Positions 1 to 64,000 of a stretch of 64,000 bases of DNA are shown in pieces. Source of the stretch: Pseudomonas sp. S35 (GTDB lineage Bacteria; Pseudomonadota; Gammaproteobacteria; Pseudomonadales; Pseudomonadaceae); assembly GCF_009866765.1 (NCBI RefSeq), contig NZ_CP019431.1:4712001-4776000 (forward strand), written 5' to 3'. Position 1 is the first letter of the stretch. Every line of letters begins with the position of its first letter. The translations under genes and the position numbers were made by a program. The notes below the pieces were generated by a model that saw only the letters and a list, made by a program, of their open reading frames with translations, was not told the origin of the DNA and did no database searches.

Positions 1-558
1 GAGATCATCGACGGCTCCAAAGTGGCTGCCGGCGACGCCCTGCTCGCCCTGCCGTCCTCTGGCCCGCACTCCAACGGCTACTCGCTGATCCGCAAGATCA
101 TCGAAGTGTCCGGCGCCGACATCGAGAACATCCAACTCGACGGCAAGCCGCTGACCGACCTGCTGATGGCCCCGACCCGTATCTACGTCAAGCCACTGCT
201 CAAGCTGATCAAGGACACCGGCGCGGTCAAAGCCATGGCCCACATCACGGGTGGCGGCCTGCTGGACAACATCCCACGCGTGCTGCCAAAAGGCGCCCAG
301 GCGATTGTCGACGTGGCCAGCTGGCAGCGTCCTGCAGTCTTCGACTGGCTGCAAGAGAAAGGCAACGTCAACGAAACTGAAATGCACCGCGTGCTGAACT
401 GCGGCGTGGGCATGGTCATTTGCGTGGCGCAAGAGCACGTTGAAACCGCACTGAACGTCCTGCGCGAAGCTGGCGAGCAGCCTTGGGTCATCGGCCAGAT
501 CGCCACCGCTGCCGAAGGCGCGGCCCAGGTTGAACTGAAGAACCTCAAGGCTCATTAA
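1..558 (+). CDS. purM: Phosphoribosylformylglycinamidine cyclo-ligase (AIR synthetase), C-terminal part
   Basis: The frame is open from base 1, so the N-terminal half lies before the window and about 185 residues are visible. PurM closes FGAM to AIR with ATP in cytosolic purine synthesis. The visible part carries family features: the [14 protein letters not shown] segment, [17 protein letters not shown], and the C-terminal GVGMVICVA strand of the AIRS C-domain. The stop codon TAA shares its last base with the ATG of purN (TAATG), so the two genes are translationally coupled, as is usual for purMN. Nothing odd apart from the edge truncation. Confidence 0.97.
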
Positions 559-1208
559 TGTCCCAGACCTGTGATGTCGTGGTGCTGCTCTCCGGCACCG
601 GCAGTAACTTGCAGGCCTTGATCGACAGCACGCGCACCGGCGACAGCCCGGTGCGCATCGCTGCGGTGATCTCCAACCGCAGCGACGCCTACGGCCTGCA
701 ACGCGCCACCGATGCGGGCATCGACACCCGCTCGCTGGATCACAAGGCTTTCGAAGGCCGCGAGGCCTTCGACAGCGCCTTGATCGAACTGATCGATGCT
801 TTCAATCCCAAACTCGTGGTACTGGCCGGTTTCATGCGCATCCTCAGCGCTGATTTCGTACGGCACTATGAAGGGCGCCTACTCAATATCCATCCGTCCC
901 TGCTGCCCAAATACAAGGGCATGCACACCCATCAACGCGCCCTCGACGCCGGTGACAGCGAGCACGGCTGCAGCGTGCACTTCGTCACCGAGGAACTCGA
1001 TGGCGGGCCTCTGGTCGTACAGGCAGTGGTTCCGGTAGAGTCGCACGACTCGGCGCAGACGCTTGCGCAACGGGTTCATACCCAGGAACACAGGATTTAC
1101 CCGCTGGCTGTGCGCTGGTTTGCCGAGGGGCGGTTGATTCTTGGTGATCAGGGTGCATTATTGGACGGTCAGTTACTCGCGGCCAGCGGCCACTTGATTC
1201 GAACCTAG
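558..1208 (+). CDS. purN: Phosphoribosylglycinamide formyltransferase 1
   Basis: 216 residues, the usual length for PurN. The enzyme transfers a formyl group from 10-formyl-THF to GAR in the cytosol. Visible motifs are the N-terminal phosphate loop LLSGTGSNLQAL, the catalytic stretch NIHPSLLPKYKGMHTH with the conserved histidine, and HFVTEELDGGPLVVQ with the catalytic aspartate. The start overlaps the purM stop by one base, giving a purM-purN operon. The DUF3108 gene begins 8 bases after the stop and is probably cotranscribed. Confidence 0.97.
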   Translation: MSQTCDVVVLLSGTGSNLQALIDSTRTGDSPVRIAAVISNRSDAYGLQRATDAGIDTRSLDHKAFEGREAFDSALIELIDAFNPKLVVLAGFMRILSADFVRHYEGRLLNIHPSLLPKYKGMHTHQRALDAGDSEHGCSVHFVTEELDGGPLVVQAVVPVESHDSAQTLAQRVHTQEHRIYPLAVRWFAEGRLILGDQGALLDGQLLAASGHLIRT

Positions 1209-1216
1209 GAGATTTT

Positions 1217-1930
1217 ATGCGTCGCGCCTTGCTCTTCGCTTTTGCTCTGTTTGCCTTGCCTACCGTGCAAGCGGCAGACCTTCACCCTTTCTCCGCCAGC
1301 TATACCGCCGACTGGAAACAGTTGCCCATGAGTGGCTCGGCCGAACGCAGCCTGGTCAAGAATGGCGACGGCACCTGGACCTTGAATTTCAAGGCCTCGA
1401 TGATGATCGCCAGCCTGACCGAAACCAGCGTGATCCTGTTTGACAAGGACACCCTGCAGCCCAAGAGCTACACCTTCGAGCGTGGTGGCCTGGGCAAGGC
1501 CAAGAAGATCAACCTGGACTTCGACCAGACGGCCAAGAAAGTCACCGGTTTTGAAAACAAAGACCCGGTCAACGTGGCCCTGCAAAGCAGCATGCTCGAC
1601 AAGTCGACCTACCAGCTTGCCTTGCAACGCGATGTGGCGGCAGGCAAGAAGAGCATGAGCTACAACGTGGTTGAAGGCACCGACGTCGACACCTACGACT
1701 TCCGCGTGATCGGCCCGGAAAAGGTCCAGACCAAGGTAGGCTCCATCGACGCGATCAAGGTCGAGCGCGTGCGCGACCCGACGCAGAGCAAGCGCATCAC
1801 CCAGATGTGGTTTGCCAAGGACCAGGGCGGCATCCTGGTTGCCCTGCGCCAGGTTGAGACCGACGGCAAGGAATACAACATCATGCTGCAAGACGGTACC
1901 GTTGACGGCAAGGCTGTCAAAGGCAACTGA
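1217..1930 (+). CDS. DUF3108 domain-containing periplasmic protein
   Basis: 237 residues beginning with a clear Sec signal peptide (MRRALLFAFALFALP then an Ala-rich cleavage region near residue 20). The mature part matches the DUF3108 pattern: beta-rich, with FSASYTADWKQLPMSGSAERSL near the start and KVQTKVGSIDAIKVERVRD near residue 180. The family has no established function; its location downstream of purMN is a common Pseudomonas arrangement. RBS AGGAG lies 7 bases before the ATG. A rho-independent terminator follows. Confidence 0.9.
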   Translation: MRRALLFAFALFALPTVQAADLHPFSASYTADWKQLPMSGSAERSLVKNGDGTWTLNFKASMMIASLTETSVILFDKDTLQPKSYTFERGGLGKAKKINLDFDQTAKKVTGFENKDPVNVALQSSMLDKSTYQLALQRDVAAGKKSMSYNVVEGTDVDTYDFRVIGPEKVQTKVGSIDAIKVERVRDPTQSKRITQMWFAKDQGGILVALRQVETDGKEYNIMLQDGTVDGKAVKGN

Positions 1931-1951
1931 GTGCACGGATGAGCTGAACAA

Positions 1952-1979
1952 GAGCCTCGCTGAATGCGGGGCTTTTTTT
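1952..1979 (+). terminator. Rho-independent terminator after the purMN-DUF3108 operon
   Basis: Inverted repeat AGCCTCGC / GCGGGGCT around the loop TGAAT, followed by seven T residues. It sits 21 bases after the DUF3108 stop. Confidence 0.9.
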
Positions 1980-2076
1980 CGCCTGCAGGTTTTGCCTTGA
2001 AGCTTCTTGCCCCCGATAGCATTCGAAGAGCCACTACATTTCTTCAAAGCCTGAGACCAAGATGAAACTTCTGTCA

Positions 2077-2096
2077 TAAACCGCTAAAGCGGTTTA
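2077..2096. repeat. Perfect 8-bp inverted repeat upstream of a small gene
   Basis: TAAACCGC-TAAA-GCGGTTTA is a perfect palindrome about 75 bases before the start of the 62-aa gene. It has no T tract, so it may be an operator or a 5' UTR hairpin rather than a terminator. Role inferred only. Confidence 0.45.
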
Positions 2097-2171
2097 CTTA
2101 GGAAGCTAACAAACCGTATAAAAAGACCTGCGACGACTTGCCGCATACCCACCAGAAATTGGAGCAAGCAG

Positions 2172-2360
2172 ATGACTGTAAAAGTAACTGAACGCGACGA
2201 TGCACATATGTCCCACGAAGCGCTGGGCCATGGGATTCACATCTGGGATGTACACCAACAAGACCTGCTGGTCGGCATGTTTCACAACGAGAGCGACGCT
2301 CACAATTATAAGAACGAGCTTGAGTCGCTTGAGATGAAACGCCAGGCACAAAGCTCCTGA
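2172..2360 (+). CDS. Small conserved hypothetical protein (62 aa)
   Basis: I do not recognise a named family. The protein is acidic and His-rich (HMSHEALGHGIHIWDVHQQ), with no signal peptide or membrane segment, and ends in an amphipathic stretch HNYKNELESLEMKRQ. A good ribosome site (TTGGAG, 8 bases before ATG) and a strong terminator right after it support a genuine monocistronic gene. Codon use matches the neighbouring Pseudomonas genes. Confidence 0.75.
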   Translation: MTVKVTERDDAHMSHEALGHGIHIWDVHQQDLLVGMFHNESDAHNYKNELESLEMKRQAQSS

Positions 2361-2414
2361 ATATTCGCAGGACTCAGGCACAAGGCCCACGCAGCCCGAT
2401 ACCTGAAAACACAA

Positions 2415-2440
2415 ACCCCGCCTTTTGAGCGGGGTTTGTT
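2415..2440. terminator. Rho-independent terminator
   Basis: AAACCCCGC-CTTTTGA-GCGGGGTTT hairpin followed by TGTTGTTTT on the plus strand and preceded by an A-rich stretch. It separates the 62-aa gene from the convergent DUF2058 gene and may work in both directions. Confidence 0.85.
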
Positions 2441-2466
2441 GTTTTGAGCGTGGCAGCTTTAACGCT

Positions 2467-3012
2467 TTACCACATCAGGTCATCCGGGATCTGGTAGGCC
2501 GCGTACGGATCGTCCTCATCCGGCACCTGGCTTTCGGTGAGGATATTGAGCTGCACGATGCGCTCCGGGGCACGCTCCTGGATCTTCAGCGCCGCTTCGC
2601 GCGGGATCACTTCGTAGCCGCCGCCGTGGTGCACGATGGCAAGGGAGCCGTTGCTCAGCTTGTTGCGCATCAGCGTGTTGACCGACAGGCGCTTGACCTT
2701 CTTGTCATCCACGAAGTTGTAGTAGTCCTCGGTGGTCAACTTGGGCAGGCGCGAGGTTTCGATCAGTTGCTTGACCTGCGCCGTGCGGGCCTTGGCCTCG
2801 GCTTTTTCCTGCTGCTGGCGGTTCAGCTCCTGGTCGCGCTTGACCTTTTCGGCCTGCGCCTCGACAGCCAGGCGGGCTTGGGTGTCATCGACCTCGGCCT
2901 GGCCCTTGTGGACCAGACGCTGCTGCTTCTGTTTCTCTTTGCCGACCTGCTTGGCCTGCTTTTGGTTGACCAGACCTGCTTTAAGCAACTGGTCGCGAAG
3001 GGAAAGGCTCAT
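2467..3012 (-). CDS. DUF2058 domain-containing protein (YaiL-like)
   Basis: 181 residues, highly charged. Residues 15-100 form a long Lys/Gln/Glu-rich helix (KQAKQVGKEKQKQQRLVH then LNRQQQEKAEAKARTAQVKQL) typical of DUF2058/YaiL proteins, proposed nucleoprotein or polynucleotide-associated factors. The C-terminal half is more globular (LAIVHHGGGYEVIPREAA). Start is ATG 25 bases downstream of mazG, so it is the last gene of a relA-mazG-DUF2058 run. Cytosolic; function unproven in the family. Confidence 0.88.
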   Translation of the reverse strand: MSLSLRDQLLKAGLVNQKQAKQVGKEKQKQQRLVHKGQAEVDDTQARLAVEAQAEKVKRDQELNRQQQEKAEAKARTAQVKQLIETSRLPKLTTEDYYNFVDDKKVKRLSVNTLMRNKLSNGSLAIVHHGGGYEVIPREAALKIQERAPERIVQLNILTESQVPDEDDPYAAYQIPDDLMW

Positions 3013-3037
3013 GGTGCTTACTCACTTAGGCAACTGC

Positions 3038-3874
3038 TCAACCGCAGCTGGACACATTCTTTTCCTGACGTTTGGCTTCGCCCCACAGGGCGTCCAACTC
3101 TTCGAGGGTGCAATCTTCTATGGGACGATGGGTATCGCGCAATGCCTGTTCGATAAATCGGAAACGTCGCTCGAACTTGGCATTGGCGCCACGCAGCGCC
3201 GTTTCTGGGTCGACCTTGAGATGACGGGCCAGGTTGACCGCCGCGAACAGCAGGTCACCGACCTCATCAGCAATGGCCACCGCGTCGTTATCGGCCATCG
3301 CTTCGAGCACTTCATCCAGCTCTTCGCGTACGTTATCCACCACCGGCAAGGCCGACGGCCAGTCGAAACCGACCTGGCTGGCGCGCTTTTGCAACTTGGC
3401 CGCACGGGATAACGACGGCAGCGCGGTGGGCACGTCATCGAGCAGGGACAGTTGCTCCGGCGCGGCAGATTTTTGCGCACGCTCCTCTGCCTTGATCTGC
3501 TCCCAGCGCTCCTTGACCTGCTCTTCGCTCAACTGTGGGACATCCAGCGGCGCATACAGGTCGCCAGTAGGAAACACGTGAGGATGGCGACGGATCAGCT
3601 TGCGCGTGATGCTGTCGATGACCCCGGCAAATTCGAAGCGCCCTTCTTCCCGCGCCAGTTGGCTGTAATACACCACCTGGAACAACAGGTCGCCCAGTTC
3701 ACCTTGCAGATGATCGAAGTCGCCGCGCTCGATGGCGTCGGCCACTTCATAGGCTTCTTCGAGGGTGTGCGGGACGATGGTCGCGTAGGTTTGCTTGATG
3801 TCCCACGGGCACCCGTATTGCGGGTCCCGCAGGCGGTTCATCAAATGCAGCAGGTCTTCCAGCGAATACATCAT
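3038..3874 (-). CDS. mazG: Nucleoside triphosphate pyrophosphohydrolase
   Basis: 278 residues, full length for MazG, with two tandem MazG domains. The first has PQYGCPWDIKQTYATIVPHTLEEAYE and GDFDHLQGELGDLLFQVVYYSQLA; the second has the acidic cluster REELDEVLEA and ADEVGDLLFAAVNLARHL, both with the E-ExxE/ExxD metal-binding pattern. It hydrolyses (d)NTPs to NMP and PPi and is linked to ppGpp and nutritional stress. The ATG overlaps the relA stop (ATGA), so translation is coupled to relA. Confidence 0.96.
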   Translation of the reverse strand: MMYSLEDLLHLMNRLRDPQYGCPWDIKQTYATIVPHTLEEAYEVADAIERGDFDHLQGELGDLLFQVVYYSQLAREEGRFEFAGVIDSITRKLIRRHPHVFPTGDLYAPLDVPQLSEEQVKERWEQIKAEERAQKSAAPEQLSLLDDVPTALPSLSRAAKLQKRASQVGFDWPSALPVVDNVREELDEVLEAMADNDAVAIADEVGDLLFAAVNLARHLKVDPETALRGANAKFERRFRFIEQALRDTHRPIEDCTLEELDALWGEAKRQEKNVSSCG

Positions 3875-6114
3875 GGTGTGCGGTTACGCCGTGTCTCGAT
3901 GATGTTCGGCAACTGGGAAATCCGCCCCAGCAACCGGCCCAATGCGTCCAACCCCGGGATCTCGATGGTCAGGGACATCAACGCGGTGTTGTCCTCTTTG
4001 TTCGAGCGGGTGTTGACCGCCAGTACGTTGATCCGCTCATTGAGCAGCACTTGCGACACGTCCCGCAGCAAACCGGAACGGTCGTAGGCACGGATGATGA
4101 TGTCCACCGGGTAGGTGAGCACCGGCACCGGGCCCCAGCTGACCTGGATAATCCGCTCAGGCTCGCGCCCGCCCAACTGCAGCACCGAGGCGCAGTCCTG
4201 GCGGTGAATGCTCACGCCACGGCCCTGGGTGATGTAACCAACGATGGCATCCCCCGGCAACGGCTGGCAGCAACCGGCGATTTGCGTGAGCAGGTTGCCC
4301 ACGCCCTGGATCTGGATATCACCGCGCTTGCCAGGCTTGTAGCCGGTGGCTTTGCGCGGGATCAGTTCCAGCTGTTCGTTACCGCGTTCGGGCTCCACCA
4401 ACTGCTGGGCCAGGTTGACCAATTGCGCCAGGCGCAGGTCACCGGCACCGAGGGCGGCGAACATGTCTTCGGCGATCTTCATGTTGGCCTTTTCGGCCAG
4501 CTTGTCGAAGTCCACCTGAGGCAGGCCCAGGCGGCCCAGCTCGCGTTCGAGCAGGGTCTTGCCGGCGGCGACGTTCTGGTCGCGTGCCTGCAATTTGAAC
4601 CAGTGGACGATCTTCGCCCGCGCCCGCGAGGTGGTGATGTAGCCCAGGTTCGGGTTCAGCCAGTCGCGGCTCGGCGTGCCGTGCTTGCTGGTGATGATCT
4701 CGACCTGCTCACCGGTCTGCAGGCTGTAGTTGAGCGGCACGATGCGCCCGTTGATCTTGGCGCCCCGGCAGTTGTGGCCGATCTCGGTGTGCACGCGGTA
4801 GGCAAAGTCCAGCGGCGTGGAGCCTTTGGGCAGGTCGATGGCGTGGCCGTCGGGAGTGAAGATGTAGACCCGGTCCGGCTCGATATCCACGCGCAGTTGT
4901 TCGGCCAGGCCGCCGATGTCGCCGAGTTCTTCGTGCCATTCCAGCACCTGGCGCAGCCAAGAGATTTTCTCTTCGTACTGGTTGGACCCGGCCTTGACGT
5001 CGGTGCCCTTGTAGCGCCAGTGCGCACACACGCCCAGCTCCGCCTCTTCGTGCATGGCGTGGGTGCGGATCTGCACTTCAAGCACCTTGCCCTCGGGGCC
5101 GATCACCGCTGTGTGCAGCGAGCGGTAGCCGTTTTCCTTGGGGTTGGCGATGTAGTCGTCGAACTCCTTGGGAATGTGCCGCCACAGGGTGTGGACGATG
5201 CCCAGCGCGGTGTAGCAGTCGCGCATTTCCGGCACCAGCACGCGCACCGCACGCACGTCGTAGATCTGGCTGAAGGCCAGGCCCTTGCGCTGCATTTTGC
5301 GCCAGATGGAATAGATGTGCTTGGCGCGGCCGCTGATATCGGCATCGACGCCGGTGGCCTGCAATTCGGCGCGCAACTGGCCCATCACGTCGCTGATAAA
5401 GCGCTCACGATCGAGCCGCCGCTCATGCAGCAGCGTGGCAATCTGTTTGTATTGATCGGGCTCCAGGTAGCGGAAGGACAAGTCCTCCAGCTCCCACTTG
5501 ATATGGCCGATGCCCAGGCGGTGGGCCAGCGGCGCGTAGATGTCGAAGACTTCGCGGGCGACGCGGTTGCGCTTCTCGTCGTCGGCCGTCTTCACCGCAC
5601 GGATCGCGCAGGTGCGTTCGGCCAGCTTGATCAGGGCGACGCGTACGTCGTCGACCATTGCGACCAGCATCTTGCGCAGGTTCTCGACCTGGCCCTGGGT
5701 ACCCAGCACCATCGACTGGCGCGGGCTGAGGCTGGCACTGATGGCGGCCATGCGCAGCACGCCGTCGATCAGCTTGGCCACCACCGCGCCGAAACGCTGG
5801 CTGACCGTCGGCAACGGGATATGCCCTTCACGCACGCCGCGATAGAGCACGGCGGCGATCAGCGAATCCTGGTCAAGCTTGAGATCGGCGAGGATCTCGG
5901 CGATTTCCAAACCGGTGCGAAAGCTGGAAGTGCCCTCGGCCCACAGGTTCTTGGCCGCATTGTCTTGCTGCTCAGACTCACGAGCGAACTCGCAGGCTGC
6001 TTTCAAGGCTTCACGGTCCAGTGCCGGGTCGACACTGATGGCATGATCCAGCCATGCCTCCAGGTTGATACTGCCGTCAGTGTTGATCGGCTGGTGTGCT
6101 CTCACCTGTACCAT
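3871..6114 (-). CDS. relA: GTP pyrophosphokinase, (p)ppGpp synthetase I
   Basis: 747 residues from the ATG at 6114, chosen because GGAAGGT precedes it; upstream in-frame residues lack an RBS. The N-terminal hydrolase region has lost the HD pair (YRGVREGHIPLP where SpoT has HDVIED), as in monofunctional RelA. The synthetase domain has the acidic EFDDYI motif of RelA-type enzymes, and NGYRSLHTAV. A TGS domain (DRVYIFTPDGHAIDLPKG) and a C-terminal ACT domain (RAYDRSGLLRDVSQVL) follow. It senses uncharged tRNA on stalled ribosomes and makes (p)ppGpp. Confidence 0.97.
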   Translation of the reverse strand: MVQVRAHQPINTDGSINLEAWLDHAISVDPALDREALKAACEFARESEQQDNAAKNLWAEGTSSFRTGLEIAEILADLKLDQDSLIAAVLYRGVREGHIPLPTVSQRFGAVVAKLIDGVLRMAAISASLSPRQSMVLGTQGQVENLRKMLVAMVDDVRVALIKLAERTCAIRAVKTADDEKRNRVAREVFDIYAPLAHRLGIGHIKWELEDLSFRYLEPDQYKQIATLLHERRLDRERFISDVMGQLRAELQATGVDADISGRAKHIYSIWRKMQRKGLAFSQIYDVRAVRVLVPEMRDCYTALGIVHTLWRHIPKEFDDYIANPKENGYRSLHTAVIGPEGKVLEVQIRTHAMHEEAELGVCAHWRYKGTDVKAGSNQYEEKISWLRQVLEWHEELGDIGGLAEQLRVDIEPDRVYIFTPDGHAIDLPKGSTPLDFAYRVHTEIGHNCRGAKINGRIVPLNYSLQTGEQVEIITSKHGTPSRDWLNPNLGYITTSRARAKIVHWFKLQARDQNVAAGKTLLERELGRLGLPQVDFDKLAEKANMKIAEDMFAALGAGDLRLAQLVNLAQQLVEPERGNEQLELIPRKATGYKPGKRGDIQIQGVGNLLTQIAGCCQPLPGDAIVGYITQGRGVSIHRQDCASVLQLGGREPERIIQVSWGPVPVLTYPVDIIIRAYDRSGLLRDVSQVLLNERINVLAVNTRSNKEDNTALMSLTIEIPGLDALGRLLGRISQLPNIIETRRNRTP

Positions 6115-6237
6115 CTTGCTTACCTTCCCTACGACGCACCTTCGATGCGCCAAAATCATCGCCGACCTTTTTACTGCGATCTCCGTGGCAGTTCACAGGC
6201 CTTGGAGAATGCAGGCCAGTCGGATTAAACGGGCATC

Positions 6238-7590
6238 CTAGCCCGCTTCAAATAACGCCATGGCCTCGACATGCGCTGTTTGCGGAAACATGTCGAGGAT
6301 CCCGGCACGTTTTAGCCGGTAGCCTTGCTTGACCAACTCAACCGTGTCCCGCGCCAGCGTGGCTGGGTTGCAGGACACATACACCAGGCGCTTGGCCCCC
6401 AGGGTGGCGAGCTTGCGCACAACCTCTTGGGCACCATCGCGGGGTGGATCCAAGAGTACCGCAGAAAAGCCCTGTTTGGCCCAATCTGCGTCAGTCAAAG
6501 GCTGGGACAAATCGGCCTGAAAAAACTGCACATTGTGCAAATTGTTGCTGATGGCGTTCTGTGCGGCGCGGTCCACCATGGTCTGCACACCTTCCACCGC
6601 CACCACTTCGTGCACCTGCTTAGCCAGCGGCAGGGCGAAGTTGCCCAGGCCGCAAAACAGGTCCAGCACCCGCTCATCGGGCTGGGGCGCCAGCCAGTCG
6701 AGGGCCTGGGCAACCATCGCCTCGTTGACGCCGGCGTTGACCTGAACAAAGTCCCCAGGGCGGTACGCCAGCTCCAGGCCCCATGCGTCCAATCGAAACC
6801 CTAGTGACTGATCAGGCTCAACCGGTTCCGGCTGACCTTCGCCATGCAGCCACAACTGGGCTTCATGGAAGCTGCAGAATTCTTTCAGGATCAGCAGGTC
6901 CGCGTCCGACAGCGGCACCATATGTCGCAGCAACACGGCGACGGACGAGCCACTGAACAACTCCACATGCCCCAGCGCCTGGGGTTTGCTCAGGCGGCGC
7001 AGCATGTTTGGCAGGCGCTGCATGATCGGTTGCAAGGCCTGTACCAGCACCGGGCAATCGTCGATGGCGACGATGTCCTGGCTGGCCACGGCGCGCAAAC
7101 CCACTTCGAGTTTTTTCGCCTTGGCATCCCAACGCACGGCCACGCGGGCACGGCGCCGGTAACCGAACTCCGGGCCGCTTAACGGCGCAGCCCACTCTTG
7201 CGGTTCGACACCGGCCACACGTGACAGTTGCTCGGCGAGCATGCGCTGTTTCAGGGCGAGTTGTTCGTTGTGGGGCAAGTGCTGCACGCTGCAACCGCCG
7301 CAGCGGCCAACGTGGGCGCACGGCGCCGGGCGGCGCAGTTCGCTGGCCTTGAACACCCGCTCGGTGCGGGCCTCGACCACTTTGCCATGGGCGCCCAACA
7401 CCCGCGCTTCGACTTCTTCGCCGGCCAACGCGCCGTTGACGAACCAGGTGCGCCCTTCAAAGAACACGATGCCACGGCCATCGTTGGCCAGGCGCTCGAT
7501 GGTCAGGCGTTGCTTCTTGCCCACGGGAATCTGTGGGGCCCGGCTGCCGCCCGTCGGTTGGAAGCGCAGGCCTCTCTCGTGCTTGGCCAT
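6238..7590 (-). CDS. rlmD: 23S rRNA (uracil-1939-C5)-methyltransferase
   Basis: 450 residues. An N-terminal TRAM-type RNA-binding domain ([19 protein letters not shown]) is followed by the [4Fe-4S] cysteine set [10 protein letters not shown], then the SAM-binding methyltransferase fold ([14 protein letters not shown]), the [10 protein letters not shown] motif and the catalytic [11 protein letters not shown]. It methylates U1939 of 23S rRNA. Its ATG overlaps the cysM TGA by one base, so cysM and rlmD are coupled. An old name is rumA. Confidence 0.96.
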
Positions 7591-8492
7591 CAGTTGGGTT
7601 CGTCGAAAATGCCGGTCGACAGGTAACGGTCGCCTCGGTCACAGATGATCGCGACGATCACCGCGTTTTCCACTTCCTTGGACAAACGCAACATCCCGGC
7701 CACGGCGCCGCCGGAGGACACGCCGCAGAAGATGCCTTCTTCACGGGCCAATCGGCGGGTGGTGTCTTCGGCTTCACGTTGGGCCATGTCGATGATGCGA
7801 TCCACGCGCGTGGCGTTGTAGATCTTCGGCAGATACTCTTCGGGCCAACGGCGAATGCCAGGGATAGCCGCGCCTTCCATCGGTTGCAGGCCGACGATCT
7901 GGATCGCCGGGTTCTGCTCCTTGAGGTAGCGCGAGTTGCCCATGATGGTGCCAGTGGTGCCCATGGAACTGACGAAATGGGTAATGGTGCCTTGGGTCTG
8001 GCGCCAGATCTCCGGGCCGGTGGAGGTGTAGTGCGCCTCGGGGTTGTCCCCGTTGGCGAACTGGTCCAGCACCTGGCCACGTCCTTCGGCGGCCATGCGC
8101 TCGGCGAGGTCGCGGGCACCTTCCATGCCTTCTTCCTGGGTCACCAGCACCAACTCGGCGCCATAGGCGGTCATCGCCGCCTTGCGCTCGGCGCTGCCGT
8201 TGTCGGGCATGATCAGCACCATCTTGTAACCCTTGATCGCGGCGGCCATGGCCAGGGCGATCCCGGTGTTACCCGAGGTGGCTTCGATCAGGGTGTCGCC
8301 AGGCTTGATCTGCCCACGCAACTCGGCGCGGGTGATCATCGACAACGCCGGGCGATCCTTGACGGAGCCAGCCGGGTTGTTCCCTTCGAGCTTGAGCAAC
8401 AGGGTATTGCTGGTTTCACCCGCCATGCGCTGCAAGCGGACCAGGGGCGTGTTGCCGACGCAATCGGCGATTGTAGGGTACTGCAAGGTCAT
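7590..8492 (-). CDS. cysM: Cysteine synthase B (O-acetylserine sulfhydrylase B)
   Basis: 300 residues, a PLP enzyme of the cysteine synthase family. PLP lysine in [13 protein letters not shown] near residue 45, phosphate loop [10 protein letters not shown] near 72, and SSGGAVAG near 258. The N-terminal [18 protein letters not shown] is typical of CysM. It makes cysteine from O-acetylserine with sulfide or thiosulfate. It leads a two-gene unit with rlmD. Confidence 0.95.
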
Positions 8493-8606
8493 GGCGTATT
8501 CGCAATCCAGACTGCGGGGCGCACATCATACCGGGAAAGGCCGGCGGGCCATATCACGCAAAGTGCGGTGCTTATGGCTTAAAGGAATAAGGCGACTGTG
8601 AGGGCC

Positions 8607-8630
8607 CCATCGGGGGCTTGCCTCCGATGG
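8607..8630. repeat. Single REP-like hairpin
   Basis: CCATCGGGGG-CTTG-CCTCCGATGG forms a near-perfect hairpin between cysM and the DTW-domain gene. It resembles the Pseudomonas REP class with GGGGGCTTGCCCCCGATG-like arms. It lies just beyond the end of the DTW gene and may also help termination. Confidence 0.6.
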
Positions 8631-8649
8631 CCGCACTTCGGTGAACCTG

Positions 8650-9255
8650 CTAGCCAGGCCGACCGTCGCCATGATTTTTATGGAAGACCTCATCCCCCAT
8701 CGCCGCAATCTGCCCTTCGATCAGCGCTTCAAAAGGTTTGAGCAACGGCTCGAATGACGATGGCGCTTCCAATACCTGCAACGCCTGCACAATGGCTTCA
8801 ATGGTCGACAAGGCCCCCGGCCCCGGCGCCTTGCGCAGCCGATAGCGCGAAACACCGCCATCGGCCAACGTTACCCGTGGCAACGCTGCCAGCAACGGAT
8901 TGAGGTGCAGCAACTTGCGCGCCTTGCGCCAGGTGCCATCGGGCACCACCAATAACAGTGGCCGATCCTCGGGCGCATAGGCTTGCAGCGGCTGCGCGTC
9001 GTCAGCCGGAAACAGCAGCCGGGTCTGATAACCGGGCGGGTTCAATAGTGTCGACAGGTCATCCAACACCTCCCCCACCACCAACTGCGCATTGTTCAAG
9101 CCCAACGCCGCCAACCGAGCAGTGTTGAGCGCATGGTTGACCTCGCTCGGGTGCTGCAACAGCAACACGCGGGTGCGGCTGTCGAGGCTGGGGATCAGCG
9201 GGCACAGGCAATGGGTGATCGGCCTGAGGCATCGGGAACATTGGGGTCTGGACAT
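8650..9255 (-). CDS. DTW-domain tRNA-uridine aminocarboxypropyltransferase
   Basis: 201 residues. An N-terminal cysteine cluster (CSRCLRPITHCLCPLIP) and the signature PDGTWRKARKL near residue 120 identify the DTW/TapT (YfiP) family, which installs acp3U in tRNA using SAM. No signal peptide. It is encoded just upstream of gbuR on the same strand, with no operon logic evident (gap 6 bases from the gbuR stop side). Family is clear; the exact tRNA target is inferred from E. coli TapT. Confidence 0.85.
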   Translation of the reverse strand: MSRPQCSRCLRPITHCLCPLIPSLDSRTRVLLLQHPSEVNHALNTARLAALGLNNAQLVVGEVLDDLSTLLNPPGYQTRLLFPADDAQPLQAYAPEDRPLLLVVPDGTWRKARKLLHLNPLLAALPRVTLADGGVSRYRLRKAPGPGALSTIEAIVQALQVLEAPSSFEPLLKPFEALIEGQIAAMGDEVFHKNHGDGRPG

Positions 9256-9261
9256 GGTTTA

Positions 9262-10155
9262 TCAGGCCTGGTTGAGCTGGGCTTTAAGCAAATCGCGGAA
9301 GGTCTGGATCAGCGGTTCGCGGCTGCGGCCACGGCGCATGATCATCGAGAATGGCGCCTGGTAGCCAAAAGTCGCTGGCAACAGCACGCGCAAATCGCCC
9401 TTGTCAGCCCAGGCCTGGGCGTAATGCTCCGGCAGATAGCCGATGTAGGCGCCGGACAACACCAGGATCAACTGCGCCTCCATGCTTTCTACGGTGGCGG
9501 CGCTGTGCTTGAAGCCGTGGCGGGCGAGCTCCGCCTGGCTCCAGTAGCCGCGCCCGACCATGCGTTGCTGGGTGATCACTTGTTCGGGAATGCGTCGCTC
9601 ATTAAACAAAGGATGCCGCGTGCTGCAATACAGCCAGTGTTGTTCGCGGTAGAGCGGCATGTAGATCAACCCGCTCATGCGGTTGGAGAAGGCGCCGATG
9701 GCCAGGTCGAGGCGGTTGTCCTGCACGCCCAATTGCAATTCGTAGGGGCTCATCACCGAGAGGTGCAGGTGCACCGCCGGGTGTTCCAGGCTGTAGGCGC
9801 CGATCACCTCGGCGAACGGCAGGGCCTTGTCGCTGACGGTGGAGTCGAGCACACCGAGCTTGAGGGTGCCGCGCAACTCGCCCTTGAGCGCGGCGGCGTA
9901 TTGCTCGAAACCTTCCAATTCGCCGAGCAGGCGCAATGTCTCCTGGTGGAACAACTCGCCCTTGCTGGTCAGGCTGAAACCGCCACGCCCGCGATGGCAC
10001 AGCACCAGGCCCAACGCCGATTCCAACTGGCTCATGTAGGTGCTGATGGCCGAGGTGGACAGGTTGAGTTCGTGCTGCGCATTAGCGAACCCCTGGTGGC
10101 GGACGACGCTGACGAAGATGCGCAGGAGTTTCAGGTCGGGCAAGGCGTTGGCCAT
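9262..10155 (-). CDS. gbuR: LysR-family regulator of the 4-guanidinobutyrate locus
   Basis: 297 residues. N-terminal winged HTH (DLKLLRIFVSVVRHQGFANA, AISTYMSQLESALG) and a LysR substrate domain. It is divergent from gbuA with a 149-base shared promoter region, the classic LysR arrangement. From memory, P. aeruginosa has the same order gbuR-gbuA-PA1420-PA1419-PA1418, which supports the name. It should activate gbuA with guanidinobutyrate or a product as inducer. Symbol given on synteny. Confidence 0.82.
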   Translation of the reverse strand: MANALPDLKLLRIFVSVVRHQGFANAQHELNLSTSAISTYMSQLESALGLVLCHRGRGGFSLTSKGELFHQETLRLLGELEGFEQYAAALKGELRGTLKLGVLDSTVSDKALPFAEVIGAYSLEHPAVHLHLSVMSPYELQLGVQDNRLDLAIGAFSNRMSGLIYMPLYREQHWLYCSTRHPLFNERRIPEQVITQQRMVGRGYWSQAELARHGFKHSAATVESMEAQLILVLSGAYIGYLPEHYAQAWADKGDLRVLLPATFGYQAPFSMIMRRGRSREPLIQTFRDLLKAQLNQA

Positions 10156-10304
10156 GGTCGGCTCCGGGTGTGGACGGGGGCAGTCTACCCGCCTGCATTA
10201 GTTTAGAAAAATCTGAACTAAGTATTTGCCCCTGCCGATTCTTCCCGCCCCGGGCTTTTCGCAGAATCGGTCTCTAATAAACAAAACAACGATGAGGCAA
10301 TCCC
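10156..10304. promoter_or_regulatory. gbuR-gbuA divergent promoter region
   Basis: 149 bases between the divergent starts of gbuR and gbuA. It is AT-richer than the flanks (TTAGTTTAGAAAAATCTGAA near 10199) and contains the dyad-like halves TAGTTTAG / CTGAACTAA that suit a LysR T-N11-A site. Exact promoter elements were not resolved. Confidence 0.5.
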
Positions 10305-11255
10305 GTGGACAAGATTTTCCACCAACCACTGGGCGGCAACGAAATGCCGCGCTTCGCCGGCATCGCCACCATGATGCGTCTTCCCCACCTGCAATCGGCC
10401 AAGGGCCTGGACGCCGCTTTTGTCGGCGTGCCCCTGGACATCGGCACCTCGCTGCGCGCCGGCACCCGCTTCGGGCCGCGTGAGATCCGCGCCGAGTCGG
10501 TGATGATCCGTCCGTACAACATGGCCACCGGCGCCGCACCGTTCGACTCGCTGTCGGTGGCCGATATCGGCGACGTGGCGATCAACACCTTCAACCTGCT
10601 CGATGCCGTGCGCATTATCGAAGAAGCCTACGATGAGATCCTTGAGCACAACGTGATTCCCATGACGTTGGGCGGTGACCACACCATCACCCTGCCGATC
10701 CTGCGGGCGATCCACAAAAAACACGGCAAGGTCGGGCTGGTGCACATCGATGCCCACGCCGATGTGAACGACCATATGTTCGGCGAGAAAATCGCCCACG
10801 GCACCACCTTCCGCCGCGCCGTGGAAGAAGGCCTGCTCGATTGCGACCGCGTGGTGCAGATTGGCCTGCGCGCCCAGGGCTACACCGCCGAAGACTTCAA
10901 CTGGAGCCGCAAACAGGGGTTTCGCGTGGTCCAGGCCGAAGAATGCTGGCATCACTCCCTCGCGCCATTGATGGCCGAAGTCCGTGAGAAAGTCGGCGGT
11001 GGCCCGGTGTACCTGAGCTTCGACATCGACGGCATCGACCCCGCCTGGGCCCCCGGCACCGGCACCCCGGAAATCGGCGGGCTGACCACCATCCAGGCCA
11101 TCGAGATTATCCGTGGCTGCCAGGGCCTCGACCTGATTGGTTGTGACCTGGTAGAAGTTTCGCCGCCCTACGACACCACCGGCAACACCTCGCTGCTGGG
11201 CGCCAACCTGCTGTACGAGATGCTCTGCGTACTGCCCGGCGTGGCGCATCGCTGA
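10305..11255 (+). CDS. gbuA: Guanidinobutyrase (ureohydrolase; agmatinase family)
   Basis: 316 residues with a GTG start preceded by GATGAGG. Ureohydrolase manganese ligands are all present: GGDHT (residues 123-127), HIDAHADV (148-155) and SFDIDGIDP (238-246), followed by GTGTPEIGG. The family includes agmatinase, guanidinobutyrase and guanidinopropionase. The location beside gbuR and the two transporters favours 4-guanidinobutyrate, giving GABA and urea. The stop overlaps the next ATG (TGATG). Agmatinase remains a possible alternative. Confidence 0.88.
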   Translation: MDKIFHQPLGGNEMPRFAGIATMMRLPHLQSAKGLDAAFVGVPLDIGTSLRAGTRFGPREIRAESVMIRPYNMATGAAPFDSLSVADIGDVAINTFNLLDAVRIIEEAYDEILEHNVIPMTLGGDHTITLPILRAIHKKHGKVGLVHIDAHADVNDHMFGEKIAHGTTFRRAVEEGLLDCDRVVQIGLRAQGYTAEDFNWSRKQGFRVVQAEECWHHSLAPLMAEVREKVGGGPVYLSFDIDGIDPAWAPGTGTPEIGGLTTIQAIEIIRGCQGLDLIGCDLVEVSPPYDTTGNTSLLGANLLYEMLCVLPGVAHR

Positions 11256-11677
11256 TGAGCGCGCAAGCGGTGCTGCAAGCCGCCGCCGAGCTGGTGGCGG
11301 CCTTCGCCCGCAATGATCGCGCCGCCTATTTCGGCGCGTTCACGGTCGACGCCAGCTTTGTGTTCTACACCCTCCCCCAGCCGCTGCTCAGTCGCGATGC
11401 CTACCAGGCGTTGTGGGACAGCTGGTGTGCGCACGAGGGTTTCGAGGTGCTGTCGTGCACATCGAGCAACGCGTTCGTCAGCCTGCAAGGTGAGGACGTG
11501 GCGATATTTGTGCATGACGTGGCCACCGAGCTGCGCATGAACGGGGAGCAATTTCTTAGCCAGGAACGCGAGACCATTGTCTTCAAACGGCAAGGGCTAC
11601 GCACAGAACAACAAGGCCTGTGGCTGGCCTGTCACGAACATTTGTCCGCTGTGCCGGAAGGGCTGCCGCCCCCTTAG
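11255..11677 (+). CDS. SnoaL/NTF2-like protein of the gbu operon (PA1420-like)
   Basis: 140 residues. An N-terminal helix (VLQAAAELVAAFARNDRAAYFGAF) followed by DASFVFYT and later beta strands matches the cone-shaped NTF2/SnoaL (DUF4440-type) fold. No signal peptide. It is translationally coupled to gbuA, so a role in guanidino compound metabolism or sensing is likely, but none is established. Confidence 0.75.
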   Translation: MSAQAVLQAAAELVAAFARNDRAAYFGAFTVDASFVFYTLPQPLLSRDAYQALWDSWCAHEGFEVLSCTSSNAFVSLQGEDVAIFVHDVATELRMNGEQFLSQERETIVFKRQGLRTEQQGLWLACHEHLSAVPEGLPPP

Positions 11678-11698
11678 CCAATGTGATCGGAGCTGATC

Positions 11699-13210
11699 AT
11701 GAATAATAAAAACAACGATAAAAGTATTCGCAAAATAGAAACCAACGGGGTCGAACAGATCCCGGACCACGAACGCACCGCCAGCCCCAAGGATCTGTTC
11801 CGCCTGATCTTCGGTGGTGCCAATACCTTTGCCACGGCCGTACTGGGCTCGTTCCCGGTGCTGTTTGGCTTGTCATTCCAGGCCGGTGTCTGGGCGATTG
11901 TGCTGGGTGTGCTGGTGGGTGCGGTGATCCTGGCGCCGATGGGCCTGTTCGGGCCGATCAATGGCACCAACAACGCCGTGTCTTCCGGTGCGCACTTTGG
12001 AGTGCACGGGCGGATTGTTGGTTCGTTTCTGTCGCTGCTGACGGCGATTGCCTTCTTCTCACTGTCGGTGTGGAGTTCAGGCGATGCATTGGTCGGTGGT
12101 GCGAAACGTCTGATCGGCTTGCCGGAAACCGACCTGACCCTGGGCCTGGCCTACGGGCTTTTTGCCCTGCTGGTACTTACGGTGTGCATCTACGGCTTTC
12201 GCTTCATGCTATGGGTCAACCGCATTGCGGTGTGGGCGGCGAGCTTGCTGTTTTTACTGGGCATCTTCGCGTTTGCACCGGCGTTCGACAGCCACTTCGC
12301 CGGCAGCGTCGCCTTGGGCCAGACCGGCTTCTGGGCCGCGTTTATCGGTGCGGCGCTGGTGGCCATGAGCAACCCGATTTCCTTCGGTGCGTTCCTCGGT
12401 GACTGGTCGCGCTACATCCCGCGTGAGACGCCAAAGATACGCATCATGCTGGCGGTGGTTGCGGCACAGGTCGCCACCTTGATCCCGTTCCTGTTCGGCC
12501 TGGCCACCGCGACCATCGTCGCGATCAAGGCACCGGACTACATCGCGGCCAACAACTACGTCGGCGGCTTGCTGGCGGTGGCGCCGACCTGGTTCTTCCT
12601 GCCGGTGTGCCTGATCGCGGTGATCGGCGGCATGTCTACCGGCACCACCTCGCTGTATGGCACGGGGTTGGACATGTCCAGCGTATTCCCGCGCTTGCTC
12701 TCACGGGTCAAGGCGACGTTGCTGATCGGGGTGATGTCGATTGCCTTCATCTTTATCGGACGTTTCGCAGCCAACCTGGTGCAGAGCGTGTCGACCTTCG
12801 CCGTGCTGATCATCACCTGCACCACACCGTGGATGGTGATGATGATCATCGGCCTGATCGTGCGCCGCGGCTTTTACTGCCCGGATGACCTGCAAGTGTT
12901 TACCCGCGGGGAAACCGGCGGGCGCTACTGGTTCAGCCATGGCTGGAACTGGCGTGGGCTGGGGGCGTGGATTCCCAGTGCGTTGGTGGGCCTGTGCTTC
13001 GTCAACTTGCCGGGGCAGTTTGTCGGGCCACTGGGCAATTTGGCCGAGGGCATTGATATCAGCTTGCCGGTGACGCTGGGGTTGGCGTCGGTGGTGTATC
13101 TGACGTTGCTGCGGCTGTTTCCGGAACCGGCTTCTGTTTACGGACCGACTGATCCGCGCAGCAAGGGCATGGATTCGCTCGCTGAATCGGCGATGCAACG
13201 CGCCGCCTGA
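11699..13210 (+). CDS. NCS1-family cytosine/purine-type permease in the gbu operon
   Basis: 503 residues with about 12 hydrophobic segments. N-terminal cytosolic tail, then LFRLIFGGANTFATAVLGSFPVLFGLSFQAG and GPINGTNNAVSSGAHFGVHGR, typical of the CodB branch of NCS1. It is an inner-membrane cation symporter, and its place downstream of gbuA suggests uptake of a guanidino compound or related nitrogen source. RBS GGAG is 6 bases before ATG. P. aeruginosa PA1419 is the counterpart by position. Confidence 0.88.
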   Translation: MNNKNNDKSIRKIETNGVEQIPDHERTASPKDLFRLIFGGANTFATAVLGSFPVLFGLSFQAGVWAIVLGVLVGAVILAPMGLFGPINGTNNAVSSGAHFGVHGRIVGSFLSLLTAIAFFSLSVWSSGDALVGGAKRLIGLPETDLTLGLAYGLFALLVLTVCIYGFRFMLWVNRIAVWAASLLFLLGIFAFAPAFDSHFAGSVALGQTGFWAAFIGAALVAMSNPISFGAFLGDWSRYIPRETPKIRIMLAVVAAQVATLIPFLFGLATATIVAIKAPDYIAANNYVGGLLAVAPTWFFLPVCLIAVIGGMSTGTTSLYGTGLDMSSVFPRLLSRVKATLLIGVMSIAFIFIGRFAANLVQSVSTFAVLIITCTTPWMVMMIIGLIVRRGFYCPDDLQVFTRGETGGRYWFSHGWNWRGLGAWIPSALVGLCFVNLPGQFVGPLGNLAEGIDISLPVTLGLASVVYLTLLRLFPEPASVYGPTDPRSKGMDSLAESAMQRAA

Positions 13211-13243
13211 CCTCATAAAAAAGATAATCGGAGACTCGCCGTC

Positions 13244-14626
13244 ATGGCTTTGGATTTATTCGTCGTACTCATCTACGCCGCCGGCATGCTCGTGCTCGGC
13301 TATTACGGCATGCGCCGCGCCAAGACCCACGAAGACTACCTGGTGGCCGGCCGCAACCTCGGCCCGTCGCTGTACATGGGCACTATGGCTGCCACGGTAT
13401 TGGGCGGTGCATCCACCGTCGGTACCGTGCGCCTGGGTTATGTGCATGGGATCTCCGGCTTCTGGCTGTGCGCCGCCCTGGGCATGGGGATCATTGCGCT
13501 GAACCTGTTCCTGGCCAAGCCGTTGTTGAAGCTGAAGATTTTCACCGTGACCCAGGTATTGGAGAAGCGCTACAACCCTATGGCCCGCCAGGCCAGCGCG
13601 GTGATCATGCTGGCCTACGCGCTGATGATCGGCGTGACCTCGATCCTGGCCATCGGCACGGTGCTGCAAGTGCTGTTCGGCCTGCCGTTCTGGATCTCGG
13701 TGTTGCTGGGCGGCGGCGTGGTGGTGGTGTATTCGACCATTGGTGGCATGTGGTCGCTGACCCTCACCGATATCGTGCAGTTCGTGATCAAGACCGTCGG
13801 CCTGATGTTTATCCTGCTGCCGATCTGCCTGTACCGCGTCGGCGGCTGGGATGAACTGGTGGCCAAATTGCCCGCGTCGAGCTTCAGCTTCACCGCGATC
13901 GGCTGGGACACGATCATCACGTACTTCATGATCTACTTCTTCGGCATCCTGATCGGCCAGGACATCTGGCAGCGGGTATTCACCGCCCGTGACGAAAAGG
14001 TCGCCAAGTACGCCGGTACCTTCGCCGGTTTCTACTGCATCCTCTACGGGCTGGCCTGTGCCCTGATCGGCATGGCCGCCCACGTACTGATCCCGGACCT
14101 GGACAACGTCAACAACGCGTTTGCGGCCATCGTCAAAGTATCGCTGCCGGACGGCATTCGTGGCCTGGTGATTGCCGCCGCACTGGCGGCGATGATGTCC
14201 ACCGCCAGCGCTGGCCTGCTGGCCGCCTCCACCGTATTGACCGAAGACCTGCTGCCGCGCCTGCGTGGCGGTAAACAGTCGAGCCTGGCGATCAACCGCC
14301 TGTTTACAATGCTCACGGGGATTGCCGTACTGGGTATCGCGCTGGTGGTAAACGATGTGATCAGCGCCCTGACCCTGGCGTACAACCTGTTGGTGGGCGG
14401 CATGTTGATCCCGCTGATGGGCGCGATCTTCTGGAAGCGCGCAACCACCTCCGGGGCGATTGCGTCCATGACGCTGGGCTTTGTGACCGCGCTGGTGTTC
14501 ATGTTCAAGGATGGATTGGATGCGAACACGCCGATCTACTACAGCCTGGCAGTAGGGCTGGTGAGTTTTGTGCTGGTGAGTGTGCTGTCGCGCCGGCCAG
14601 AGGCAACGGCAACTCGGGTGGCGTGA
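13244..14626 (+). CDS. Sodium:solute symporter (SSS family) of the gbu operon
   Basis: 460 residues with about 13 hydrophobic segments. SSS hallmarks include the start helix VVLIYAAGMLVLGYYGMRRAKTHEDYLVAGRN, TVLGGASTVGTVRLGYVHG, and GLVIAAALAAMMSTASAGLLAASTVLTEDL (the conserved Na2-site helix). It is a likely Na+-coupled importer and the second transporter of the operon, equivalent by position to PA1418. A strong terminator closes the operon. Confidence 0.9.
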   Translation: MALDLFVVLIYAAGMLVLGYYGMRRAKTHEDYLVAGRNLGPSLYMGTMAATVLGGASTVGTVRLGYVHGISGFWLCAALGMGIIALNLFLAKPLLKLKIFTVTQVLEKRYNPMARQASAVIMLAYALMIGVTSILAIGTVLQVLFGLPFWISVLLGGGVVVVYSTIGGMWSLTLTDIVQFVIKTVGLMFILLPICLYRVGGWDELVAKLPASSFSFTAIGWDTIITYFMIYFFGILIGQDIWQRVFTARDEKVAKYAGTFAGFYCILYGLACALIGMAAHVLIPDLDNVNNAFAAIVKVSLPDGIRGLVIAAALAAMMSTASAGLLAASTVLTEDLLPRLRGGKQSSLAINRLFTMLTGIAVLGIALVVNDVISALTLAYNLLVGGMLIPLMGAIFWKRATTSGAIASMTLGFVTALVFMFKDGLDANTPIYYSLAVGLVSFVLVSVLSRRPEATATRVA

Positions 14627-14657
14627 GGGATAACAGGATTTAAAGCGGTTTCTTCAG

Positions 14658-14691
14658 CGGGCGCGACGTCGGATGTCGCGCCCGTTTTTTT
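14658..14691. terminator. Bidirectional rho-independent terminator
   Basis: CGGGCGCGAC-GTCGGAT-GTCGCGCCCG, a perfect 10-bp stem, then seven T residues on the plus strand. It ends the gbu operon. The T tract overlaps the stop of the convergent 697-aa gene at 14690. Confidence 0.92.
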
Positions 14692-16783
14692 ATCGCTCAA
14701 CAGACAGGTTTTGGTTTGCCTGAATGATTTCCTGGACCAGGGACGCCCATACCAATGCTTGGGTTGTGCCGGCGGCATAGGTGCCACCGGCGGCGATTTG
14801 ATGGTGGGCGGCCCAATAAACAATCGATAGTCCATCTGAGGTGCCAGGCCTGGCACATTCGATTATGTGCAAGTCGCCATTTTCGATTGCACTGCGGTAA
14901 GACATTGGAAAGTGCAGAGAAACAGCGGCCAGGCACGCTGTCAGAATTTGCTCCTTGTACTCCGACGCAGAGTCAGGCGGAACCTGTCCACCGGAGACAA
15001 GAATACAGTCACCGTCCAATCGGCAGTTCATGACGCCAATTGGCAGATCGTATTGCAGCTTGAGACCACGCATTTGGGCCCCTTCATTACCCACAGCGCG
15101 CAGCTTGAAAAACCAGCCGATGATCGGGATAACTTCTGGCTCCTCTACGCCCATAGCAGTGACGACGAAGTGTTCTCTGCTCAGCTCAGCAATTTGGACT
15201 GAACTCAGATGCTGAATATGGAACTGAACCCCCGAGCGCTGCAACAGCGCCTCTATTTCATCCATTAGATGGATAAATTCGACATCGTAGCCTGATACCT
15301 CAATAGCTCGACTGATTCCTGGGACGCCATAACGCTCCAGAAACTGTTGTTGATTTATTTCTGCGAATTCACCCTTAGTTTTGCCACTAGGCCACGGCCT
15401 GTTTTCGATGTCGCGTTGCTCACCTATCGCGGCAGCTACCCCGCTCGCATCTTCCCTGTAACAGCGTACAACCCGCGCTCGCGCGAATTGCGCCAGCGAC
15501 GGATTGTCAGCCAGGAGTTTTTCAAACAACTCAATGCCGGCGCGGTTGCACTCAACTGCAAGATGCTGATTTCCGGAAAGTAGATAGTCGTTATGTAGCG
15601 GCTTTGCAGTCGTCTCCGTCGCTGACAGATGGCGCATGTTCACACGTTTATGACTGGCACCATCACTCTCCCGACTTCCCCCATAGACGGTGACCTGATA
15701 ATTCGCCAAGCGACACATCACAGCCTGGAGCAGGCCGTTAATCCCTCTGCCGATAATCGATATATGCGGCGCATCGGTATCTGCATGCAGGGAGGGAATC
15801 GCCAATGAGTGTGCAAGTTTACGCCTGACAAGGCCGCGCAAGGCCATCAAACTCAGCTGAACAGAAACAGCATAATCAAGGTCGCAATGGCAGTCTTCGC
15901 TGGTTGCCGCCTGCACCGTCAGCGTCGCTGGTCTGCGCCAAGTGGTGACACTACAACCGAGCGCATGTGTACGCATCCGAAACGCATCCAATGTCGTAGG
16001 CCCGTAATCCAAGACTAATTGGATGTCTTGAGCCTCTGACAGGGCCTGTAAAGCATCGTCGCTGAACACGTCCGGTTTGGCGACGCAGATCAGGCGAGCG
16101 TGTCTGTGCATACACTCAATGAGGGCCTGGTCGATACGCTGGGTGGACTCATCATTCAGGGATAAACAGATGGCGACAGCGCTGGCACCCTGCAGCGCCT
16201 CGAACCAGTCCGTCACAAATGACACTCGGCTATCGGTAGACACTATCCCGGTAGCCTCCGGCGCTCGGCCGCGTGGACTCAACACTTTAATCCGAACATC
16301 CGGATCTCGATCAACTAACAGCTTGACCAACTCTTTGCCCACATTGCCGTATCCCAGCACACTGATGTCATGGGGGATGGAACCATTGGCCAGTCTCAGC
16401 CAGTGCGCGATATAAGCTGCAACATGCGGTGCGTTGACCCCGGGCGTATTGACCACTCGAATCCCGTTGGACTCGCATAGATCTAGCCGTATCTTATCCA
16501 GACTTGTACCTCTGCGGATCAAACAGAGGTCTCCAAATGGGTGGGATACACGCCATTGGTCGATAACATCTCCATCAATGGATTGGTCGCCGACTATGAC
16601 AGTTGACGGACGTAGTAATGCGATCTGTATGAGCAGGGTTTGTTTGGTTAATGAAGGGGGAAGAAAAACAACGTTGCTGGGGGCGGCTGCCTTCCAGGCT
16701 CTCGATACAGGTGCGATATGCAAAACATGTTCAGCAATGGCGATAAGTGACGCGGCAACTGGCGGAATGGGCGAGCGCACCAT
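14690..16783 (-). CDS. Fusion of a 2-hydroxyacid-dehydrogenase-like domain and a FAD-dependent oxidoreductase
   Basis: 697 residues in two halves. Residues 40-325 resemble the D-isomer 2-hydroxyacid dehydrogenase family: VNTPGVNAPHVAAYIAHWLR near 111-130 and the Rossmann loop VLGYGNVGKELV (GxGxxG at 144-149). The usual catalytic Arg loop (ARG) is replaced by VAKPD and the His of the PH motif is not evident. Residues 338-690 form a DAO-type FAD oxidoreductase with IIGRGINGLLQAV (GxGxxG 345-350) and a C-terminal GTYAAGTTQALVWASLVQEI. No signal peptide. It replaces the genes found at this place in P. aeruginosa. Substrate unknown. It stands alone on its strand. Confidence 0.8.
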   Translation of the reverse strand: MVRSPIPPVAASLIAIAEHVLHIAPVSRAWKAAAPSNVVFLPPSLTKQTLLIQIALLRPSTVIVGDQSIDGDVIDQWRVSHPFGDLCLIRRGTSLDKIRLDLCESNGIRVVNTPGVNAPHVAAYIAHWLRLANGSIPHDISVLGYGNVGKELVKLLVDRDPDVRIKVLSPRGRAPEATGIVSTDSRVSFVTDWFEALQGASAVAICLSLNDESTQRIDQALIECMHRHARLICVAKPDVFSDDALQALSEAQDIQLVLDYGPTTLDAFRMRTHALGCSVTTWRRPATLTVQAATSEDCHCDLDYAVSVQLSLMALRGLVRRKLAHSLAIPSLHADTDAPHISIIGRGINGLLQAVMCRLANYQVTVYGGSRESDGASHKRVNMRHLSATETTAKPLHNDYLLSGNQHLAVECNRAGIELFEKLLADNPSLAQFARARVVRCYREDASGVAAAIGEQRDIENRPWPSGKTKGEFAEINQQQFLERYGVPGISRAIEVSGYDVEFIHLMDEIEALLQRSGVQFHIQHLSSVQIAELSREHFVVTAMGVEEPEVIPIIGWFFKLRAVGNEGAQMRGLKLQYDLPIGVMNCRLDGDCILVSGGQVPPDSASEYKEQILTACLAAVSLHFPMSYRSAIENGDLHIIECARPGTSDGLSIVYWAAHHQIAAGGTYAAGTTQALVWASLVQEIIQANQNLSVER

Positions 16784-17062
16784 AACTTTGTCTCCAGCAA
16801 TTTTGAATCAACTCATACTTCTGCCCTTTTTAGGAAATTACAGAAACGTAAACGATACGTATCTATTCCTAATAAAACTCAACCTACGCTTATATTAAAA
16901 ATAAAATAAGCCAGATAATTCTGACAGCACGGTAGTCCGATTCTGATAGCTAAAATCCAAAGACTGACATGCAAGAGGTGGTGAGAAGAGAATTCAAACG
17001 CATATGTCAGCGGGCACGACGCTGGATATCGCAGCCGCTTTTTCGTTTGATGCAAAGCAAAC
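16784..17062. other. Intergenic region upstream of the 697-aa gene
   Basis: AT-rich (several TTAAAAAT / AAAATAAAATAA stretches near 16890-16910), consistent with a promoter firing leftward into the 697-aa gene. No gene was seen. It is followed directly by the REPIN. Confidence 0.5.
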
Positions 17063-17150
17063 GTGGGAGCGGGCTTGCTCGCGAATGCGGTTTATCAGTC
17101 AACTTAACCATCAACTGACACACCGTATTCGCGAGCAAGCCCGCTCCCAC
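17063..17150. repeat. REPIN (paired inverted REP sequences)
   Basis: GTGGGAGCGGGCTTGCTCGC at 17063 recurs as its exact reverse complement ending at 17150, enclosing about 42 bases. This is the standard Pseudomonas REP doublet, which is dispersed by RAYT transposases in trans. A second member lies at 21617-21704. Confidence 0.92.
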
Positions 17151-17182
17151 ATTTAAACCCGCTGCCGTCGGAAGGCCGGGCC

Positions 17183-17305
17183 TTACCGGCGACGTGGACG
17201 CCGCTGTTCATCATCCGTACGAATTGGCACCGGCTGCAGCGGCGGCTCGATCAAGCCCAGTGCAACACCCAGATCATGGAGCCAGTTTTGAATTTTCTCT
17301 TTCAT
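17183..17305 (-). CDS. PA1414-like small protein (40 aa)
   Basis: Starts at the ATG at 17305, preceded by AAAGGGGG at good spacing, giving MKEKIQNWLHDLGVALGLIE followed by a Pro/Arg-rich tail ending RRPRRR. The N-terminal amphipathic helix and length match the PA1414-type small protein of Pseudomonas, which lies near the gbu locus in P. aeruginosa too. There the transcript is known as the oxygen-responsive regulatory RNA SicX, so this gene may also act mainly as an RNA. That link is from memory and from position, not shown here. Confidence 0.75.
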   Translation of the reverse strand: MKEKIQNWLHDLGVALGLIEPPLQPVPIRTDDEQRRPRRR

Positions 17306-17448
17306 GGTTTGCCCCCTTTGAGGGTAATGCTGGTAGGCGCATGTTCTGTCGCCCTTTCCTACACTGATAGTAGCCCTAAGTCCTACGTATTGCATGAACG
17401 AAACCACAACGAACTATTACCGAATTCATCCAAATGCTGACGGATCGA

Positions 17449-18342
17449 TCAAGCAATGGCGCGCATGTCTTTCAGCGACGCTGCCTGCCCCTCTTGTTGC
17501 AGGTCAATCCACGCATTGAGGTTAGCGCCGAGCATACCCTTTCGCCACATGAGCCAGGTGGTCGCAGTGGCAAATTGCCCGGTCAGCGGATGAACGGACA
17601 CACTATCCTTGCCCGGCAGGCTGTCGAGCATGGATTGAGACATCAATGCCACCCCGGAACCAGCGATCACACATGCGAGCATGCCTTGATAAGACTCGAT
17701 CTCAATCGCCCGCCCCATCGCCACGCGCTCGTGGGCAAACCAGCTTTCCAGGCGTGCGCGATAGGCGCAACTGCGTCGGAACGTGAACACCGAGCGCCCA
17801 ACGACATCCTGGGGGCCGCGCACGGGTGGATGGTCGGCTTCGCAGATCAGCACCAGTTTTTCTTCGCACAACTGCACGCCGTCCAACGTGGCGATGGACA
17901 GCGGGCCATCGACAAACGCTGCATCCAGACGCCCGGTAATCAGCCCTTCCAGCAACTCACCGCTGGGCGCTGACTGCACCTGCAAATTCACCATCGGGTA
18001 GGCCTTGTGATAACCCGCCAGCAATTTGGGCAAATGCACCGCGCCGGTGCTGTACATGCTGCCCAGCACAAAGTCGCCGGCAGGCTGCCCGCCCTGCACG
18101 GCGCCGTGGGCTTCATCGTGCAGCGCCAGCAGGCGGGTGCTGTAGTCCAGCAAAACCTTGCCCGCAGGCGAAAGCTGCAAGCGCTGGCGTTCACGCACGA
18201 ACAGGTCGACACCGAGTTGCTCCTCCATCTGTTTGAGCCGGGTCGACAGGTTCGACGGCACACGGTGCAAGCGCTCGGCCGCACGGGTGATGGAGCCCTC
18301 TTCCGCCACGGCCTGGAAAATGCGCAATTGACTGAACTCCAT
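17449..18342 (-). CDS. LysR-family transcriptional regulator
   Basis: 297 residues from MEFSQLRIFQAVAEE (an ATG 12 bases further upstream is also possible). N-terminal HTH includes EGSITRAAERLHRVPSNLSTRLKQMEEQLG. It is divergent from a YbfB/YjiJ-type MFS transporter gene, which it probably regulates. The effector is unknown. The stop region TTGATCGATC lies close to the promoter of the PA1414-like gene. Confidence 0.85.
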   Translation of the reverse strand: MEFSQLRIFQAVAEEGSITRAAERLHRVPSNLSTRLKQMEEQLGVDLFVRERQRLQLSPAGKVLLDYSTRLLALHDEAHGAVQGGQPAGDFVLGSMYSTGAVHLPKLLAGYHKAYPMVNLQVQSAPSGELLEGLITGRLDAAFVDGPLSIATLDGVQLCEEKLVLICEADHPPVRGPQDVVGRSVFTFRRSCAYRARLESWFAHERVAMGRAIEIESYQGMLACVIAGSGVALMSQSMLDSLPGKDSVSVHPLTGQFATATTWLMWRKGMLGANLNAWIDLQQEGQAASLKDMRAIA

Positions 18343-18446
18343 ACCTTTCTCCAAAACTGAACAAGTTACTCACTATTATTCATTTTTACAGAAAGTCAAT
18401 GCGCTTTAGGCTGAAGGTCATTCGTTTCCCAGCAGGACACCTGACC

Positions 18447-19652
18447 ATGTCACCCCTGATTCGCTTACTCGCCAGCTTTATCGCCCTGATGATGGCTATG
18501 GGCATTGGCCGCTTCGCCCTCACCCCACAAATGCCGCATTTGCTCAACGAAGGGCAGATCGACTTGACCGGCGCAGGCCTGATCGCCGCCGCCAATTACC
18601 TCGGGTATTTGGTGGGAGCAGTGGATTCGATTTTCGCCCGCAGCCATCACCATGTGCGCGGGCGCTTGTACGGCGGGCTGTGGCTCTGCGTGCTACTGAC
18701 GCTCGCTTCGTATTGGGCCCACGGGTTCTGGCCGCACCTGCTATTGCGCTTTGGCACCGGTGTCGCCAGCGCATGGGCGCTGGTAATGATCACCAGTCTG
18801 AGCCAGCCGCTGGCAATTGCCGCCGGGCGCCCTCGCCTGGGTGCACTGGTATTTGCCGGGCCAGGCCTGGGGATTGTGTTGACGGGGTTGTTGGCACTGG
18901 GCTCAAACCTGCTGGGACAAAACTCCGCCACGTTATGGTTGCTGTATGGCGTGGTGGCGCTGGTGATGTTACTGGCGATCCTGCCGTTCCTACCAAAGCC
19001 CTCAACCGCCGCCCCAGTCGCCCGCGATAGCGAAGCGCGCAGCAATGGCAGCATCACGCACCTGTGCTGGATTTATGTGCTGTTCGGACTGGGTTACATC
19101 ATCCCCGCGACCTTTCTGTCACAGATGGCCAGCGCCCAGCTCAAAGGCGCGTGGCAGGCCGACCTGTTCTGGCCGTGCTTTGGCCTTGCAGCAGCGATTG
19201 GCGTGGGCGTCGCAAGCTTGCGCCGCAAGGACCCGGCCACCACACGCCGCTGGCTGATGGCAACGTTGTGGCTACAGGCGGCCGGCGTGTTCGCCTGCTT
19301 GCTGGGCAATGGCTGGGGTCTCGCATTGGGGGTGTTATTGTGCGGCGGGCCGTTCCTGGCGTGCATGCAGTTGGTGATGGCGCGTCTGCGCGAGGTCGCG
19401 CCCCACGGCTACCAGCGCAGCACAGGGGTACTGACCGCCAGCTTTGCCATCGGCCAATTGAGTGGACCGTTGCTGGCGTCGGTCAGCAACCACATGAGCG
19501 GCGGCCTGCAGCCGGCGTTGGTGATCGCCGGTGCAGGCCTGTTAATGGCTGGCAGCGTATTGGTCAGCCAGCAACCAGCGGCGTCGGCGCACGAACCTGC
19601 TCGCGCCGTGCCAGTACCAGGAAAAACAGCCCACCCAGGAAGCACCCGGTAA
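18447..19652 (+). CDS. YbfB/YjiJ-family MFS transporter
   Basis: 401 residues from the ATG at 18447 (MSPLIRLLASFIALMMAMGIGRFALTPQMP, the family signature), preferred to an ATG 48 bases upstream that would add a basic tail before the first helix. About 12 hydrophobic segments. Inner-membrane transporter of unknown substrate, divergent from a LysR gene. Its last 89 bases overlap the 3' end of the convergent NCS1 gene. Confidence 0.88.
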   Translation: MSPLIRLLASFIALMMAMGIGRFALTPQMPHLLNEGQIDLTGAGLIAAANYLGYLVGAVDSIFARSHHHVRGRLYGGLWLCVLLTLASYWAHGFWPHLLLRFGTGVASAWALVMITSLSQPLAIAAGRPRLGALVFAGPGLGIVLTGLLALGSNLLGQNSATLWLLYGVVALVMLLAILPFLPKPSTAAPVARDSEARSNGSITHLCWIYVLFGLGYIIPATFLSQMASAQLKGAWQADLFWPCFGLAAAIGVGVASLRRKDPATTRRWLMATLWLQAAGVFACLLGNGWGLALGVLLCGGPFLACMQLVMARLREVAPHGYQRSTGVLTASFAIGQLSGPLLASVSNHMSGGLQPALVIAGAGLLMAGSVLVSQQPAASAHEPARAVPVPGKTAHPGSTR

Positions 19653-21006
19653 ACCAGGCGAAGTTGGCCATGCCCTGCAACGCCGGGGTGAAGGTGATCG
19701 CGACGCCCACCAGTGTCGCGGGCACCAGCGCCTTGACTGCCGTCCAGTTCACGCCGCCGTCGAAGTAATAGCGCCCGCTCGGGCTGTCATCGAACAACGC
19801 ATCCACGTCGATCTTCTGTTTTTTGATCAGGTAGAAATCCACCAGCAGAATCCCGAACAGAGGCCCGATGAACGCGGCGAGGATATCCAGGGTGTAGTGG
19901 ATCATCAGCGGGTTATTGAACAGGTTCCACGGGGTGATAAAGATCGAGGCCACGGCGGCGATCATGCCGCCGGCGCGCCAGCTGATTTTGCTCGGCGCGA
20001 CGTTGGCGAAATCAAATGCCGGTGAAACGAAGTTGGCCACGATATTGATGCCAATCGTCGCCGTCACGAAGGCGAAGGCCCCCAGCAGCACGGCCATGCT
20101 GTTGTCGATCCGCGAAACCGTCGCGATCGGGTCATGCAACATTTCGCCAAACACCGGCAAGGTGCCCGAGACGATCACCACCGTCACCAGGGAGAACGCC
20201 AGGAAATTCACCGGCAGGCCCCAGAAGTTTCCGCGTCGCACGTCCTGCATGCTGCGGCAGTAGCGGCTGAAATCGCCGAAATTCAGCGTTGGCCCGGAGA
20301 AGTACGACACCACCAGCGCCGTGGCCACGATCACTTGGCCAAACGCTTGCCAGCCCGACAGGGACTTTTCCGACAGGGTAAAGCTGATGTTGGACCAGCC
20401 GGCCTTCCACACGATCCAGCCGGCCAGGGCGAACATCACCGCATACACCACCGGCCCCGCCCAGTCGATAAAACGGCGGATGGATTCCATCCCGGCCCAG
20501 AACACCGCAGCTTGCAGCGCCCACAGGCTAAGGAAACCAAACCAACCAAGGTAGGACAGGCCCGCAAAATGCGGCTCGGCATACACCGCCATCTGTGGGA
20601 AAAAGCGCAGCACCACAATGATCAGCGCACTGGATGCCAGGTAGGTCTGGATCCCGTACCAAGCCACCGCGATCAAGCCGCGGATCACGGCGGGAATATT
20701 CGCGCCAAACACGCCAAACGCCAGCCGGCAGATCACCGGGTAAGGCACCGCGGCCTGCTGACTCGGCTTGGCCACCAGGTTGGCAATCAACTGCACGATG
20801 CAGATGCCGGCGAGCAAGGCGATCAGTACCTGCCAACTGGCCAGCCCCAAGGCAAACAAGCTGGCGGCGAACACATACCCGCCGACGCTGTGCACGTCGC
20901 TCATCCAGAAGGCGAAGATGTTGTACCAGGTCCACTTTTGCGGCAGTGGGCCCAAGTCTTGGTTATAGAGACGCGGGCTGTAGCCTTTGGGCAATTGTTC
21001 GGTCAT
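19564..21006 (-). CDS. NCS1-family nucleobase/hydantoin-type permease
   Basis: 480 residues from the ATG at 21006 (GAGGAG 8 bases upstream; MTEQLPKGYSPRLYNQDLGP). The motif WTWYNIFAFWMSDVHSVGGY and about 12 membrane helices place it in the Mhp1/PucI/allantoin-uracil branch of NCS1, distinct from the CodB-like permease in the gbu operon. Inner-membrane Na+ or H+ symporter, probably for a purine, pyrimidine or hydantoin. No catabolic gene is adjacent, so the substrate cannot be read from context. Confidence 0.88.
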   Translation of the reverse strand: MTEQLPKGYSPRLYNQDLGPLPQKWTWYNIFAFWMSDVHSVGGYVFAASLFALGLASWQVLIALLAGICIVQLIANLVAKPSQQAAVPYPVICRLAFGVFGANIPAVIRGLIAVAWYGIQTYLASSALIIVVLRFFPQMAVYAEPHFAGLSYLGWFGFLSLWALQAAVFWAGMESIRRFIDWAGPVVYAVMFALAGWIVWKAGWSNISFTLSEKSLSGWQAFGQVIVATALVVSYFSGPTLNFGDFSRYCRSMQDVRRGNFWGLPVNFLAFSLVTVVIVSGTLPVFGEMLHDPIATVSRIDNSMAVLLGAFAFVTATIGINIVANFVSPAFDFANVAPSKISWRAGGMIAAVASIFITPWNLFNNPLMIHYTLDILAAFIGPLFGILLVDFYLIKKQKIDVDALFDDSPSGRYYFDGGVNWTAVKALVPATLVGVAITFTPALQGMANFAWFTGCFLGGLFFLVLARREQVRAPTPLVAG

Positions 21007-21204
21007 CGCTGGGCTCCTCGAAATACCTGCCTGCGCTTCCGTCGCGGTGTGCATACGGGAGGCGGCATGGTTTGTATACGAGATAGTCAGCAGAATACGT
21101 GCCAATGGCACACAATCGCTCTACAACGACGTTTCAAAGGGAGTTACCGTGGTTTAGTTCAGGGGGCTTCGCTCAGCAACGGTGCACATCAATCCTGTAC
21201 ACAA

Positions 21205-21603
21205 TCACCTACGCACCCGATGTGCACACAAGTACCCAACAGTGCAGCACATCGCCGTAAGGAAGGTACCCCACGCCATGTCCATCCCGGCCAAGCCGGC
21301 AGACCAGGCCTGCAGCGTGGCCCAGTTGCTCAGGTCATAAGTGCCGTAGGCCACCAGGCCCAGCAACGCGCCCAGTCGCGCCGCGCGCTGCCAGCTCGCG
21401 CTTGGCAAGACCACGAACACCACACAACCTAGGACATACAGGAGATAGAACATTATTGCGGGCAACAGGCGGGGCTGATCAAGCATCAGCGGGCCCAGCA
21501 GCGATTTGTAGGTTGGCCCCATAAGGACGCCAAGCCACAGGCCGTCGAGCACCAAAAAAGCCAGTAAGGTGCCGAGGTAAGCGAACAACGATTTTTTAGA
21601 CAT
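21205..21603 (-). CDS. DUF2177 family membrane protein
   Basis: 132 residues from the ATG at 21603 (MSKKSLFAYLGTLLAFLVLDGLWLGVLMG). Longer forms of this frame only read through the neighbouring REPIN and are rejected. Four hydrophobic segments and the motif YGTYDLSNWATLQAWS are characteristic of DUF2177. Inner-membrane protein of unknown function. Confidence 0.88.
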   Translation of the reverse strand: MSKKSLFAYLGTLLAFLVLDGLWLGVLMGPTYKSLLGPLMLDQPRLLPAIMFYLLYVLGCVVFVVLPSASWQRAARLGALLGLVAYGTYDLSNWATLQAWSAGLAGMDMAWGTFLTAMCCTVGYLCAHRVRR

Positions 21604-21616
21604 CGGGCGGACCTTT

Positions 21617-21704
21617 GTGTAGGAGCGAGCTTGCTCGCGAAAATATCCCAGGCCCATCGCGCTAGCAGATGTACCCTTTTCGCGAGCAAGCTCGCTCCTA
21701 CACA
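21617..21704. repeat. REPIN (second copy)
   Basis: TGTGTAGGAGCGAGCTTGCT begins at 21617 and its reverse complement ends at 21704, with about 35 bases between arms. Same class as the repeat at 17063, with GAGCGAGC instead of GAGCGGGC, so it is a sequence variant of one REP group. It lies between cvfB and the DUF2177 gene. Confidence 0.92.
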
Positions 21705-21718
21705 AGAGCCGGCCTCAA

Positions 21719-22555
21719 TCAGCTAAGTTCAATGCGATCCGCATGGATCACAATCTGACCTTGCTTGTAGAGCGCACCAATAGCCTTCTTGAAGTTGCCC
21801 TTGCTCACGCCGAACAAGTTGCTGATCACCGTCGGGTCGCTTTTATCGCTGACCGGCAAAGTGCCGTTGTTTTCGCGCAACTTGGCAAGGATCTTCGAGT
21901 TGAGGCTGGAGGCCGCTTCCTGGCCGACCGGTTGCAGGCTCAGGCTGATGTTGCCATCGGCGCGGATCTCTTTGATAAAGCCTTTCTCTTCCTTGCCCGG
22001 GCGCAGGAACTTGAACACTTCGTTCTTGTGGATCAGGCCCCAGTGCTTGTTGTTGATGATCGCCTTGAAGCCCATGTCGGTGGCCTCGGCGACCAGCAGG
22101 TCGACTTCCTGGCCCACGACGTAGTTGGCCGGGGTCTTGTCCAGGTAGCGGTCAAGGCGTGCGGTCGCGGTGATACGCTTGGTGTGCTTGTCGAGGTAGA
22201 CGTGCACCACGCAGTATTCGCCGGCCGTCATCTGACGTTTTTCTTCCGAGTACGGCAGCAACAGGTCCTTCGGCAAGCCCCAATCAAGGAACACACCAAT
22301 ACTGTTGACTTCCACCACTTTCAAACTGGCGAATTCGCCGACCTGAACTTTGGGTTTCTCGGTGGTGGCGATAAGTTTGTCATCGCTGTCCAGATAAATG
22401 AAAACGTTCAGCCAGTCTTCATCTTCACTGGGAATATCCTTGGGGATATACCGATTAGGCAAGAGGATTTCGCCATCTTGCGCACCATCGAGGTACAAAC
22501 CGAAGTTAGTGTGCTTAACCACTTGTAAACTGTTGTAGCGCCCGACTAGAGCCAT
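21719..22555 (-). CDS. cvfB: S1 RNA-binding protein, CvfB family
   Basis: 278 residues from MALVGRYNSLQVVKHTNFGLYLDG; an ATG five codons upstream is also possible. Tandem S1-like OB folds (TNFGLYLDG, VNSIGVFLDWG, DMGFKAIINNKHWGLIHKNEVF) and a C-terminal winged helix (LFGVSKGNFKKAIGALYKQG) match the CvfB/YitL family. Cytosolic RNA-binding protein that affects virulence or stress genes in other bacteria. Monocistronic. Confidence 0.9.
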   Translation of the reverse strand: MALVGRYNSLQVVKHTNFGLYLDGAQDGEILLPNRYIPKDIPSEDEDWLNVFIYLDSDDKLIATTEKPKVQVGEFASLKVVEVNSIGVFLDWGLPKDLLLPYSEEKRQMTAGEYCVVHVYLDKHTKRITATARLDRYLDKTPANYVVGQEVDLLVAEATDMGFKAIINNKHWGLIHKNEVFKFLRPGKEEKGFIKEIRADGNISLSLQPVGQEAASSLNSKILAKLRENNGTLPVSDKSDPTVISNLFGVSKGNFKKAIGALYKQGQIVIHADRIELS

Positions 22556-22650
22556 TTCCAATACCCTCATTGCGTGGGCGGCATTCTACCCGGTTTGCGC
22601 ATGCCACGCGCGTACGCCGCAAAAATCAAGGGGTGGCGTGGCGTTCCAAT

Positions 22651-22696
22651 GGCACGGCCCCGCTCGTCCGATCGGTCAGCCTGATTTGGCCGTGCC
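22651..22696. repeat. Structured inverted repeat in the cvfB upstream region
   Basis: Arms GGCACGGCC and GGCCGTGCC (perfect 9 bp) flank 28 bases with an inner CCGATCGG palindrome. The remaining bases of the 322-base gap between cvfB and the next small gene show no coding sequence. Either a 5' UTR structure of cvfB or an operator; no T tract. Confidence 0.5.
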
Positions 22697-22877
22697 GCCG
22701 ACACCGAGTACCCACCGGGTTTCGAGCTAAAACAGCAAGTTAGCGGCTTATTTCAAAGATGAACTTTGGCCATTTGCAGGCGCAAGACTTATTCTTGGCA
22801 GATATTTACCAAGCAATTGTCAAGTATTTCCTGTACGATGCCTGGCCAAGTTAATTTTCTACAGGTTAGTGGCCGCC

Positions 22878-23057
22878 ATGCGCGTAAAAGCATCCAACAG
22901 CAAAGCAAAGCCAGCTCCCGCCGTTGAAACCAGCGAATCGATCAACAGCCAGATCGCTGCTTTCCTCAAGTCCGGTGGCGAAATCCAGCAAATTGCCAAG
23001 GGCGTGAGCGGCCAGACTTTCGGCCCGTCCAAGCAGATCAGCCTGGGCAAAAAGTAA
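22878..23057 (+). CDS. Small basic protein (59 aa) with FLxxGGxIQxI motif
   Basis: Starts at ATG 22878 (MRVKASNSKAKPAPAVETSE), with a disordered Lys/Pro/Ala N-terminus and a compact C-terminus INSQIAAFLKSGGEIQQI followed by GVSGQTFGPSKQ. The FLKSGGEIQQI stretch recalls the FLSRGGKVQEI segment I remember from the RNA-polymerase-binding protein SutA of P. aeruginosa, so a role near transcription or translation is possible but unproven. Codon use is host-like. Confidence 0.72.
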   Translation: MRVKASNSKAKPAPAVETSESINSQIAAFLKSGGEIQQIAKGVSGQTFGPSKQISLGKK

Positions 23058-23264
23058 AACCTGCGCAGTACACCTGGTCCCTAAGCGTCTTGCTCTCAAG
23101 GCGCTAGGACTAGAGCCAGAAACACCCTCCCAGTCCATTCAATACCGTGCTAATCGACGAACGGGCCTCACCGCCGGGCATTCGCCGGTATGCTTGCACA
23201 CGTCTAGAACGGGCATCTGCTCGATCCTCCCGGTTACTGCTCCTCGCTTTTCATGGAGTGAAGC

Positions 23265-23987
23265 ATGCTCAAATCCTGCATTTTTCTGGTCAGCACATTA
23301 GTGGCTTGCCCCCTCGCCGAAGCGCAGATCTTCCAGCGCGAATTGGGCGACTTCGACCTGAAATTGGGCACCACTCCCAGTCGCAGCATGGCGCAGGGTT
23401 TGGTCAAGCCTACGTCGCCGGGCAGTGATTCGTTCCATGGCGGGCTGGACCTCAGCCACGACAGCGGGTTGTATTTCGGCCAATTTTCGCCAAACATGGG
23501 CCTATCCTCGGCCAGTACCCTGGAAGTCGACTCCTACATGGGCTTCAAACACCCCTTCGACCAGACCTTGGGCTACGAAGTCGGCTTGATCCACTACAGC
23601 TACCCCAAGCTCAGCCCCCTCGACAGCCAGGAGTTCTACGGAGGCCTTAACCTGCTGGGCAATCGCTTCGGCGCATCCTTCAGCAATGACCCGGACCGCC
23701 AGGACAGCACCCTTTTCGCCGACCTTGGCGGCACCCAGCCCTTCGGCATCGGGGTGAGCATGAAGTACACCACCCATCAGCTGGGTACGCCGGCCTCGGT
23801 AGACGGCGGCACCATCAGCAGCTTCAGTGACTGGTCGGTGCAATTCTCACGCGCGTGGAAGGGCATCGACCTGGACCTGATCTACAGCGACTCCAGCCTC
23901 AACGGCGGCGATTGCTCGGCCTACTCCGGACACAATTCGCAATGCGACGGCCTGTTGACCTTGAAGGCCGCTCGGTCGTTTTATTGA
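23265..23987 (+). CDS. TorF-family putative outer-membrane porin
   Basis: 240 residues with a signal peptide (MLKSCIFLVSTLVACPLAEA). The mature protein is made of alternating short beta strands: the opening segment GDFDLKLGTTPSRSMAQGL, then YEVGLIHYSYP, GFKHPF, GLNLLGNRFGASFSNDPDR, and a last strand ending in aromatic Phe-Tyr. This matches the TorF (Gcw_chp, TIGR02001) family. A substrate is not known. It stands alone, with an RBS GGAG before the ATG. Confidence 0.85.
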   Translation: MLKSCIFLVSTLVACPLAEAQIFQRELGDFDLKLGTTPSRSMAQGLVKPTSPGSDSFHGGLDLSHDSGLYFGQFSPNMGLSSASTLEVDSYMGFKHPFDQTLGYEVGLIHYSYPKLSPLDSQEFYGGLNLLGNRFGASFSNDPDRQDSTLFADLGGTQPFGIGVSMKYTTHQLGTPASVDGGTISSFSDWSVQFSRAWKGIDLDLIYSDSSLNGGDCSAYSGHNSQCDGLLTLKAARSFY

Positions 23988-24053
23988 TGGGCTGAACTGT
24001 CGCGCCCGGCGCGGGTTCCCATGCATTGACTCCCTCTGCCCAAGGACACGCCC

Positions 24054-24920
24054 ATGCTGCGTCGGCTCAAACTGCTGGTGGTACTGCTGACCCTGAGCCT
24101 GGTGCTCGCCGGCTGCAACCGCGTAGGCCTGGCCTATCGCAACCTGGACGTGATCATCCCCTGGACCCTCAATGACTACCTGGAGATGAACGCCGGGCAG
24201 AAGAGCTGGTTCAACGATAAGCTCAAAGAGCACCTGGCCTGGCACTGCACCACACAATTGCCTGGCTACCTGGACTGGCTGGACCGCCTGCAACAGATGG
24301 TCGATGCCAACCAAGTGAGCGACGCCGCGCTGCAAGCCCGCACCCAGGAAGCCAAGCAAGCCATTGCCGAGGTGGCCCGTGAGATCACGCCATCAGCCAT
24401 AGAATTGCTCAAGGGCCTGGACGATCAACAGGTCAAGGAAATGAACGACGCCCTCGCCAAGGACCTGCGCAAACGCCAGGACGACTACCTCAAGCCGCCC
24501 CTTGCGCAACAAATCAGCGAACGCGCCGAGCGCATGAGCAAGCGCCTGGACGCCTGGATGGGCCCGCTTAGCGCCAGCCAGCAGAACCGTGTCACCGCCT
24601 GGTCCATCGCCTTGGGCGAGCAGAACCAAGCGTGGATCGGCAACCGTGCCCTTTGGCAGGCGCAATTCATCGACGCGGTGCAGCAACGCCACAGCGCCGA
24701 CTTCCCACAGAAAATTCAACAATTGCTGGTGGACCGTGAACGCCTGTGGACCCCGCAATACCGCGTAGCGTATGCCCAGACCGAAACGGCTGCGCGCAGC
24801 CTGCTCGTCGACGTGATGGCCGAAAGTACCGTGCAGCAACGCCAAAAGCTCACCCAGAAAATCGACAAGGTGCGCGCTGACTTCCAAGCACTCAAATGCC
24901 TGAAAGGCGCGCAATCCTAA
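24054..24920 (+). CDS. DUF6279 family lipoprotein
   Basis: 288 residues. The N-terminus LLVVLLTLSLVLAGCNRVG is a lipoprotein signal with lipobox LAGC. The mature part is almost wholly alpha-helical and begins RVGLAYRNLDVIIPWTLNDYLEMN, as in DUF6279 proteins. Likely anchored in the outer membrane. Function unknown. Its stop overlaps the stop of the convergent copD remnant. Confidence 0.85.
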   Translation: MLRRLKLLVVLLTLSLVLAGCNRVGLAYRNLDVIIPWTLNDYLEMNAGQKSWFNDKLKEHLAWHCTTQLPGYLDWLDRLQQMVDANQVSDAALQARTQEAKQAIAEVAREITPSAIELLKGLDDQQVKEMNDALAKDLRKRQDDYLKPPLAQQISERAERMSKRLDAWMGPLSASQQNRVTAWSIALGEQNQAWIGNRALWQAQFIDAVQQRHSADFPQKIQQLLVDRERLWTPQYRVAYAQTETAARSLLVDVMAESTVQQRQKLTQKIDKVRADFQALKCLKGAQS

Positions 24921-25178
24921 TTGGGTCCCAGTGTGCCCAGCCACGCTACCAGCCCGAGGATCAGCGCCACTGCACCGAACTCCAGCGCCATGCTGCGCCG
25001 CAGTGCGCCGCAGTGCGCCGATGGCTGTGGCGCAATCACCTGCCGTCCATTCCATCAACACCCTGAAGTTCAGCAGCTTGCAGCCCGAGGTTTTCAACCC
25101 GTAGACGCCAAAGAGCGCCACGCCAAACACCAGCATCAGGCCCAGATACAGCGCAAAACGCAGCAGGACGGAGATCAC
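24917..25178 (-). pseudogene. copD: copD remnant with internal deletion
   Basis: The first ~30 codons read MISVLLRFALYLGLMLVFGV then ALFGVYGLKTSG, the N-terminal helix of CopD copper-resistance proteins. A different frame at the other end reads GALRRSMALEFGAVALILGL then VAWLGTLGP before a TAG at 24917, the usual CopD C-terminal helix. CopD is normally close to 280 residues, so about 200 codons are missing and the frame is shifted. Tandem copies of CAGTGCGCCG lie at the junction and may have helped the deletion. No copC was seen beside it. Confidence 0.75.
24991..25023. repeat. Short tandem repeat inside the copD remnant
   Basis: Two exact tandem copies of CAGTGCGCCG, preceded by a related CTGCGCCG. 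They coincide with the join between the N- and C-terminal copD remnants and fit a slippage or recombination scar. Confidence 0.6.
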
Positions 25179-25245
25179 CTTAGCGGCAGATTACCGATCC
25201 GACAGTCTCACCCGACACCCTCAGCGGTGCCGGGCCGTCAGCGTA

Positions 25246-25635
25246 TCAGGCGATCTGCGCCTTCGACGCGACCTCAGCAAACGTCGCCGGGTCCAGCGCA
25301 TCGGCCTGTTCATCCAGCACCTGGCGCGGGTGATCGTTGCCCGGAATCGAGCTGTCGATCAATGCCAGCAATTGCGCACCCAGCGGCGTCAGGATGAAAT
25401 TCTCGCCATTGCCGCCCTCTTCTTCGGGACGCGATTCAATAAAGCCGCGCTTGAACAGCAGCGCTTCATAATCGGCGGCGGTCTTTTTCAGCGCATCCAG
25501 GTTACCGGTGGATTCGCCAGCCGTGGCCTTCTCGGCCGCTTCCTGCTCGGCGTATTTGCGCGGGGCAAAGCTGCCTTCGCCGTTCTGCACTTCATGCAGC
25601 AGACGTTCGATCAAATCCCAGTTGTAAGTCGTCAT
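25246..25635 (-). CDS. DUF2513-like winged-helix protein
   Basis: 129 residues from MTTYNWDLIERLLHEVQNGE. The N-terminal WDLIERLLHEVQ, the central ADYEALLFKRGFIESRPEEE and the ENFILTPLGAQLLALI segment resemble the DUF2513/YjcQ type, a winged-helix-like fold that reads as regulatory or phage-related. No signal peptide. Function unknown. RBS GGAGGAAT precedes the ATG. Confidence 0.7.
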   Translation of the reverse strand: MTTYNWDLIERLLHEVQNGEGSFAPRKYAEQEAAEKATAGESTGNLDALKKTAADYEALLFKRGFIESRPEEEGGNGENFILTPLGAQLLALIDSSIPGNDHPRQVLDEQADALDPATFAEVASKAQIA

Positions 25636-25788
25636 CCTGATTCCTCCTGCGGGCATGGAAAAGTGGCCCGTCAACAGCTGTGACCTGTCCCGCTACCAGC
25701 CGTTCAGCCCATCGGACGGGCGTCATTTCTCTGAACTTTCCAGACGTTCGCCCCCTCAACCGCACATCATCACCAAGGAGGTACAACC

Positions 25789-26064
25789 ATGAACACCCTT
25801 AGAAACCTGGCCATCGCCGCCACCCTGCTCAGCGCCCTGCCCGTCTGGGCCTGCACGCCCGAGGAGGCCACGACCAAACGAGAGCAGTTGGCCACGCAAG
25901 TCGCCAAGCTCACCGAGCAGAACCCTACCAAGGCCAAGGAAATCAACGACGAGTTGCAGAAGATGGACCTGGACACCGAAAGCGCGGAGTTCCCTGACAA
26001 GTGCCAGTTGATCGACGCCCGTCTTAAAGAGCTGAAAGAAGCGGCCGCCAACGCGAAAAACTGA
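25789..26064 (+). CDS. Small secreted/periplasmic helical protein (91 aa)
   Basis: Signal peptide LRNLAIAATLLSALPVWA, then CTPEEATTKREQLATQVAKL and a heptad-like charged helix up to about residue 70. Two Cys in the mature part (CTPEE and DKCQL) could form a disulfide. RBS AAGGAGG is unusually strong. Ends at a bidirectional terminator. Conserved Pseudomonas type; function unknown. Confidence 0.82.
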   Translation: MNTLRNLAIAATLLSALPVWACTPEEATTKREQLATQVAKLTEQNPTKAKEINDELQKMDLDTESAEFPDKCQLIDARLKELKEAAANAKN

Positions 26065-26070
26065 AGGCAT

Positions 26071-26098
26071 AAAAAAACCGGACAATGTCCGGTTTTTT
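26071..26098. terminator. Bidirectional terminator
   Basis: AAAAAAACCGGAC-AAT-GTCCGGTTTTTT: perfect stem with A and T tracts on both sides. It serves the 91-aa gene and the convergent helicase gene. Confidence 0.93.
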
Positions 26099-26113
26099 CA
26101 CATCGGCCCAGGC

Positions 26114-27460
26114 TTATTCGGCAGCCGGTGCTTCTGGCTTGCGGCGCTTGAGCGGGGCCATGCCGTCTTTGCTGACGAGCGACAGGTTGTCGGTCTTCGG
26201 ACGGTTGGCGATCTTGCGCTTGGTCGGCGACTTGGCGCCGGTTTTCTTCTTGTCGCCCTTGGCGTCGGTCTTTTTCTTCTTCACGCCAACGGCCTTGCCC
26301 GACGCCTTGACCTTCTTCGGCCCGGTGTAGGTACCTTTGACTTCCTTGATGGTACGGCGCTCGAACGACTGCTTGAGGTAGCGTTCGATGCTCGACATCA
26401 GGTTCCAGTCGCCGTGGCAGATCAACGAGATGGCCAGGCCATCGTTGCCCGCACGCCCGGTACGGCCGATACGGTGCACGTACTCGTCGCCACTGCGGGG
26501 CATGTCGAAGTTGATCACCAGGTCCAGGCCATCTACGTCCAGGCCACGCGCGGCAACGTCGGTAGCAACCAGGATCTTCACGCCGCCGGCCTTGAGGCGG
26601 TCGATGGCCAGTTTGCGGTCCTTCTGGTCTTTCTCGCCGTGCAGCACGAACGCCTTGTATTCCTGGGCGACCAGGCGGCCGTAGATACGGTCTGCGGCAG
26701 CACGGGTGTTGGTGAACACGATGGCCTTCTGATAGGTCTCGTTGGCCAACAGCCAGTTGAGGATCTGCTCTTTGTGCACGTTGTGGTCAGCGGTGACGAT
26801 CTGCTGGCGCGTGGTCGCGTTCAGGTCGCTGACGTTGTTGACCTGCAAGTGCTCAGGGTTGTTCAGGACCTTGGCGACCATCTCGCGCAGGGTCGAACCG
26901 CCGGTGGTGGCGGAGAACAGCATGGTCTGCTGGCGGTTGACGCATTCGGCGACCAAGCGCTGTACGTCGTCGGCAAAGCCCATGTCGAGCATGCGGTCGG
27001 CTTCGTCGAGCACCAGCACTTCGACTTCCTTGAGGTCAAGGTTGCCGGCGTTGAGTTGCTCGATCATGCGGCCCGGGGTGCCGATGAGGATATCCGGCAC
27101 CTTGCGCAGCATGGCGGCCTGGACCTTGAAGTCTTCGCCGCCGGTAATAATGCCGGACTTGATGAAGGTGAACTGCGAGAAGCGTTCGACTTCCTTGAGG
27201 GTCTGCTGGGCCAGCTCACGGGTCGGCAGCAGGATCAGGGTCTTGATGCTCACGCGGACCTTGGCCGGGCCGATCAGACGATTCAGAACCGGCAGTACGA
27301 AAGCGGCGGTCTTGCCGCTGCCGGTTTGAGCCGTCACCCGCAGGTCACGCCCTTCGAGCGCGAGCGGGATGGCCGCTGCTTGCACAGGCGTAGGCTCGAC
27401 AAATTTAAGCTCGGCCACGGCTTTGAGCAGGCGTTCGTGCAGGGCGAATTGGGAAAACAC
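26114..27460 (-). CDS. DEAD-box ATP-dependent RNA helicase (SrmB/RhlE type)
   Basis: 448 residues from a GTG at 27460 with GAGGTA 7 bases upstream; the longer upstream frame lacks an RBS. Motifs in order: PTPVQAAAIPLAL (Q), TAQTGSGKTAAF (I), PTRELA (Ia), VLDEADRMLDMGF (II, DEAD), FSATT (III, SAT), VLHGEKDQ, VATDVAARGLDV (V) and HRIGRTGRAG (VI). A basic Lys-rich tail (VKKKKTDAKGDKKKTG) follows and probably binds RNA. Likely in ribosome assembly or mRNA decay. Close to PA2840 by memory. Confidence 0.93.
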   Translation of the reverse strand: MFSQFALHERLLKAVAELKFVEPTPVQAAAIPLALEGRDLRVTAQTGSGKTAAFVLPVLNRLIGPAKVRVSIKTLILLPTRELAQQTLKEVERFSQFTFIKSGIITGGEDFKVQAAMLRKVPDILIGTPGRMIEQLNAGNLDLKEVEVLVLDEADRMLDMGFADDVQRLVAECVNRQQTMLFSATTGGSTLREMVAKVLNNPEHLQVNNVSDLNATTRQQIVTADHNVHKEQILNWLLANETYQKAIVFTNTRAAADRIYGRLVAQEYKAFVLHGEKDQKDRKLAIDRLKAGGVKILVATDVAARGLDVDGLDLVINFDMPRSGDEYVHRIGRTGRAGNDGLAISLICHGDWNLMSSIERYLKQSFERRTIKEVKGTYTGPKKVKASGKAVGVKKKKTDAKGDKKKTGAKSPTKRKIANRPKTDNLSLVSKDGMAPLKRRKPEAPAAE

Positions 27461-27653
27461 GGGTGCTACCTCGAAGAAATACAAAATATCAGCGGCATAG
27501 GGTACCGGTTTCGGGCGTCCAAACCGAGTTTCTTTACGCGAACGGCGCGAATCAGCTGCTTTTTTGTTAAGGCTTTTGTCCACAACGTCAACTTTGTCGC
27601 ACTTAGATGCTCTAATCGCCCCGTCATGTCTTACAGAAGAATCGGTTTCATCC

Positions 27654-28364
27654 ATGGATATCAAACAGCTCTGGCTCAACGTCCAAGACCTCTGGGGCGC
27701 CCTCGATCAACACCCCATGCTGCATGCCAGCCTCGGGTTCCTGGTGTTGCTGGTGGTGGCCCTGCTGCTCGGTCGGGTGGCGCGTTACCTGATCCTCCAC
27801 GCGGTCAAGTTGCTCGGGCGGCAGCCGGCGCTGCACTGGCTCAATGACCTGCGGCACAACAAAGTCTTCCATCGCCTGGCGCAGATGACGCCTTCGCTGG
27901 TGATCCAGTTCGGCCTTTACCTGGTCCCGGACCTGAGCAAAACCGCGATATTGTTTATCGGCAATGTGGCGCTGGCCATCAGCATTCTGTTCATGGTGCT
28001 GGCGATGAGCGCCCTGCTCAACGCGCTGCTGGACATCTACGCCCGTACCGAACACGCCCGCACCCGCTCGATCAAGGGCTATGTGCAGTTGGCGAAGATG
28101 GTGCTGTTCGTGTTTGGCGCGATCATCATCGTCGCCACCTTGATCGACCGTTCGCCGCTGTTGCTGCTGTCGGGCCTGGGTGCGATGTCAGCGGTGATCC
28201 TGTTGGTGTACAAGGACACCCTGCTCTCGTTCGTCGCCAGCGTGCAGCTCACCAGCAACGACATGCTGCGCGTGGGCGACTGGATCGAAATGCCCCAGGT
28301 CGGCGCCGACGGCGATGTGGTGGACATTACCTTGCACACGGTCAAGGTGCAGAACCACGCGTGA
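27654..28364 (+). pseudogene. MscS-family mechanosensitive channel, 3' part cut off by the island
   Basis: 236 residues from MDIKQLWLNVQDLWGALDQH. Four or five hydrophobic segments and then the MscS pore/beta domain (SGLGAMSAVILLVYKDTLLS, NDMLRVGDWIEMPQVGADGD), as in the YbdG/YnaI branch (about 410-430 residues). The conserved frame runs to TVKVQN and then gives only His-Ala-stop where family members continue FDKTI and about 170 more residues. The break at about 28356 is taken as the left end of the GInt. The product probably no longer gates. Confidence 0.85.
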
Positions 28365-28375
28365 GCTCCTGCGAT

Positions 28376-28404
28376 TTGACGGATCCCGTGAGCTGACCTT
28401 AAAT
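28376..28404 (+). promoter_or_regulatory. Putative gin operon promoter at the island's left end
   Basis: TTGACG, 17-base spacer, TTAAAT. Only about 45 bases separate the host gene break from this point, so the promoter is carried by the island itself. The -10 box overlaps the first possible ginA ATG (28403), which argues for the ATG at 28433. Confidence 0.5.
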
Positions 28405-28408
28405 GGAC

Positions 28409-28432
28409 GGACATTCTCTTAGAGTATTGTCC
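28409..28432. promoter_or_regulatory. Imperfect dyad just before ginA
   Basis: GGACA..CTCT-T-AGAG..TGTCC, a 24-base dyad directly abutting the ATG at 28433 and downstream of the promoter. Its place suggests an autoregulatory operator or a recombinase-binding site. Confidence 0.4.
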
Positions 28433-29884
28433 ATGCCTGAATTAGCCGGAGCTTCCCAAGGCAACTATCACAAGGTCATCCTCAAGGATGTCCGTCTTTG
28501 GGAGCCTTGTAATGACCAGGATTCGACTGAATGGCTTGCGCTTCCAGATAACAACACAGGCGACCGCAAGGGTTATTCCATTAGGCCCATGCACCTCCAG
28601 CCGCAGTCCGCTCCACGACTCTACGTAATTGTCCAACCAGATGGGGGTCTTTGGCTTGAAGGCTGCCTCTACTTATTCTGGTGCTGGTCTGTAAAGGGAA
28701 TCAAAGATTCCACCGCTTCGAATGCCGCAGGCGACCTCTCAGACATGATGAACAAACTGACAGACGGTGAAAGAACTTATGACATCTTTCGGGGCCCACA
28801 GTCAGAACGGCCAACGTATTACTACAAATCCGAGTTGAAACTTGAGATTGCTCGGGGCCAAATTAAGCGGAAAACAGCGAATCGCAAAATCGGGAACATG
28901 ATTGGTTTCTACACATGGAAAGTAATGTGCCGGAACTTTAAGCCCGAAGCTGAAATGTGGATATCGACAGTTAAGCGCCGTCGTTATACAGACGCGCATG
29001 GAGTCGTCCAAGTGAAGGAAGTGATGGCGACTGATTTGCCCTTCAAAGACAAAGGATCCATATCGACTGGCCGCTTCATCCGTGATGGGGGCAAGCTCTT
29101 CCCAATTAATCGCGAAGATCAACAGTCACTTCTCGATGCCCTAATCCAACTGGGGAATACCGAAATGCTACTCACCCATGTAGTAGCGCTTACAACAGGA
29201 ATGAGAATTCAGTCAATCCTAACGCTTCGGCACAGTTGCGTAATTAGTGGCATAGGCGCGGACAACGACCCCTTCAAATATTCACTCCATCCTGTAACTA
29301 TAGGAGATGGAGAAATGACCGAAGCTAAAGGCGGCAAAAATCAGGCTGTCGAAATGCCCGCATGGGTTCACCACATGCTAAATATCTACATACATTCTCA
29401 ACGCCATACAGAGCGCGCCGAAAAATCACCAATAACGGACAACGCTAACCAATACGTATTCCTCACACGAACGGGAAAACCATACTACGTTGCAGAAATC
29501 GACCAATCGTTGTTTGGCTTCAGCGCTGAAAAGGGATCTGCAATTCGTCAATTCGCGAAGGTTATTCAGGAACAACTTATGAAAAACAATACATCATTCA
29601 ACTACCAGTTTCACGATCTACGAGCCACGTTCGGAATGAACTTACTCGAGGACTATATGCAAAGATTGAACAAGGGCGAAATGAATCAACTGGAACTGTT
29701 AGACAAACTCAGAAACAGGCTGAATCACGAAGATGTGAACGTAACCTTAGGATACCTCAAGTATAGAAAGGATCATCCGATCCTTGCCCAAGCTCAAACC
29801 GAGGTTGAGGCACACCTGGAAGCCATCGTCCTAAGGGAGATCTCCAAGCATGATAAATCAAGAGCGGCACCCCTACGAAATTAA
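28433..29884 (+). CDS. ginA: GInt tyrosine recombinase GinA
   Basis: 483 residues from the ATG at 28433 (an ATG at 28403 would overlap the -10 box). Tyrosine recombinase signature is complete: Arg258 in TTGMRIQSILTLRHS, His394-Arg397 in HDLRATFG, and the nucleophilic Tyr at about 441-444 in LGYLKYRKDH. The N-terminal 200 residues are a divergent core-binding region. The last 35 bases overlap ginB, so translation is coupled. It is one of three integrases needed together for GInt integration and excision. Confidence 0.87.
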   Translation: MPELAGASQGNYHKVILKDVRLWEPCNDQDSTEWLALPDNNTGDRKGYSIRPMHLQPQSAPRLYVIVQPDGGLWLEGCLYLFWCWSVKGIKDSTASNAAGDLSDMMNKLTDGERTYDIFRGPQSERPTYYYKSELKLEIARGQIKRKTANRKIGNMIGFYTWKVMCRNFKPEAEMWISTVKRRRYTDAHGVVQVKEVMATDLPFKDKGSISTGRFIRDGGKLFPINREDQQSLLDALIQLGNTEMLLTHVVALTTGMRIQSILTLRHSCVISGIGADNDPFKYSLHPVTIGDGEMTEAKGGKNQAVEMPAWVHHMLNIYIHSQRHTERAEKSPITDNANQYVFLTRTGKPYYVAEIDQSLFGFSAEKGSAIRQFAKVIQEQLMKNNTSFNYQFHDLRATFGMNLLEDYMQRLNKGEMNQLELLDKLRNRLNHEDVNVTLGYLKYRKDHPILAQAQTEVEAHLEAIVLREISKHDKSRAAPLRN

Positions 29885-31742
29885 TCTTCAAGAATACACA
29901 CTTGACCAATTCCGCGCTGTAATTACGGCCAGACCTATAGAAGGTCTCGTACTGCAATGCACCGATGACCGTAGAATCGACCTCGGCGCACTCTGTTACA
30001 CCGAACGCAATTTTGATAGCCGAAAAATGCCTAAGCCAGTCCAGGCTGACTCTTTCGCCGCTCATCGCACACCTTACATTCAACATTGGTGTCTCGAGTA
30101 CGCCGCAGCGTACCATCTGGGTGGTAGTCCATATACCCTATATACAAATGCGGTGGAGCTGGTGGCGTTTGGTGACTGGTCTGATGACAATGGACACAAT
30201 GATTTTCTCGAGTGTGCGAATTCTTACAAGCGGGCTCTTGATGGATACACTCATCATTTGATCACTGAAATGAACCGTGAAGACGGAATTTCTGAATACA
30301 CGGCCAGCCGACTCCAATCTCAAGTATTGAGAACCGCTTCGCTTTTTTACCCAGTAGCCGCTATCAATTTTCGAAACGACTTACCCATCATCTCTGCTAA
30401 TAGTTCCTCTTCAAATCCTACGAAGACACCATCAGAGCAAGCCATGGCCGAGCATTTAGTGGTCTGCCAATACTTGTTTGACGGCCTCGCCGACTTCGTT
30501 CTTCAGAAAAAGTCTTTTCCCCATCGAATTCCGTACATGGAAACTGAAGCACTTTTGTTACCTGCTGAATATGCAATCACAACGCCGGCGATTATTGACT
30601 CTACCTGGAAGGTTGGCCATAGCGTCATTTGGGATTATCGGTTGGGCGAAGTGAACTCTCTCGAACAGTGCATGGTGAAAGCAAACCAGTCCCGTCATCA
30701 ACTAATACCCCAACGAGAGCAAGCGCTTGAGCTTCTTCGAAACGCAAATGCTGACATTTATCACCAGAAGCGTATGTGGCTCGCAGGGTTGGCCCAAGAT
30801 GCGTTTATCTCCATGTTTGTTGCAAACGCAGGTATAAACGAATCGCAGCTAAGAAGGCTTCTTTGGTCTGAAACTTATGAGACGTCCACGAGCGACCATG
30901 CAGGCTTCGTCGTCATAAAATACCGGGCTGGCGACATGGAGCAGCAGTTTGAGATCAAAAAGACATTTCATAAGCAATTTACCAAATTTCTTAAGCTACG
31001 TGGTTTTCTATGTCGCAAGAAGACTTCCACCTACTTATTTATAAATTACAAGAAAAACAACACGGCGAATCGCCCTATCAAAGCTAACACCATTCACAGC
31101 TTTAACTCTCAGGTACGCAGCTTCCTTGACCCTTTACATCAGGGGCTAAACTTCCAAGGCTTGAGAAAGTACAAGTCCGTCTACCTGCTATCCCAAAACT
31201 ATACTATCAGCACCGTTTCTGCAGTAATGCAGAACAGCAGTGACACCATTTTGAAACATTATGCACAAGCGGAAGAGAAGCAAGCAATAGACGAGATATC
31301 CACCACATTAAGCTATGTCATCACCATTCTGGAGCGCGAACTTAAACTCCCTACCCCAGGGGGAGGATGTTCCGGGGAGCCTCCTTCTGAGGTAGAGGAA
31401 ACGCCGGAGAACTATCAGCCTGATTGTCGAAACTTTGTTGGGTGTGTTTTCTGCGATGAGTTTCGATTGCACGCTGATGAAGACTCAGTACGCAAATTGC
31501 TCAGCATGCGATACGTAACCAGAGAAAGATTGTCTTCATGCGAGGACATAAAGCAATTTAATGCGGTACATGGCAAAGCCATTGAAAAAATCGACTCTAT
31601 CCTGGCAGAGCTCTTAGAATTAAGGCCAGACATGAAGCCTTTGATAGAACGCGTGCAGGATGAAGTTGAGCTAGAATACAAACTGTCTCCCTACTGGGAG
31701 TCCCTCTACGGGCGTTTACTTCGACTCAAGGTGATCAAATGA
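29850..31742 (+). CDS. ginB: GInt recombinase-like protein GinB
   Basis: 630 residues. The C-terminal half retains a tyrosine-recombinase-like fold, but with altered motifs: NAGINESQLRRLLW where box I is expected (about residue 328), FQGLRKYKSVYLLSQ in place of HxxR (about 435), and a Tyr in TILKHYAQ (about 470). A Cys cluster CRNFVGCVFC near 530 suggests zinc binding. It may act as a structural partner rather than a full catalyst. RBS GGGAG is 8 bases before ATG. The stop overlaps ginC (ATGA). Confidence 0.82.
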   Translation: MINQERHPYEINLQEYTLDQFRAVITARPIEGLVLQCTDDRRIDLGALCYTERNFDSRKMPKPVQADSFAAHRTPYIQHWCLEYAAAYHLGGSPYTLYTNAVELVAFGDWSDDNGHNDFLECANSYKRALDGYTHHLITEMNREDGISEYTASRLQSQVLRTASLFYPVAAINFRNDLPIISANSSSSNPTKTPSEQAMAEHLVVCQYLFDGLADFVLQKKSFPHRIPYMETEALLLPAEYAITTPAIIDSTWKVGHSVIWDYRLGEVNSLEQCMVKANQSRHQLIPQREQALELLRNANADIYHQKRMWLAGLAQDAFISMFVANAGINESQLRRLLWSETYETSTSDHAGFVVIKYRAGDMEQQFEIKKTFHKQFTKFLKLRGFLCRKKTSTYLFINYKKNNTANRPIKANTIHSFNSQVRSFLDPLHQGLNFQGLRKYKSVYLLSQNYTISTVSAVMQNSSDTILKHYAQAEEKQAIDEISTTLSYVITILERELKLPTPGGGCSGEPPSEVEETPENYQPDCRNFVGCVFCDEFRLHADEDSVRKLLSMRYVTRERLSSCEDIKQFNAVHGKAIEKIDSILAELLELRPDMKPLIERVQDEVELEYKLSPYWESLYGRLLRLKVIK

Positions 31743-33739
31743 CAGACAACACTCAAAATTCGGGTCGAGCCCACTCTAATAGTTTTTCTGTTTTTCCCAC
31801 CGATCTCAGCTTTCTGGGCACAGATGTATTCTATGGAATGTCCTTTGCTAGACTCGATTCGAACACGGTGGTTTCCCGCACGCAAAACGGTGAAATCCTG
31901 TCACGACTATCATCCGACGAGTGGATTCTTCCCGCCTTTGCTTTCCATGTGGGCGACAATATCTATTTTAATTTCCTGCCATTCTACAACGTTTGCGATC
32001 ACAAAAACCATAACGTTGAGACTTGCAAAAAGCTTTTCATTATCAAGATGTTTTCAAAAAATCTGAAAAGTGGTCGACCACTACGATTGAGCACCATGCA
32101 CTCAACGCATCAACTGCTCGCTAAAATCAATGACCATTGCGTATTACACAATCTTAAGCTGGAAAGCATTTTCGAAGAGTTTGACCTTTTCAAAAATTTT
32201 CAAGAGGAACTGACTCCTAGCATGAATAAAGCGCTGGTTGCGCTTGTCCGAACTTTGAACAGCATTGACAGCCTTGAACGCGGATTCCCATTGAATGGAA
32301 CAATATTTCCATACATGCAAAAAGCAGCAAAAGCCATTAGAACTGAGGGCAAACAATTCCCTATCATCCCCAGCAGGATACTTCTATTCAAATATCGCCA
32401 ATATCACGCTCACATAGATGACTTCTTAGAACATCACCAAAATTTATTCGCCTTGTTAGATCGCGCAGCGGAAAACCCGTACTATGGGAAATCCAATAAA
32501 ATCCACACCAATCCAAATACGAGAGCCTCAAAACTAGCGACGGCGGAACACTTAGCGCTGCATATAGATAATCCAACCAATTTCAAGAAAGCTGTTCAAG
32601 AATACAATCTTGATACCTTGTGCGAAAAATATCAATGGAAGGCGATCATTAATGTTCTTGGCTTTATTACTAAAGTATCGCACTGCGCCAAGAGCCTGAT
32701 CCACCTATACACCTTGATGCGCGACCACGAAGTTAAAGGATTAACCACCGATTGCTTAGAACGCGTTAAGGGATGGAATAATGATGCACTCTACGTCGCC
32801 GGCATCACGACAAAACTCTATAGCACATCGAAGCCGACAAAATGGATTACCACAGATGCAATCCTAAAACCGGTCGACACTCTTACCAAAATCAACCGAT
32901 TTCTCTCACCGCATTTCAAAACCCCCAATAACCACCTTTTAATTTCGGCAGCAGTACACCCTGTTGCAAATGCCAAACCGTCGAAGGACTACTTGGTAAA
33001 AAGAATGGGAGTGGAGGCTGGGTTAGACCCTATACTCATTACAGAGGCTGACATTCAAGAACTTGAAGCAGTCGACCCCCTGAGAAACTGGCGTAGCGAT
33101 CCGAAATACAAGATAGGAGCTCCTTGGATAATATCTTCTCATCAATTTCGTCGCACCATGGCAGTATTTTGCGCGCAAACAGGACTCATCACTTTACCTT
33201 CGTTAAAGAGGTTATTGGGACATCTGACCAAGGTGATGAGCCTCTACTATACTAGGGGATGCTCCGCTCAGAATTACCACTTCAACCTTATCAATCCTGA
33301 GCTCGCAGCCGAGCTCAGGAGGGCAAAATCCGAAGCTGACGGTGCCATGTATATTCGTGAAGCACTAAGAACCTCAGAAAAACTGCTAGGCCTCAAAGGT
33401 ATGGATATCTCAGGCCAGCGCTCAAGTTCCGTTTGGGTAGATCGCGCCGTAGCTGAGACGGTGCAACTAGCAGCTAAAGGCCTAGCGGCCTACACCGAGA
33501 TCCCACTAGGTGGTTGCGCCTCGCCCGTGCCCTGTGATAAGCGTGCTCATGGTAATTTTTTCACGTGCCCTGGATGCCGCCACCTAATCGGGAAACAATC
33601 TGTCCTAGATGCCACATTAGAAATCATGAAGTTTGATATTTCAGAGCTTGACTCCGACAGCATGGAGTACAAAGCTGAAATGCAAAATCTTAAAGATTTT
33701 ACTGAGCTTCGTGACAGGCTTATAGCCAAATCAAAATAA
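31739..33739 (+). CDS. ginC: GInt tyrosine recombinase GinC
   Basis: 666 residues, AT-rich. Recombinase motifs: LMRDHEVKGL (box I Arg, about residue 330), His468-x-x-Arg471-Arg in HQFRRTMAVF, LKRLLGHLTKVMSLYY with Tyr503/504. The C-terminal extension has CASPVPC ... CPGCRH (Cys 593-613), a probable zinc site, like that of GinB. Coupled to ginB by a four-base overlap. Confidence 0.85.
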   Translation: MTDNTQNSGRAHSNSFSVFPTDLSFLGTDVFYGMSFARLDSNTVVSRTQNGEILSRLSSDEWILPAFAFHVGDNIYFNFLPFYNVCDHKNHNVETCKKLFIIKMFSKNLKSGRPLRLSTMHSTHQLLAKINDHCVLHNLKLESIFEEFDLFKNFQEELTPSMNKALVALVRTLNSIDSLERGFPLNGTIFPYMQKAAKAIRTEGKQFPIIPSRILLFKYRQYHAHIDDFLEHHQNLFALLDRAAENPYYGKSNKIHTNPNTRASKLATAEHLALHIDNPTNFKKAVQEYNLDTLCEKYQWKAIINVLGFITKVSHCAKSLIHLYTLMRDHEVKGLTTDCLERVKGWNNDALYVAGITTKLYSTSKPTKWITTDAILKPVDTLTKINRFLSPHFKTPNNHLLISAAVHPVANAKPSKDYLVKRMGVEAGLDPILITEADIQELEAVDPLRNWRSDPKYKIGAPWIISSHQFRRTMAVFCAQTGLITLPSLKRLLGHLTKVMSLYYTRGCSAQNYHFNLINPELAAELRRAKSEADGAMYIREALRTSEKLLGLKGMDISGQRSSSVWVDRAVAETVQLAAKGLAAYTEIPLGGCASPVPCDKRAHGNFFTCPGCRHLIGKQSVLDATLEIMKFDISELDSDSMEYKAEMQNLKDFTELRDRLIAKSK

Positions 33740-33764
33740 TTTTTTTGTTAAGTATGGAGCGAGC

Positions 33765-34208
33765 ATGTCTACTACTGAAAACTTTACGACCACCCTTAAG
33801 CCTTATTATGACGCCCTCAATCGCATTATCGACGGCTCACCCGACATTGTAGACAAGGATACTAAAATCACCTTGAACGCTGTAGCTATTGAGGCTGGCA
33901 AAAGCCCAGGAAGCATTAAGAAGAGCCGAGACGTATATAAGCCACTGATCGAAGAGATTTTAACCCGAGCCGAGCAACAAAAAAAGCTGGTAAAACCGGG
34001 CGCCTCACAAGTTCAGCATGCCAAAATCAAAGCCAGCAAGGCAAAAGCAGTTGCTGATGATTACAAATCTAAATATGAGGCAGCGTTAGCACGGGAACTC
34101 ATGTTAATAATTGCTTGGGATGACGCCAACCAAGAACTACGAAAAGGCAAAGTCGTACCGATAAGGCCCCATGTTAGGCCTCTGACTGATTCTAAAGAGA
34201 AAGAATAA
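33765..34208 (+). CDS. ginD: GInt small protein GinD
   Basis: 147 residues. Charged and helical: a central VAIEAGKSPGSIKKSRDVYKP resembles a helix-turn-helix and the following KASKAKAVADDYKSKYEAAL is coiled-coil-like. It closes the gin operon 25 bases after ginC (RBS GGAG). In GInts the fourth gene codes for a small putative helix-loop-helix protein essential for integration and excision. Likely DNA-binding accessory or directionality factor. Confidence 0.78.
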   Translation: MSTTENFTTTLKPYYDALNRIIDGSPDIVDKDTKITLNAVAIEAGKSPGSIKKSRDVYKPLIEEILTRAEQQKKLVKPGASQVQHAKIKASKAKAVADDYKSKYEAALARELMLIIAWDDANQELRKGKVVPIRPHVRPLTDSKEKE

Positions 34209-34225
34209 TGGGGCAAGGTACTTGA

Positions 34226-34381
34226 AGTTACTCCCCCGGAGCACTCAAAGCCAAGATCCGTCCCGGCTTTACCACCGTCAAAATCAAGCAAGCCCTCAAG
34301 CGCTACCTTGGGAAATCGAATCGAGCCGCCACAGCGCTATCCTTGCAATTGTTGGAAGATGCCTGCCCTTCAAGCGCTTGA
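34226..34381 (+). pseudogene. Decayed gene fragment after ginD
   Basis: A frame without start codon reads GALKAKIRPGFTTVKIKQAL then KRYLGKSNRAATALSLQLLE and ends at a TGA. It looks like the C-terminus of a small basic, helical nucleic-acid-binding protein, but I cannot name the family. It is the only coding-like stretch in the 273 bases between ginD and the RT gene. Confidence 0.4.
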
Positions 34382-34481
34382 GGACTCAGAGATAGTGTGC
34401 AGCAGGCGGCAGCAGACCAGTGACTAGGCGTACAGCAGCCACTTCCAATCCTTCACTCTCATCCTGGCTGCGCGGCTTTTG

Positions 34482-35600
34482 CTAGCCCGCTTCCCACGGC
34501 AGATCCACCGGCAGCTCAATTTGCAATTTGCTGGCCGGAATTAAGCTCAGATCTGCGGAGACTTCCCTAACCATCTGTCGCTGAAACTCGGCACCTGCAT
34601 ATCGCTCCAAAAGTGGCGCACGCGTCAGTAATACTCGAACGCGAGCCTTCAAGCGCTGCCCCTCTGGATGCCCACAAGCGATCAACCTGCCTATGCGTCC
34701 CATTACTCGACGCATCTCCTTTTCATCATCAGCGGACAGATGACCTGAATTACCCTCGACGCGATCCTCCAGCTGTTTCACGGCGGCGCGGATAGCCAAT
34801 CGGTGTTTTTTGGGAAGCCCTGTTATTGGCCCGCTCACCACTAATCCGGTCACGGTGACGGCGTCAGCTTTATCGCCAGTAATCAGTGCTTGCCCGCGCT
34901 TACGAACATGCAGCTTGCTTCGCTTCTGCAGGCAGCCTTTCTGACCGAGCATCCATGTGACAGAGGCAACAACTTGGGTGGTAGTAGCTTGATCAATACG
35001 AGTTTTGCAAGAAACAGTGATGTCATCTGCGAAGCGCGAATACGCCAGTCCCTGAGCTTTAAAGCGAGTGACGAGCGCCGGCTCGATATCCCAAAACACT
35101 AGGTTGGCCAAGTAGCTACTTGTACTCGCCCCTTGTGGAACCTGGCCCTCACGAGTAACTAGATCCGCAAGCAGAGTGGCTACATCTGCGGAGAAACGGA
35201 AGAGACCCACGAACAAGCGATGAATGTGCTCGTTTGTAATTGACGGGAAGAAATCAGCGATGTCCTGAAGGATGACTGTCTTGGCGCCGGTATGAACCCG
35301 AGCGTTCGAGTAAATGCTGCGGGGTAGCTTGGGATCTCTGATACCGCCGTGCAGGTATCCAGGGAACGAAACCTTGCTGAGGATCCGATCCACGATCTTG
35401 CGCTGGATCGTCTTCAGAGGCTCATGAGCGTCATAGGTATGTCTGGGTGTTATGCCGTCTTTTTTTGTTTGCGGGACATATCGATAAAGGCGAGAGCTAC
35501 GATGAGCAAGTGCGATTAGCCTCTCGACAGGCTCTCCGAGAGCACGTGCTAAGGCGCTGATGCTGTGGATAGGGCTATGAGGATAGAACGGAGCATCCAT
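34482..35600 (-). CDS. Retron-type reverse transcriptase
   Basis: 372 residues from the ATG at 35600, with GGAAG 7 bases upstream; an in-frame TTG two codons earlier lacks a usable RBS. Retron marks: NARVH (residues 99-103, the NAxxH motif), DIADFFPSI (113-121), PQGASTSSYLANL, the catalytic FADD (190-193, with Phe replacing Tyr of YADD) and VTGLVV (250-255, the retron VTG motif that binds msr). The rest is a basic thumb domain without a fused effector. It should make msDNA from an adjacent msr-msd RNA. First cargo gene after gin. Confidence 0.85.
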   Translation of the reverse strand: MDAPFYPHSPIHSISALARALGEPVERLIALAHRSSRLYRYVPQTKKDGITPRHTYDAHEPLKTIQRKIVDRILSKVSFPGYLHGGIRDPKLPRSIYSNARVHTGAKTVILQDIADFFPSITNEHIHRLFVGLFRFSADVATLLADLVTREGQVPQGASTSSYLANLVFWDIEPALVTRFKAQGLAYSRFADDITVSCKTRIDQATTTQVVASVTWMLGQKGCLQKRSKLHVRKRGQALITGDKADAVTVTGLVVSGPITGLPKKHRLAIRAAVKQLEDRVEGNSGHLSADDEKEMRRVMGRIGRLIACGHPEGQRLKARVRVLLTRAPLLERYAGAEFQRQMVREVSADLSLIPASKLQIELPVDLPWEAG

Positions 35601-35618
35601 GTCCAAGCTTCCGTTGAT

Positions 35619-35642
35619 GGGCCGGCCCCGAAGAACCGGCCC
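35619..35642 (-). other. UUCG-capped hairpin between companion ORF and RT
   Basis: On the minus strand, GGGCCGG-TTC then TTCG then GGG-CCGGCCC: seven GC pairs plus two G-U and one C-G, closed by a TTCG tetraloop. There is no T tract, so it is a stability or processing element of the transcript rather than a terminator. It lies 19 bases upstream of the RT start. Confidence 0.65.
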
Positions 35643-35672
35643 CTCTGAATTCGAATGATGTGGTTTGTTGTG

Positions 35673-35927
35673 TCATGGGAGATTCTCAATAAATGGAATC
35701 ACCACTGTCTCGACAAAATCCCAGCCCTCAACAGCCTTTTCCCATAACCAGATGCATAGACGAATACGTGCGATCCACTTGAGCAGGGTTACTGCCTTCG
35801 CCTTTACCCACGCAATCCGACCCGCTTTAGGTTCTTGAGATGGAGCTATCTCGATGACACGAGCATCTTCATTGTTGTGCATAGACTGACGCGCCTTGCG
35901 GCGCGCTAGGTTCTTTAAATTAACCAT
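35673..35927 (-). CDS. Small companion protein of the retron RT (84 aa)
   Basis: From the ATG at 35927: MVNLKNLARRKARQSMHNNE, basic N-terminus, then a hydrophobic/aromatic amphipathic segment VTLLKWIARIRLCIWLWEKA and WDFVETVVIPFIENLP. It lies on the same strand directly upstream of the RT (73 bases), so it is cotranscribed. I do not recognise the family. A short membrane-active peptide is one reading and would suit a retron effector. Low certainty that the frame is used, as no strong RBS is evident. Confidence 0.5.
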   Translation of the reverse strand: MVNLKNLARRKARQSMHNNEDARVIEIAPSQEPKAGRIAWVKAKAVTLLKWIARIRLCIWLWEKAVEGWDFVETVVIPFIENLP

Positions 35928-36420
35928 GACTGATGTTCCCAACGACAGGCGAAATTGCCCCGCCGCCAAGCATTCCGGGCCGAAAGGAACGCTGAAGATG
36001 CCACTACAAACCACAGTTCTGCTTATCAAGTCCCTTGATAAGCCGTCCGCCGCATTACCGCCGCATCACATTTCGCCTCAACGCATCAAACGATCAGAGA
36101 CAAACCCTTGGATCACCTTTGGGATTGCCCTAGGCGCTAAGCACTGAGGAGCGATGGGCAGCATCAACCTGTGCGGCGAAGAAAGCCAAGGCGAACACCA
36201 AGGCGACCAGTTTCCCGGTCAAAAACCGCAAGCCCAAATTTCAGTCATATTTAAAGAGCACTTGGGTGGTAGCACCCAACAGATTCAGTATTTATCAGAA
36301 TAAACAAACCGGCGACAACTGTTATTTGTTGCAAGAGTTGTTTTTCGTCTAAGTCGTATTTTTGACTATATAAAGCGTCAAAATTTAAGTGTCGCTCGTA
36401 TTAATGCCACTTAGGAAATT
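35928..36420 (-). ncRNA. Candidate retron msr-msd leader region
   Basis: About 490 bases upstream of the retron genes hold many hairpins on the minus strand: GCTTATCAAG-GGA-CTTGATAAGC (36020-36042, perfect 10 bp), TTGGGTG-CTAC-CACCCAA (about 36264-36281), and GACC..GGTC. A TGCTTAGCGCC stretch (about 36134-36144) contains the TTAGCG seen at the branch-G of known msr RNAs. I could not find convincing a1/a2 pairing, so the exact bounds are open. An AT-rich promoter-like block lies at 36360-36420. Two short plus-strand frames (35998-36147 and 36154-36303) also lie here and are less likely. Confidence 0.4.
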
Positions 36421-36619
36421 GAGCATCTATCGAGTTGTCGAGTTGGGCTCGTTGACCTATGATCTCACTAGGCGGTGATGGTCGCCTGGCGCCTGTTTCG
36501 CGAAGCAATAGCCCATCGTAGATGCACCCCACGTTTTACCTCGGTATGTCCCTACCCAGACGCTGCCCGGTGAACAGGCAATCGGTAACCAAAGCGTTGA
36601 TGGTTTTGGAGACATTGCT

Positions 36620-37450
36620 TTGTCTGATTTTTCCCCTCTCAGCATTTTCAAATCGCAAGCCAAGCAGCATGGTCGCCTTCACGACATGAAGCTTTCTGCT
36701 GCCCAAGAAGCGCTTGCGCGCCAGGCAGGGTTCGAGGAGTACCACGAGCTCGTCGTTGTGGCCCAGCGAACCCCTGCGGATGCTCGTTTGATGCTCGCCG
36801 CCTTTGGCGTGCGTGACTTCAAGGACGCGATCCACGAGGACGATGTGTTCTCCGAGCTGGATCAAGAGCTTGAGCACCTGCTTTCCAGCGCCATGGACGA
36901 GACCAACGCCAGTGAGTTCGCCATCGGTGATAGCGAGGTGGACTCAGTCGCCTATGACGATGCGACTGGCGCACTCAGGTTGGGCATGTCCATCGACTGG
37001 GAAGGGCAGCAGGATCCTGGCCGTGTCTACTACGGTAGGGTTTTTTTCCTTAAGGCGGATGTTAATCTGATTCGGCGGAATGGCAGGTGGTCGCTCGGTG
37101 AGGACGGTGTTTGCATCATCACTAGCGAAACGGATGCAGACCGTGATCGCAGGACTGAATGGGAGGACAGGGCGCACCAACAGGCCGCTGAAAGCGGGGA
37201 GCACCGTCCCAGCATTAGCATGGCGCAAGCGCTGGCCAGTGGCCTTGAGATATCCCTAGAGGATGCGGAGCTTCTGGCAGACGCGGAAGTTAGGGGGCAC
37301 ACCTCGGATGACGGGATGATCCACAACTATTGGGTGGACGTTGAGCCGTATGCCGAGGGAGCTCTGCGAGCAGATCTGTTGGCCCGGTTCGGCACCTTGG
37401 AGTTCGAGGTGGACGTCAATTCCTTCGACGACTTCCATCCTGAAATGTGA
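36620..37450 (+). CDS. Hypothetical protein (276 aa), acidic
   Basis: Starts with TTG (GGAG 9 bases upstream). The N-terminal 50 residues (IFKSQAKQHGRLHDMKLSAA then QEALARQAGFEEYHELV) resemble a short helical domain seen at the start of several unrelated bacterial proteins. The remainder is acidic (EHLLSSAMDETNASEFAIGD, SEVDSVAYDDATGALRLGMS) and beta-rich, without membrane segments. I do not recognise it. It directly precedes an antitoxin-like gene with no gap, which may be chance. Confidence 0.65.
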   Translation: MSDFSPLSIFKSQAKQHGRLHDMKLSAAQEALARQAGFEEYHELVVVAQRTPADARLMLAAFGVRDFKDAIHEDDVFSELDQELEHLLSSAMDETNASEFAIGDSEVDSVAYDDATGALRLGMSIDWEGQQDPGRVYYGRVFFLKADVNLIRRNGRWSLGEDGVCIITSETDADRDRRTEWEDRAHQQAAESGEHRPSISMAQALASGLEISLEDAELLADAEVRGHTSDDGMIHNYWVDVEPYAEGALRADLLARFGTLEFEVDVNSFDDFHPEM

Positions 37451-37528
37451 GTGAACTGGGATGGCTGGCTGCGGATGCTGGCCGCTTTCAACTCCGTCCA
37501 TACCTTCTTCGCCATGGGAGACTTCAGC

Positions 37529-37681
37529 ATGCAAGTCATCAGCGCAACGCAGGCAAGGCTGCGTTTCCGGAGGATCATGAAGCTTCTGCAGGAGGGGCAC
37601 TCGCTCGTGATCACCAAGAACGGCAAACCGGCCTGCAAGCTAGTGCCGGCTGAAGTCCCACGACATGCACACGGTGAGTAG
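37529..37681 (+). CDS. Orphan Phd/YefM-type antitoxin-like protein
   Basis: 50 residues from MQVISATQARLRFRRIMKLL, then QEGHSLVITKNGKPACKLVP. This is the Phd/YefM N-terminal DNA-binding pattern (SATQAR-xxF-xxI, ITKNGKPxAxLVP). The toxin-neutralising C-terminal tail is nearly absent and no toxin gene follows. A longer start at 37451 (GTG) would add 26 unrelated residues. Probably a remnant or a stand-alone repressor. Confidence 0.6.
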   Translation: MQVISATQARLRFRRIMKLLQEGHSLVITKNGKPACKLVPAEVPRHAHGE

Positions 37682-38127
37682 CTTAAGTAAAATCCACAAA
37701 GAAATCCGCAAAACCTTCGAGACTTTCACGCTGTAAGCCAAGCGTGGCGGAGCTTTCAGGGAATTCTTGAACCCGCAAACTTGGTGGCTCGCCCCTACGA
37801 GGACGGCTGTCGTGAACCGCACCCTGGCTTCGCCAGGTTACGACCCGATCGGGCTTCCATCCTCTCGCCTTTGGCCCATCATGGGCCGGCGCGCTCCGCT
37901 TGCGCTTGTGACCAAAAAAGGATGGTGACCTTTGTTTAGGCGGTTCCGTTCTGAATATATCGGTTCTGCCCGTTGGATGAGGCCAAGCCATCTAGGCGTT
38001 TTACCCGGGGTGTGCGATAAACCCGGCCTGGCGCCTGAGCGCTTTCTGTTCGCTGTGTTCACATTGATCAGAGAAAGCCCTAAGAGGTTCAGGCCATCAT
38101 CTCTGCAAGCTGAGTACACCGGTTTAC
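37682..38127. other. 446-base non-coding, hairpin-rich region
   Basis: No convincing gene. GC-rich blocks form clear hairpins: CCTGGC-TTC-GCCAGG at 37823-37837 and GGCCCAT-C-ATGGGCC at 37873-37887. A frame on the minus strand (37683-37991) stays open but reads Arg/Pro-rich and is likely spurious. Similar structured DNA is met in other Pseudomonas islands (from memory). It could be an RNA gene. Confidence 0.4.
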
Positions 38128-38802
38128 ATGACAACAACAATTGATGACCAAATCACACCGTTGCAAGAGCTCAGAATTCTGCTCTGTCTTATCCGCCATG
38201 CGGACGAAAAAGGGGGCGTTGACTTCGACAATCCCGACGTCACGGCTGCTCTGGGTAGCCTTGTAGGTAACTGGAATGCTCTGGAGTATCTGCTTTACAA
38301 GCTCGATCAGGCTGGTGTGGTCGACTACTCGGATATTGGTGAGGATGGCTTCAAGCCAATCATCATATGCGTCGTCGACGACGGTACTCATCACTACGTC
38401 GCAGCATTGGCTGAGAAGATTGAAACGGAATACGTCGCCCTGGATCAGCGCATCACCGACATTCTGACCTTCAATCCTAGCGCCCTGACCAATCGAATCA
38501 GCGACACGAAGCGTCAGATCGATGAGGTCAACAAACACGTAGCATCAAACGAACTCCTTAAGCCGTTATCCGGCCCACTGCGCGAGATTCAGAGCCATTT
38601 CGATAGCATCCGCGTGGTGTCAGAGGGTTATGAGCACATCTATAAAAATATCATTCGACCTGTCCAAGAGGAGGGCAAGTCAGGGGTTAAGGCTACGGTG
38701 AAGTGGGCCATCCTCAGCATCCTGATTTCCACAGCTATCTCGCTGGTTATCAGCAACTGGTCATTCTTGAAGGATGGAGTTAAGACTTTGTTTGCTACCT
38801 GA
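38128..38802 (+). CDS. Hypothetical protein with C-terminal membrane anchor (224 aa)
   Basis: N-terminal region (LQELRILLCLIRHADEKGGV, LVGNWNALEYLLYKLDQAGV then VDYS) looks like a winged-helix fold. A helical coiled segment follows (ISDTKRQIDEVNKHVASNEL) and ends with one transmembrane helix WAILSILISTAISLVISNWS. The layout sensor domain-coil-anchor is common in defence and stress proteins, but I know no named family. No obvious RBS. Alone on this strand. Confidence 0.65.
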   Translation: MTTTIDDQITPLQELRILLCLIRHADEKGGVDFDNPDVTAALGSLVGNWNALEYLLYKLDQAGVVDYSDIGEDGFKPIIICVVDDGTHHYVAALAEKIETEYVALDQRITDILTFNPSALTNRISDTKRQIDEVNKHVASNELLKPLSGPLREIQSHFDSIRVVSEGYEHIYKNIIRPVQEEGKSGVKATVKWAILSILISTAISLVISNWSFLKDGVKTLFAT

Positions 38803-38845
38803 TCCCCCTTTCCCCGGGCAGTCAGGACTTGGTGGCAATACGGTC

Positions 38846-39091
38846 TCATCGCTCGGCAAGGCCCAACCACTCAGGCGGACTATCAATGCTGGGTTTGACC
38901 CAGCCTACCCAGTGCGTGCAACTGGTAGTGATGACGGTTTGATACAGGTGATCCGCTTCGAGACGGAGTCGTTCGATCTCTTCGGCTGCTCGCCCTTCAT
39001 CTACCGCCTTCTGATGAGCTCGGATGGCCTGGAGGGCCTGCTGCAAGAGCGGCTCGCCGGCCTCGGCCATGCCCAGAAGCGTTCTCTTCAT
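38846..39091 (-). CDS. Small hypothetical protein downstream of the T5orf172 gene (81 aa)
   Basis: MKRTLLGMAEAGEPLLQQAL, then a charged helix QAIRAHQKAVDEGRAAEEIE. The ATG overlaps the preceding gene's stop by four bases, so it is probably translated from the same message. No known family, membrane segment or signal. Coupling to a GIY-YIG-like gene is the only hint. Confidence 0.6.
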   Translation of the reverse strand: MKRTLLGMAEAGEPLLQQALQAIRAHQKAVDEGRAAEEIERLRLEADHLYQTVITTSCTHWVGWVKPSIDSPPEWLGLAER

Positions 39092-39603
39092 CGCGATCTT
39101 CCGGATCGGTTTGCCCGATGGGCCTTTAGGTGCTCAAGCTCTTGGTGCCAGACCACCACGAACTTCTCGAAATCGCGCAGATACATACTCGACGCGTCTT
39201 GAAAGTGCATACCGCAAAAGCTTCCGCAAAAAGGGCAGCACTCGTGCCATTCCAGGTTGCCCCAGTTCCATACGCCGAGGTACTCGGGGACACCATCCCG
39301 ATCATGGCTGGTTACCTCAAAGGAATCCTCAGTCTTACCGACAAACCCATCGATGCCAAAGTGCTCAAGGATGGGTAAAATGTCCGCAGGATCCAGGCTG
39401 AACCATTCACCAGTGCTACGTAGGTGCGAGAATTGCTGATGAATCTCTTTTTCCAACCGTACGTCATCATCTGTACGAATCCACCCCAGAAGTAAGAGCT
39501 TCCTCGGATTCCCGGTTTGAAGCCCTTTTCTGCGGCGCTCGATGTCCTTGGCCCGACCTATCTTCACCTTCTCATTACTGTCTTCAATGAAAAAATAGAT
39601 CAT
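39088..39603 (-). CDS. T5orf172/GIY-YIG-like domain protein
   Basis: 171 residues. N-terminus MIYFFIEDSNEKVKIGRAKD followed by IERRRKGLQTGNPRKLLLLG matches the MUG113/T5orf172 branch of the GIY-YIG fold (K-IG-A-D-RR--LQTGNP--L). The C-terminal part has a Cys/His group HECCPFCGSFCGMHF that may bind zinc. Possibly a DNA-binding or nicking protein of phage or plasmid origin. It starts a two-gene unit; a pair of palindromes lies about 130 bases upstream. Confidence 0.78.
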   Translation of the reverse strand: MIYFFIEDSNEKVKIGRAKDIERRRKGLQTGNPRKLLLLGWIRTDDDVRLEKEIHQQFSHLRSTGEWFSLDPADILPILEHFGIDGFVGKTEDSFEVTSHDRDGVPEYLGVWNWGNLEWHECCPFCGSFCGMHFQDASSMYLRDFEKFVVVWHQELEHLKAHRANRSGRSR

Positions 39604-39730
39604 TTCCGCTCCTTTCTTATGCCTGCGATTCCCTGTCTTTCAGTATCGCCAAACGGTCGTCAGCCCTGGTGATGCATTTGTGCATGCAGCAGGGGCCGTC
39701 GTCATTATGGGTTACTTTGCGTCGCTCAGC

Positions 39731-39797
39731 TTAATGTGCCCAAATTGGGTCATTAAGCCTAGAAATGATGGTTAATGTGCCGAATCGGGCACATTAA
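39731..39797. promoter_or_regulatory. Two palindromic operator-like sites
   Basis: Site 1 (39731-39755) has arms TTAATGTGCCCAA and TTGGGTCATTAA; site 2 (39772-39797) has TTAATGTGCC and GGCACATTAA. They are about 41 bases apart (four helical turns). They lie in a 329-base gene-free gap between the GIY-YIG-like gene and arsN2 that otherwise shows no gene. Confidence 0.65.
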
Positions 39798-39932
39798 AAT
39801 CGTATCTCAGAGCAACGTACCACTAGCGGTCGCCCCTAGGACGGCAGTTGATTCTCTGATTCGCAGGGCTCATGGCGCGCCCAGCGCAAATCTAACTAGC
39901 ATCGCGGCAAAGGCCATCACCCAGGTGATCAG

Positions 39933-40385
39933 CTACTTTCGTGCATTCGCAGATAAGGCCTTGCACATGTAGCAAGCCGAGCCAGGGCAAAGCCCCCTGA
40001 ACTGCTCCGTCTGAGAAATAAGAGGTGGCGCAGAGCCTCGTTGATTTACTGCATAGCCCTGCTGCTTAAAAAAGCCTGACGCAGTTGTTGTCAGCAAATG
40101 AAATCGAGCGATTCCCTTCTCGGCGGCTTTCGCTTCAATGACCCGAAGCACCGCGACACCGACCCCCTTCGATCTGAATGTCGACACTACGACCAGAGAA
40201 CGCAACAACCCGTCCGTACCATGCGTTTCGAATCCTCCCCATGCGACCGTCTCACTGTCCAGTGTGAACTCAAAAAAGGTTCGGCCTGGAAGATCAATAT
40301 CGTCTGCTGGAAGGTCAGCAGATTTCAGCGCATCGCGAAAGCGCTGCCACTGTCCTCCGGCTATTTCCTTTGCCTGGATCATCAT
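39933..40385 (-). CDS. arsN2: GNAT acetyltransferase of the arsenic cluster (ArsN2-like)
   Basis: 150 residues from the ATG at 40385 (GGAGGGGAAG immediately upstream). GNAT fold with the acetyl-CoA loop STFRSKGVGVAVLRVIEAKA near residue 80 and FFKQQGYAVNQR near 117. Divergent from the arsC-arsR genes and sharing their operator. ArsN2-type proteins occur in ars operons; their substrate is not established, so the symbol rests on context and general pattern. Confidence 0.72.
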   Translation of the reverse strand: MMIQAKEIAGGQWQRFRDALKSADLPADDIDLPGRTFFEFTLDSETVAWGGFETHGTDGLLRSLVVVSTFRSKGVGVAVLRVIEAKAAEKGIARFHLLTTTASGFFKQQGYAVNQRGSAPPLISQTEQFRGLCPGSACYMCKALSANARK

Positions 40386-40465
40386 CTTCCCCTCCATCCT
40401 CTCATCTCCGTTATGCCGACACGCATGGAACGTTAGGGCACATGCCAAACAGCAGACATCATATT

Positions 40466-40491
40466 CGCTTTACCGAATATTCGCTAAAGCG
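40466..40491. promoter_or_regulatory. ArsR operator (putative)
   Basis: CGCTTTA (C) CGAATATTCG (C) TAAAGCG: a 26-base nearly perfect dyad with a perfect CGAATATTCG core, in the 140-base divergent region between arsN2 and arsC. The length and AT-rich centre fit ArsR/SmtB sites. Confidence 0.7.
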
Positions 40492-40525
40492 TATATTCGA
40501 TTTTCCATATGCATCGAGTTCCACC

Positions 40526-40948
40526 ATGAGCCCTGCTATCAAAGTGCTTTTCGTGTGCGTTGCCAACTCAGCCCGCTCCCTGCTTGCAGAGGCTTTGCTG
40601 CGGCACACCGACCCGCGCTTCGAGGCCTTCAGCGCAGGATCTGAACCGTCTGAGGTTGATCCGCGCACGACTCAGGCATTGGAGGCAGTTGGAGTCGATG
40701 CAACGGGCCTGCGCAGCAAGTCCCTCAGCGAGTTTCAAGCTGATCGATTCGATTACGTAATCACTCTTTGTGATAAATCCGCAAGCGAGTGCCTACCAAT
40801 GCCCAATGCAGGTGAAGTCATTGCCTGGGATTTTCCTGACCCAGTAACCAGCGATGATCCTGGCGTATTTCGCCACACGCTCCACGACATCCACGAGCGC
40901 ATCAAGCTCTTCGTTTTGGTCAAGACCAAACACCTGGAGGATCTGTGA
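40526..40948 (+). CDS. ArsC-like low-molecular-weight phosphatase (first arsenate reductase)
   Basis: 140 residues from the ATG at 40526. P-loop VLFVCVANSARSLLAEALLR (CX5R), EFQADRFDYVITLCDKSASECLP with two Cys, and AWDFPDPVTSDD with the DP pair place it in the thioredoxin-coupled ArsC / LMW-PTPase family. It would reduce arsenate to arsenite. The TGA overlaps the GTG of arsR, so the two genes are coupled. It differs from the second family member at 42626. Confidence 0.82.
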   Translation: MSPAIKVLFVCVANSARSLLAEALLRHTDPRFEAFSAGSEPSEVDPRTTQALEAVGVDATGLRSKSLSEFQADRFDYVITLCDKSASECLPMPNAGEVIAWDFPDPVTSDDPGVFRHTLHDIHERIKLFVLVKTKHLEDL

Positions 40949-41301
40949 CAGAACCCATGAACCCCACCACCTTATTCAAGTGCCTGGCGGATGACACCCG
41001 AGCAAAAATTTCGCTGCTTGTCGTGAGTGAAGGTGAGCTGTGTGTTTGCGAGCTAACGGCAGCACTCGACCTAAGTCAGCCGAAGATTTCTCGTCATTTG
41101 GCGCTGCTGCGCTCTGCCGGTTTGTTGTTGGATCGTCGCCAAGGCCAATGGGTGTACTACCGACTGAATCCCGATTTGCCCGCGTGGGTGACTGCAGTTT
41201 TGAAGGAAGTGGTAGACGCCAATCAGCAATGGCTGGAAACCGAGGCTAAGCGCCTCTGCAGCATGAACGACCGTCCGATCAACCAAGCCGTGTGTAGCTG
41301 A
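40945..41301 (+). CDS. arsR: Arsenite-responsive repressor
   Basis: 118 residues with GTG start overlapping the previous stop. ArsR/SmtB winged helix: ELCVCELTAALDLSQPKISR (the CVC pair binds As(III)) then HLALLRSAGLLLDRRQGQWV. It represses the operon until arsenite binds. The likely operator is at 40466-40491. Confidence 0.95.
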   Translation: MTEPMNPTTLFKCLADDTRAKISLLVVSEGELCVCELTAALDLSQPKISRHLALLRSAGLLLDRRQGQWVYYRLNPDLPAWVTAVLKEVVDANQQWLETEAKRLCSMNDRPINQAVCS

Positions 41302-41325
41302 TTCACGCCCAACCGGATTAATGAA

Positions 41326-42609
41326 ATGCTGATTGCCGTATTGATCTTTATCGCCACCATCGTCCTTGTCATCTGGCAGCCCAAGGGGCTTGGGGTTGGC
41401 TGGAGTGCGATGTTCGGTGCCATCGTGGCGTTGCTGGCAGGTGTCGTTACCCTTGCCGACATACCAGAGGTTTGGCGCATTGTCTGGAATGCCACTGGGG
41501 CTTTCATCGCGGTCATCATCATTAGTCTGCTGCTTGATGAGGCAGGTTTTTTCAAGTGGGCTGCGCTGCATGTGGCCCGATGGGGAGGCGGGAGCACCCG
41601 CAAGCTGTTCGCATTTATCGTCCTGCTGGGCGCAGCGGTGTCGGCCCTGTTCGCCAATGACGGAGCAGCATTGATCCTCACACCCATTGTGATCGCGATG
41701 TTGCTGGCGTTGCGTTTTTCTCCTGCGGCCACTTTGGCATTCGTCATGGCAGCTGGTTTTATCGCCGATACGGCGAGCTTACCGCTGGTGGTTTCCAACC
41801 TGGTCAACATCGTCTCTGCCGACTACTTCGATATCGGCTTCAACGAATATGCTTCGATCATGGTGCCGGTAAACATCGTCAGCGTGGCAGCGACATTAGC
41901 CATGCTGTTGTGGTTTTTCCGCAAGGATTTACCAAAGACGTATGACCTCAACCAACTGGACAATCCGGACGAGGCAATCCACGACCGGGCCACTTTCGTA
42001 GCTGGCTGGTGGGTGTTGGCACTACTCCTGATCGGCTTCTTTGTCATTGAGCCACTGGGGGTGCCAATCAGCGCCATTGCAGCAGTCTGTGCATTCATTC
42101 TTTACGTCATCGCGGCTCGTGGTCACGCCATCAATACAAGCAAGGTACTCAAAGAGGCGCCATGGCAGATAGTGATCTTTTCTTTGGGTATGTACCTGGT
42201 TGTTTATGGTCTGAAGAACGCCGGCCTGACCGACCACATTGCACAGATCCTGAACGTGTTCGCCGGTTATGGCGTTTGGGGCGCGTCCCTTGGTACAGGG
42301 CTGCTAACAGCGTTGCTGTCTTCGATCATGAACAACATGCCCACCGTTCTGGTAGGCGCCTTATCCATTCATGCCGCTGAAGTCGATGGTGTAGTCCAGC
42401 AAGCGATGATTTACGCCAACATCATCGGCTGCGACTTGGGCCCGAAGATCACCCCAATTGGGAGCTTGGCAACTCTGTTGTGGCTGCACGTGCTCGCACG
42501 GAAAAACATAACGATCAGTTGGGGTTATTACTTCAAGACCGGGATCGTGCTGACCGTGCCCATCCTCGTCGCCACATTGTCCGCCCTGGCACTGCGCCTC
42601 AGTTTCTGA
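41326..42609 (+). CDS. arsB: Arsenite efflux pump
   Basis: 427 residues with about 11 transmembrane segments. [20 protein letters not shown] and [16 protein letters not shown], with [20 protein letters not shown], are ArsB (not Acr3) signatures. Inner-membrane As(OH)3/Sb(OH)3-proton antiporter. Follows arsR by 24 bases in the same operon. Confidence 0.96.
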
Positions 42610-42625
42610 ATCAAGGAATCGCCTG

Positions 42626-43096
42626 ATGAAAGTCTTGTTCATGTGCACCCACAACAGCTGCCGCAGCATTCTGTCCGAGGCGCTTTTCAACCACTTGGCG
42701 CCCGAGGGTGTAGAAGCGGTCAGCTCAGGAAGCTTTCCCAGTGGCCGGGTGAATCAACGGGCATTGCAAACGCTGGAGGCGGCGGGTATCTCCACTGCGG
42801 GCTTGAGCAGCAAGGCTTCGGATGCTTTTGAAGGCTCGCCTCCAGACATCGTGATCACTGTCTGTGACCGGGCAGCGGGTGAGGCATGCCCAATCTTCTT
42901 TGGGCCAGCTTTGAAGGCGCATTGGGGTCTGGCCGACCCGTCTGACGCTAGCGGGTCGGAAGCCGAGATCACCGCAGCGTTTGAAACCACACTGGCCAAA
43001 ATTCACGAGCGCGTGAGCGCATTTCTTGCGCTGCCACTGAAGACCATCAGCGCTGAACAGTTGAGAGCTGAACTGAATCGCATCGGTTCGCTTTAA
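42626..43096 (+). CDS. arsC: Arsenate reductase, thioredoxin-coupled type
   Basis: 156 residues. [20 protein letters not shown] contains the catalytic CX5R P-loop; [16 protein letters not shown] has the two Cys needed for the intramolecular relay. [14 protein letters not shown] carries the conserved Asp. Reduces As(V) to As(III) for ArsB. 16 bases after arsB; same operon. Confidence 0.93.
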
Positions 43097-43143
43097 AGAT
43101 CAACCGAGGCGGTGCCCAATCTGGCGCCGCCGTAGGAGTTTAT

Positions 43144-43857
43144 ATGCAAGACACATTGCCGAACGTACACGCCGACCTGATCGATATTCCGTCGTTGGAA
43201 CAACTGGAGCCGCGTACACCGTCACTCCATAAGCCTAGAATCTTGCTTCTGTATGGATCGACGCGAGAGCGCTCTTTCAGCCGGTTGGTGACTCAGGAAG
43301 CAGCACGCTTGTTGGAAGAGTTTGGCGCCGATACCAAAATCTTCGATCCCTCGGGTTTGCCGCTGCCGGACGATGCTCCGGATACACATCCTAAGGTCGC
43401 GGAGTTGCGCGAACTCATGCAATGGTCTGAAGGACAGGTGTGGTGTTCGCCTGAAAGGCACGGCTCCATGAGCGCAGTATTCAAGGCCCAGATCGACTGG
43501 GTTCCGCTTGCGATTGGTGCTGTTCGACCTACGCAAGGAAAGACCCTTGCAGTAATGCAGGTCTGTGGCGGCTCGCAATCTTTCAACGTGGTCAACCAAC
43601 TACGGGTATTGGGGCGGTGGATGCGCATGTTCACCATCCCAAATCAATCTTCGGTGGCCAAGGCGTTCACCGAGTTCGACGAGGCAGGCCGTATGAAGCC
43701 TTCCTCGTACTACGACCGACTGGTGGACGTGATGGAAGAGCTGATGAAGTTCACGCTGCTGTTGCGGGGTCGCCAGGACTACTTGGTTGATCGCTACTCC
43801 GAGCGTAAAGAGTCAGCTGAAGAGCTGTCCAAGCGCGTCAACCAGCGCTCCATCTAA
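43144..43857 (+). CDS. arsH: Organoarsenical oxidase/NADPH-dependent flavoprotein
   Basis: 237 residues of the flavodoxin-like FMN reductase family. [20 protein letters not shown] is the FMN phosphate loop; [20 protein letters not shown] is the ArsH signature. It oxidises trivalent methylated and aromatic arsenicals. Same operon as arsB-arsC. Confidence 0.95.
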
Positions 43858-43877
43858 CGTCAGCACGAGGAAGCGAT

Positions 43878-44300
43878 ATGAGCCAGATCACGATTTACCA
43901 CAACCCCGAATGCGGCACTTCTCGAAATACCTTGGAGCTGATCCGTAATAGCGGGGAAGAACCGACGGTTATCGAGTACCTGAAGACCCCGCCTGATCGC
44001 ACCGCACTTGCCAGGCTCATCGGGGATATGGGTATCGGGGTGCGGGCTCTTTTGCGTATCAAAGGAACTCCGTACGAAGAGCTGGGATTGGGTGATGCTT
44101 CGCTGACGGACGAACAGCTCATTGATGCCATGATGGCTCACCCTATCCTGATCAATCGCCCCATCGTCGTGACGCCTTTGGGGACGCGTTTGTGTCGTCC
44201 GTCAGAAGCTGTGCTCGATTTGTTACCGCAAGAGCAGCGTGGGAGTTTCGCCAAAGAGGACGGCCAAGTGGTCATTGATGAGCACGGTCGCAGAGTCTGA
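43878..44300 (+). CDS. arsC: Arsenate reductase, glutaredoxin-coupled type
   Basis: 140 residues. ITIYHNPECGTSRNTLELIR has the single catalytic Cys of the ArsC family with ECGTSR; the RxxxR pattern and FxxxPILINRP (NRPIVVT) are present. Needs glutathione and glutaredoxin. So the cluster carries two evolutionarily unrelated arsenate reductases. 20 bases after arsH. Confidence 0.94.
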   Translation: MSQITIYHNPECGTSRNTLELIRNSGEEPTVIEYLKTPPDRTALARLIGDMGIGVRALLRIKGTPYEELGLGDASLTDEQLIDAMMAHPILINRPIVVTPLGTRLCRPSEAVLDLLPQEQRGSFAKEDGQVVIDEHGRRV

Positions 44301-44343
44301 TACGACGACGGTGAGGTGCCGCGATTGAGCCTGGAGGATGCTG

Positions 44344-45411
44344 GTGAGTCAGAATTCGAAACTTGATGTTGTGGTCATTGGCGGTGGTCAATCCGCGCTG
44401 ACAGTCGCCTATTTTTTGAAGCGGACGAGCTTGTCTTACGTGCTGCTCGATGCGGAGTCGGCACCAGGAGGAGCCTGGCGGCATGGCTGGGATTCGTTGC
44501 GACTCTTCTCTCCATCGGCATGGAGCTCGATTGCAGGCTGGCCGATGCCTGCCGTATCAGAAGAAACACCTCACCGTGATGATGTTATCGACTATCTGAC
44601 TCTGTACGAGCGTCGATATGACTTCCCCATCATCCGATCCACCAGGGTGACCCGTGTCGAGAAAATCGAAGAAGGATTACGGGTTGTCTCCGGGGATAGA
44701 AACTGGGATGCCAAAGCGGTTATCAGTGCAACAGGCACCTGGAGCCGCCCATTTACTCCGAGCTATCCCGGACAGGAGTTGTTCGTAGGGCAGCAGCTTC
44801 ATTCCGCTCATTACGTTGGGCCGGATGAGTTTGAGGGGAAAACCGTCCTTGTCGTGGGTGGTGGCAACTCGGGAGCCCAGATTTACGCCGAGGTTTCTAA
44901 AGTGGCTCAGGCAACCTGGGTAACTCAAAAGGCTCCAAAGTTTCTACCTGATGAGGTTGATGGGCGCGTCCTGTTCGAACGAGCTACTGCTCGATTGAAG
45001 GCGCAACAGGAAGGTGTGGAGCCTGAACAACCCGCTGGGGGGCTGGGCGACATCGTAATGGTGCCATCGGTGAAGGACGCTCGTGAACGCGGTGTATTGA
45101 GCGCAGTACGGCCATTCACGCACTTCACTTCAACAGGCGTTGTTTGGTCATCAGGAGACGAAACAGCGGTGGATGTCGTCATCTGGTGCACTGGGTTTTC
45201 TCCAGCGCTCGACCACCTGGGCAACCTGGGTATCGTTGACGATGACGGTAAAGTCGCCGTGAATGAAAACCGGAGTGTTGCTTCACCTAATCTGTGGCTG
45301 GTGGGCTACGGCGATTGGACGGGGCTAGCCTCCGCTACATTGATCGGAGTGACCCGCTCCGCTCGAGATGTAGTCAACCAAGTCCAAAGCTATCTCACAA
45401 GCGAAGCCTGA
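44344..45411 (+). CDS. arsO: ArsO-like flavin monooxygenase of the arsenic cluster
   Basis: 355 residues from the GTG at 44344 (GGAGG six bases upstream); an ATG two codons earlier is possible. Two Rossmann loops: [16 protein letters not shown] (FAD) and [16 protein letters not shown] (NADPH), and ATGTWSRPF, as in class B monooxygenases. ArsO genes are frequent in ars operons. The substrate is not established, perhaps an organoarsenical or thiol adduct. Confidence 0.85.
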
Positions 45412-45444
45412 TGGCTCGCGAAGCAAATCGAGTGCGCCTACTGT

Positions 45445-45990
45445 TTATACGACTTCAAGATCGGGGAAGAGAATAGGCTCCAGTGGCGGAGTTGCCTGGC
45501 ACAGTCCGAGCCGCCAGTAGCCGACGTCGTGCCATTTCCCAAGCTTGAAGCCAACCTCCGGATATGTACCGATGTGGACGAATCCCAGCGACTCGTGCAG
45601 ACCCACACTGCCTTCATTGGGCTGAGCAATTCCGGCGTAAGCTGCACGAAAGCACTGTTTTTCAAGGATCGGAAGCAAAGTCTCATAGAGCTCACGGCCA
45701 ACGCCCTGACGGCGAGCCGATTCAGCTACGTACACCGTCACGTCCACCGCCCACCGGTAGGCTGGACGTGCGCGGTGCTGGCTGGCATAGGCGTAGCCCT
45801 CGATCTCCCCACCTTCTTCGGCCACTAGGTAGGGATACGTCTGAAGTGTCGTCGCTATCCGCTGAGCAATCTCCTCACCGCTTGGCGGGGTCTCTTCGAA
45901 TGAGATCGCCGTGTTCGAAACTATGGGAGCATAAATGCGCTGGATTGCCTGTGCATCTGTAACCACTGCAGCTCGAATTCTGACAGGCAT
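45445..45990 (-). CDS. arsN1: Phosphinothricin/arsinothricin N-acetyltransferase (ArsN1)
   Basis: 181 residues, GNAT fold. ISFEETPPSGEEIAQRI, YAYASQHRARPAYRWAVDVT and VAESARRQGVGRELYE match the PAT/ArsN1 family, which acetylates the arsenic antibiotic arsinothricin and the herbicide phosphinothricin. Convergent to arsO. Its own promoter would lie in the gene-free 223 bases up to chrA. Confidence 0.88.
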   Translation of the reverse strand: MPVRIRAAVVTDAQAIQRIYAPIVSNTAISFEETPPSGEEIAQRIATTLQTYPYLVAEEGGEIEGYAYASQHRARPAYRWAVDVTVYVAESARRQGVGRELYETLLPILEKQCFRAAYAGIAQPNEGSVGLHESLGFVHIGTYPEVGFKLGKWHDVGYWRLGLCQATPPLEPILFPDLEVV

Positions 45991-46213
45991 GTGAGTCGTC
46001 CCTGAATAAAAGTTTGAAAATTACCTTTCCCGGATCAGTTTCGCCATTAGCCCATTTGAAAAAAACGAGCTGTGTGAAATCTAAAATTCAGGTCGCAATG
46101 CATGTTCTCAGTTCTGCACCTTCGGCTCATCAAATTCATCGGCTGCATCAACAACGCAGAACACTGTAAGCGTGCGCTAAGCGACCCGTCCTGACGGCAT
46201 CGCTTAGCCGACC

Positions 46214-47431
46214 TCAAAATAAAATGCTGAGTAACCATCCGATAAGACCTCCCGCCAGGACGACCAACCATGTAGGAACCTTCCAGAACATCAAAGCCAC
46301 AAGCGCTATCAGCGCCAAGCCAAAATCTGTAGGAATCAATATGGCGCTCGTCCAGACTGGGTTATACAAGGCTGCCAGGAGAAGGCCTACAACTGCTGCG
46401 TTTACGCCTGAAAGTGCGGCTTGGGTGCGTAAGCTTTTCCGCAGTTGCTCCCAAAATGGCAACACGCCGATTACGAGCAAGAACGAAGGAGCAAAAATTG
46501 CAACGACGCACGCGGTAGCCCCGAGCCAACCAGAAGGTTGGGCATTCATGGACGCGCCAAGAAATGCTGCGAAGGTAAAAAGTGGGCCTGGTACGGCCTG
46601 TGCTAAGCCATATCCGGCAAGAAACGTGTCATTGGCTACCCATCCGTTCGGCACGGTCGCCGACTGAAGCAACGGCAGCACAACATGCCCACCTCCGAAA
46701 ACTAATGACCCGGCGCGGAAAAAGGCGTTTACCACAGCTAACGCTTGTGAGGGCCACAACTGAACCAGCAATGGCAGGCCAGCTAACAGGCCGAAGAACA
46801 GCAGCAACGACACCACACCGACTTTCCTGCTCACCGGTATCGGCAAAGACTCAGTAGTCTGGCTTTGATCGGTTTTGAAGAGCATTAGTCCTATGACGGC
46901 ACCGAAGAAAATCACGCCGATCTGCCCCCAAGCATGTGGCCAAAGCATTGCAGCATAAGCCGCAAACACGGCGACGGTTATTCGAGGGGCATCAGTGCAA
47001 AGACTACGGCCCATTCCCCAGACGGCTTGAGCAACGACAGCCACCGCGACAATTTTAAGACCGTGCAAAAGACCGCTCGGAAACGCGCCTCCCCACGCGG
47101 ACATACCCTGAGCGAATAAAACCAAGATTATTGCCGAAGGCAATGTGAAACCTGCCCACGCAGCGACTGCTCCTGGAAATCCGGCACGAGAAAGTCCTAT
47201 ACCTATGCCAACCTGGCTACTGGCGGGCCCCGGCAAGAATTGGCACAGGGCAATCAAATCCCCATAACTGCGCTCGCTCAGCCATTGGCGTCGGGCAACG
47301 AATTCTTCGCGAAAGTAAGCTAGATGTGCAATCGGGCCTCCGAAAGAAGTGAGACCTAGGCGCAGGAATACCAGAAATACCATCCATGGGGACTCAGTCG
47401 TAACACCCTTTGAACGTCCCTCGGCTGACAA
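46214..47431 (-). CDS. chrA: Chromate efflux transporter
   Basis: 405 residues with a TTG start (GGGGAG about 8 bases upstream). Two tandem CHR domains: FLRLGLTSFGGPIAHLAYFR and later AFFRAGSLVFGGGHVVLPLL, with GYGLAQAVPGPLFTFAAFLG. About 10 membrane helices. Exports chromate, expected by proton exchange. No chrB is adjacent. It sits between the arsenic and fluoride modules. Confidence 0.92.
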   Translation of the reverse strand: MSAEGRSKGVTTESPWMVFLVFLRLGLTSFGGPIAHLAYFREEFVARRQWLSERSYGDLIALCQFLPGPASSQVGIGIGLSRAGFPGAVAAWAGFTLPSAIILVLFAQGMSAWGGAFPSGLLHGLKIVAVAVVAQAVWGMGRSLCTDAPRITVAVFAAYAAMLWPHAWGQIGVIFFGAVIGLMLFKTDQSQTTESLPIPVSRKVGVVSLLLFFGLLAGLPLLVQLWPSQALAVVNAFFRAGSLVFGGGHVVLPLLQSATVPNGWVANDTFLAGYGLAQAVPGPLFTFAAFLGASMNAQPSGWLGATACVVAIFAPSFLLVIGVLPFWEQLRKSLRTQAALSGVNAAVVGLLLAALYNPVWTSAILIPTDFGLALIALVALMFWKVPTWLVVLAGGLIGWLLSILF

Positions 47432-47574
47432 GATTCGTTACTCCCCACATGACTGCTATAGAACACCAAATACGACGGCCTCCCTCACCGGCATATCTCG
47501 GCTTCGATATGCCGTCGCACACTGTATCGTGATCCTAACGACAAAATGATGGCACTTCGTTAGACGGTGCTCCT

Positions 47575-47609
47575 ACAGCAGAAATTCTGATGGAGAGAAA
47601 TTCTGCTGT
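47575..47609. terminator. Inverted repeat downstream of nhaA
   Basis: CAGCAGAAATTCT / AGAAATTCTGCTG arms around GATGGAG, near perfect, just after the nhaA stop. No T tract on the minus strand, so only a probable terminator or RNA stabiliser for the fluoride operon. Confidence 0.5.
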
Positions 47610-47624
47610 CAGCTCATTTTCTAA

Positions 47625-48827
47625 TCACCTCGATAGAGTGGCTGTGGCAACGGCAGGCGCAGCGCTGCGACGCAAAATCAGGACTCCACCGATTGCAGCC
47701 AAGGTCGAACCGATCAACACGCCGACTTTTACCTCGTCAATCAGGTGAGCTGATCCAGCAAACGCCAAGTTGCCAATGAACAGGCTCATGGTGAAGCCGA
47801 TGCCACACAGGAGCGCAACGCCGTAAAGCTGTGCCCAATTGCTGCCTTCTGGTAGTTTGGCCAGGCCCATACGAATGGCAAGAGCAGCCAATAGGAAGAT
47901 GCCAATCTGCTTGCCCACCAACAAGCCCAGCGCAACACCCAGAGGAACCGGATCGACTAGGTTCTCCATGGAAATACCTGCCAGTGAAACGCCCGCATTG
48001 GCGAAGCCGAAAATCGGCACCACAGCGAACGCAACCCACATGTGCAGCTTTTCCTCCAGGAATAGCAGTGGAGACCGGGCTTCCTCTTCAGGCTTGCCCA
48101 TTGGGACGCACAGAGCTACAGCGACACCCGCAAGGGTGGCATGCACTCCCGACTGCAGCACGAAGAACCACAGCACACCGCCGACCAGCAAATAAGGGAA
48201 TAATCGTCTGACGCCCAATCGATTCATTGCGATCAGAATGACCAGGGTTACGAGCGATGCCAGCAACATCGGCATGGAAAGACCGGTGGTGTAGAAAAAG
48301 GCGATGATGACTACAGCACCCAGGTCGTCAATGATCGCCAAGGCGGCGAGGAAGACCTTCAGCGACGTAGGGACTCGCTTACCTAGGAGCGACAAGACGC
48401 CCAGGGCGAACGCGATGTCGGTAGCGGCAGGGATAGCCCACCCCTTCAAGGTCTCAGAATTCCCCCAGTTGATTGCGATGTAGATCAGCGCAGGCACCAC
48501 CATGCCGCCTATAGCACCAAATCCCGGCAAGGCACGCTGGCCCCAAGTGGATAGCCCGCCTGCCAGAACCTCCCTTTTGATCTCAAGGCCGACCATCAGG
48601 AAGAAGATAGCCATCAGGCCATCATTGACCCAATGCTCCACAGACATGCCCAGCCAGACACTGTGCAAGGCGGCAAAATAACCTTGCGAGAGAGGCGAGT
48701 TAGCCACAATTAAGGCCGCGAGTGCTGCGCCCATCAGTACGAGACCGCCAGCGGATTCCGACGATAGGAAGCGAGCCAGGATCGCGGCTGCTCTAGGGGT
48801 TTCTGCGGGAGTTCTGCTGTGAGTCAT
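47625..48827 (-). CDS. nhaA: Na+/H+ antiporter NhaA
   Basis: 400 residues from the ATG at 48827 (AAGGAC upstream). NhaA features: [30 protein letters not shown] and the paired Asp of [16 protein letters not shown]. About 12 helices. NhaA is often found in fluoride islands with crcB, so here it likely helps when HF enters and ion balance shifts. It is 310 bases after ppa, so it may have its own promoter. Confidence 0.94.
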
Positions 48828-49137
48828 CAGTGTCCTTACGCTTTGATCCAAAGCGATTATTTTAACATCCGAGGTTTACCAACGCGGCAGGGCACATAGC
48901 CTGTAACGATTTACACCAAGCCCTAATCAGCCTCCAGCCTGTTCCCCGGCAGAGGCTCGCTCACGAAACTCAGGAGCACGCTCCAAGCGCATATCCTCAA
49001 TAGGCGAGCGAACATTGATCATTCCTTACAGGCGTGTGGTTCCCCGGATATTTGATGATTGAAGCAACTGAAACCCACCATAAATGCCCGCACCTCAGCG
49101 CGATCCTCCGACTGTGGCATTTCAATCTGGAGTAAGC
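48828..49137. other. Gap between nhaA and ppa
   Basis: 310 bases without a plausible gene. It contains no strong terminator; the frames seen on the plus strand run into the opposite strand of ppa and are not credible. May hold an nhaA promoter (TTTAAC / TATTTT near 48850). Confidence 0.4.
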
Positions 49138-49668
49138 CTATTTGGGGATATACGCTGCTACCGACTTGCGAATTTCTTCCCGCGCTTCATCCGCGCTCCC
49201 CCAACGCCCCATCTTCACCCACTTACCCGGCTCCAGTGCCTTGTAGTTTTCGAAAAAATGCTGGATCTGTGCGAGGAGTAACGCAGGGAGGTCTGAGCAC
49301 TCCTTTACATCGCTGTACATTGAGCTGAGTTTTTCATGAGGCACTGCGATCACCTTGGCATCCGCACCAGCTTCGTCCGTCATGTACATCACACCCACCG
49401 GGCGACTGCGGATGACAACGCCAGGTGAGACGGGATAAGGGCAAACCACCAGGACGTCCAGCGGATCACCATCGTCGCTCAGCGTGTTCGGGATAAACCC
49501 GTAGTTGGCCGGATAGAACATCGGTGTGCTGAGGAAGCGGTCAACGAAGATCTGCCCACTTGGCTTGTCCACTTCGTACTTGATCGGAGTGTGGTTTGCA
49601 GGAATCTCGATAACGGTGAAAAAGTCATCGGGGATGGCTTTGCCAGCTGGGATGTCCGCGTAGCTCAT
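49138..49668 (-). CDS. ppa: Inorganic pyrophosphatase (family I)
   Basis: 176 residues from the ATG at 49668 (GGAG 8 bases upstream), the same length as E. coli PPase. [19 protein letters not shown] has the catalytic Asp cluster; [13 protein letters not shown] follows. Family I PPase is the classic enzyme inhibited by fluoride, so an extra copy beside crcB makes sense as a rescue enzyme. A host housekeeping ppa should exist elsewhere. Two bases after DUF190 gene. Confidence 0.95.
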
Positions 49669-49670
49669 GT

Positions 49671-50024
49671 TCATAGCTCCGAAGTTGTGGAGGGGGCTGC
49701 GCTGGAAGGCGTTTTTCCAAGGGTGCCCATCTCGATTGGCGTCTTAGTGAAAAACACCGATATCTCCTCGGAGTCCAGTCGTGTGAACAACCGTTCTGCC
49801 TCATCTTCCGTGATTGCCAAGCGAATCTCCGTGGGTTGATCCGCCAGCTCAAAAAAGTGCGATGAATGCAGTTTTCCGGTGTGCCCAAACCCTTCGATTC
49901 CAGTGCAGAGCGTGGCGCCTCGCAAACCCATTTCTTTAGCCACGTCGACGATCCATTCGCCTAGCATCTTTCCCTGATAGCGACGGTTTTGTTGAGTAAA
50001 GAAAACGACCATAAAGCCTTTCAT
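49671..50024 (-). CDS. DUF190 protein of the fluoride operon
   Basis: 117 residues from the ATG at 50024 (GAGGAG 6 bases upstream). [20 protein letters not shown] then [19 protein letters not shown] match DUF190, a PII-like ferredoxin-fold family that commonly neighbours CrcB. Likely a regulator of fluoride export; unproven. Confidence 0.88.
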
Positions 50025-50034
50025 TTCGATCTCC

Positions 50035-50418
50035 TCAGCGAGTACCAATCATTTGGTAGGACAGAAGCCCGGCAGCAGTCATCGCTAACGAACCTACGAC
50101 GTGCAACGAAATTGAGCCGAGCGCCCAGAGCAGTCTGCCTTCCTGAATCAAGGCAACCGTTTCGGCTGAAAATGTGGAAAAGGTGGTAAGCCCACCACAG
50201 AAGCCCGTGATGATCAGGAGACGCCACTCTGGGCTTAGGGTCGGAGATGCGGCCAAGAAGGCGATGGCCAAGCCGATGATGTAACCCCCAACCATGTTCG
50301 CGACCACAGTACCTGGAGGAATCGTTGGGAACAGAGCATTCAGCTTCATCCCCAAAAGCCAACGCAACCAAGCTCCAAGTGAAGCGCCAACAGCGATGAC
50401 GATTAATGACTTCAGCAT
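50035..50418 (-). CDS. crcB: Fluoride channel CrcB (FluC)
   Basis: 127 residues, four membrane segments, with [20 protein letters not shown] and [15 protein letters not shown], the Fluc signature. Works as a dual-topology dimer exporting F- passively. Preceded by a fluoride riboswitch. First gene of crcB-DUF190-ppa-(nhaA). Confidence 0.95.
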
Positions 50419-50506
50419 GGCGAGCCCACCTCATCAGACCTGAATGGAATAACAGGCGGAGGGCAGGTGCAGAGAAGAAATCGAGACTCGAAGGGTAAGA
50501 TCATAT

Positions 50507-50553
50507 CCTGTCCTAAATTGGAGGACAGGGAGGCACACCTACGCACCCTGTCC
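50507..50553 (-). promoter_or_regulatory. Expression platform of the fluoride riboswitch
   Basis: Three segments on the minus strand can pair in alternative ways: GGACAGGG (50546-50553), CCCTGTCC (about 50522-50530) and AGGACAGG (50507-50514). The middle one can pair with either neighbour, so two exclusive hairpins are possible between the aptamer and crcB. No long T tract follows, so control might be by Rho or translation. Confidence 0.6.
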
Positions 50554-50561
50554 AGGGTTCA

Positions 50562-50611
50562 CGTAGGCATCATCAGCACGAAGGCGGTTAAAGGAGGAAT
50601 GCCATCTCCTG
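50562..50611 (-). promoter_or_regulatory. Fluoride riboswitch (crcB motif)
   Basis: The minus strand reads AGGAGATGGCATTCCTCC, then TTTAACCGCCTTCGTG, then CTGATGATGCCTAC. This is the crcB-motif consensus (GGxGATGGxxTTCxCC, AACCGC-like loop, CTGATGAxxCCTAC). It lies about 145 bases upstream of crcB on the coding strand. F- binding should allow crcB-DUF190-ppa expression. No other gene is seen in the 335 bases between crcB and the next gene. Confidence 0.9.
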
Positions 50612-50753
50612 TTCTGATCCTATAGCATCAGCGCCAATGGCATCAAGAGCAGTTACACGCGAGCGATCTGAAGGCCCCTTCGGCCAGGCAAGATGGTTGA
50701 TCAATGATCCAGGCAGGGGTCGACCCTTCGCCCAACCAGATTAGTTGGCGCGT

Positions 50754-51089
50754 CTACATCGATTTAACCGATACCACTTCCACATACTTGTACTTTTTCC
50801 TAGCAGCCTTCACAGCCTCCTGCTCAGCAAGCAACGAGCTCAACGTGTCGGCCTCGTGGATAAACTCATGCATCTTCCCCTCGAATTCGTTTCCAACCCG
50901 AAGCGTGACCTTCAGCCTAGGCGTAAATGCTTTTGCCACTTTCTTCTTCGCTGCTGGAGCGACCAGCGGTTTGGCGAGCACAACTTCTTCCACGGGCTCC
51001 GGCACTAGCGACGTAGAAACTTGCTCCTCTGGCTGAGGTGTGCCGAAAAGGGCATGACGCATTTCTTCTTCAGTTAAATCAGAGCTCAT
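50754..51089 (-). CDS. Hypothetical protein with basic C-terminal domain (111 aa)
   Basis: From the ATG at 51089: MSSDLTEEEMRHALFGTPQP, then a Pro/Val-rich linker (VPEPVEEVVLAKPLVAPAAK), KKKVAKAFTPRLKVTLRVGN, ending EAVKAARKKYKYVEVVSVKS. No family recognised; linker and basic half suggest an island accessory protein binding nucleic acid. Probably one unit with the next upstream gene. Confidence 0.6.
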   Translation of the reverse strand: MSSDLTEEEMRHALFGTPQPEEQVSTSLVPEPVEEVVLAKPLVAPAAKKKVAKAFTPRLKVTLRVGNEFEGKMHEFIHEADTLSSLLAEQEAVKAARKKYKYVEVVSVKSM

Positions 51090-51172
51090 AGAACATCTCA
51101 AAGGGACGCATTTCGCTGGGCAAGTTCTAATAGGATTGTTGCTGACCGGTGTTCGGGGAGCCTGCGGAGACG

Positions 51173-51538
51173 TCAAATCCCCAATTCGATTTCAATACAA
51201 GAGCCTCGCAAGGCTCGCGAAAGCTGCGCCTTTGGCAGCAGTGTAATGAGCCCATCAACTAAGTTGCTAGCGTGACGAGCGTACAGCGTGACTGTGCCTG
51301 CATCAGGCGTTCGACCTGGCACGATGGCACCTACCCGCTGCTGGGCAATTTTCAGTATGCTCAAGACTTCCTGACTCACCTCATTGGTGGACAGGTGTTC
51401 AACCAATGGTCTGGGTGGAGGGGCGGCGCGGCTCCACATTTCTATGACCGCTTGGAGGAGTCCGTCTGAGCCGAGATGCTCGAGGGCCCTCTCCCATAAC
51501 TCACCCTCCTGCGCCATATTCAGGCGAGCCCTAGTCAT
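51173..51538 (-). CDS. Hypothetical protein (121 aa)
   Basis: Helical: LNMAQEGELWERALEHLGSD, SQEVLSILKIAQQRVGAIVP and LYARHASNLVDGLITLLPKA. No signal or membrane segment. An ATG at residue 8 is an alternative start. It is divergent from the exonuclease gene (17 bases between starts), so the two may share control. Function unknown. Confidence 0.6.
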   Translation of the reverse strand: MTRARLNMAQEGELWERALEHLGSDGLLQAVIEMWSRAAPPPRPLVEHLSTNEVSQEVLSILKIAQQRVGAIVPGRTPDAGTVTLYARHASNLVDGLITLLPKAQLSRALRGSCIEIELGI

Positions 51539-51555
51539 AACGGAGTTCCTGCAAC

Positions 51556-52017
51556 ATGAGGCTCTTTCTTGATTGCGAATTTACTCAGCTCTCATCTGCA
51601 GCGAAGCTGATATCGCTGGCACTGGTTGCTGAGAATGGTCGCGAATTCTACGTGGAATTGGTCGACACATGGCGAAAGGAAGATTGCAGCGACTTCGTCG
51701 TAGAGATCGTCCTTCCGCAGCTATGGGGCGGTGACAATGCACAACCTACCATCAGGGCAAGAACTGCACTGCTCGATTTCCTAGCCTCGTTCGACGAAGT
51801 TCTGGAGATTGTCACAGATGCTCCACAGTACGACTGGGAGCTTTTCTGCGAACTCGCATATGACGATGGTAAATGGCCAAGGAACATCCGGAATTACCCC
51901 ACTGACGCCACCACTCTGGATGCCACAAGTGAAGGGGTTCCGCTTCCGCATCACGCTCTTCTTGACGCCCGTATCATCGCTAGCATGTTCAACGAAAGCG
52001 ATCTGAAGAAAGGGTGA
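51556..52017 (+). CDS. DEDDh-type 3'-5' exonuclease-like protein
   Basis: 153 residues. MRLFLDCEFTQLS has the first D-x-E pair, DAPQYDWELF the second Asp, and PHHALLDARI the H-x(4)-D of DEDDh nucleases. Size and pattern match the Rv2179c-like exoribonuclease family often found in phages and islands. No regulatory neighbours are apparent. Confidence 0.78.
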   Translation: MRLFLDCEFTQLSSAAKLISLALVAENGREFYVELVDTWRKEDCSDFVVEIVLPQLWGGDNAQPTIRARTALLDFLASFDEVLEIVTDAPQYDWELFCELAYDDGKWPRNIRNYPTDATTLDATSEGVPLPHHALLDARIIASMFNESDLKKG

Positions 52018-52107
52018 TGAAGTCCTACGGGCCCAAGGTGATCTAAAGCTGTCTTCCACAGCAATCCTTCTTGGGACATATTCAGCCTGGTGCTGGTCAT
52101 TCAGAAA

Positions 52108-52587
52108 TCAAGCCTGTTCAGACTTGCTGGTCAAATACCTACGAATAGTAGTTTTAGACAGACCCAACGCTTCAGATATCTCGGTTACTGACACTCCCTC
52201 ACTGTGAAGGCGATTTGCCTCTGCCGCTTTCTGCGCTGCTCCGGATCGTGCTGGTCGACCAGGAGGAAGCTTCCCTGCACTTACCAACGACTCCATCTCA
52301 ATATCTACGCTGTCCTTCCTAATCCTATTTAGTTGCTTATTCAGACGCTTCAGCCCCTCCCTAAGCGGCTCGTTGGACTGTAGACACGTCGCCATGAGGA
52401 TCAGTGAGGCTGGCTCAACCTCCAGCAGCGCTGCAAGACGAATGAGCACATCAATCGTGATGTTCACCTCCCCACGCTCAATGCGGCCCCAATAGGAACG
52501 GTCAATAGTGATCAGGTTTTCTTGCGTAAGACCTTTTTTTCTACGCAGTGCTCGCACCACTACAGCTAGGGCTTCTGCGGCCTCCAT
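52108..52587 (-). CDS. XRE-family regulator with second helix-turn-helix
   Basis: 159 residues from the ATG at 52587. An N-terminal XRE HTH (ALRRKKGLTQENLITIDRSY then WGRIERGEVN), a helical linker, then a C-terminal resolvase-like HTH (GVSVTEISEALGLSKTTIRR). The two-HTH layout resembles an Xre regulator joined to a recombinase DNA-binding tail. Divergent from the DUF6957-like gene, which may be its target. Confidence 0.78.
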   Translation of the reverse strand: MEAAEALAVVVRALRRKKGLTQENLITIDRSYWGRIERGEVNITIDVLIRLAALLEVEPASLILMATCLQSNEPLREGLKRLNKQLNRIRKDSVDIEMESLVSAGKLPPGRPARSGAAQKAAEANRLHSEGVSVTEISEALGLSKTTIRRYLTSKSEQA

Positions 52588-52814
52588 GACATTTCCCCAC
52601 GCAAATCGAGGATAAGGCCATATTGCGGCGCACCATAACACGGGCTATGATCCGTATTATGGTGCTATCAGCGTTTTTGAGGCCTGCTTTTCGATGCATA
52701 TACATCCGTAAGCGGAGCTACGCACCTTGCTTGCGGGAGCCATCTGCTCGAGTGCGAGCGACAACAAGCGGGCTTGAATTGTCAATTTCCCGGTTATTAA
52801 TGAAAGGAAGCCCT

Positions 52815-53207
52815 ATGGCCAGCGTCGAAGAACCCGACTTCATGAATGGGCCACGGACACCACTTGAGGGCCTGTCGAGCAGCTCTGCAGCTCGAGCCTT
52901 AGCAGTCGAACGATTTCCTAAAAAGCCTTACTGCCTAGTTCGCGACTGGACAATATTTCGTATTGAAGTCACCCGCGACGAACTCTTCAAATGCCAGGCA
53001 GCGGGCCAACTCCCGATGATTCTGTTTGCTCACAACGTGGCCGAGGACAGCCAAGGCCGTTTCGAACGCGGCGATTGGGTTCGTTCAAGCATGTGCACCG
53101 GTTTCCACGACGGTGTTGCGTTCGAAACCAGAAACTCTGTGTACGTGTTGATTGGCCCCGGTCATGAACAGCTCGCAAGCCTGAAAGACGTTTTCTCCCT
53201 CTTCTAA
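52815..53207 (+). CDS. DUF6957-like hypothetical protein (130 aa)
   Basis: From the ATG at 52815 (AAGGAAG upstream): YCLVRDWTIFRIEVTRDELF, QLPMILFAHNVAEDSQGRFE then RGDWVRSSMCTGFHDGVAFE and YVLIGPGHEQ. These recur in a Pseudomonas island family I associate with DUF6957. No function known. First of four small genes read in the same direction. Confidence 0.68.
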   Translation: MASVEEPDFMNGPRTPLEGLSSSSAARALAVERFPKKPYCLVRDWTIFRIEVTRDELFKCQAAGQLPMILFAHNVAEDSQGRFERGDWVRSSMCTGFHDGVAFETRNSVYVLIGPGHEQLASLKDVFSLF

Positions 53208-53248
53208 CTGCGCTCTGTATCGGAGCCCATTCAGGCTAAGGACATACG

Positions 53249-53695
53249 ATGTTTAGAACACACGACGCCGACATGCTCGGTCTACCCGGTATGTTTGGTG
53301 AAGGTCAGTACCAATGGCATCAGGTATCCAAAGTGCTTCGTAATCACTGGTATCACGTAACTGTCCAGGCTAAGTCCGAGGGCAGAATTTCAGAGGTGGT
53401 TCTGATGATCGATAGCGAACCACGGCTTCAGCAACTGCTGATTGCCCAGGACGCGGAGACGATCATCACAGAGGTGCAAGTAGTCACTCCCGCCCACATG
53501 AATGGCACGGGAGCTTGGCGCATGGAGACACTGACCAAGGTGACACTTGGTGAAGACCAAAACGAGTGTGTTGTGTGCCTGCTGGAGGTGGAGACCGGCT
53601 CCAAATACCACAGTTCTCACCAACCTGGCTTCAACACTGATGCGCTGAGCAACCTTCGTCCGATCTATCACGCGAACATGATTCGTACAGCCTGA
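53249..53695 (+). CDS. Hypothetical protein (148 aa)
   Basis: MFRTHDADMLGLPGMFGEGQ begins a globular protein without membrane segment. GGA RBS 7 bases upstream. It belongs to the tandem of small genes after DUF6957-like; no motif recognised. Codon use looks coding throughout. Confidence 0.6.
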   Translation: MFRTHDADMLGLPGMFGEGQYQWHQVSKVLRNHWYHVTVQAKSEGRISEVVLMIDSEPRLQQLLIAQDAETIITEVQVVTPAHMNGTGAWRMETLTKVTLGEDQNECVVCLLEVETGSKYHSSHQPGFNTDALSNLRPIYHANMIRTA

Positions 53696-53785
53696 GATTT
53701 ACCAAGAATCTTGCACGATACCAGCACAGATGGTTCCGTGAAGATTTCCTGGTAACGCCATACGGACTGTGAAAGGAACGCAATT

Positions 53786-54169
53786 ATGCTGAACACCTTG
53801 GATGTGAATTTTCATGGAAAACGACATACAGATTTCGATCTCGCACGAATCCTGAAAGCACAAGCGCAAGGCTTCGACAAACCGATAACAGCTTATCTCT
53901 GCGGAGTATCCATAAAGGCTCGTGCTGGATTAGGCGTCGTGTTTGGTCACAGCCGTAAAGACCAATATGGACGGTTCGGCGACGGACATCTGATCCGGAC
54001 TTCTGACGTCATTAAGGCGGAGCGCGAGGGCCGTTTTTGGGTACTGACCACAGTGAACTCGCGGTACGTAATCGCGACCTTCCAGCGCGACAATGGACGT
54101 GCGAGCCTGCGTGAATTTCTGCGCCTTTCACAGGGACAGCACCATTTCACGCCACGGATTCTACAGTAA
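53786..54169 (+). CDS. Hypothetical protein (127 aa)
   Basis: MLNTLDVNFHGKRHTDFDLA, followed by GVVFGHSRKDQYGRFGDGHL then IRTSDVIKAEREGRFWVLTT. The GHSRKDxxGRFxDGHxIRTS stretch resembles the SxGRFxxGDWVRSS of the DUF6957-like gene at 52815, so the two may be distant paralogues. RBS AAAGGAAC. Unknown function. Confidence 0.6.
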   Translation: MLNTLDVNFHGKRHTDFDLARILKAQAQGFDKPITAYLCGVSIKARAGLGVVFGHSRKDQYGRFGDGHLIRTSDVIKAEREGRFWVLTTVNSRYVIATFQRDNGRASLREFLRLSQGQHHFTPRILQ

Positions 54170-54225
54170 CCGTCTGTTCGTTTTTGCAGTGAGCGAAGTC
54201 TCCTAAAAAACCTCGAGGTATCGTT

Positions 54226-54504
54226 ATGATCGTGAAAGCGGGGGAAGTCGTCTGCATAGAATCAGGTGTTTTTGAGCAGTACGACCGCGCAGGGCCGTTT
54301 GTCGCGACGCACGGCTTCGACTTGGATTTATTCGTTGAAAGGATCATGCCGCCGACGGCGCAACAATGGGAGATATCTGATTTGATGAGGGACATCCCAA
54401 GACAGCTTCTGGAGCAAGGCTTCATTACAAAAATGCCTTGTAGGAAGATTTACCTGGGGGCTTGGGATGAGTTCGAAATTAGAGAAGAGCAAGACGATAT
54501 CTGA
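54226..54504 (+). CDS. Hypothetical protein (92 aa)
   Basis: MIVKAGEVVCIESGVFEQYD, ending WDEFEIREEQDD. RBS GAGG. Part of the small-gene series; overlaps the following gene by 38 bases in another frame. No family recognised. Confidence 0.55.
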   Translation: MIVKAGEVVCIESGVFEQYDRAGPFVATHGFDLDLFVERIMPPTAQQWEISDLMRDIPRQLLEQGFITKMPCRKIYLGAWDEFEIREEQDDI

Positions 54505-54694
54505 TGTTGATCGCCATTACCTAGGCGTTCAAGAGTTGTACCAACGTTTGAATTTTCTCAGAATCATCAGGACAGGGTTAAACAGGCAACCAATTTTTCG
54601 GCAGCAGCTTGTTAATATCACTGGTGCGCTGGCTAGGCAGGCTCGTGAAAACCTCCTTCAGGTATCCTGCCTCCAGAAAGACGCTGATCGTTAA
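54467..54694 (+). CDS. Hypothetical protein (75 aa)
   Basis: MSSKLEKSKTISDVDRHYLG, then a helical basic region LNFLRIIRTGLNRQPIFRQQ. Overlaps the preceding gene by 38 bases and has GGGGG upstream. Likely translated by coupling, but the evidence is only the open frame and its position. Confidence 0.45.
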   Translation: MSSKLEKSKTISDVDRHYLGVQELYQRLNFLRIIRTGLNRQPIFRQQLVNITGALARQARENLLQVSCLQKDADR

Positions 54695-54727
54695 GCAAGT
54701 GGTGTTGGGCAGACGCTTACGGAGTTT

Positions 54728-54743
54728 CGCCCCATTCGGGGCG
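54728..54743. repeat. GC hairpin after the small-gene block
   Basis: CGCCCC-ATTC-GGGGCG. It could terminate the plus-strand small-gene run, though no T tract follows. Confidence 0.4.
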
Positions 54744-54833
54744 GCAAAGACCTAGTGCAACTTCTGTCGAATGCGAAAATCTCAGCTTTCCGGTTCTTAC
54801 TGCAGCCGAGCTGAGAAGACGCAATTGAAGTGT

Positions 54834-55184
54834 TCAGAGGCTGAACTTATGACCGCAATCTTTGTTAAGGCATTTGTAATTGTCGAGGACATTTTCATCG
54901 ATTGCCTCACCAGCCTTGGCACCTACTGCGGCTCCTGCAGCTCCGCCAAACAGGGCACCTAATATGCCTCCAGCAATAGCCCCAATAGCAGCTCCAGCCG
55001 CAATTCCCACTGGGCCGGCAAACGCGCCTACGACAGCGCCCGCTTCCCCGCCAGCCGCTGCTCCAGCTGCGCCGCCTGCGTAGCCTGCAACCCCACCAGC
55101 GACAGCACCGGTAGCGCCACCTACGCGTTTCCCGTAATTAAGTTTGTCGACATTCGTCTCGTGACACTTCGGACACGTCATCAT
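54834..55184 (-). CDS. Glycine-zipper protein flanked by zinc-ribbon halves (116 aa)
   Basis: Residues 4-8 give CPKCHE and residues near 105 CLNKDCGHKF: two CxxC/CxxxxC half sites that could form one zinc ribbon. Between them lies a Gly/Ala-rich stretch of about 75 residues (GGATGAVAGGVAGYAGGAAG, AAIGAIAGGILGALFGGAAG) typical of glycine-zipper membrane segments. A membrane pore or packing helix brought together by zinc is possible. No known family is named. Alone on its strand. Confidence 0.7.
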   Translation of the reverse strand: MMTCPKCHETNVDKLNYGKRVGGATGAVAGGVAGYAGGAAGAAAGGEAGAVVGAFAGPVGIAAGAAIGAIAGGILGALFGGAAGAAVGAKAGEAIDENVLDNYKCLNKDCGHKFSL

Positions 55185-55423
55185 TCTGATATTCCTAGTG
55201 AGCTGTAAAAGGTGGACATCTGACCAATGCGGGCAGATAGCGCAGGCGTCAGATCGAGAAGCCAGAGATGTTATCGGCAGCCGGAATCAAGGCTTGAGGG
55301 CTGTACACCCACAGTTTCCGGGGCGCTACGCGGTGTACTACTGCAGGCGGCAGCGAGCATGAGTTTGATGCAGCCGGCACCTATGAAGCAGGCATTATCC
55401 GTATGCCTACCTATGCTCGCTGA
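55185..55423. other. Gap between glycine-zipper gene and the YaaW pair
   Basis: 239 bases. No convincing gene or terminator is seen. A short open frame at 55227-55502 is Arg/Ser-rich and runs across the next gene's end, so I reject it. Confidence 0.4.
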
Positions 55424-56407
55424 TCACGCATTAGCTCTTATGGGAAAAATCAAAATTTGGCCTGAGTCGTTGGCTGCAAACTCGGCGAGTGTCCCAGGTT
55501 GACTGCGCTCCAAAGCTATTAAGTTGGACTCATAGGACAGCGCCGGGAGGATAGCTTTGCCCTGCTCCAAGAAATCCAAGATCTTCGGAAAATGGTCAGC
55601 CGGCATTTGTATCGCCATTTGCTTGTCTGTTAACAGGGATTCAACACGAGTCGTGTTGAGGGCGGGCAATTCAGTTAACAGGTCTTGTAAGGATTCCTCG
55701 GCGTATTTTGGTGCACCGACCCGCATCTGCACATGAGAGCGAAGCAGTCCAATATGGACAAGGCGCTCCTGAAAAAGGGCGATAGTAGGAAGATGCTCAA
55801 TGCTGCTGCCCGCTATGCTCGCATGCTTCTGAAGGATCAGCCTGCTGAGTTCGTACTCCTTCGTGATAGCTGGCAGAAGCGATTTCAGTAGATGGGTGTC
55901 TCCTTCCTCGCTGAATTGCTTGGCAGACAAAACGAGCGACCGAAACTGGGCTTCATCCAAAAATAGGGCACGATCTCGCGCCTCGCTAACGATTTCCAGA
56001 ATCTGATTGATGTTGATGGACTGAGCTTGAACCTGTGCGCTCAGCTTGTTGAGTTTGCTGCACACTATCGCAAAGCCTGCGACAGAAACCGCCAGGTTCA
56101 GACCAGACAGCGCAAGGTTAGCTACCTGCAATCCCTGCAGCACATTCATGCTTTGCTGTAGGCCGCCCATCGCCGTCTGTGCAGACCCGAAGCCTTGATT
56201 GAGCAATATTTGAAGGTTTTCGATGCTTTGTTGAGCCGCTTGCTGATCACCTGGAAATTTCAGATGACCGACAATTCGGCCACCGTCAGGACTCCCAGCA
56301 ACATGACGAATAACTCCGCCCCATATTTGATATATGCCGCTGCGAATGCCTTCTAGTATTTCCGGTGAGTCGGTCAAAACACGCCATACATCCGTGTTCA
56401 TAGGCAT
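55424..56407 (-). CDS. Unknown membrane-associated helical protein paired with YaaW-like gene (327 aa)
   Basis: Largely alpha-helical. Residues 58-105 are Gln/Ser-rich (QQSIENLQILLNQGFGSAQT), followed by a hydrophobic segment LALSGLNLAVSVAGFAIVCS near 110-130 and a long helical region (NQILEIVSEARDRALFLDEA). Its ATG overlaps the YaaW-like stop by 10 bases, so the pair is coupled. The layout (soluble head, single hydrophobic helix, helical tail) recalls membrane-acting effectors. No family recognised. Confidence 0.68.
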   Translation of the reverse strand: MPMNTDVWRVLTDSPEILEGIRSGIYQIWGGVIRHVAGSPDGGRIVGHLKFPGDQQAAQQSIENLQILLNQGFGSAQTAMGGLQQSMNVLQGLQVANLALSGLNLAVSVAGFAIVCSKLNKLSAQVQAQSININQILEIVSEARDRALFLDEAQFRSLVLSAKQFSEEGDTHLLKSLLPAITKEYELSRLILQKHASIAGSSIEHLPTIALFQERLVHIGLLRSHVQMRVGAPKYAEESLQDLLTELPALNTTRVESLLTDKQMAIQMPADHFPKILDFLEQGKAILPALSYESNLIALERSQPGTLAEFAANDSGQILIFPIRANA

Positions 56408-57078
56408 GCTTCTAGGCTCCTTCGATAGTAATTATATTCAGCGTCGACTTGACGCTGGCGCATGTTTGCGATCAGAAGCACGGCGGGGACAGTTATGCGA
56501 AGCTGGCTGGTAAGTCCTGCAATTTCATTATTCAAATAGCCGGGCAGAAGCACAATCTTAAGGATTGGCACGAAAACATTATCGAAGGAGTGCTCGCCCA
56601 GAAAACGCTCCAATGGGCTTCGATCCGGGTAAACGATCCCCCGCACGATGAGATCTAGAAAGTTTGCTCTATCTTCGTTCGCGAAGTTTTTGCTTGAGCT
56701 TTTGGCAAATTTTTTAAAAGCGTGCTCGATTATTTTCTCTTCAATGTCGTAGATATCTTCATGCTTGAGAATCTTTGCGCCGAGATGTATCCCCACATCC
56801 TTCGCCACTTCTCGGTATTCAGCGCCAGTACGCCGAAACGCGTTAGCGAGTGCGTTGCCACCATAGCAGCAGATTTCTTGCGCTAGCAGAGCGCCTATAG
56901 ATTGGAGCTTTCCGAGTTTTTTGTTTTTTAGAATCGTGTCTTTGGATATGGTGCTCAGCGCGAGACGACCGCCCCCCCTGTCCGTGATGATGTCTGCAAG
57001 AATGTCCAGTTCTGACGATGCCGCCCGTGCGACCACGTCCGCTAACGTCCTAGTGCGCATTACAACCGATTCCATCAT
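56398..57078 (-). CDS. YaaW / UPF0174 (DUF3944)-family protein
   Basis: 226 residues from the ATG at 57078 (CAGGGAG just upstream). The segment ILADIITDRGGGRLALSTIS, GALLAQEICCYGGNALANAF then RRTGAEYREVAKDVG matches the YaaW/UPF0174 pattern (EL-YFGGNT-ANxxRG-GV-YxEIL-DV). Function unknown in E. coli. A conserved partner lies directly downstream with overlapping frames, an unusual pairing for this family. Confidence 0.75.
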   Translation of the reverse strand: MMESVVMRTRTLADVVARAASSELDILADIITDRGGGRLALSTISKDTILKNKKLGKLQSIGALLAQEICCYGGNALANAFRRTGAEYREVAKDVGIHLGAKILKHEDIYDIEEKIIEHAFKKFAKSSSKNFANEDRANFLDLIVRGIVYPDRSPLERFLGEHSFDNVFVPILKIVLLPGYLNNEIAGLTSQLRITVPAVLLIANMRQRQVDAEYNYYRRSLEACL

Positions 57079-57558
57079 ATCTCCCTGGTAGCTACCGTCC
57101 GGTTTGGGCCTTGCTAGGCGGCACAAGCTTATGACGAAATCCTCTCACAGCCGAACAACCTAAGCCACTGGCCGAATGCCACTGGTCAAGGTGATGTCGG
57201 TTGAGATGAGTGAAACCGCCGATGCGCAAGCGCTGCGCGGGTACCAGTAAAAAAGGCTAGGCGCCTGTACTTGGGGTGAAGGCACAATGCACCTAGCGAG
57301 CGTGCCGACCAATCCCGATTGGGGAATGAGAAGGGAGATGATGAGCCAGAGCTGTACGATACGAGTCGACCAGCTTTGGATGGTGTAATGCAGATAGCTG
57401 TTACTGAACAGTAAGCGGGCGGTGAACACATCTTGCTTTTTATCGTCGTGAGTTGCGGCTCCGGGGTAGGCAAGCAGACCACTCTTCAGGCAAGAGAAAA
57501 TGGCTTAAGATCATCGAAGACTGTAATGGAACATCTCGACTAAAAGGACGCGACATTT
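57079..57558. other. Gene-free region upstream of the YaaW pair
   Basis: 480 bases. A minus-strand frame at 57160-57429 is Ser/Leu-rich and has no RBS. Probably holds promoters for the YaaW pair (minus) and the 121-aa gene (plus). Nothing recognised. Confidence 0.4.
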
Positions 57559-57924
57559 ATGGAAATCCCCCTTGCTCAAATCAGGGAGCGTTTGAATAAT
57601 CGCCGATTTACGGTAGCGGGTAACGCCCACGGGCTATCCGGTGCCGGCACAGTATTTCACTACCATGTCGAAGAAGATTCCATTTGGGGTACTTACCAAG
57701 GTGGCCGGATCCGCATGGGTCATCAAGTCGGACGCGTGACTAGCCCCGATACGATTGAGCTTCTTTATCATTGCTTAACTACAGATGGTGAAATTCTTGC
57801 TGGCTGGTCTCGTGGCACGGTAGGCGTTGATCACGCAGGACGTACCACTCTGTTGTTCGTATGGGGTTGGTTGTCGGGCGCGACTGGAGGTGGGGAGTCT
57901 AGCTACGTTGAGCTTGCCGCGTAG
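57559..57924 (+). CDS. Small beta-rich hypothetical protein (121 aa)
   Basis: GTVFHYHVEEDSIWGTYQGG, RIRMGHQVGRVTSPDTIELL then YHCLTTDGEILAGWSRGTVG: repeated beta hairpins with a Gly-Gly-Arg motif. Often labelled n-acetylglutamate synthase in databases, from memory, without clear support. RBS AAAGGACG. Followed at once by the IS66 remnant. Confidence 0.62.
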   Translation: MEIPLAQIRERLNNRRFTVAGNAHGLSGAGTVFHYHVEEDSIWGTYQGGRIRMGHQVGRVTSPDTIELLYHCLTTDGEILAGWSRGTVGVDHAGRTTLLFVWGWLSGATGGGESSYVELAA

Positions 57925-57940
57925 CGGTCAAGCTTTTTGA

Positions 57941-58546
57941 TTACGCCCGCGTCCATCTGTGCGGTAGTAACTCGGAAATCTCACTGGCCTGCTGCGTCGG
58001 CAGGCGCGTGAGGACGTCCTTTAAATAGGCATACGGATCATGCCCGTTGAGCCGTGCCGACTGGATCAAGCTCATGATCGCCGCAGCCCGTTTTCCGCTG
58101 CGTAGCGATCCAGCGAAGAGCCAGTTCTTGCGGCCAAGAGCCCATGGTCTGGTCTGATTCTCTGCCCAATTATTATCAATAGGTACGGCACCGTCATCGA
58201 GGTAGCGTGACAACGCTGCCCAGCGTTTCAGGCTGTAATCGAGTGCTCTGCTGATAGCCGAACCTTCGGGCACAAGATCACGCTGGACGATCAACTGCAT
58301 TTCGCTGCCTTGTCGAAGGCTTGGCCAGTGAAACTTGCCCTGGTTCAAGCGACGTGCGGCCAACCAAACACCAATCCCATCGTGTACCAGCACTTTCATG
58401 CGATTGGCCCGGCGATTGGCAAACAAATAAGCGCAGTGCGGCTTCGCCGCACCGAAGACCGCAATCACCCTGGCCAATGCGGTCTCAGTACCGGCGCGCA
58501 TGTCCATGGGCTCGGTGGCGAGCCAGATGGAGTCGATGCGGATCAT
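57941..58546 (-). pseudogene. In-frame tnpB-tnpC fusion of the deleted IS66
   Basis: 201 codons. Starts IRIDSIWLATEPMDMRAGTE and continues through ANRMKVLVHDGIGVWLAARR to LNQGKFHWP, i.e. most of TnpB. It then reads RDLVPEGSAISRALDYSLKR then DDGAVPIDNNWAENQTRPWA and WLFAGSLRSGKRAAAIMSLI, the C-terminus of TnpC with its AENQTRP end motif. The join lies near residue 90, after RQGSEMQLI. Reading frame is intact, so a hybrid protein might be made. ATG overlaps the tnpA stop. Confidence 0.82.
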
Positions 58547-58875
58547 CGCAGCAGATCTCGCAGAAAGGTGGCACAGGCATCGGCGCTTTCGGTCGGCCAG
58601 TTCACTTTCATGGTGCCGCGCGGGAGTGGGATTTCCAGGCAGATAGTCGATGACGCGGCTTGCGAATTTGCTCTGGCTAACTGCAAGGGCAGCGGAATGA
58701 AAGCAGGTTGCAGTGCCATGGCTTTCTGCGTTTGTACTCGAATCCATTTATGGACGAGGTTCGCGTTGAGGCTGTGGCTCAGCGCAACGCTGGCAATCGA
58801 GGCCCCGGGCTGGGAACAGTCTTGAATGACCTGGGCCTTGAAGGATTTGGAATAAGAACGGCGTTGTGGCTTCAT
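58543..58875 (-). CDS. tnpA: IS66 TnpA accessory protein
   Basis: 110 residues from the ATG at 58875. MKPQRRSYSKSFKAQVIQDC is the N-terminal HTH typical of IS66 TnpA (OrfA); ASIASVALSHSLNANLVHKW follows. Intact, but without a functional partner here. Confidence 0.85.
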   Translation of the reverse strand: MKPQRRSYSKSFKAQVIQDCSQPGASIASVALSHSLNANLVHKWIRVQTQKAMALQPAFIPLPLQLARANSQAASSTICLEIPLPRGTMKVNWPTESADACATFLRDLLR

Positions 58876-58902
58876 GAAAGACCCGCTTAAAAGGCTAGAA
58901 AT

Positions 58903-58929
58903 GGTGTCCACTTAAATCAGGTGGACACC
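58903..58929. repeat. Perfect 9-bp inverted repeat at the IS66 edge
   Basis: GGTGTCCAC-TTAAATCAG-GTGGACACC. It sits upstream of tnpA and just before host-like cargo sequence. It may be part of the element's end or the scar of another insertion sequence. Confidence 0.5.
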
Positions 58930-59084
58930 ATCGCCTTTGGCGTCAGGGTCAGGAAGGTGTGTTGGCCGGACGCATACACTGAACAGGCTGCCTATTTCTC
59001 TTGGACATTCGGGCACGTGTTCTATCTCACCGAGGCCTTACTAAGCTGCAGTGTTAGGTTCAGGGGGCGGAAATGTAGCTGATT

Positions 59085-59813
59085 TTAATAATCCCAGCGT
59101 TCTTCAGCCAACAACGACCTATTCAACTCATCTCGATGCGCCTGCCATTGCGGCAAATACTGATCCATCAAGCTGCGAAAACGGTCATTATGGTGACGTT
59201 CAATTAGGTGCAGCAGTTCGTGGACGAGAATGTATTCCAAGCACTGGATCGGCTTTTTGGCCAGCTCCAGGTTGAGCCAGACACGGCGGGCAGCGATGTT
59301 GCAGGTTCCCCACTTGGTTTTCATCTTCTTGATGCCCCAAGCGTTCGCCTCAACCCCCAAAATCGGCTGCCATTTATCAAGCAACGTGGGGATTAGCTTT
59401 TTCAACTCGGCACGGTAGAAGGCTTGCAGGAGTTCTTCGCGCCGCTCCGTGTTGGTCTCCGGGCGTACGAACAGATCCAGCGCGGCCTTGCCCCGCAAAA
59501 CGACACGCATAGGTATGCTGCCTTCGACTACACGCAGACGATAACGCTGGCCCATAAAGTAATGGCTTTCGCCGCTAACCATACGTCTCTGAGATTGTCG
59601 TGGCTGGGCTTCAAACTTCGCGCGCTGGCGTTTGATCCAGCCGAGTTTGCCCACTACAGCCAAGCGCACAGCGTCGTCGCTGACGGCCAATGGGGCCGCC
59701 ACGCGCACTCGGCCCAAGGGAGGATAAACGCCCAGATGCAGGTTTTTGATGTTCTTACGCACCACCTCGACGCTCAGTCCGCTGACGGTGATGCTGTGGC
59801 TGTCAGTAGTCAC
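59085..59813 (-). CDS. YgjP-like (DUF45) zinc metallopeptidase linked to hsdR
   Basis: 242 residues. The zinc motif HELLHLIERHHNDRF lies near residue 185; WGTCNIAARRVWLNLELAKK precedes it as in SprT/YgjP (DUF45, M48-like) proteins. Its start overlaps the hsdR stop by 11 bases, so it is translated with the restriction subunit. This pairing recurs in type I R-M loci; its job there is unclear. Confidence 0.85.
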   Translation of the reverse strand: MTTDSHSITVSGLSVEVVRKNIKNLHLGVYPPLGRVRVAAPLAVSDDAVRLAVVGKLGWIKRQRAKFEAQPRQSQRRMVSGESHYFMGQRYRLRVVEGSIPMRVVLRGKAALDLFVRPETNTERREELLQAFYRAELKKLIPTLLDKWQPILGVEANAWGIKKMKTKWGTCNIAARRVWLNLELAKKPIQCLEYILVHELLHLIERHHNDRFRSLMDQYLPQWQAHRDELNRSLLAEERWDY

Positions 59814-62800
59814 GTTGGCTCGTTACCAGGTCTAGAAGTTTATCCAAGGCCTGATTAGTTGCGCTTACCTGGCACTCGCCGGCAAGCTCTCCAGTTTCGT
59901 GGCTGGCAGCATCGAGCACCTCTTTAATCGCCAGGCGCACCTTGCGTATCTTGAAGGCATTGTTGCGCCAATCATCCTGACGGTTGGCCAGCACCGCGTG
60001 ATCGACTGCCAACGCTAGACCGGCGTTTTTATCCAAATTGTCGTACAGCGCCTGACGCGCTCCGGTGTTCATGGTTGATGGATAGCTATTGGTACTGCTT
60101 GGGTTCTTCGCCTGTTTTGTCAGCTCAACAACCTCCTGTAGATACTGCTGGTAGCTGATGGCGTCTTCTTTGCGCTTGGCGATCAAGGCATCCAGCAAAG
60201 ACGACATCGTCTCGTAATACTTCGGGTTGATTGGCGACTCATCGATAATAAGCTTACGCACGTTGTTCTCGATGGTCTCTGCCACAGCCTCCCCGCTACC
60301 GCGAATTCCCTGAGGCAGCGCATCTACCGCATCAACGCCGCGCTCGACGATGAGCTGGATCAACGATAAATCGTTGAATGCCGAGATGATCTCGCTTTCT
60401 TCAGCACGGATGTAGGTGTCGATCAAAAAGCGCATGTCAGGCTCATAAGCCTTAAGGTCGATGTAGTCACCGCTGGCAACCTTAACCTCGTCACGCACCT
60501 TGTTGTAATGATCAACCTCATTTTTGATCTCGGCGATTTCCTTGGCGCTGTAGCCCGCCTCTTCCAGCTCGTTGGCGACAGCGGCAAAGCAGCGAATCAA
60601 GGTGGCGGTCATCTTGTACAGGTTCAGCCGGCGCGGCTCATTGGCTTTGAGTTGCTCGGCGTTGCCTGATTCGGTTCCGCAAAAGTAGCGCAAATAAGCC
60701 GGAGTATCTCGTGGCTGATCAACTGGCTCGCACAGCGCCTTGATCGTCTCGCGCGCATCCTCAAGGTCGTCACGTGCATTACTGAGGCGGTCTTCCAGCA
60801 GGCCAGCGACATCGGATTTATCGAAGCCATCCAGCGCACCACTGGTGTAGTCGTCGATGGAATTTTCTAGCTGTTTGAACAAATCTTTGTAGTCAACTAT
60901 GTATCCATATTGCTTGTCTTCACCATCGAGGCGGTTGACCCGGCAGATGGCTTGAAACAGGCCGTGGTCGCGCATTTGTTTGTCGATGTATAGGTAAGTG
61001 GCTGAAGGGGCATCAAAGCCGGTCAGGAGCTTATCAACCACAATCAGCAGACGCATCTGCCCTGGCTCCTTGATGAACTTCTGCTTGACCTCTTTTTCGA
61101 ACACTTCCGGATCTTTACCATCCAGCATCTGGTTGTAGATGTTGTATTTACGCAGTTTCTCGGTCAGCCCTTCGCCGGTAGCCTCGCCCTTTATGTCGGC
61201 TGGCGATGGCTTGTAGCTGGTGACTATGGCGCAGGTATCGGCCATGCCGGCCTTAGCGAATAGCTCGTAGCATTTGCAGGCTTCGAAGATGCTGCTGGTG
61301 ACCAGCATCGCGTTACCTCGCCCAGTCGCTAAGCGATCACGGGTGGCCAGGTCGAGCATGATGTCGGCGACGATTTTCTCCAGCCGCGACTGGCTCGACA
61401 GCACTTTTTGCAGTGTGCCCCAGCGCTGCTTGAGCTGGGCCTTGGCCAAGTCATTCAGGCCCTTGGTTTTGGCCTCAAACCACTGATCGATCTTTTTCTG
61501 CGAGGTGATGTTCTGGTCGATGTCACGGGCTTCGTAGCGCAAGTCGAGCACCACGCCATCCTTAACGGCCTCATCAAACTTGTAGGTGTGGATGTAACCG
61601 CCAAACACCTCAATGCTCTTTTGCTTGTCCGCCTTGAGCAGCGGCGTGCCGGTGAAGCCGACAAACAGCGCGTTGGGCAGAATCATCTTCATCGCCTTGT
61701 GCAGTTCCCCAGACTGGGTACGGTGGCACTCATCGACGAACACATAGATATCGCCCTTGGCGCGAAAGTCAGCCGGCAGATTCTTACGCAGCTCTTCAAG
61801 GAAACCTTTGATATCTGGGTTACCTGACTCGTCTTCTTCGCGGCTACCGAACTTATGCACCAACGAACACAACAGCCAGGGTGCCGACTGGTTCAGTTTA
61901 GCGATCAGGTCAGCGCCGCTCTGGCTGCGGTATATTTGCTCATTGACCCCGGTAAATACTTTCTCGATTTGCTCGTCCAGTTCAGTACGGTCGGTGATGA
62001 TCAGTACCCGAGAGTCCTGGATGTTTTCCCTTATCCACTTGGCCAGCCAGACCATGGTCAGTGACTTACCACTGCCTTGCGTGTGCCAGATGATCCCACC
62101 CTCGCGGCGGCGTAAATAATCCTGGGCGGCACGCACACCGAAATACTGATTCTGGCGGCAAAGTTTTTTCACGCCACTGTCGTACACCACATAGTCGTGT
62201 ATCAATTCCAATAAACGGCTTTTGCTGCACATCTGCTGCAGCTGGCGATCTAGGAGGTTCTCAACCGGACTGTCTTCCTTCCAGGTCAGGAAATACTTCT
62301 CTCCTGTCTGGATGGTGCCGTAGCGCATTCCTTGAGTGTCATTACCCGCCATCACCAACTGCATGGTGGAAAAAAACGGTTGGATGAATTCAGGCTTCTG
62401 GTTATCAAGGTTCTGGCGAATACCCTGATTGACTGCCGTGCGGGAACGTTTCAACTCCAGCACGGCTAAGGCGATACCGTTGATGTACAGCACGATATCC
62501 GGGCGCTTGGAGCTGGCCTTGGCATTTGCGCCCTTAACCGTTACTTCCTCGGCCAGTGCGAAATGGTTGTTCTCGGCGTTTTTCCAATCGATTAACCAAA
62601 CCGTTTGGGTGTTTTCGCCCACCTCAGGTTTGACTCGCACGCCGTAACGGAGCAGTTCATACACCGCTTTATTACGGTCATACAGACTCTTGCCGGCATC
62701 GGCAGCTACCTTAGTCAGCTCGAACAAGGCCCGGGTAATCAACGTGGTGTCTACACCCTGCTTGGTTAGCCAGATGCGGAGCAGCTCTTGCTCGATGTTG

Positions 62801-62934
62801 GCGTTGCTGGCGCGATCCGCCCAGTCACCTAAATACCCATAGCCAAGGGTGTGCTGGAACAACGCAACCACGCGTTCTTGGGTCATACGCTCGATCTGGC
62901 CGACTGTATTCATATAATTCTCAAGTAGATCCAT
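59803..62934 (-). CDS. hsdR: Type I restriction enzyme R subunit
   Basis: 1043 residues, full length. The nuclease motif RPDIVLYINGIALAVLELKR (D..ExK) is near residues 143-162. Walker A IWHTQGSGKSLTMVWLAKW and DECHRTQSG (DEAH-like box) belong to the translocase; helicase motifs QAICRVNRL and LLTGFDAP follow. It needs HsdM and HsdS, which are not seen up to 64000 and may lie upstream. Forms the DNA-cutting and translocating subunit. Confidence 0.95.
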   Translation of the reverse strand: MDLLENYMNTVGQIERMTQERVVALFQHTLGYGYLGDWADRASNANIEQELLRIWLTKQGVDTTLITRALFELTKVAADAGKSLYDRNKAVYELLRYGVRVKPEVGENTQTVWLIDWKNAENNHFALAEEVTVKGANAKASSKRPDIVLYINGIALAVLELKRSRTAVNQGIRQNLDNQKPEFIQPFFSTMQLVMAGNDTQGMRYGTIQTGEKYFLTWKEDSPVENLLDRQLQQMCSKSRLLELIHDYVVYDSGVKKLCRQNQYFGVRAAQDYLRRREGGIIWHTQGSGKSLTMVWLAKWIRENIQDSRVLIITDRTELDEQIEKVFTGVNEQIYRSQSGADLIAKLNQSAPWLLCSLVHKFGSREEDESGNPDIKGFLEELRKNLPADFRAKGDIYVFVDECHRTQSGELHKAMKMILPNALFVGFTGTPLLKADKQKSIEVFGGYIHTYKFDEAVKDGVVLDLRYEARDIDQNITSQKKIDQWFEAKTKGLNDLAKAQLKQRWGTLQKVLSSQSRLEKIVADIMLDLATRDRLATGRGNAMLVTSSIFEACKCYELFAKAGMADTCAIVTSYKPSPADIKGEATGEGLTEKLRKYNIYNQMLDGKDPEVFEKEVKQKFIKEPGQMRLLIVVDKLLTGFDAPSATYLYIDKQMRDHGLFQAICRVNRLDGEDKQYGYIVDYKDLFKQLENSIDDYTSGALDGFDKSDVAGLLEDRLSNARDDLEDARETIKALCEPVDQPRDTPAYLRYFCGTESGNAEQLKANEPRRLNLYKMTATLIRCFAAVANELEEAGYSAKEIAEIKNEVDHYNKVRDEVKVASGDYIDLKAYEPDMRFLIDTYIRAEESEIISAFNDLSLIQLIVERGVDAVDALPQGIRGSGEAVAETIENNVRKLIIDESPINPKYYETMSSLLDALIAKRKEDAISYQQYLQEVVELTKQAKNPSSTNSYPSTMNTGARQALYDNLDKNAGLALAVDHAVLANRQDDWRNNAFKIRKVRLAIKEVLDAASHETGELAGECQVSATNQALDKLLDLVTSQRDY

Positions 62935-63003
62935 CTAACGCCAAATGTCCGCCGACAATGTCCTCGGGTTATCAACCCTTAGGTTCGAGATCGGCAACAT
63001 GCC

Positions 63004-64000
63004 TTAAAGCAAATAATGCTTCAGCCTCTCAGGTGCCCATACACGATTTGCAAGAGCTTCAACCAGTTCGCACCTTTCCATTTGCTGCATTTTGTTGAAG
63101 GTTGCATAAGACTTGAAAGGTAGCTGCTGGGCTTTCCGGAATGCCTCAAATTTAGGTTGATTTTTGTAGGCCGACTCAGTAAGCGTCGCTGCATAAAAAT
63201 TCTGCTGCGCATACTGTGGCGCCTTTTCCTCGAAGGTATTGTCCTGATAACTGCGGTTCACATCCGCCGGAAGTAGGACGAGCCCGGCTACATGATTGCG
63301 AGCTGTCTCAAACTCCTGCTCAGATGCGAACTCTTCGGAGTGGCGACTGTATTTGTCAGCCCAAATGTGCTCGATGTCACAAGGATTTTTCGAATTGCGA
63401 TCTACGTAGTGTGGAAATAAATCTGGTTTACCTGCCCCTATTTCGGTGAATGCTGTGATGCGAGCTAGTAAATGGTAAATATAACGTCGACTAAACTGAT
63501 TCATTCTAAGATCACTGACGCCATGACGTCCCCTGCTTGGGCTACCCGAAAAGGTCACATCGTCTGAATCAAGTTTGGCCATTAGTACCTGAACCAAGCC
63601 CTCAAGGCTTAGCCCACGAATTTCTTTGCACAAAGACCACATCGTGTAACTGGTACTTGAGTACCCCACGCGGATGTAATTGACAGTTCGACGCATCAGC
63701 CAAATATCTAGATAGCTGGCCGTTACCGCCAATTTGCGTAGTACCGTATCGCTGTCATCGGTTACCCGCAGGGGAGCTAATAGCACCGTATTCTGCCAAG
63801 TAAATTCATTGTGGGCGTTGTAGTATATTGCCTCAAGCCCAGCGGTGTATGTATAGCTTGCATCAAGAATCTGCCGGTACACTGAGCTAAAAAATGGAAA
63901 GTGCGTAGTGATTAACTCAAGATTGGCTGTCTCGGAACCAAGGCCTAATCGGGCTTTATTATCGCGCGCCCATCGGTGAAAAACCGAGCCAATTAGCTCC
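63004..64000 (-). CDS. DUF262/DUF1524 (GmrSD-like) protein, N-terminus beyond the window
   Basis: The frame stays open to the window edge, so the protein is longer than the visible 332 codons. CDIEHIWADKYSRHSEEFAS is an HNH-like DUF1524 motif; DNKARLGLGSETANLELITT at the 5' side reads like a DUF262 linker. GmrSD-type proteins cut modified (e.g. glucosylated) phage DNA. Located 69 bases upstream of hsdR on the same strand, so it may be embedded in the R-M operon. Confidence 0.78.
   Translation of the reverse strand, partial: ELIGSVFHRWARDNKARLGLGSETANLELITTHFPFFSSVYRQILDASYTYTAGLEAIYYNAHNEFTWQNTVLLAPLRVTDDSDTVLRKLAVTASYLDIWLMRRTVNYIRVGYSSTSYTMWSLCKEIRGLSLEGLVQVLMAKLDSDDVTFSGSPSRGRHGVSDLRMNQFSRRYIYHLLARITAFTEIGAGKPDLFPHYVDRNSKNPCDIEHIWADKYSRHSEEFASEQEFETARNHVAGLVLLPADVNRSYQDNTFEEKAPQYAQQNFYAATLTESAYKNQPKFEAFRKAQQLPFKSYATFNKMQQMERCELVEALANRVWAPERLKHYLL

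Follow-up and report, generated by a model that had tools for sequence, protein, structure and literature searches.

A Pseudomonas retron of type VI lineage that lacks an HTH gene and carries a small protein gene between its proposed RNA arms

Retrons are reverse-transcriptase elements of a kind employed against phages, and types V and VI are little understood. In a passage of a 2021 paper (PMC8541194), type VI is described as a reverse transcriptase (RT) with a DNA-binding protein and a small auxiliary protein. The PADLOC set for type VI consists of SP_VI, HTH_VI, and RT_VI, and in two of the type VI loci that we compared (L052 and L055) the genes for the small protein, the HTH protein, and the RT are consecutive in that order. 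For the type V element Retron-Sen1 (Se72), section 8 of a review (PMC6868368) mentions an open reading frame with hairpins that is flanked by repeats. The same review describes the msr-msd transcript as ending on either side in complementary arms, a1 and a2, of 8 to 30 bases. Outside retrons, boxA elements upstream of CRISPR arrays are described in a passage of a further paper (PMC7862264).

The locus reported here lies in a stretch of 64,000 nucleotides from the genome of Pseudomonas sp. S35 (the window, to which all positions refer). Read along the minus strand, the order is a conserved noncoding leader, an 84-amino-acid frame, a UUCG-capped hairpin, and an RT gene. The RT gene (34482..35600, minus strand) encodes 372 amino acids from an ATG, or 374 if translation starts at a TTG at 35606. 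Retron-type RTs are marked by the motifs NAxxH, VTG, and [YF]xDD, and the window RT has NARVH, VTG, and FADD. PADLOC models scored it at 246 bits (RT_VI), 240 bits (RT_V), and 169 bits (RT_IV), which places RT_VI ahead of RT_V by 6 bits, and sequence searches also matched it to the solved retron RTs Ec86, Kva2, and Ec67. It gave a single match in the whole genome, which is one 6.6-Mb contig. The preliminary description had assigned the RT to a retron lineage from its motifs; PADLOC, the matches to solved RTs, and the phylogeny all agree with that assignment.

A maximum likelihood tree was built from 41 RTs, 20 of them rows of the clade that includes the window; 26 loci were kept out, most of them as near-copies (L030 and L035 are not near-copies). 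The 20 clade rows grouped together (99/99) inside type VI, so that what had been presented as an unplaced retron type has a position within a catalogued one. The sister of the clade is L059, which encodes a small protein, an HTH protein, and an RT (97/91), and type V, with its RT and cold-shock gene, formed another RT clade (100/99). Branching order within type VI is unsure because several of its branches are long, and one locus (L012), whose upstream DNA lies off the contig, is classed as type VI from its RT alone. FADD occurs in all 20 clade rows and is therefore a trait of the clade and no oddity of the window copy; the NAxxH pattern was found in 18/20 rows and VTG in 19/20.

We searched for HTH and cold-shock genes by tblastn (E ≤ 1e-3), taking five HTH proteins of type VI and a pair of cold-shock proteins as queries and covering about 1.5 to 6 kb of flank in the clade loci and 64 kb for the window. 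HTH genes were detected in nine type VI loci and cold-shock genes in nine type V loci, the query loci being counted among these positives; none of either kind was detected in the window or in any clade locus. The window thus combines an RT of type VI lineage, by best-scoring model and by nesting in the tree, with the absence of an HTH_VI gene between small protein and RT, an absence common to all clade loci, and no cold-shock-domain gene follows its RT as in type V (Se72). The simplest reading is one loss of HTH in the clade. The unit had been called minimal, and it is so in having an RT and a small protein without HTH; since the RT nests in type VI, which is catalogued with a small protein plus HTH, this minimal state looks like HTH loss from type VI.

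The small protein gene (35673..35927, minus strand, ATG start, stop codon included) and the UUCG-capped hairpin between it and the RT (35619..35642, minus strand) are both present as first noted. The 84-amino-acid frame had no match to PADLOC, Pfam, or NCBIfam models at E ≤ 0.1 and none to PHROGs at E ≤ 0.01. A single-sequence search returned 19 homologues and a profile search 65, and the frame, 77 to 86 codons long, is present in 20/20 clade tree rows, which argues that it is not a chance open reading frame. Over the 33 clade pairs reported, dN/dS ranged from 0.09 to 0.66 (the full set was 44 pairs, of which 11 with fewer than 8 changes were omitted); the window and L006, for example, differ by 17 synonymous and 6 nonsynonymous changes. 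Judged by these substitutions, the clade frame is evolving as a coding gene. In four type V pairs, dN/dS of the small frame was 0.37 to 1.09. Compared with 200 synonymous-codon shuffles, the small gene folds more stably than the mean in 17/20 loci, with z ≤ -2 in 5/20 and a weak z of -0.86 in the window itself.

The clade small proteins share a conserved MHNxEDARV block and are basic, with a net charge of +5 in the window and +1 to +16 across the clade. The highest 19-residue mean hydropathy is 1.13 in the window protein and reaches 1.79 in a relative (L028), the usual threshold being near 1.6. AlphaFold2 modeled the window protein as one long helix, over residues 34 to 81, and two short ones (mean pLDDT, 69; pTM, 0.26). 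With moderate confidence, these predictions suggest an amphipathic protein rather than one with a clear membrane span, where the preliminary description had conjectured a membrane-active peptide. SP_VI models did not match it at E ≤ 0.1, and a profile comparison, which spanned 14 columns, gave an E value of 0.13. We also considered whether the small proteins of the clade, type V, and type VI are homologous and dropped the idea, as one-against-one comparisons (E 0.13 to 0.49) did not show it. The type VI sister L059 has a look-alike block, MHDDVDARV, again with no cross-type homology detected.

At the head of the predicted RNA is a boxB-like hairpin (36262..36279, minus strand; 7-bp stem, 4-nt loop), 3 nt upstream of the core of a boxA-like element, TGCTCTTTAAA (36250..36260, minus strand). 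We read three of this genome's five rRNA leaders, in all of which a hairpin precedes GCTCTTTAACAA; the retron leader has the same rrn-type arrangement, hairpin then boxA, near its presumed transcript start. The exact 11-mer TGCTCTTTAAM occurs once in the genome, at the retron. A boxA-like 8-mer stands at the RNA head in 30/35 loci (clade, 17/17; type VI, 6/9; type V, 7/9), a count that does not include L012, and is absent from three type IV loci; in L030, L053, and L054 it is present at another place in the leader as well. A hairpin precedes boxA in all 14 loci measured (stem of 6 to 7 bp, spacer of 3 to 7 nt), and the hairpin and boxA pair arose 11 times in 1,400 shuffled leaders. A promoter scan gave no site on the retron's strand, and our literature search found no paper joining "boxA" and "retron." By analogy with rRNA operons, the leader may act in antitermination.

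Between boxA and the small gene, the leader contains a 5' structured domain (36044..36240, minus strand) with a covarying hairpin at 36205 to 36220, and then a hairpin, GCTTATCAAG/ACTTGATAAGC (36021..36043, minus strand), in which relatives change letters and keep the stem. Just downstream is the proposed arm a1, TGTGGTTTGT (36006..36015, minus strand), and then a hairpin with TTTCGG in its loop (35970..35992, minus strand), which we take to resemble known msr loops. The leader alignment placed the exact complement of a1, ACAAACCACA, 4 nt past the stop codon of the small gene (35659..35668, minus strand); this is the proposed arm a2, and the small gene is nested between the two. The pairing was compared across loci. 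Within the clade, 3 of the 10 pairs change on both sides, since the arms of L027 (TGTAGTTTGT/ACAAACTACA), L022 (TGCGATTTGT/GCAAATCGCA), and L028 (TGTGATTTGTT/AACAGATCACA) all remain complementary. At the same two places, type VI and type V loci have unrelated yet complementary letters, such as AAGGGTTCGT/ACGAACCCTT in L065, GAATGGTCTAC/GTAGGCCATTC in L061, GAAGTTAGGTATCA/TGATACTTAGCTTC in L057, and TGAGTTAAAAGTC/GACTTTTAACTCA in L054.

Summed over 20 loci, the cognate a1:a2 score was 452.5, versus 289.7 ± 12.1 (maximum, 341) in 2,000 mispairings. With fixed windows, 22/26 loci (a set from which most near-copies had been removed) scored at least 20, versus 9/156 control windows. In a 600-nt search of single loci, shuffles scored as high in 31/300 cases for L023 and 59/300 for L025; because single loci are not always striking and clade letters are often identical, the weight of the argument rests on the comparison across loci. 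When the post-stop window was extended to 63 nt from the original 30, at the cost of more chance pairing, 14 bp were found in L052 and 13 bp in L064. The arms of L062 pair over 7 bp, and the clade locus L021, whose RT carries an internal stop, has no unbroken a1:a2 helix. The window thus has complementary flanking arms that form a 10-bp covarying helix, and from their position and the arms described in PMC6868368 we infer that they act as a1 and a2. AGTGG directly follows a1 in the window, and no clear priming-guanosine consensus (TAGC/AGC-like) is found at the a1-msr junction; Se72 is likewise described in that review's account as without an apparent priming-site consensus. The preliminary description had proposed 35,900 to 36,420 for an msr-msd search, an interval that misses a2, the small gene lying between a1 and a2. 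If the element works like Se72, the 36044..36240 domain would be a candidate template for reverse transcription.

Of 25 sources searched with a covariance model of the 128-nt core, three gave a match, namely the window, the type VI locus L059, and the remnant locus L041 (see below), and the other 22 did not; the likeness of the RNA in most type V and VI loci is therefore one of layout and pairing, not of sequence. Rfam had no match in the retron region, nor did it detect a retron RNA in any of six related loci. The stem of the UUCG-capped hairpin, between a2 and the RT, survives letter changes in relatives. A terminator at this hairpin was also considered and is unsupported in the window, where none is listed; T-rich tails, judged by eye only, trail the hairpin in L022 and L027.

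A further helix, P1, pairs the segment directly after boxA (36241..36249, minus strand) with the start region of the small gene (35925..35933, minus strand), overlapping its start codon. The strands are TATGACTGA/TCAGTCATG in the window, CATGGTTA/TAACCATG in L008, CATCGATA/TATCGATG in L028, and TAGTGAA/TTCACTA in L027. In 11 clade loci the cognate sum was 201, versus 149.3 ± 12.2 for mispairings (1/5,000 as high); in 18 loci it was 294, versus 223.6 ± 11.4 (0/5,000 as high). The six type VI loci with boxA have a P1-like pairing on a Shine-Dalgarno-like stretch, and in the seven type V loci tested P1 was not convincing (scores of 9.5 to 16). P1 and a1:a2 interleave and would therefore form a pseudoknot or compete. 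P1 (CATGACT/AGTCATG) was itself tried as the retron a1:a2 and dropped, as the helix that we propose is common to types V and VI and the clade and, in the Se72-type plasmid L054, lies immediately upstream of the RT; P1 is kept as a separate helix.

RT matches at E ≤ 1e-30 were found in 23/398 Pseudomonas genomes; in 16 of these, identity was at least 50%. An order-level search of 293 genomes (E ≤ 1e-40) returned eight RT matches, the window's own and seven outside the genus, all seven of which are type V or type VI loci. By alignment search, the small protein occurs in 10/298 Pseudomonas genomes, nine of which have an RT match (in one, G037, the RT has an internal stop). The tenth, G142, is not among the RT matches and is the sole case of the frame without an RT: its locus (L041) is a remnant without leader or RT, in which a transposase-like stretch is followed by the RNA core and a small gene that is still intact. 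The companion frame is thus conserved with the RT in relatives, as the claim for it had required, and RT-less only in this remnant. Plasmid collections gave 152 matching records and phage collections 36, every one below 60% identity. One clade member (L066; 61% identity) is on an IMG/VR contig, and the 24-nt block that follows the stop codon had no exact match among the viral contigs scanned. L066 adjoins two integrase-like genes, which suggests carriage by a mobile element.

In a comparison of 11 clade loci, no gene besides the RT and the small frame was common to all, and the flanks differed (frames of at least 90 amino acids were listed, and for four loci the small frame was identified separately). 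No known effector gene is adjacent in the window by PADLOC, Pfam, NCBIfam, or tblastn, in line with the preliminary description, and the frames scanned beside the retron gave no strong defense match. Elsewhere in the clade, GajA of Gabija (1,099 bits) is near L001, a type ISP restriction enzyme is beside L008, and a PADLOC HEC-06-like protein is near L005. Directly downstream of the window retron, 28403 to 34208 (plus strand) holds three adjacent frames of 493, 630, and 666 amino acids and one of 147; the 493- and 630-residue frames have weak, subthreshold phage-integrase matches, and this element, which resembles a recombinase trio, was not seen at the matching place in L001 to L003. Upstream, a 276-amino-acid frame (36620 to 37450, plus strand) matches phrog_28020, of unknown function, and its relatives adjoin the retron in L001 to L003. 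A T5orf172/MUG113-domain protein at 39088 to 39603 (minus strand) has a weak match to PADLOC PDC-S57.

Comparison of sequences supports the nested layout, both helices, the coding nature of the small gene, and the absence of HTH and cold-shock genes. The explanation that we favor, and hold to be reasonably probable, is a retron of type VI lineage without HTH whose small gene is nested in its RNA and whose small basic protein is the likely effector. One transcript would carry the boxB/boxA leader, the 5' domain, a1, the msr-like hairpin, the small gene, a2, the UUCG hairpin, and the RT, with the small gene inside the a1:a2 helix and P1 covering its start region. The boxA element would keep RNA polymerase from stopping in the long untranslated RNA, and the RT would bind the folded RNA and make DNA from it. 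In this RNA/RT/DNA state the small protein would be either bound or not made at all; disturbance of the complex by a phage would release the small basic protein, which would then stop growth of the infected cell. The G142 remnant counts against this explanation in keeping an intact small gene without an RT, though its leader is gone too.

It is possible, if rather doubtful, that the small protein is instead a nucleic-acid-binding partner of the RT/RNA/DNA complex (a sensor, chaperone, or antitoxin) and not a toxin, with the harmful step located elsewhere. Its basic charge across the clade, the MHNxEDARV block, and the one long predicted helix would suit such a role, as would the fact that type V and VI loci have a small frame in addition to their CSD or HTH genes. 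Against it, the 11 clade loci compared share no gene beyond the RT and the small frame, and the clade lacks HTH and CSD genes. We give a low probability to a regulatory, leader-peptide-like frame in which translation, and not the product, matters by opening a1:a2 and P1. Such a role is consistent with a start codon within P1, a stop codon 4 nt from a2, the type VI pairing on a Shine-Dalgarno-like stretch, and small proteins without detectable homology among the three groups, but conservation at the amino acid level within the clade (MHNxEDARV) argues against it. Equally improbable, in our judgment, is an ordinary catalogued type VI-like retron in which HTH loss is mechanistically meaningless, or a decaying copy: RT_VI is the best-scoring PADLOC model and type VI is already described in the 2021 passage (PMC8541194) as an RT with DNA-binding and small auxiliary proteins, but the HTH-less clade is well supported (20 rows, 99/99) and its small frame is intact in all 20.

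A more speculative reading, which we regard as unlikely, would apply to this retron and to types V and VI generally. The effector mRNA would be the RNA used for reverse transcription, the two uses being mutually exclusive; ribosomes entering at the P1-masked start and ending beside a2 would undo a1:a2; the element would sense the state of translation (e.g., phage shut-off) and switch between small protein and DNA; and the DNA might be copied from the effector gene itself. The existence of a natural branch reduced to an RT, an RNA, and a single small protein suggests that the small protein is the core partner and that HTH can be dispensed with. From the covarying helices, a1, a2, and the masked start can be located exactly and in a form open to experiment. 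The helices also imply that the small gene has its proper place within the RNA, so that a construct in which the genes are split from the RNA could fail.

Compared with type VI retrons, the window clade has the same RT lineage, the small protein gene first, and the small gene inside a1:a2-like arms, which reach at least 7 bp in 9/9 type VI loci (the full helix of L052, L060, and L064 appears only when the post-stop window is widened). P1-like pairing and boxA are likewise shared with six of the nine. The clade differs in having no HTH gene and in its basic small proteins, which match no SP_VI model, whereas those of the nine type VI loci are neutral or acidic. With type V it shares the boxA leader (7/9 loci) and, immediately upstream of the RT, a small frame set between complementary arms (9/9 loci with at least 7 bp); type V differs in its cold-shock gene after the RT, its separate RT clade, and the lack of a visible P1. 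Nine type V loci (L029 to L032, L053, L054, L057, L062, and L063) have a frame of 58 to 74 amino acids between the arms, upstream of the RT; in the 4-kb plasmid records L053 and L054 this frame is missing from the listed genes, the gene table itself being incomplete, and the downstream gene of L054 is named as a Se72-family effector. Our comparison extends the nested layout of Se72 to type VI and to this clade. Judged without the founding type VI paper's description, the generalized nesting, the boxA leader, and the HTH-less branch look new. The leader would link production of retron RNA with the machinery for antitermination that serves rRNA operons and CRISPR arrays: it has a hairpin and then GCTCTTTAA, as in the three rRNA leaders read, and CRISPR arrays likewise have boxA upstream in the passage cited above (PMC7862264), whereas the boxA of the window precedes a retron RNA.
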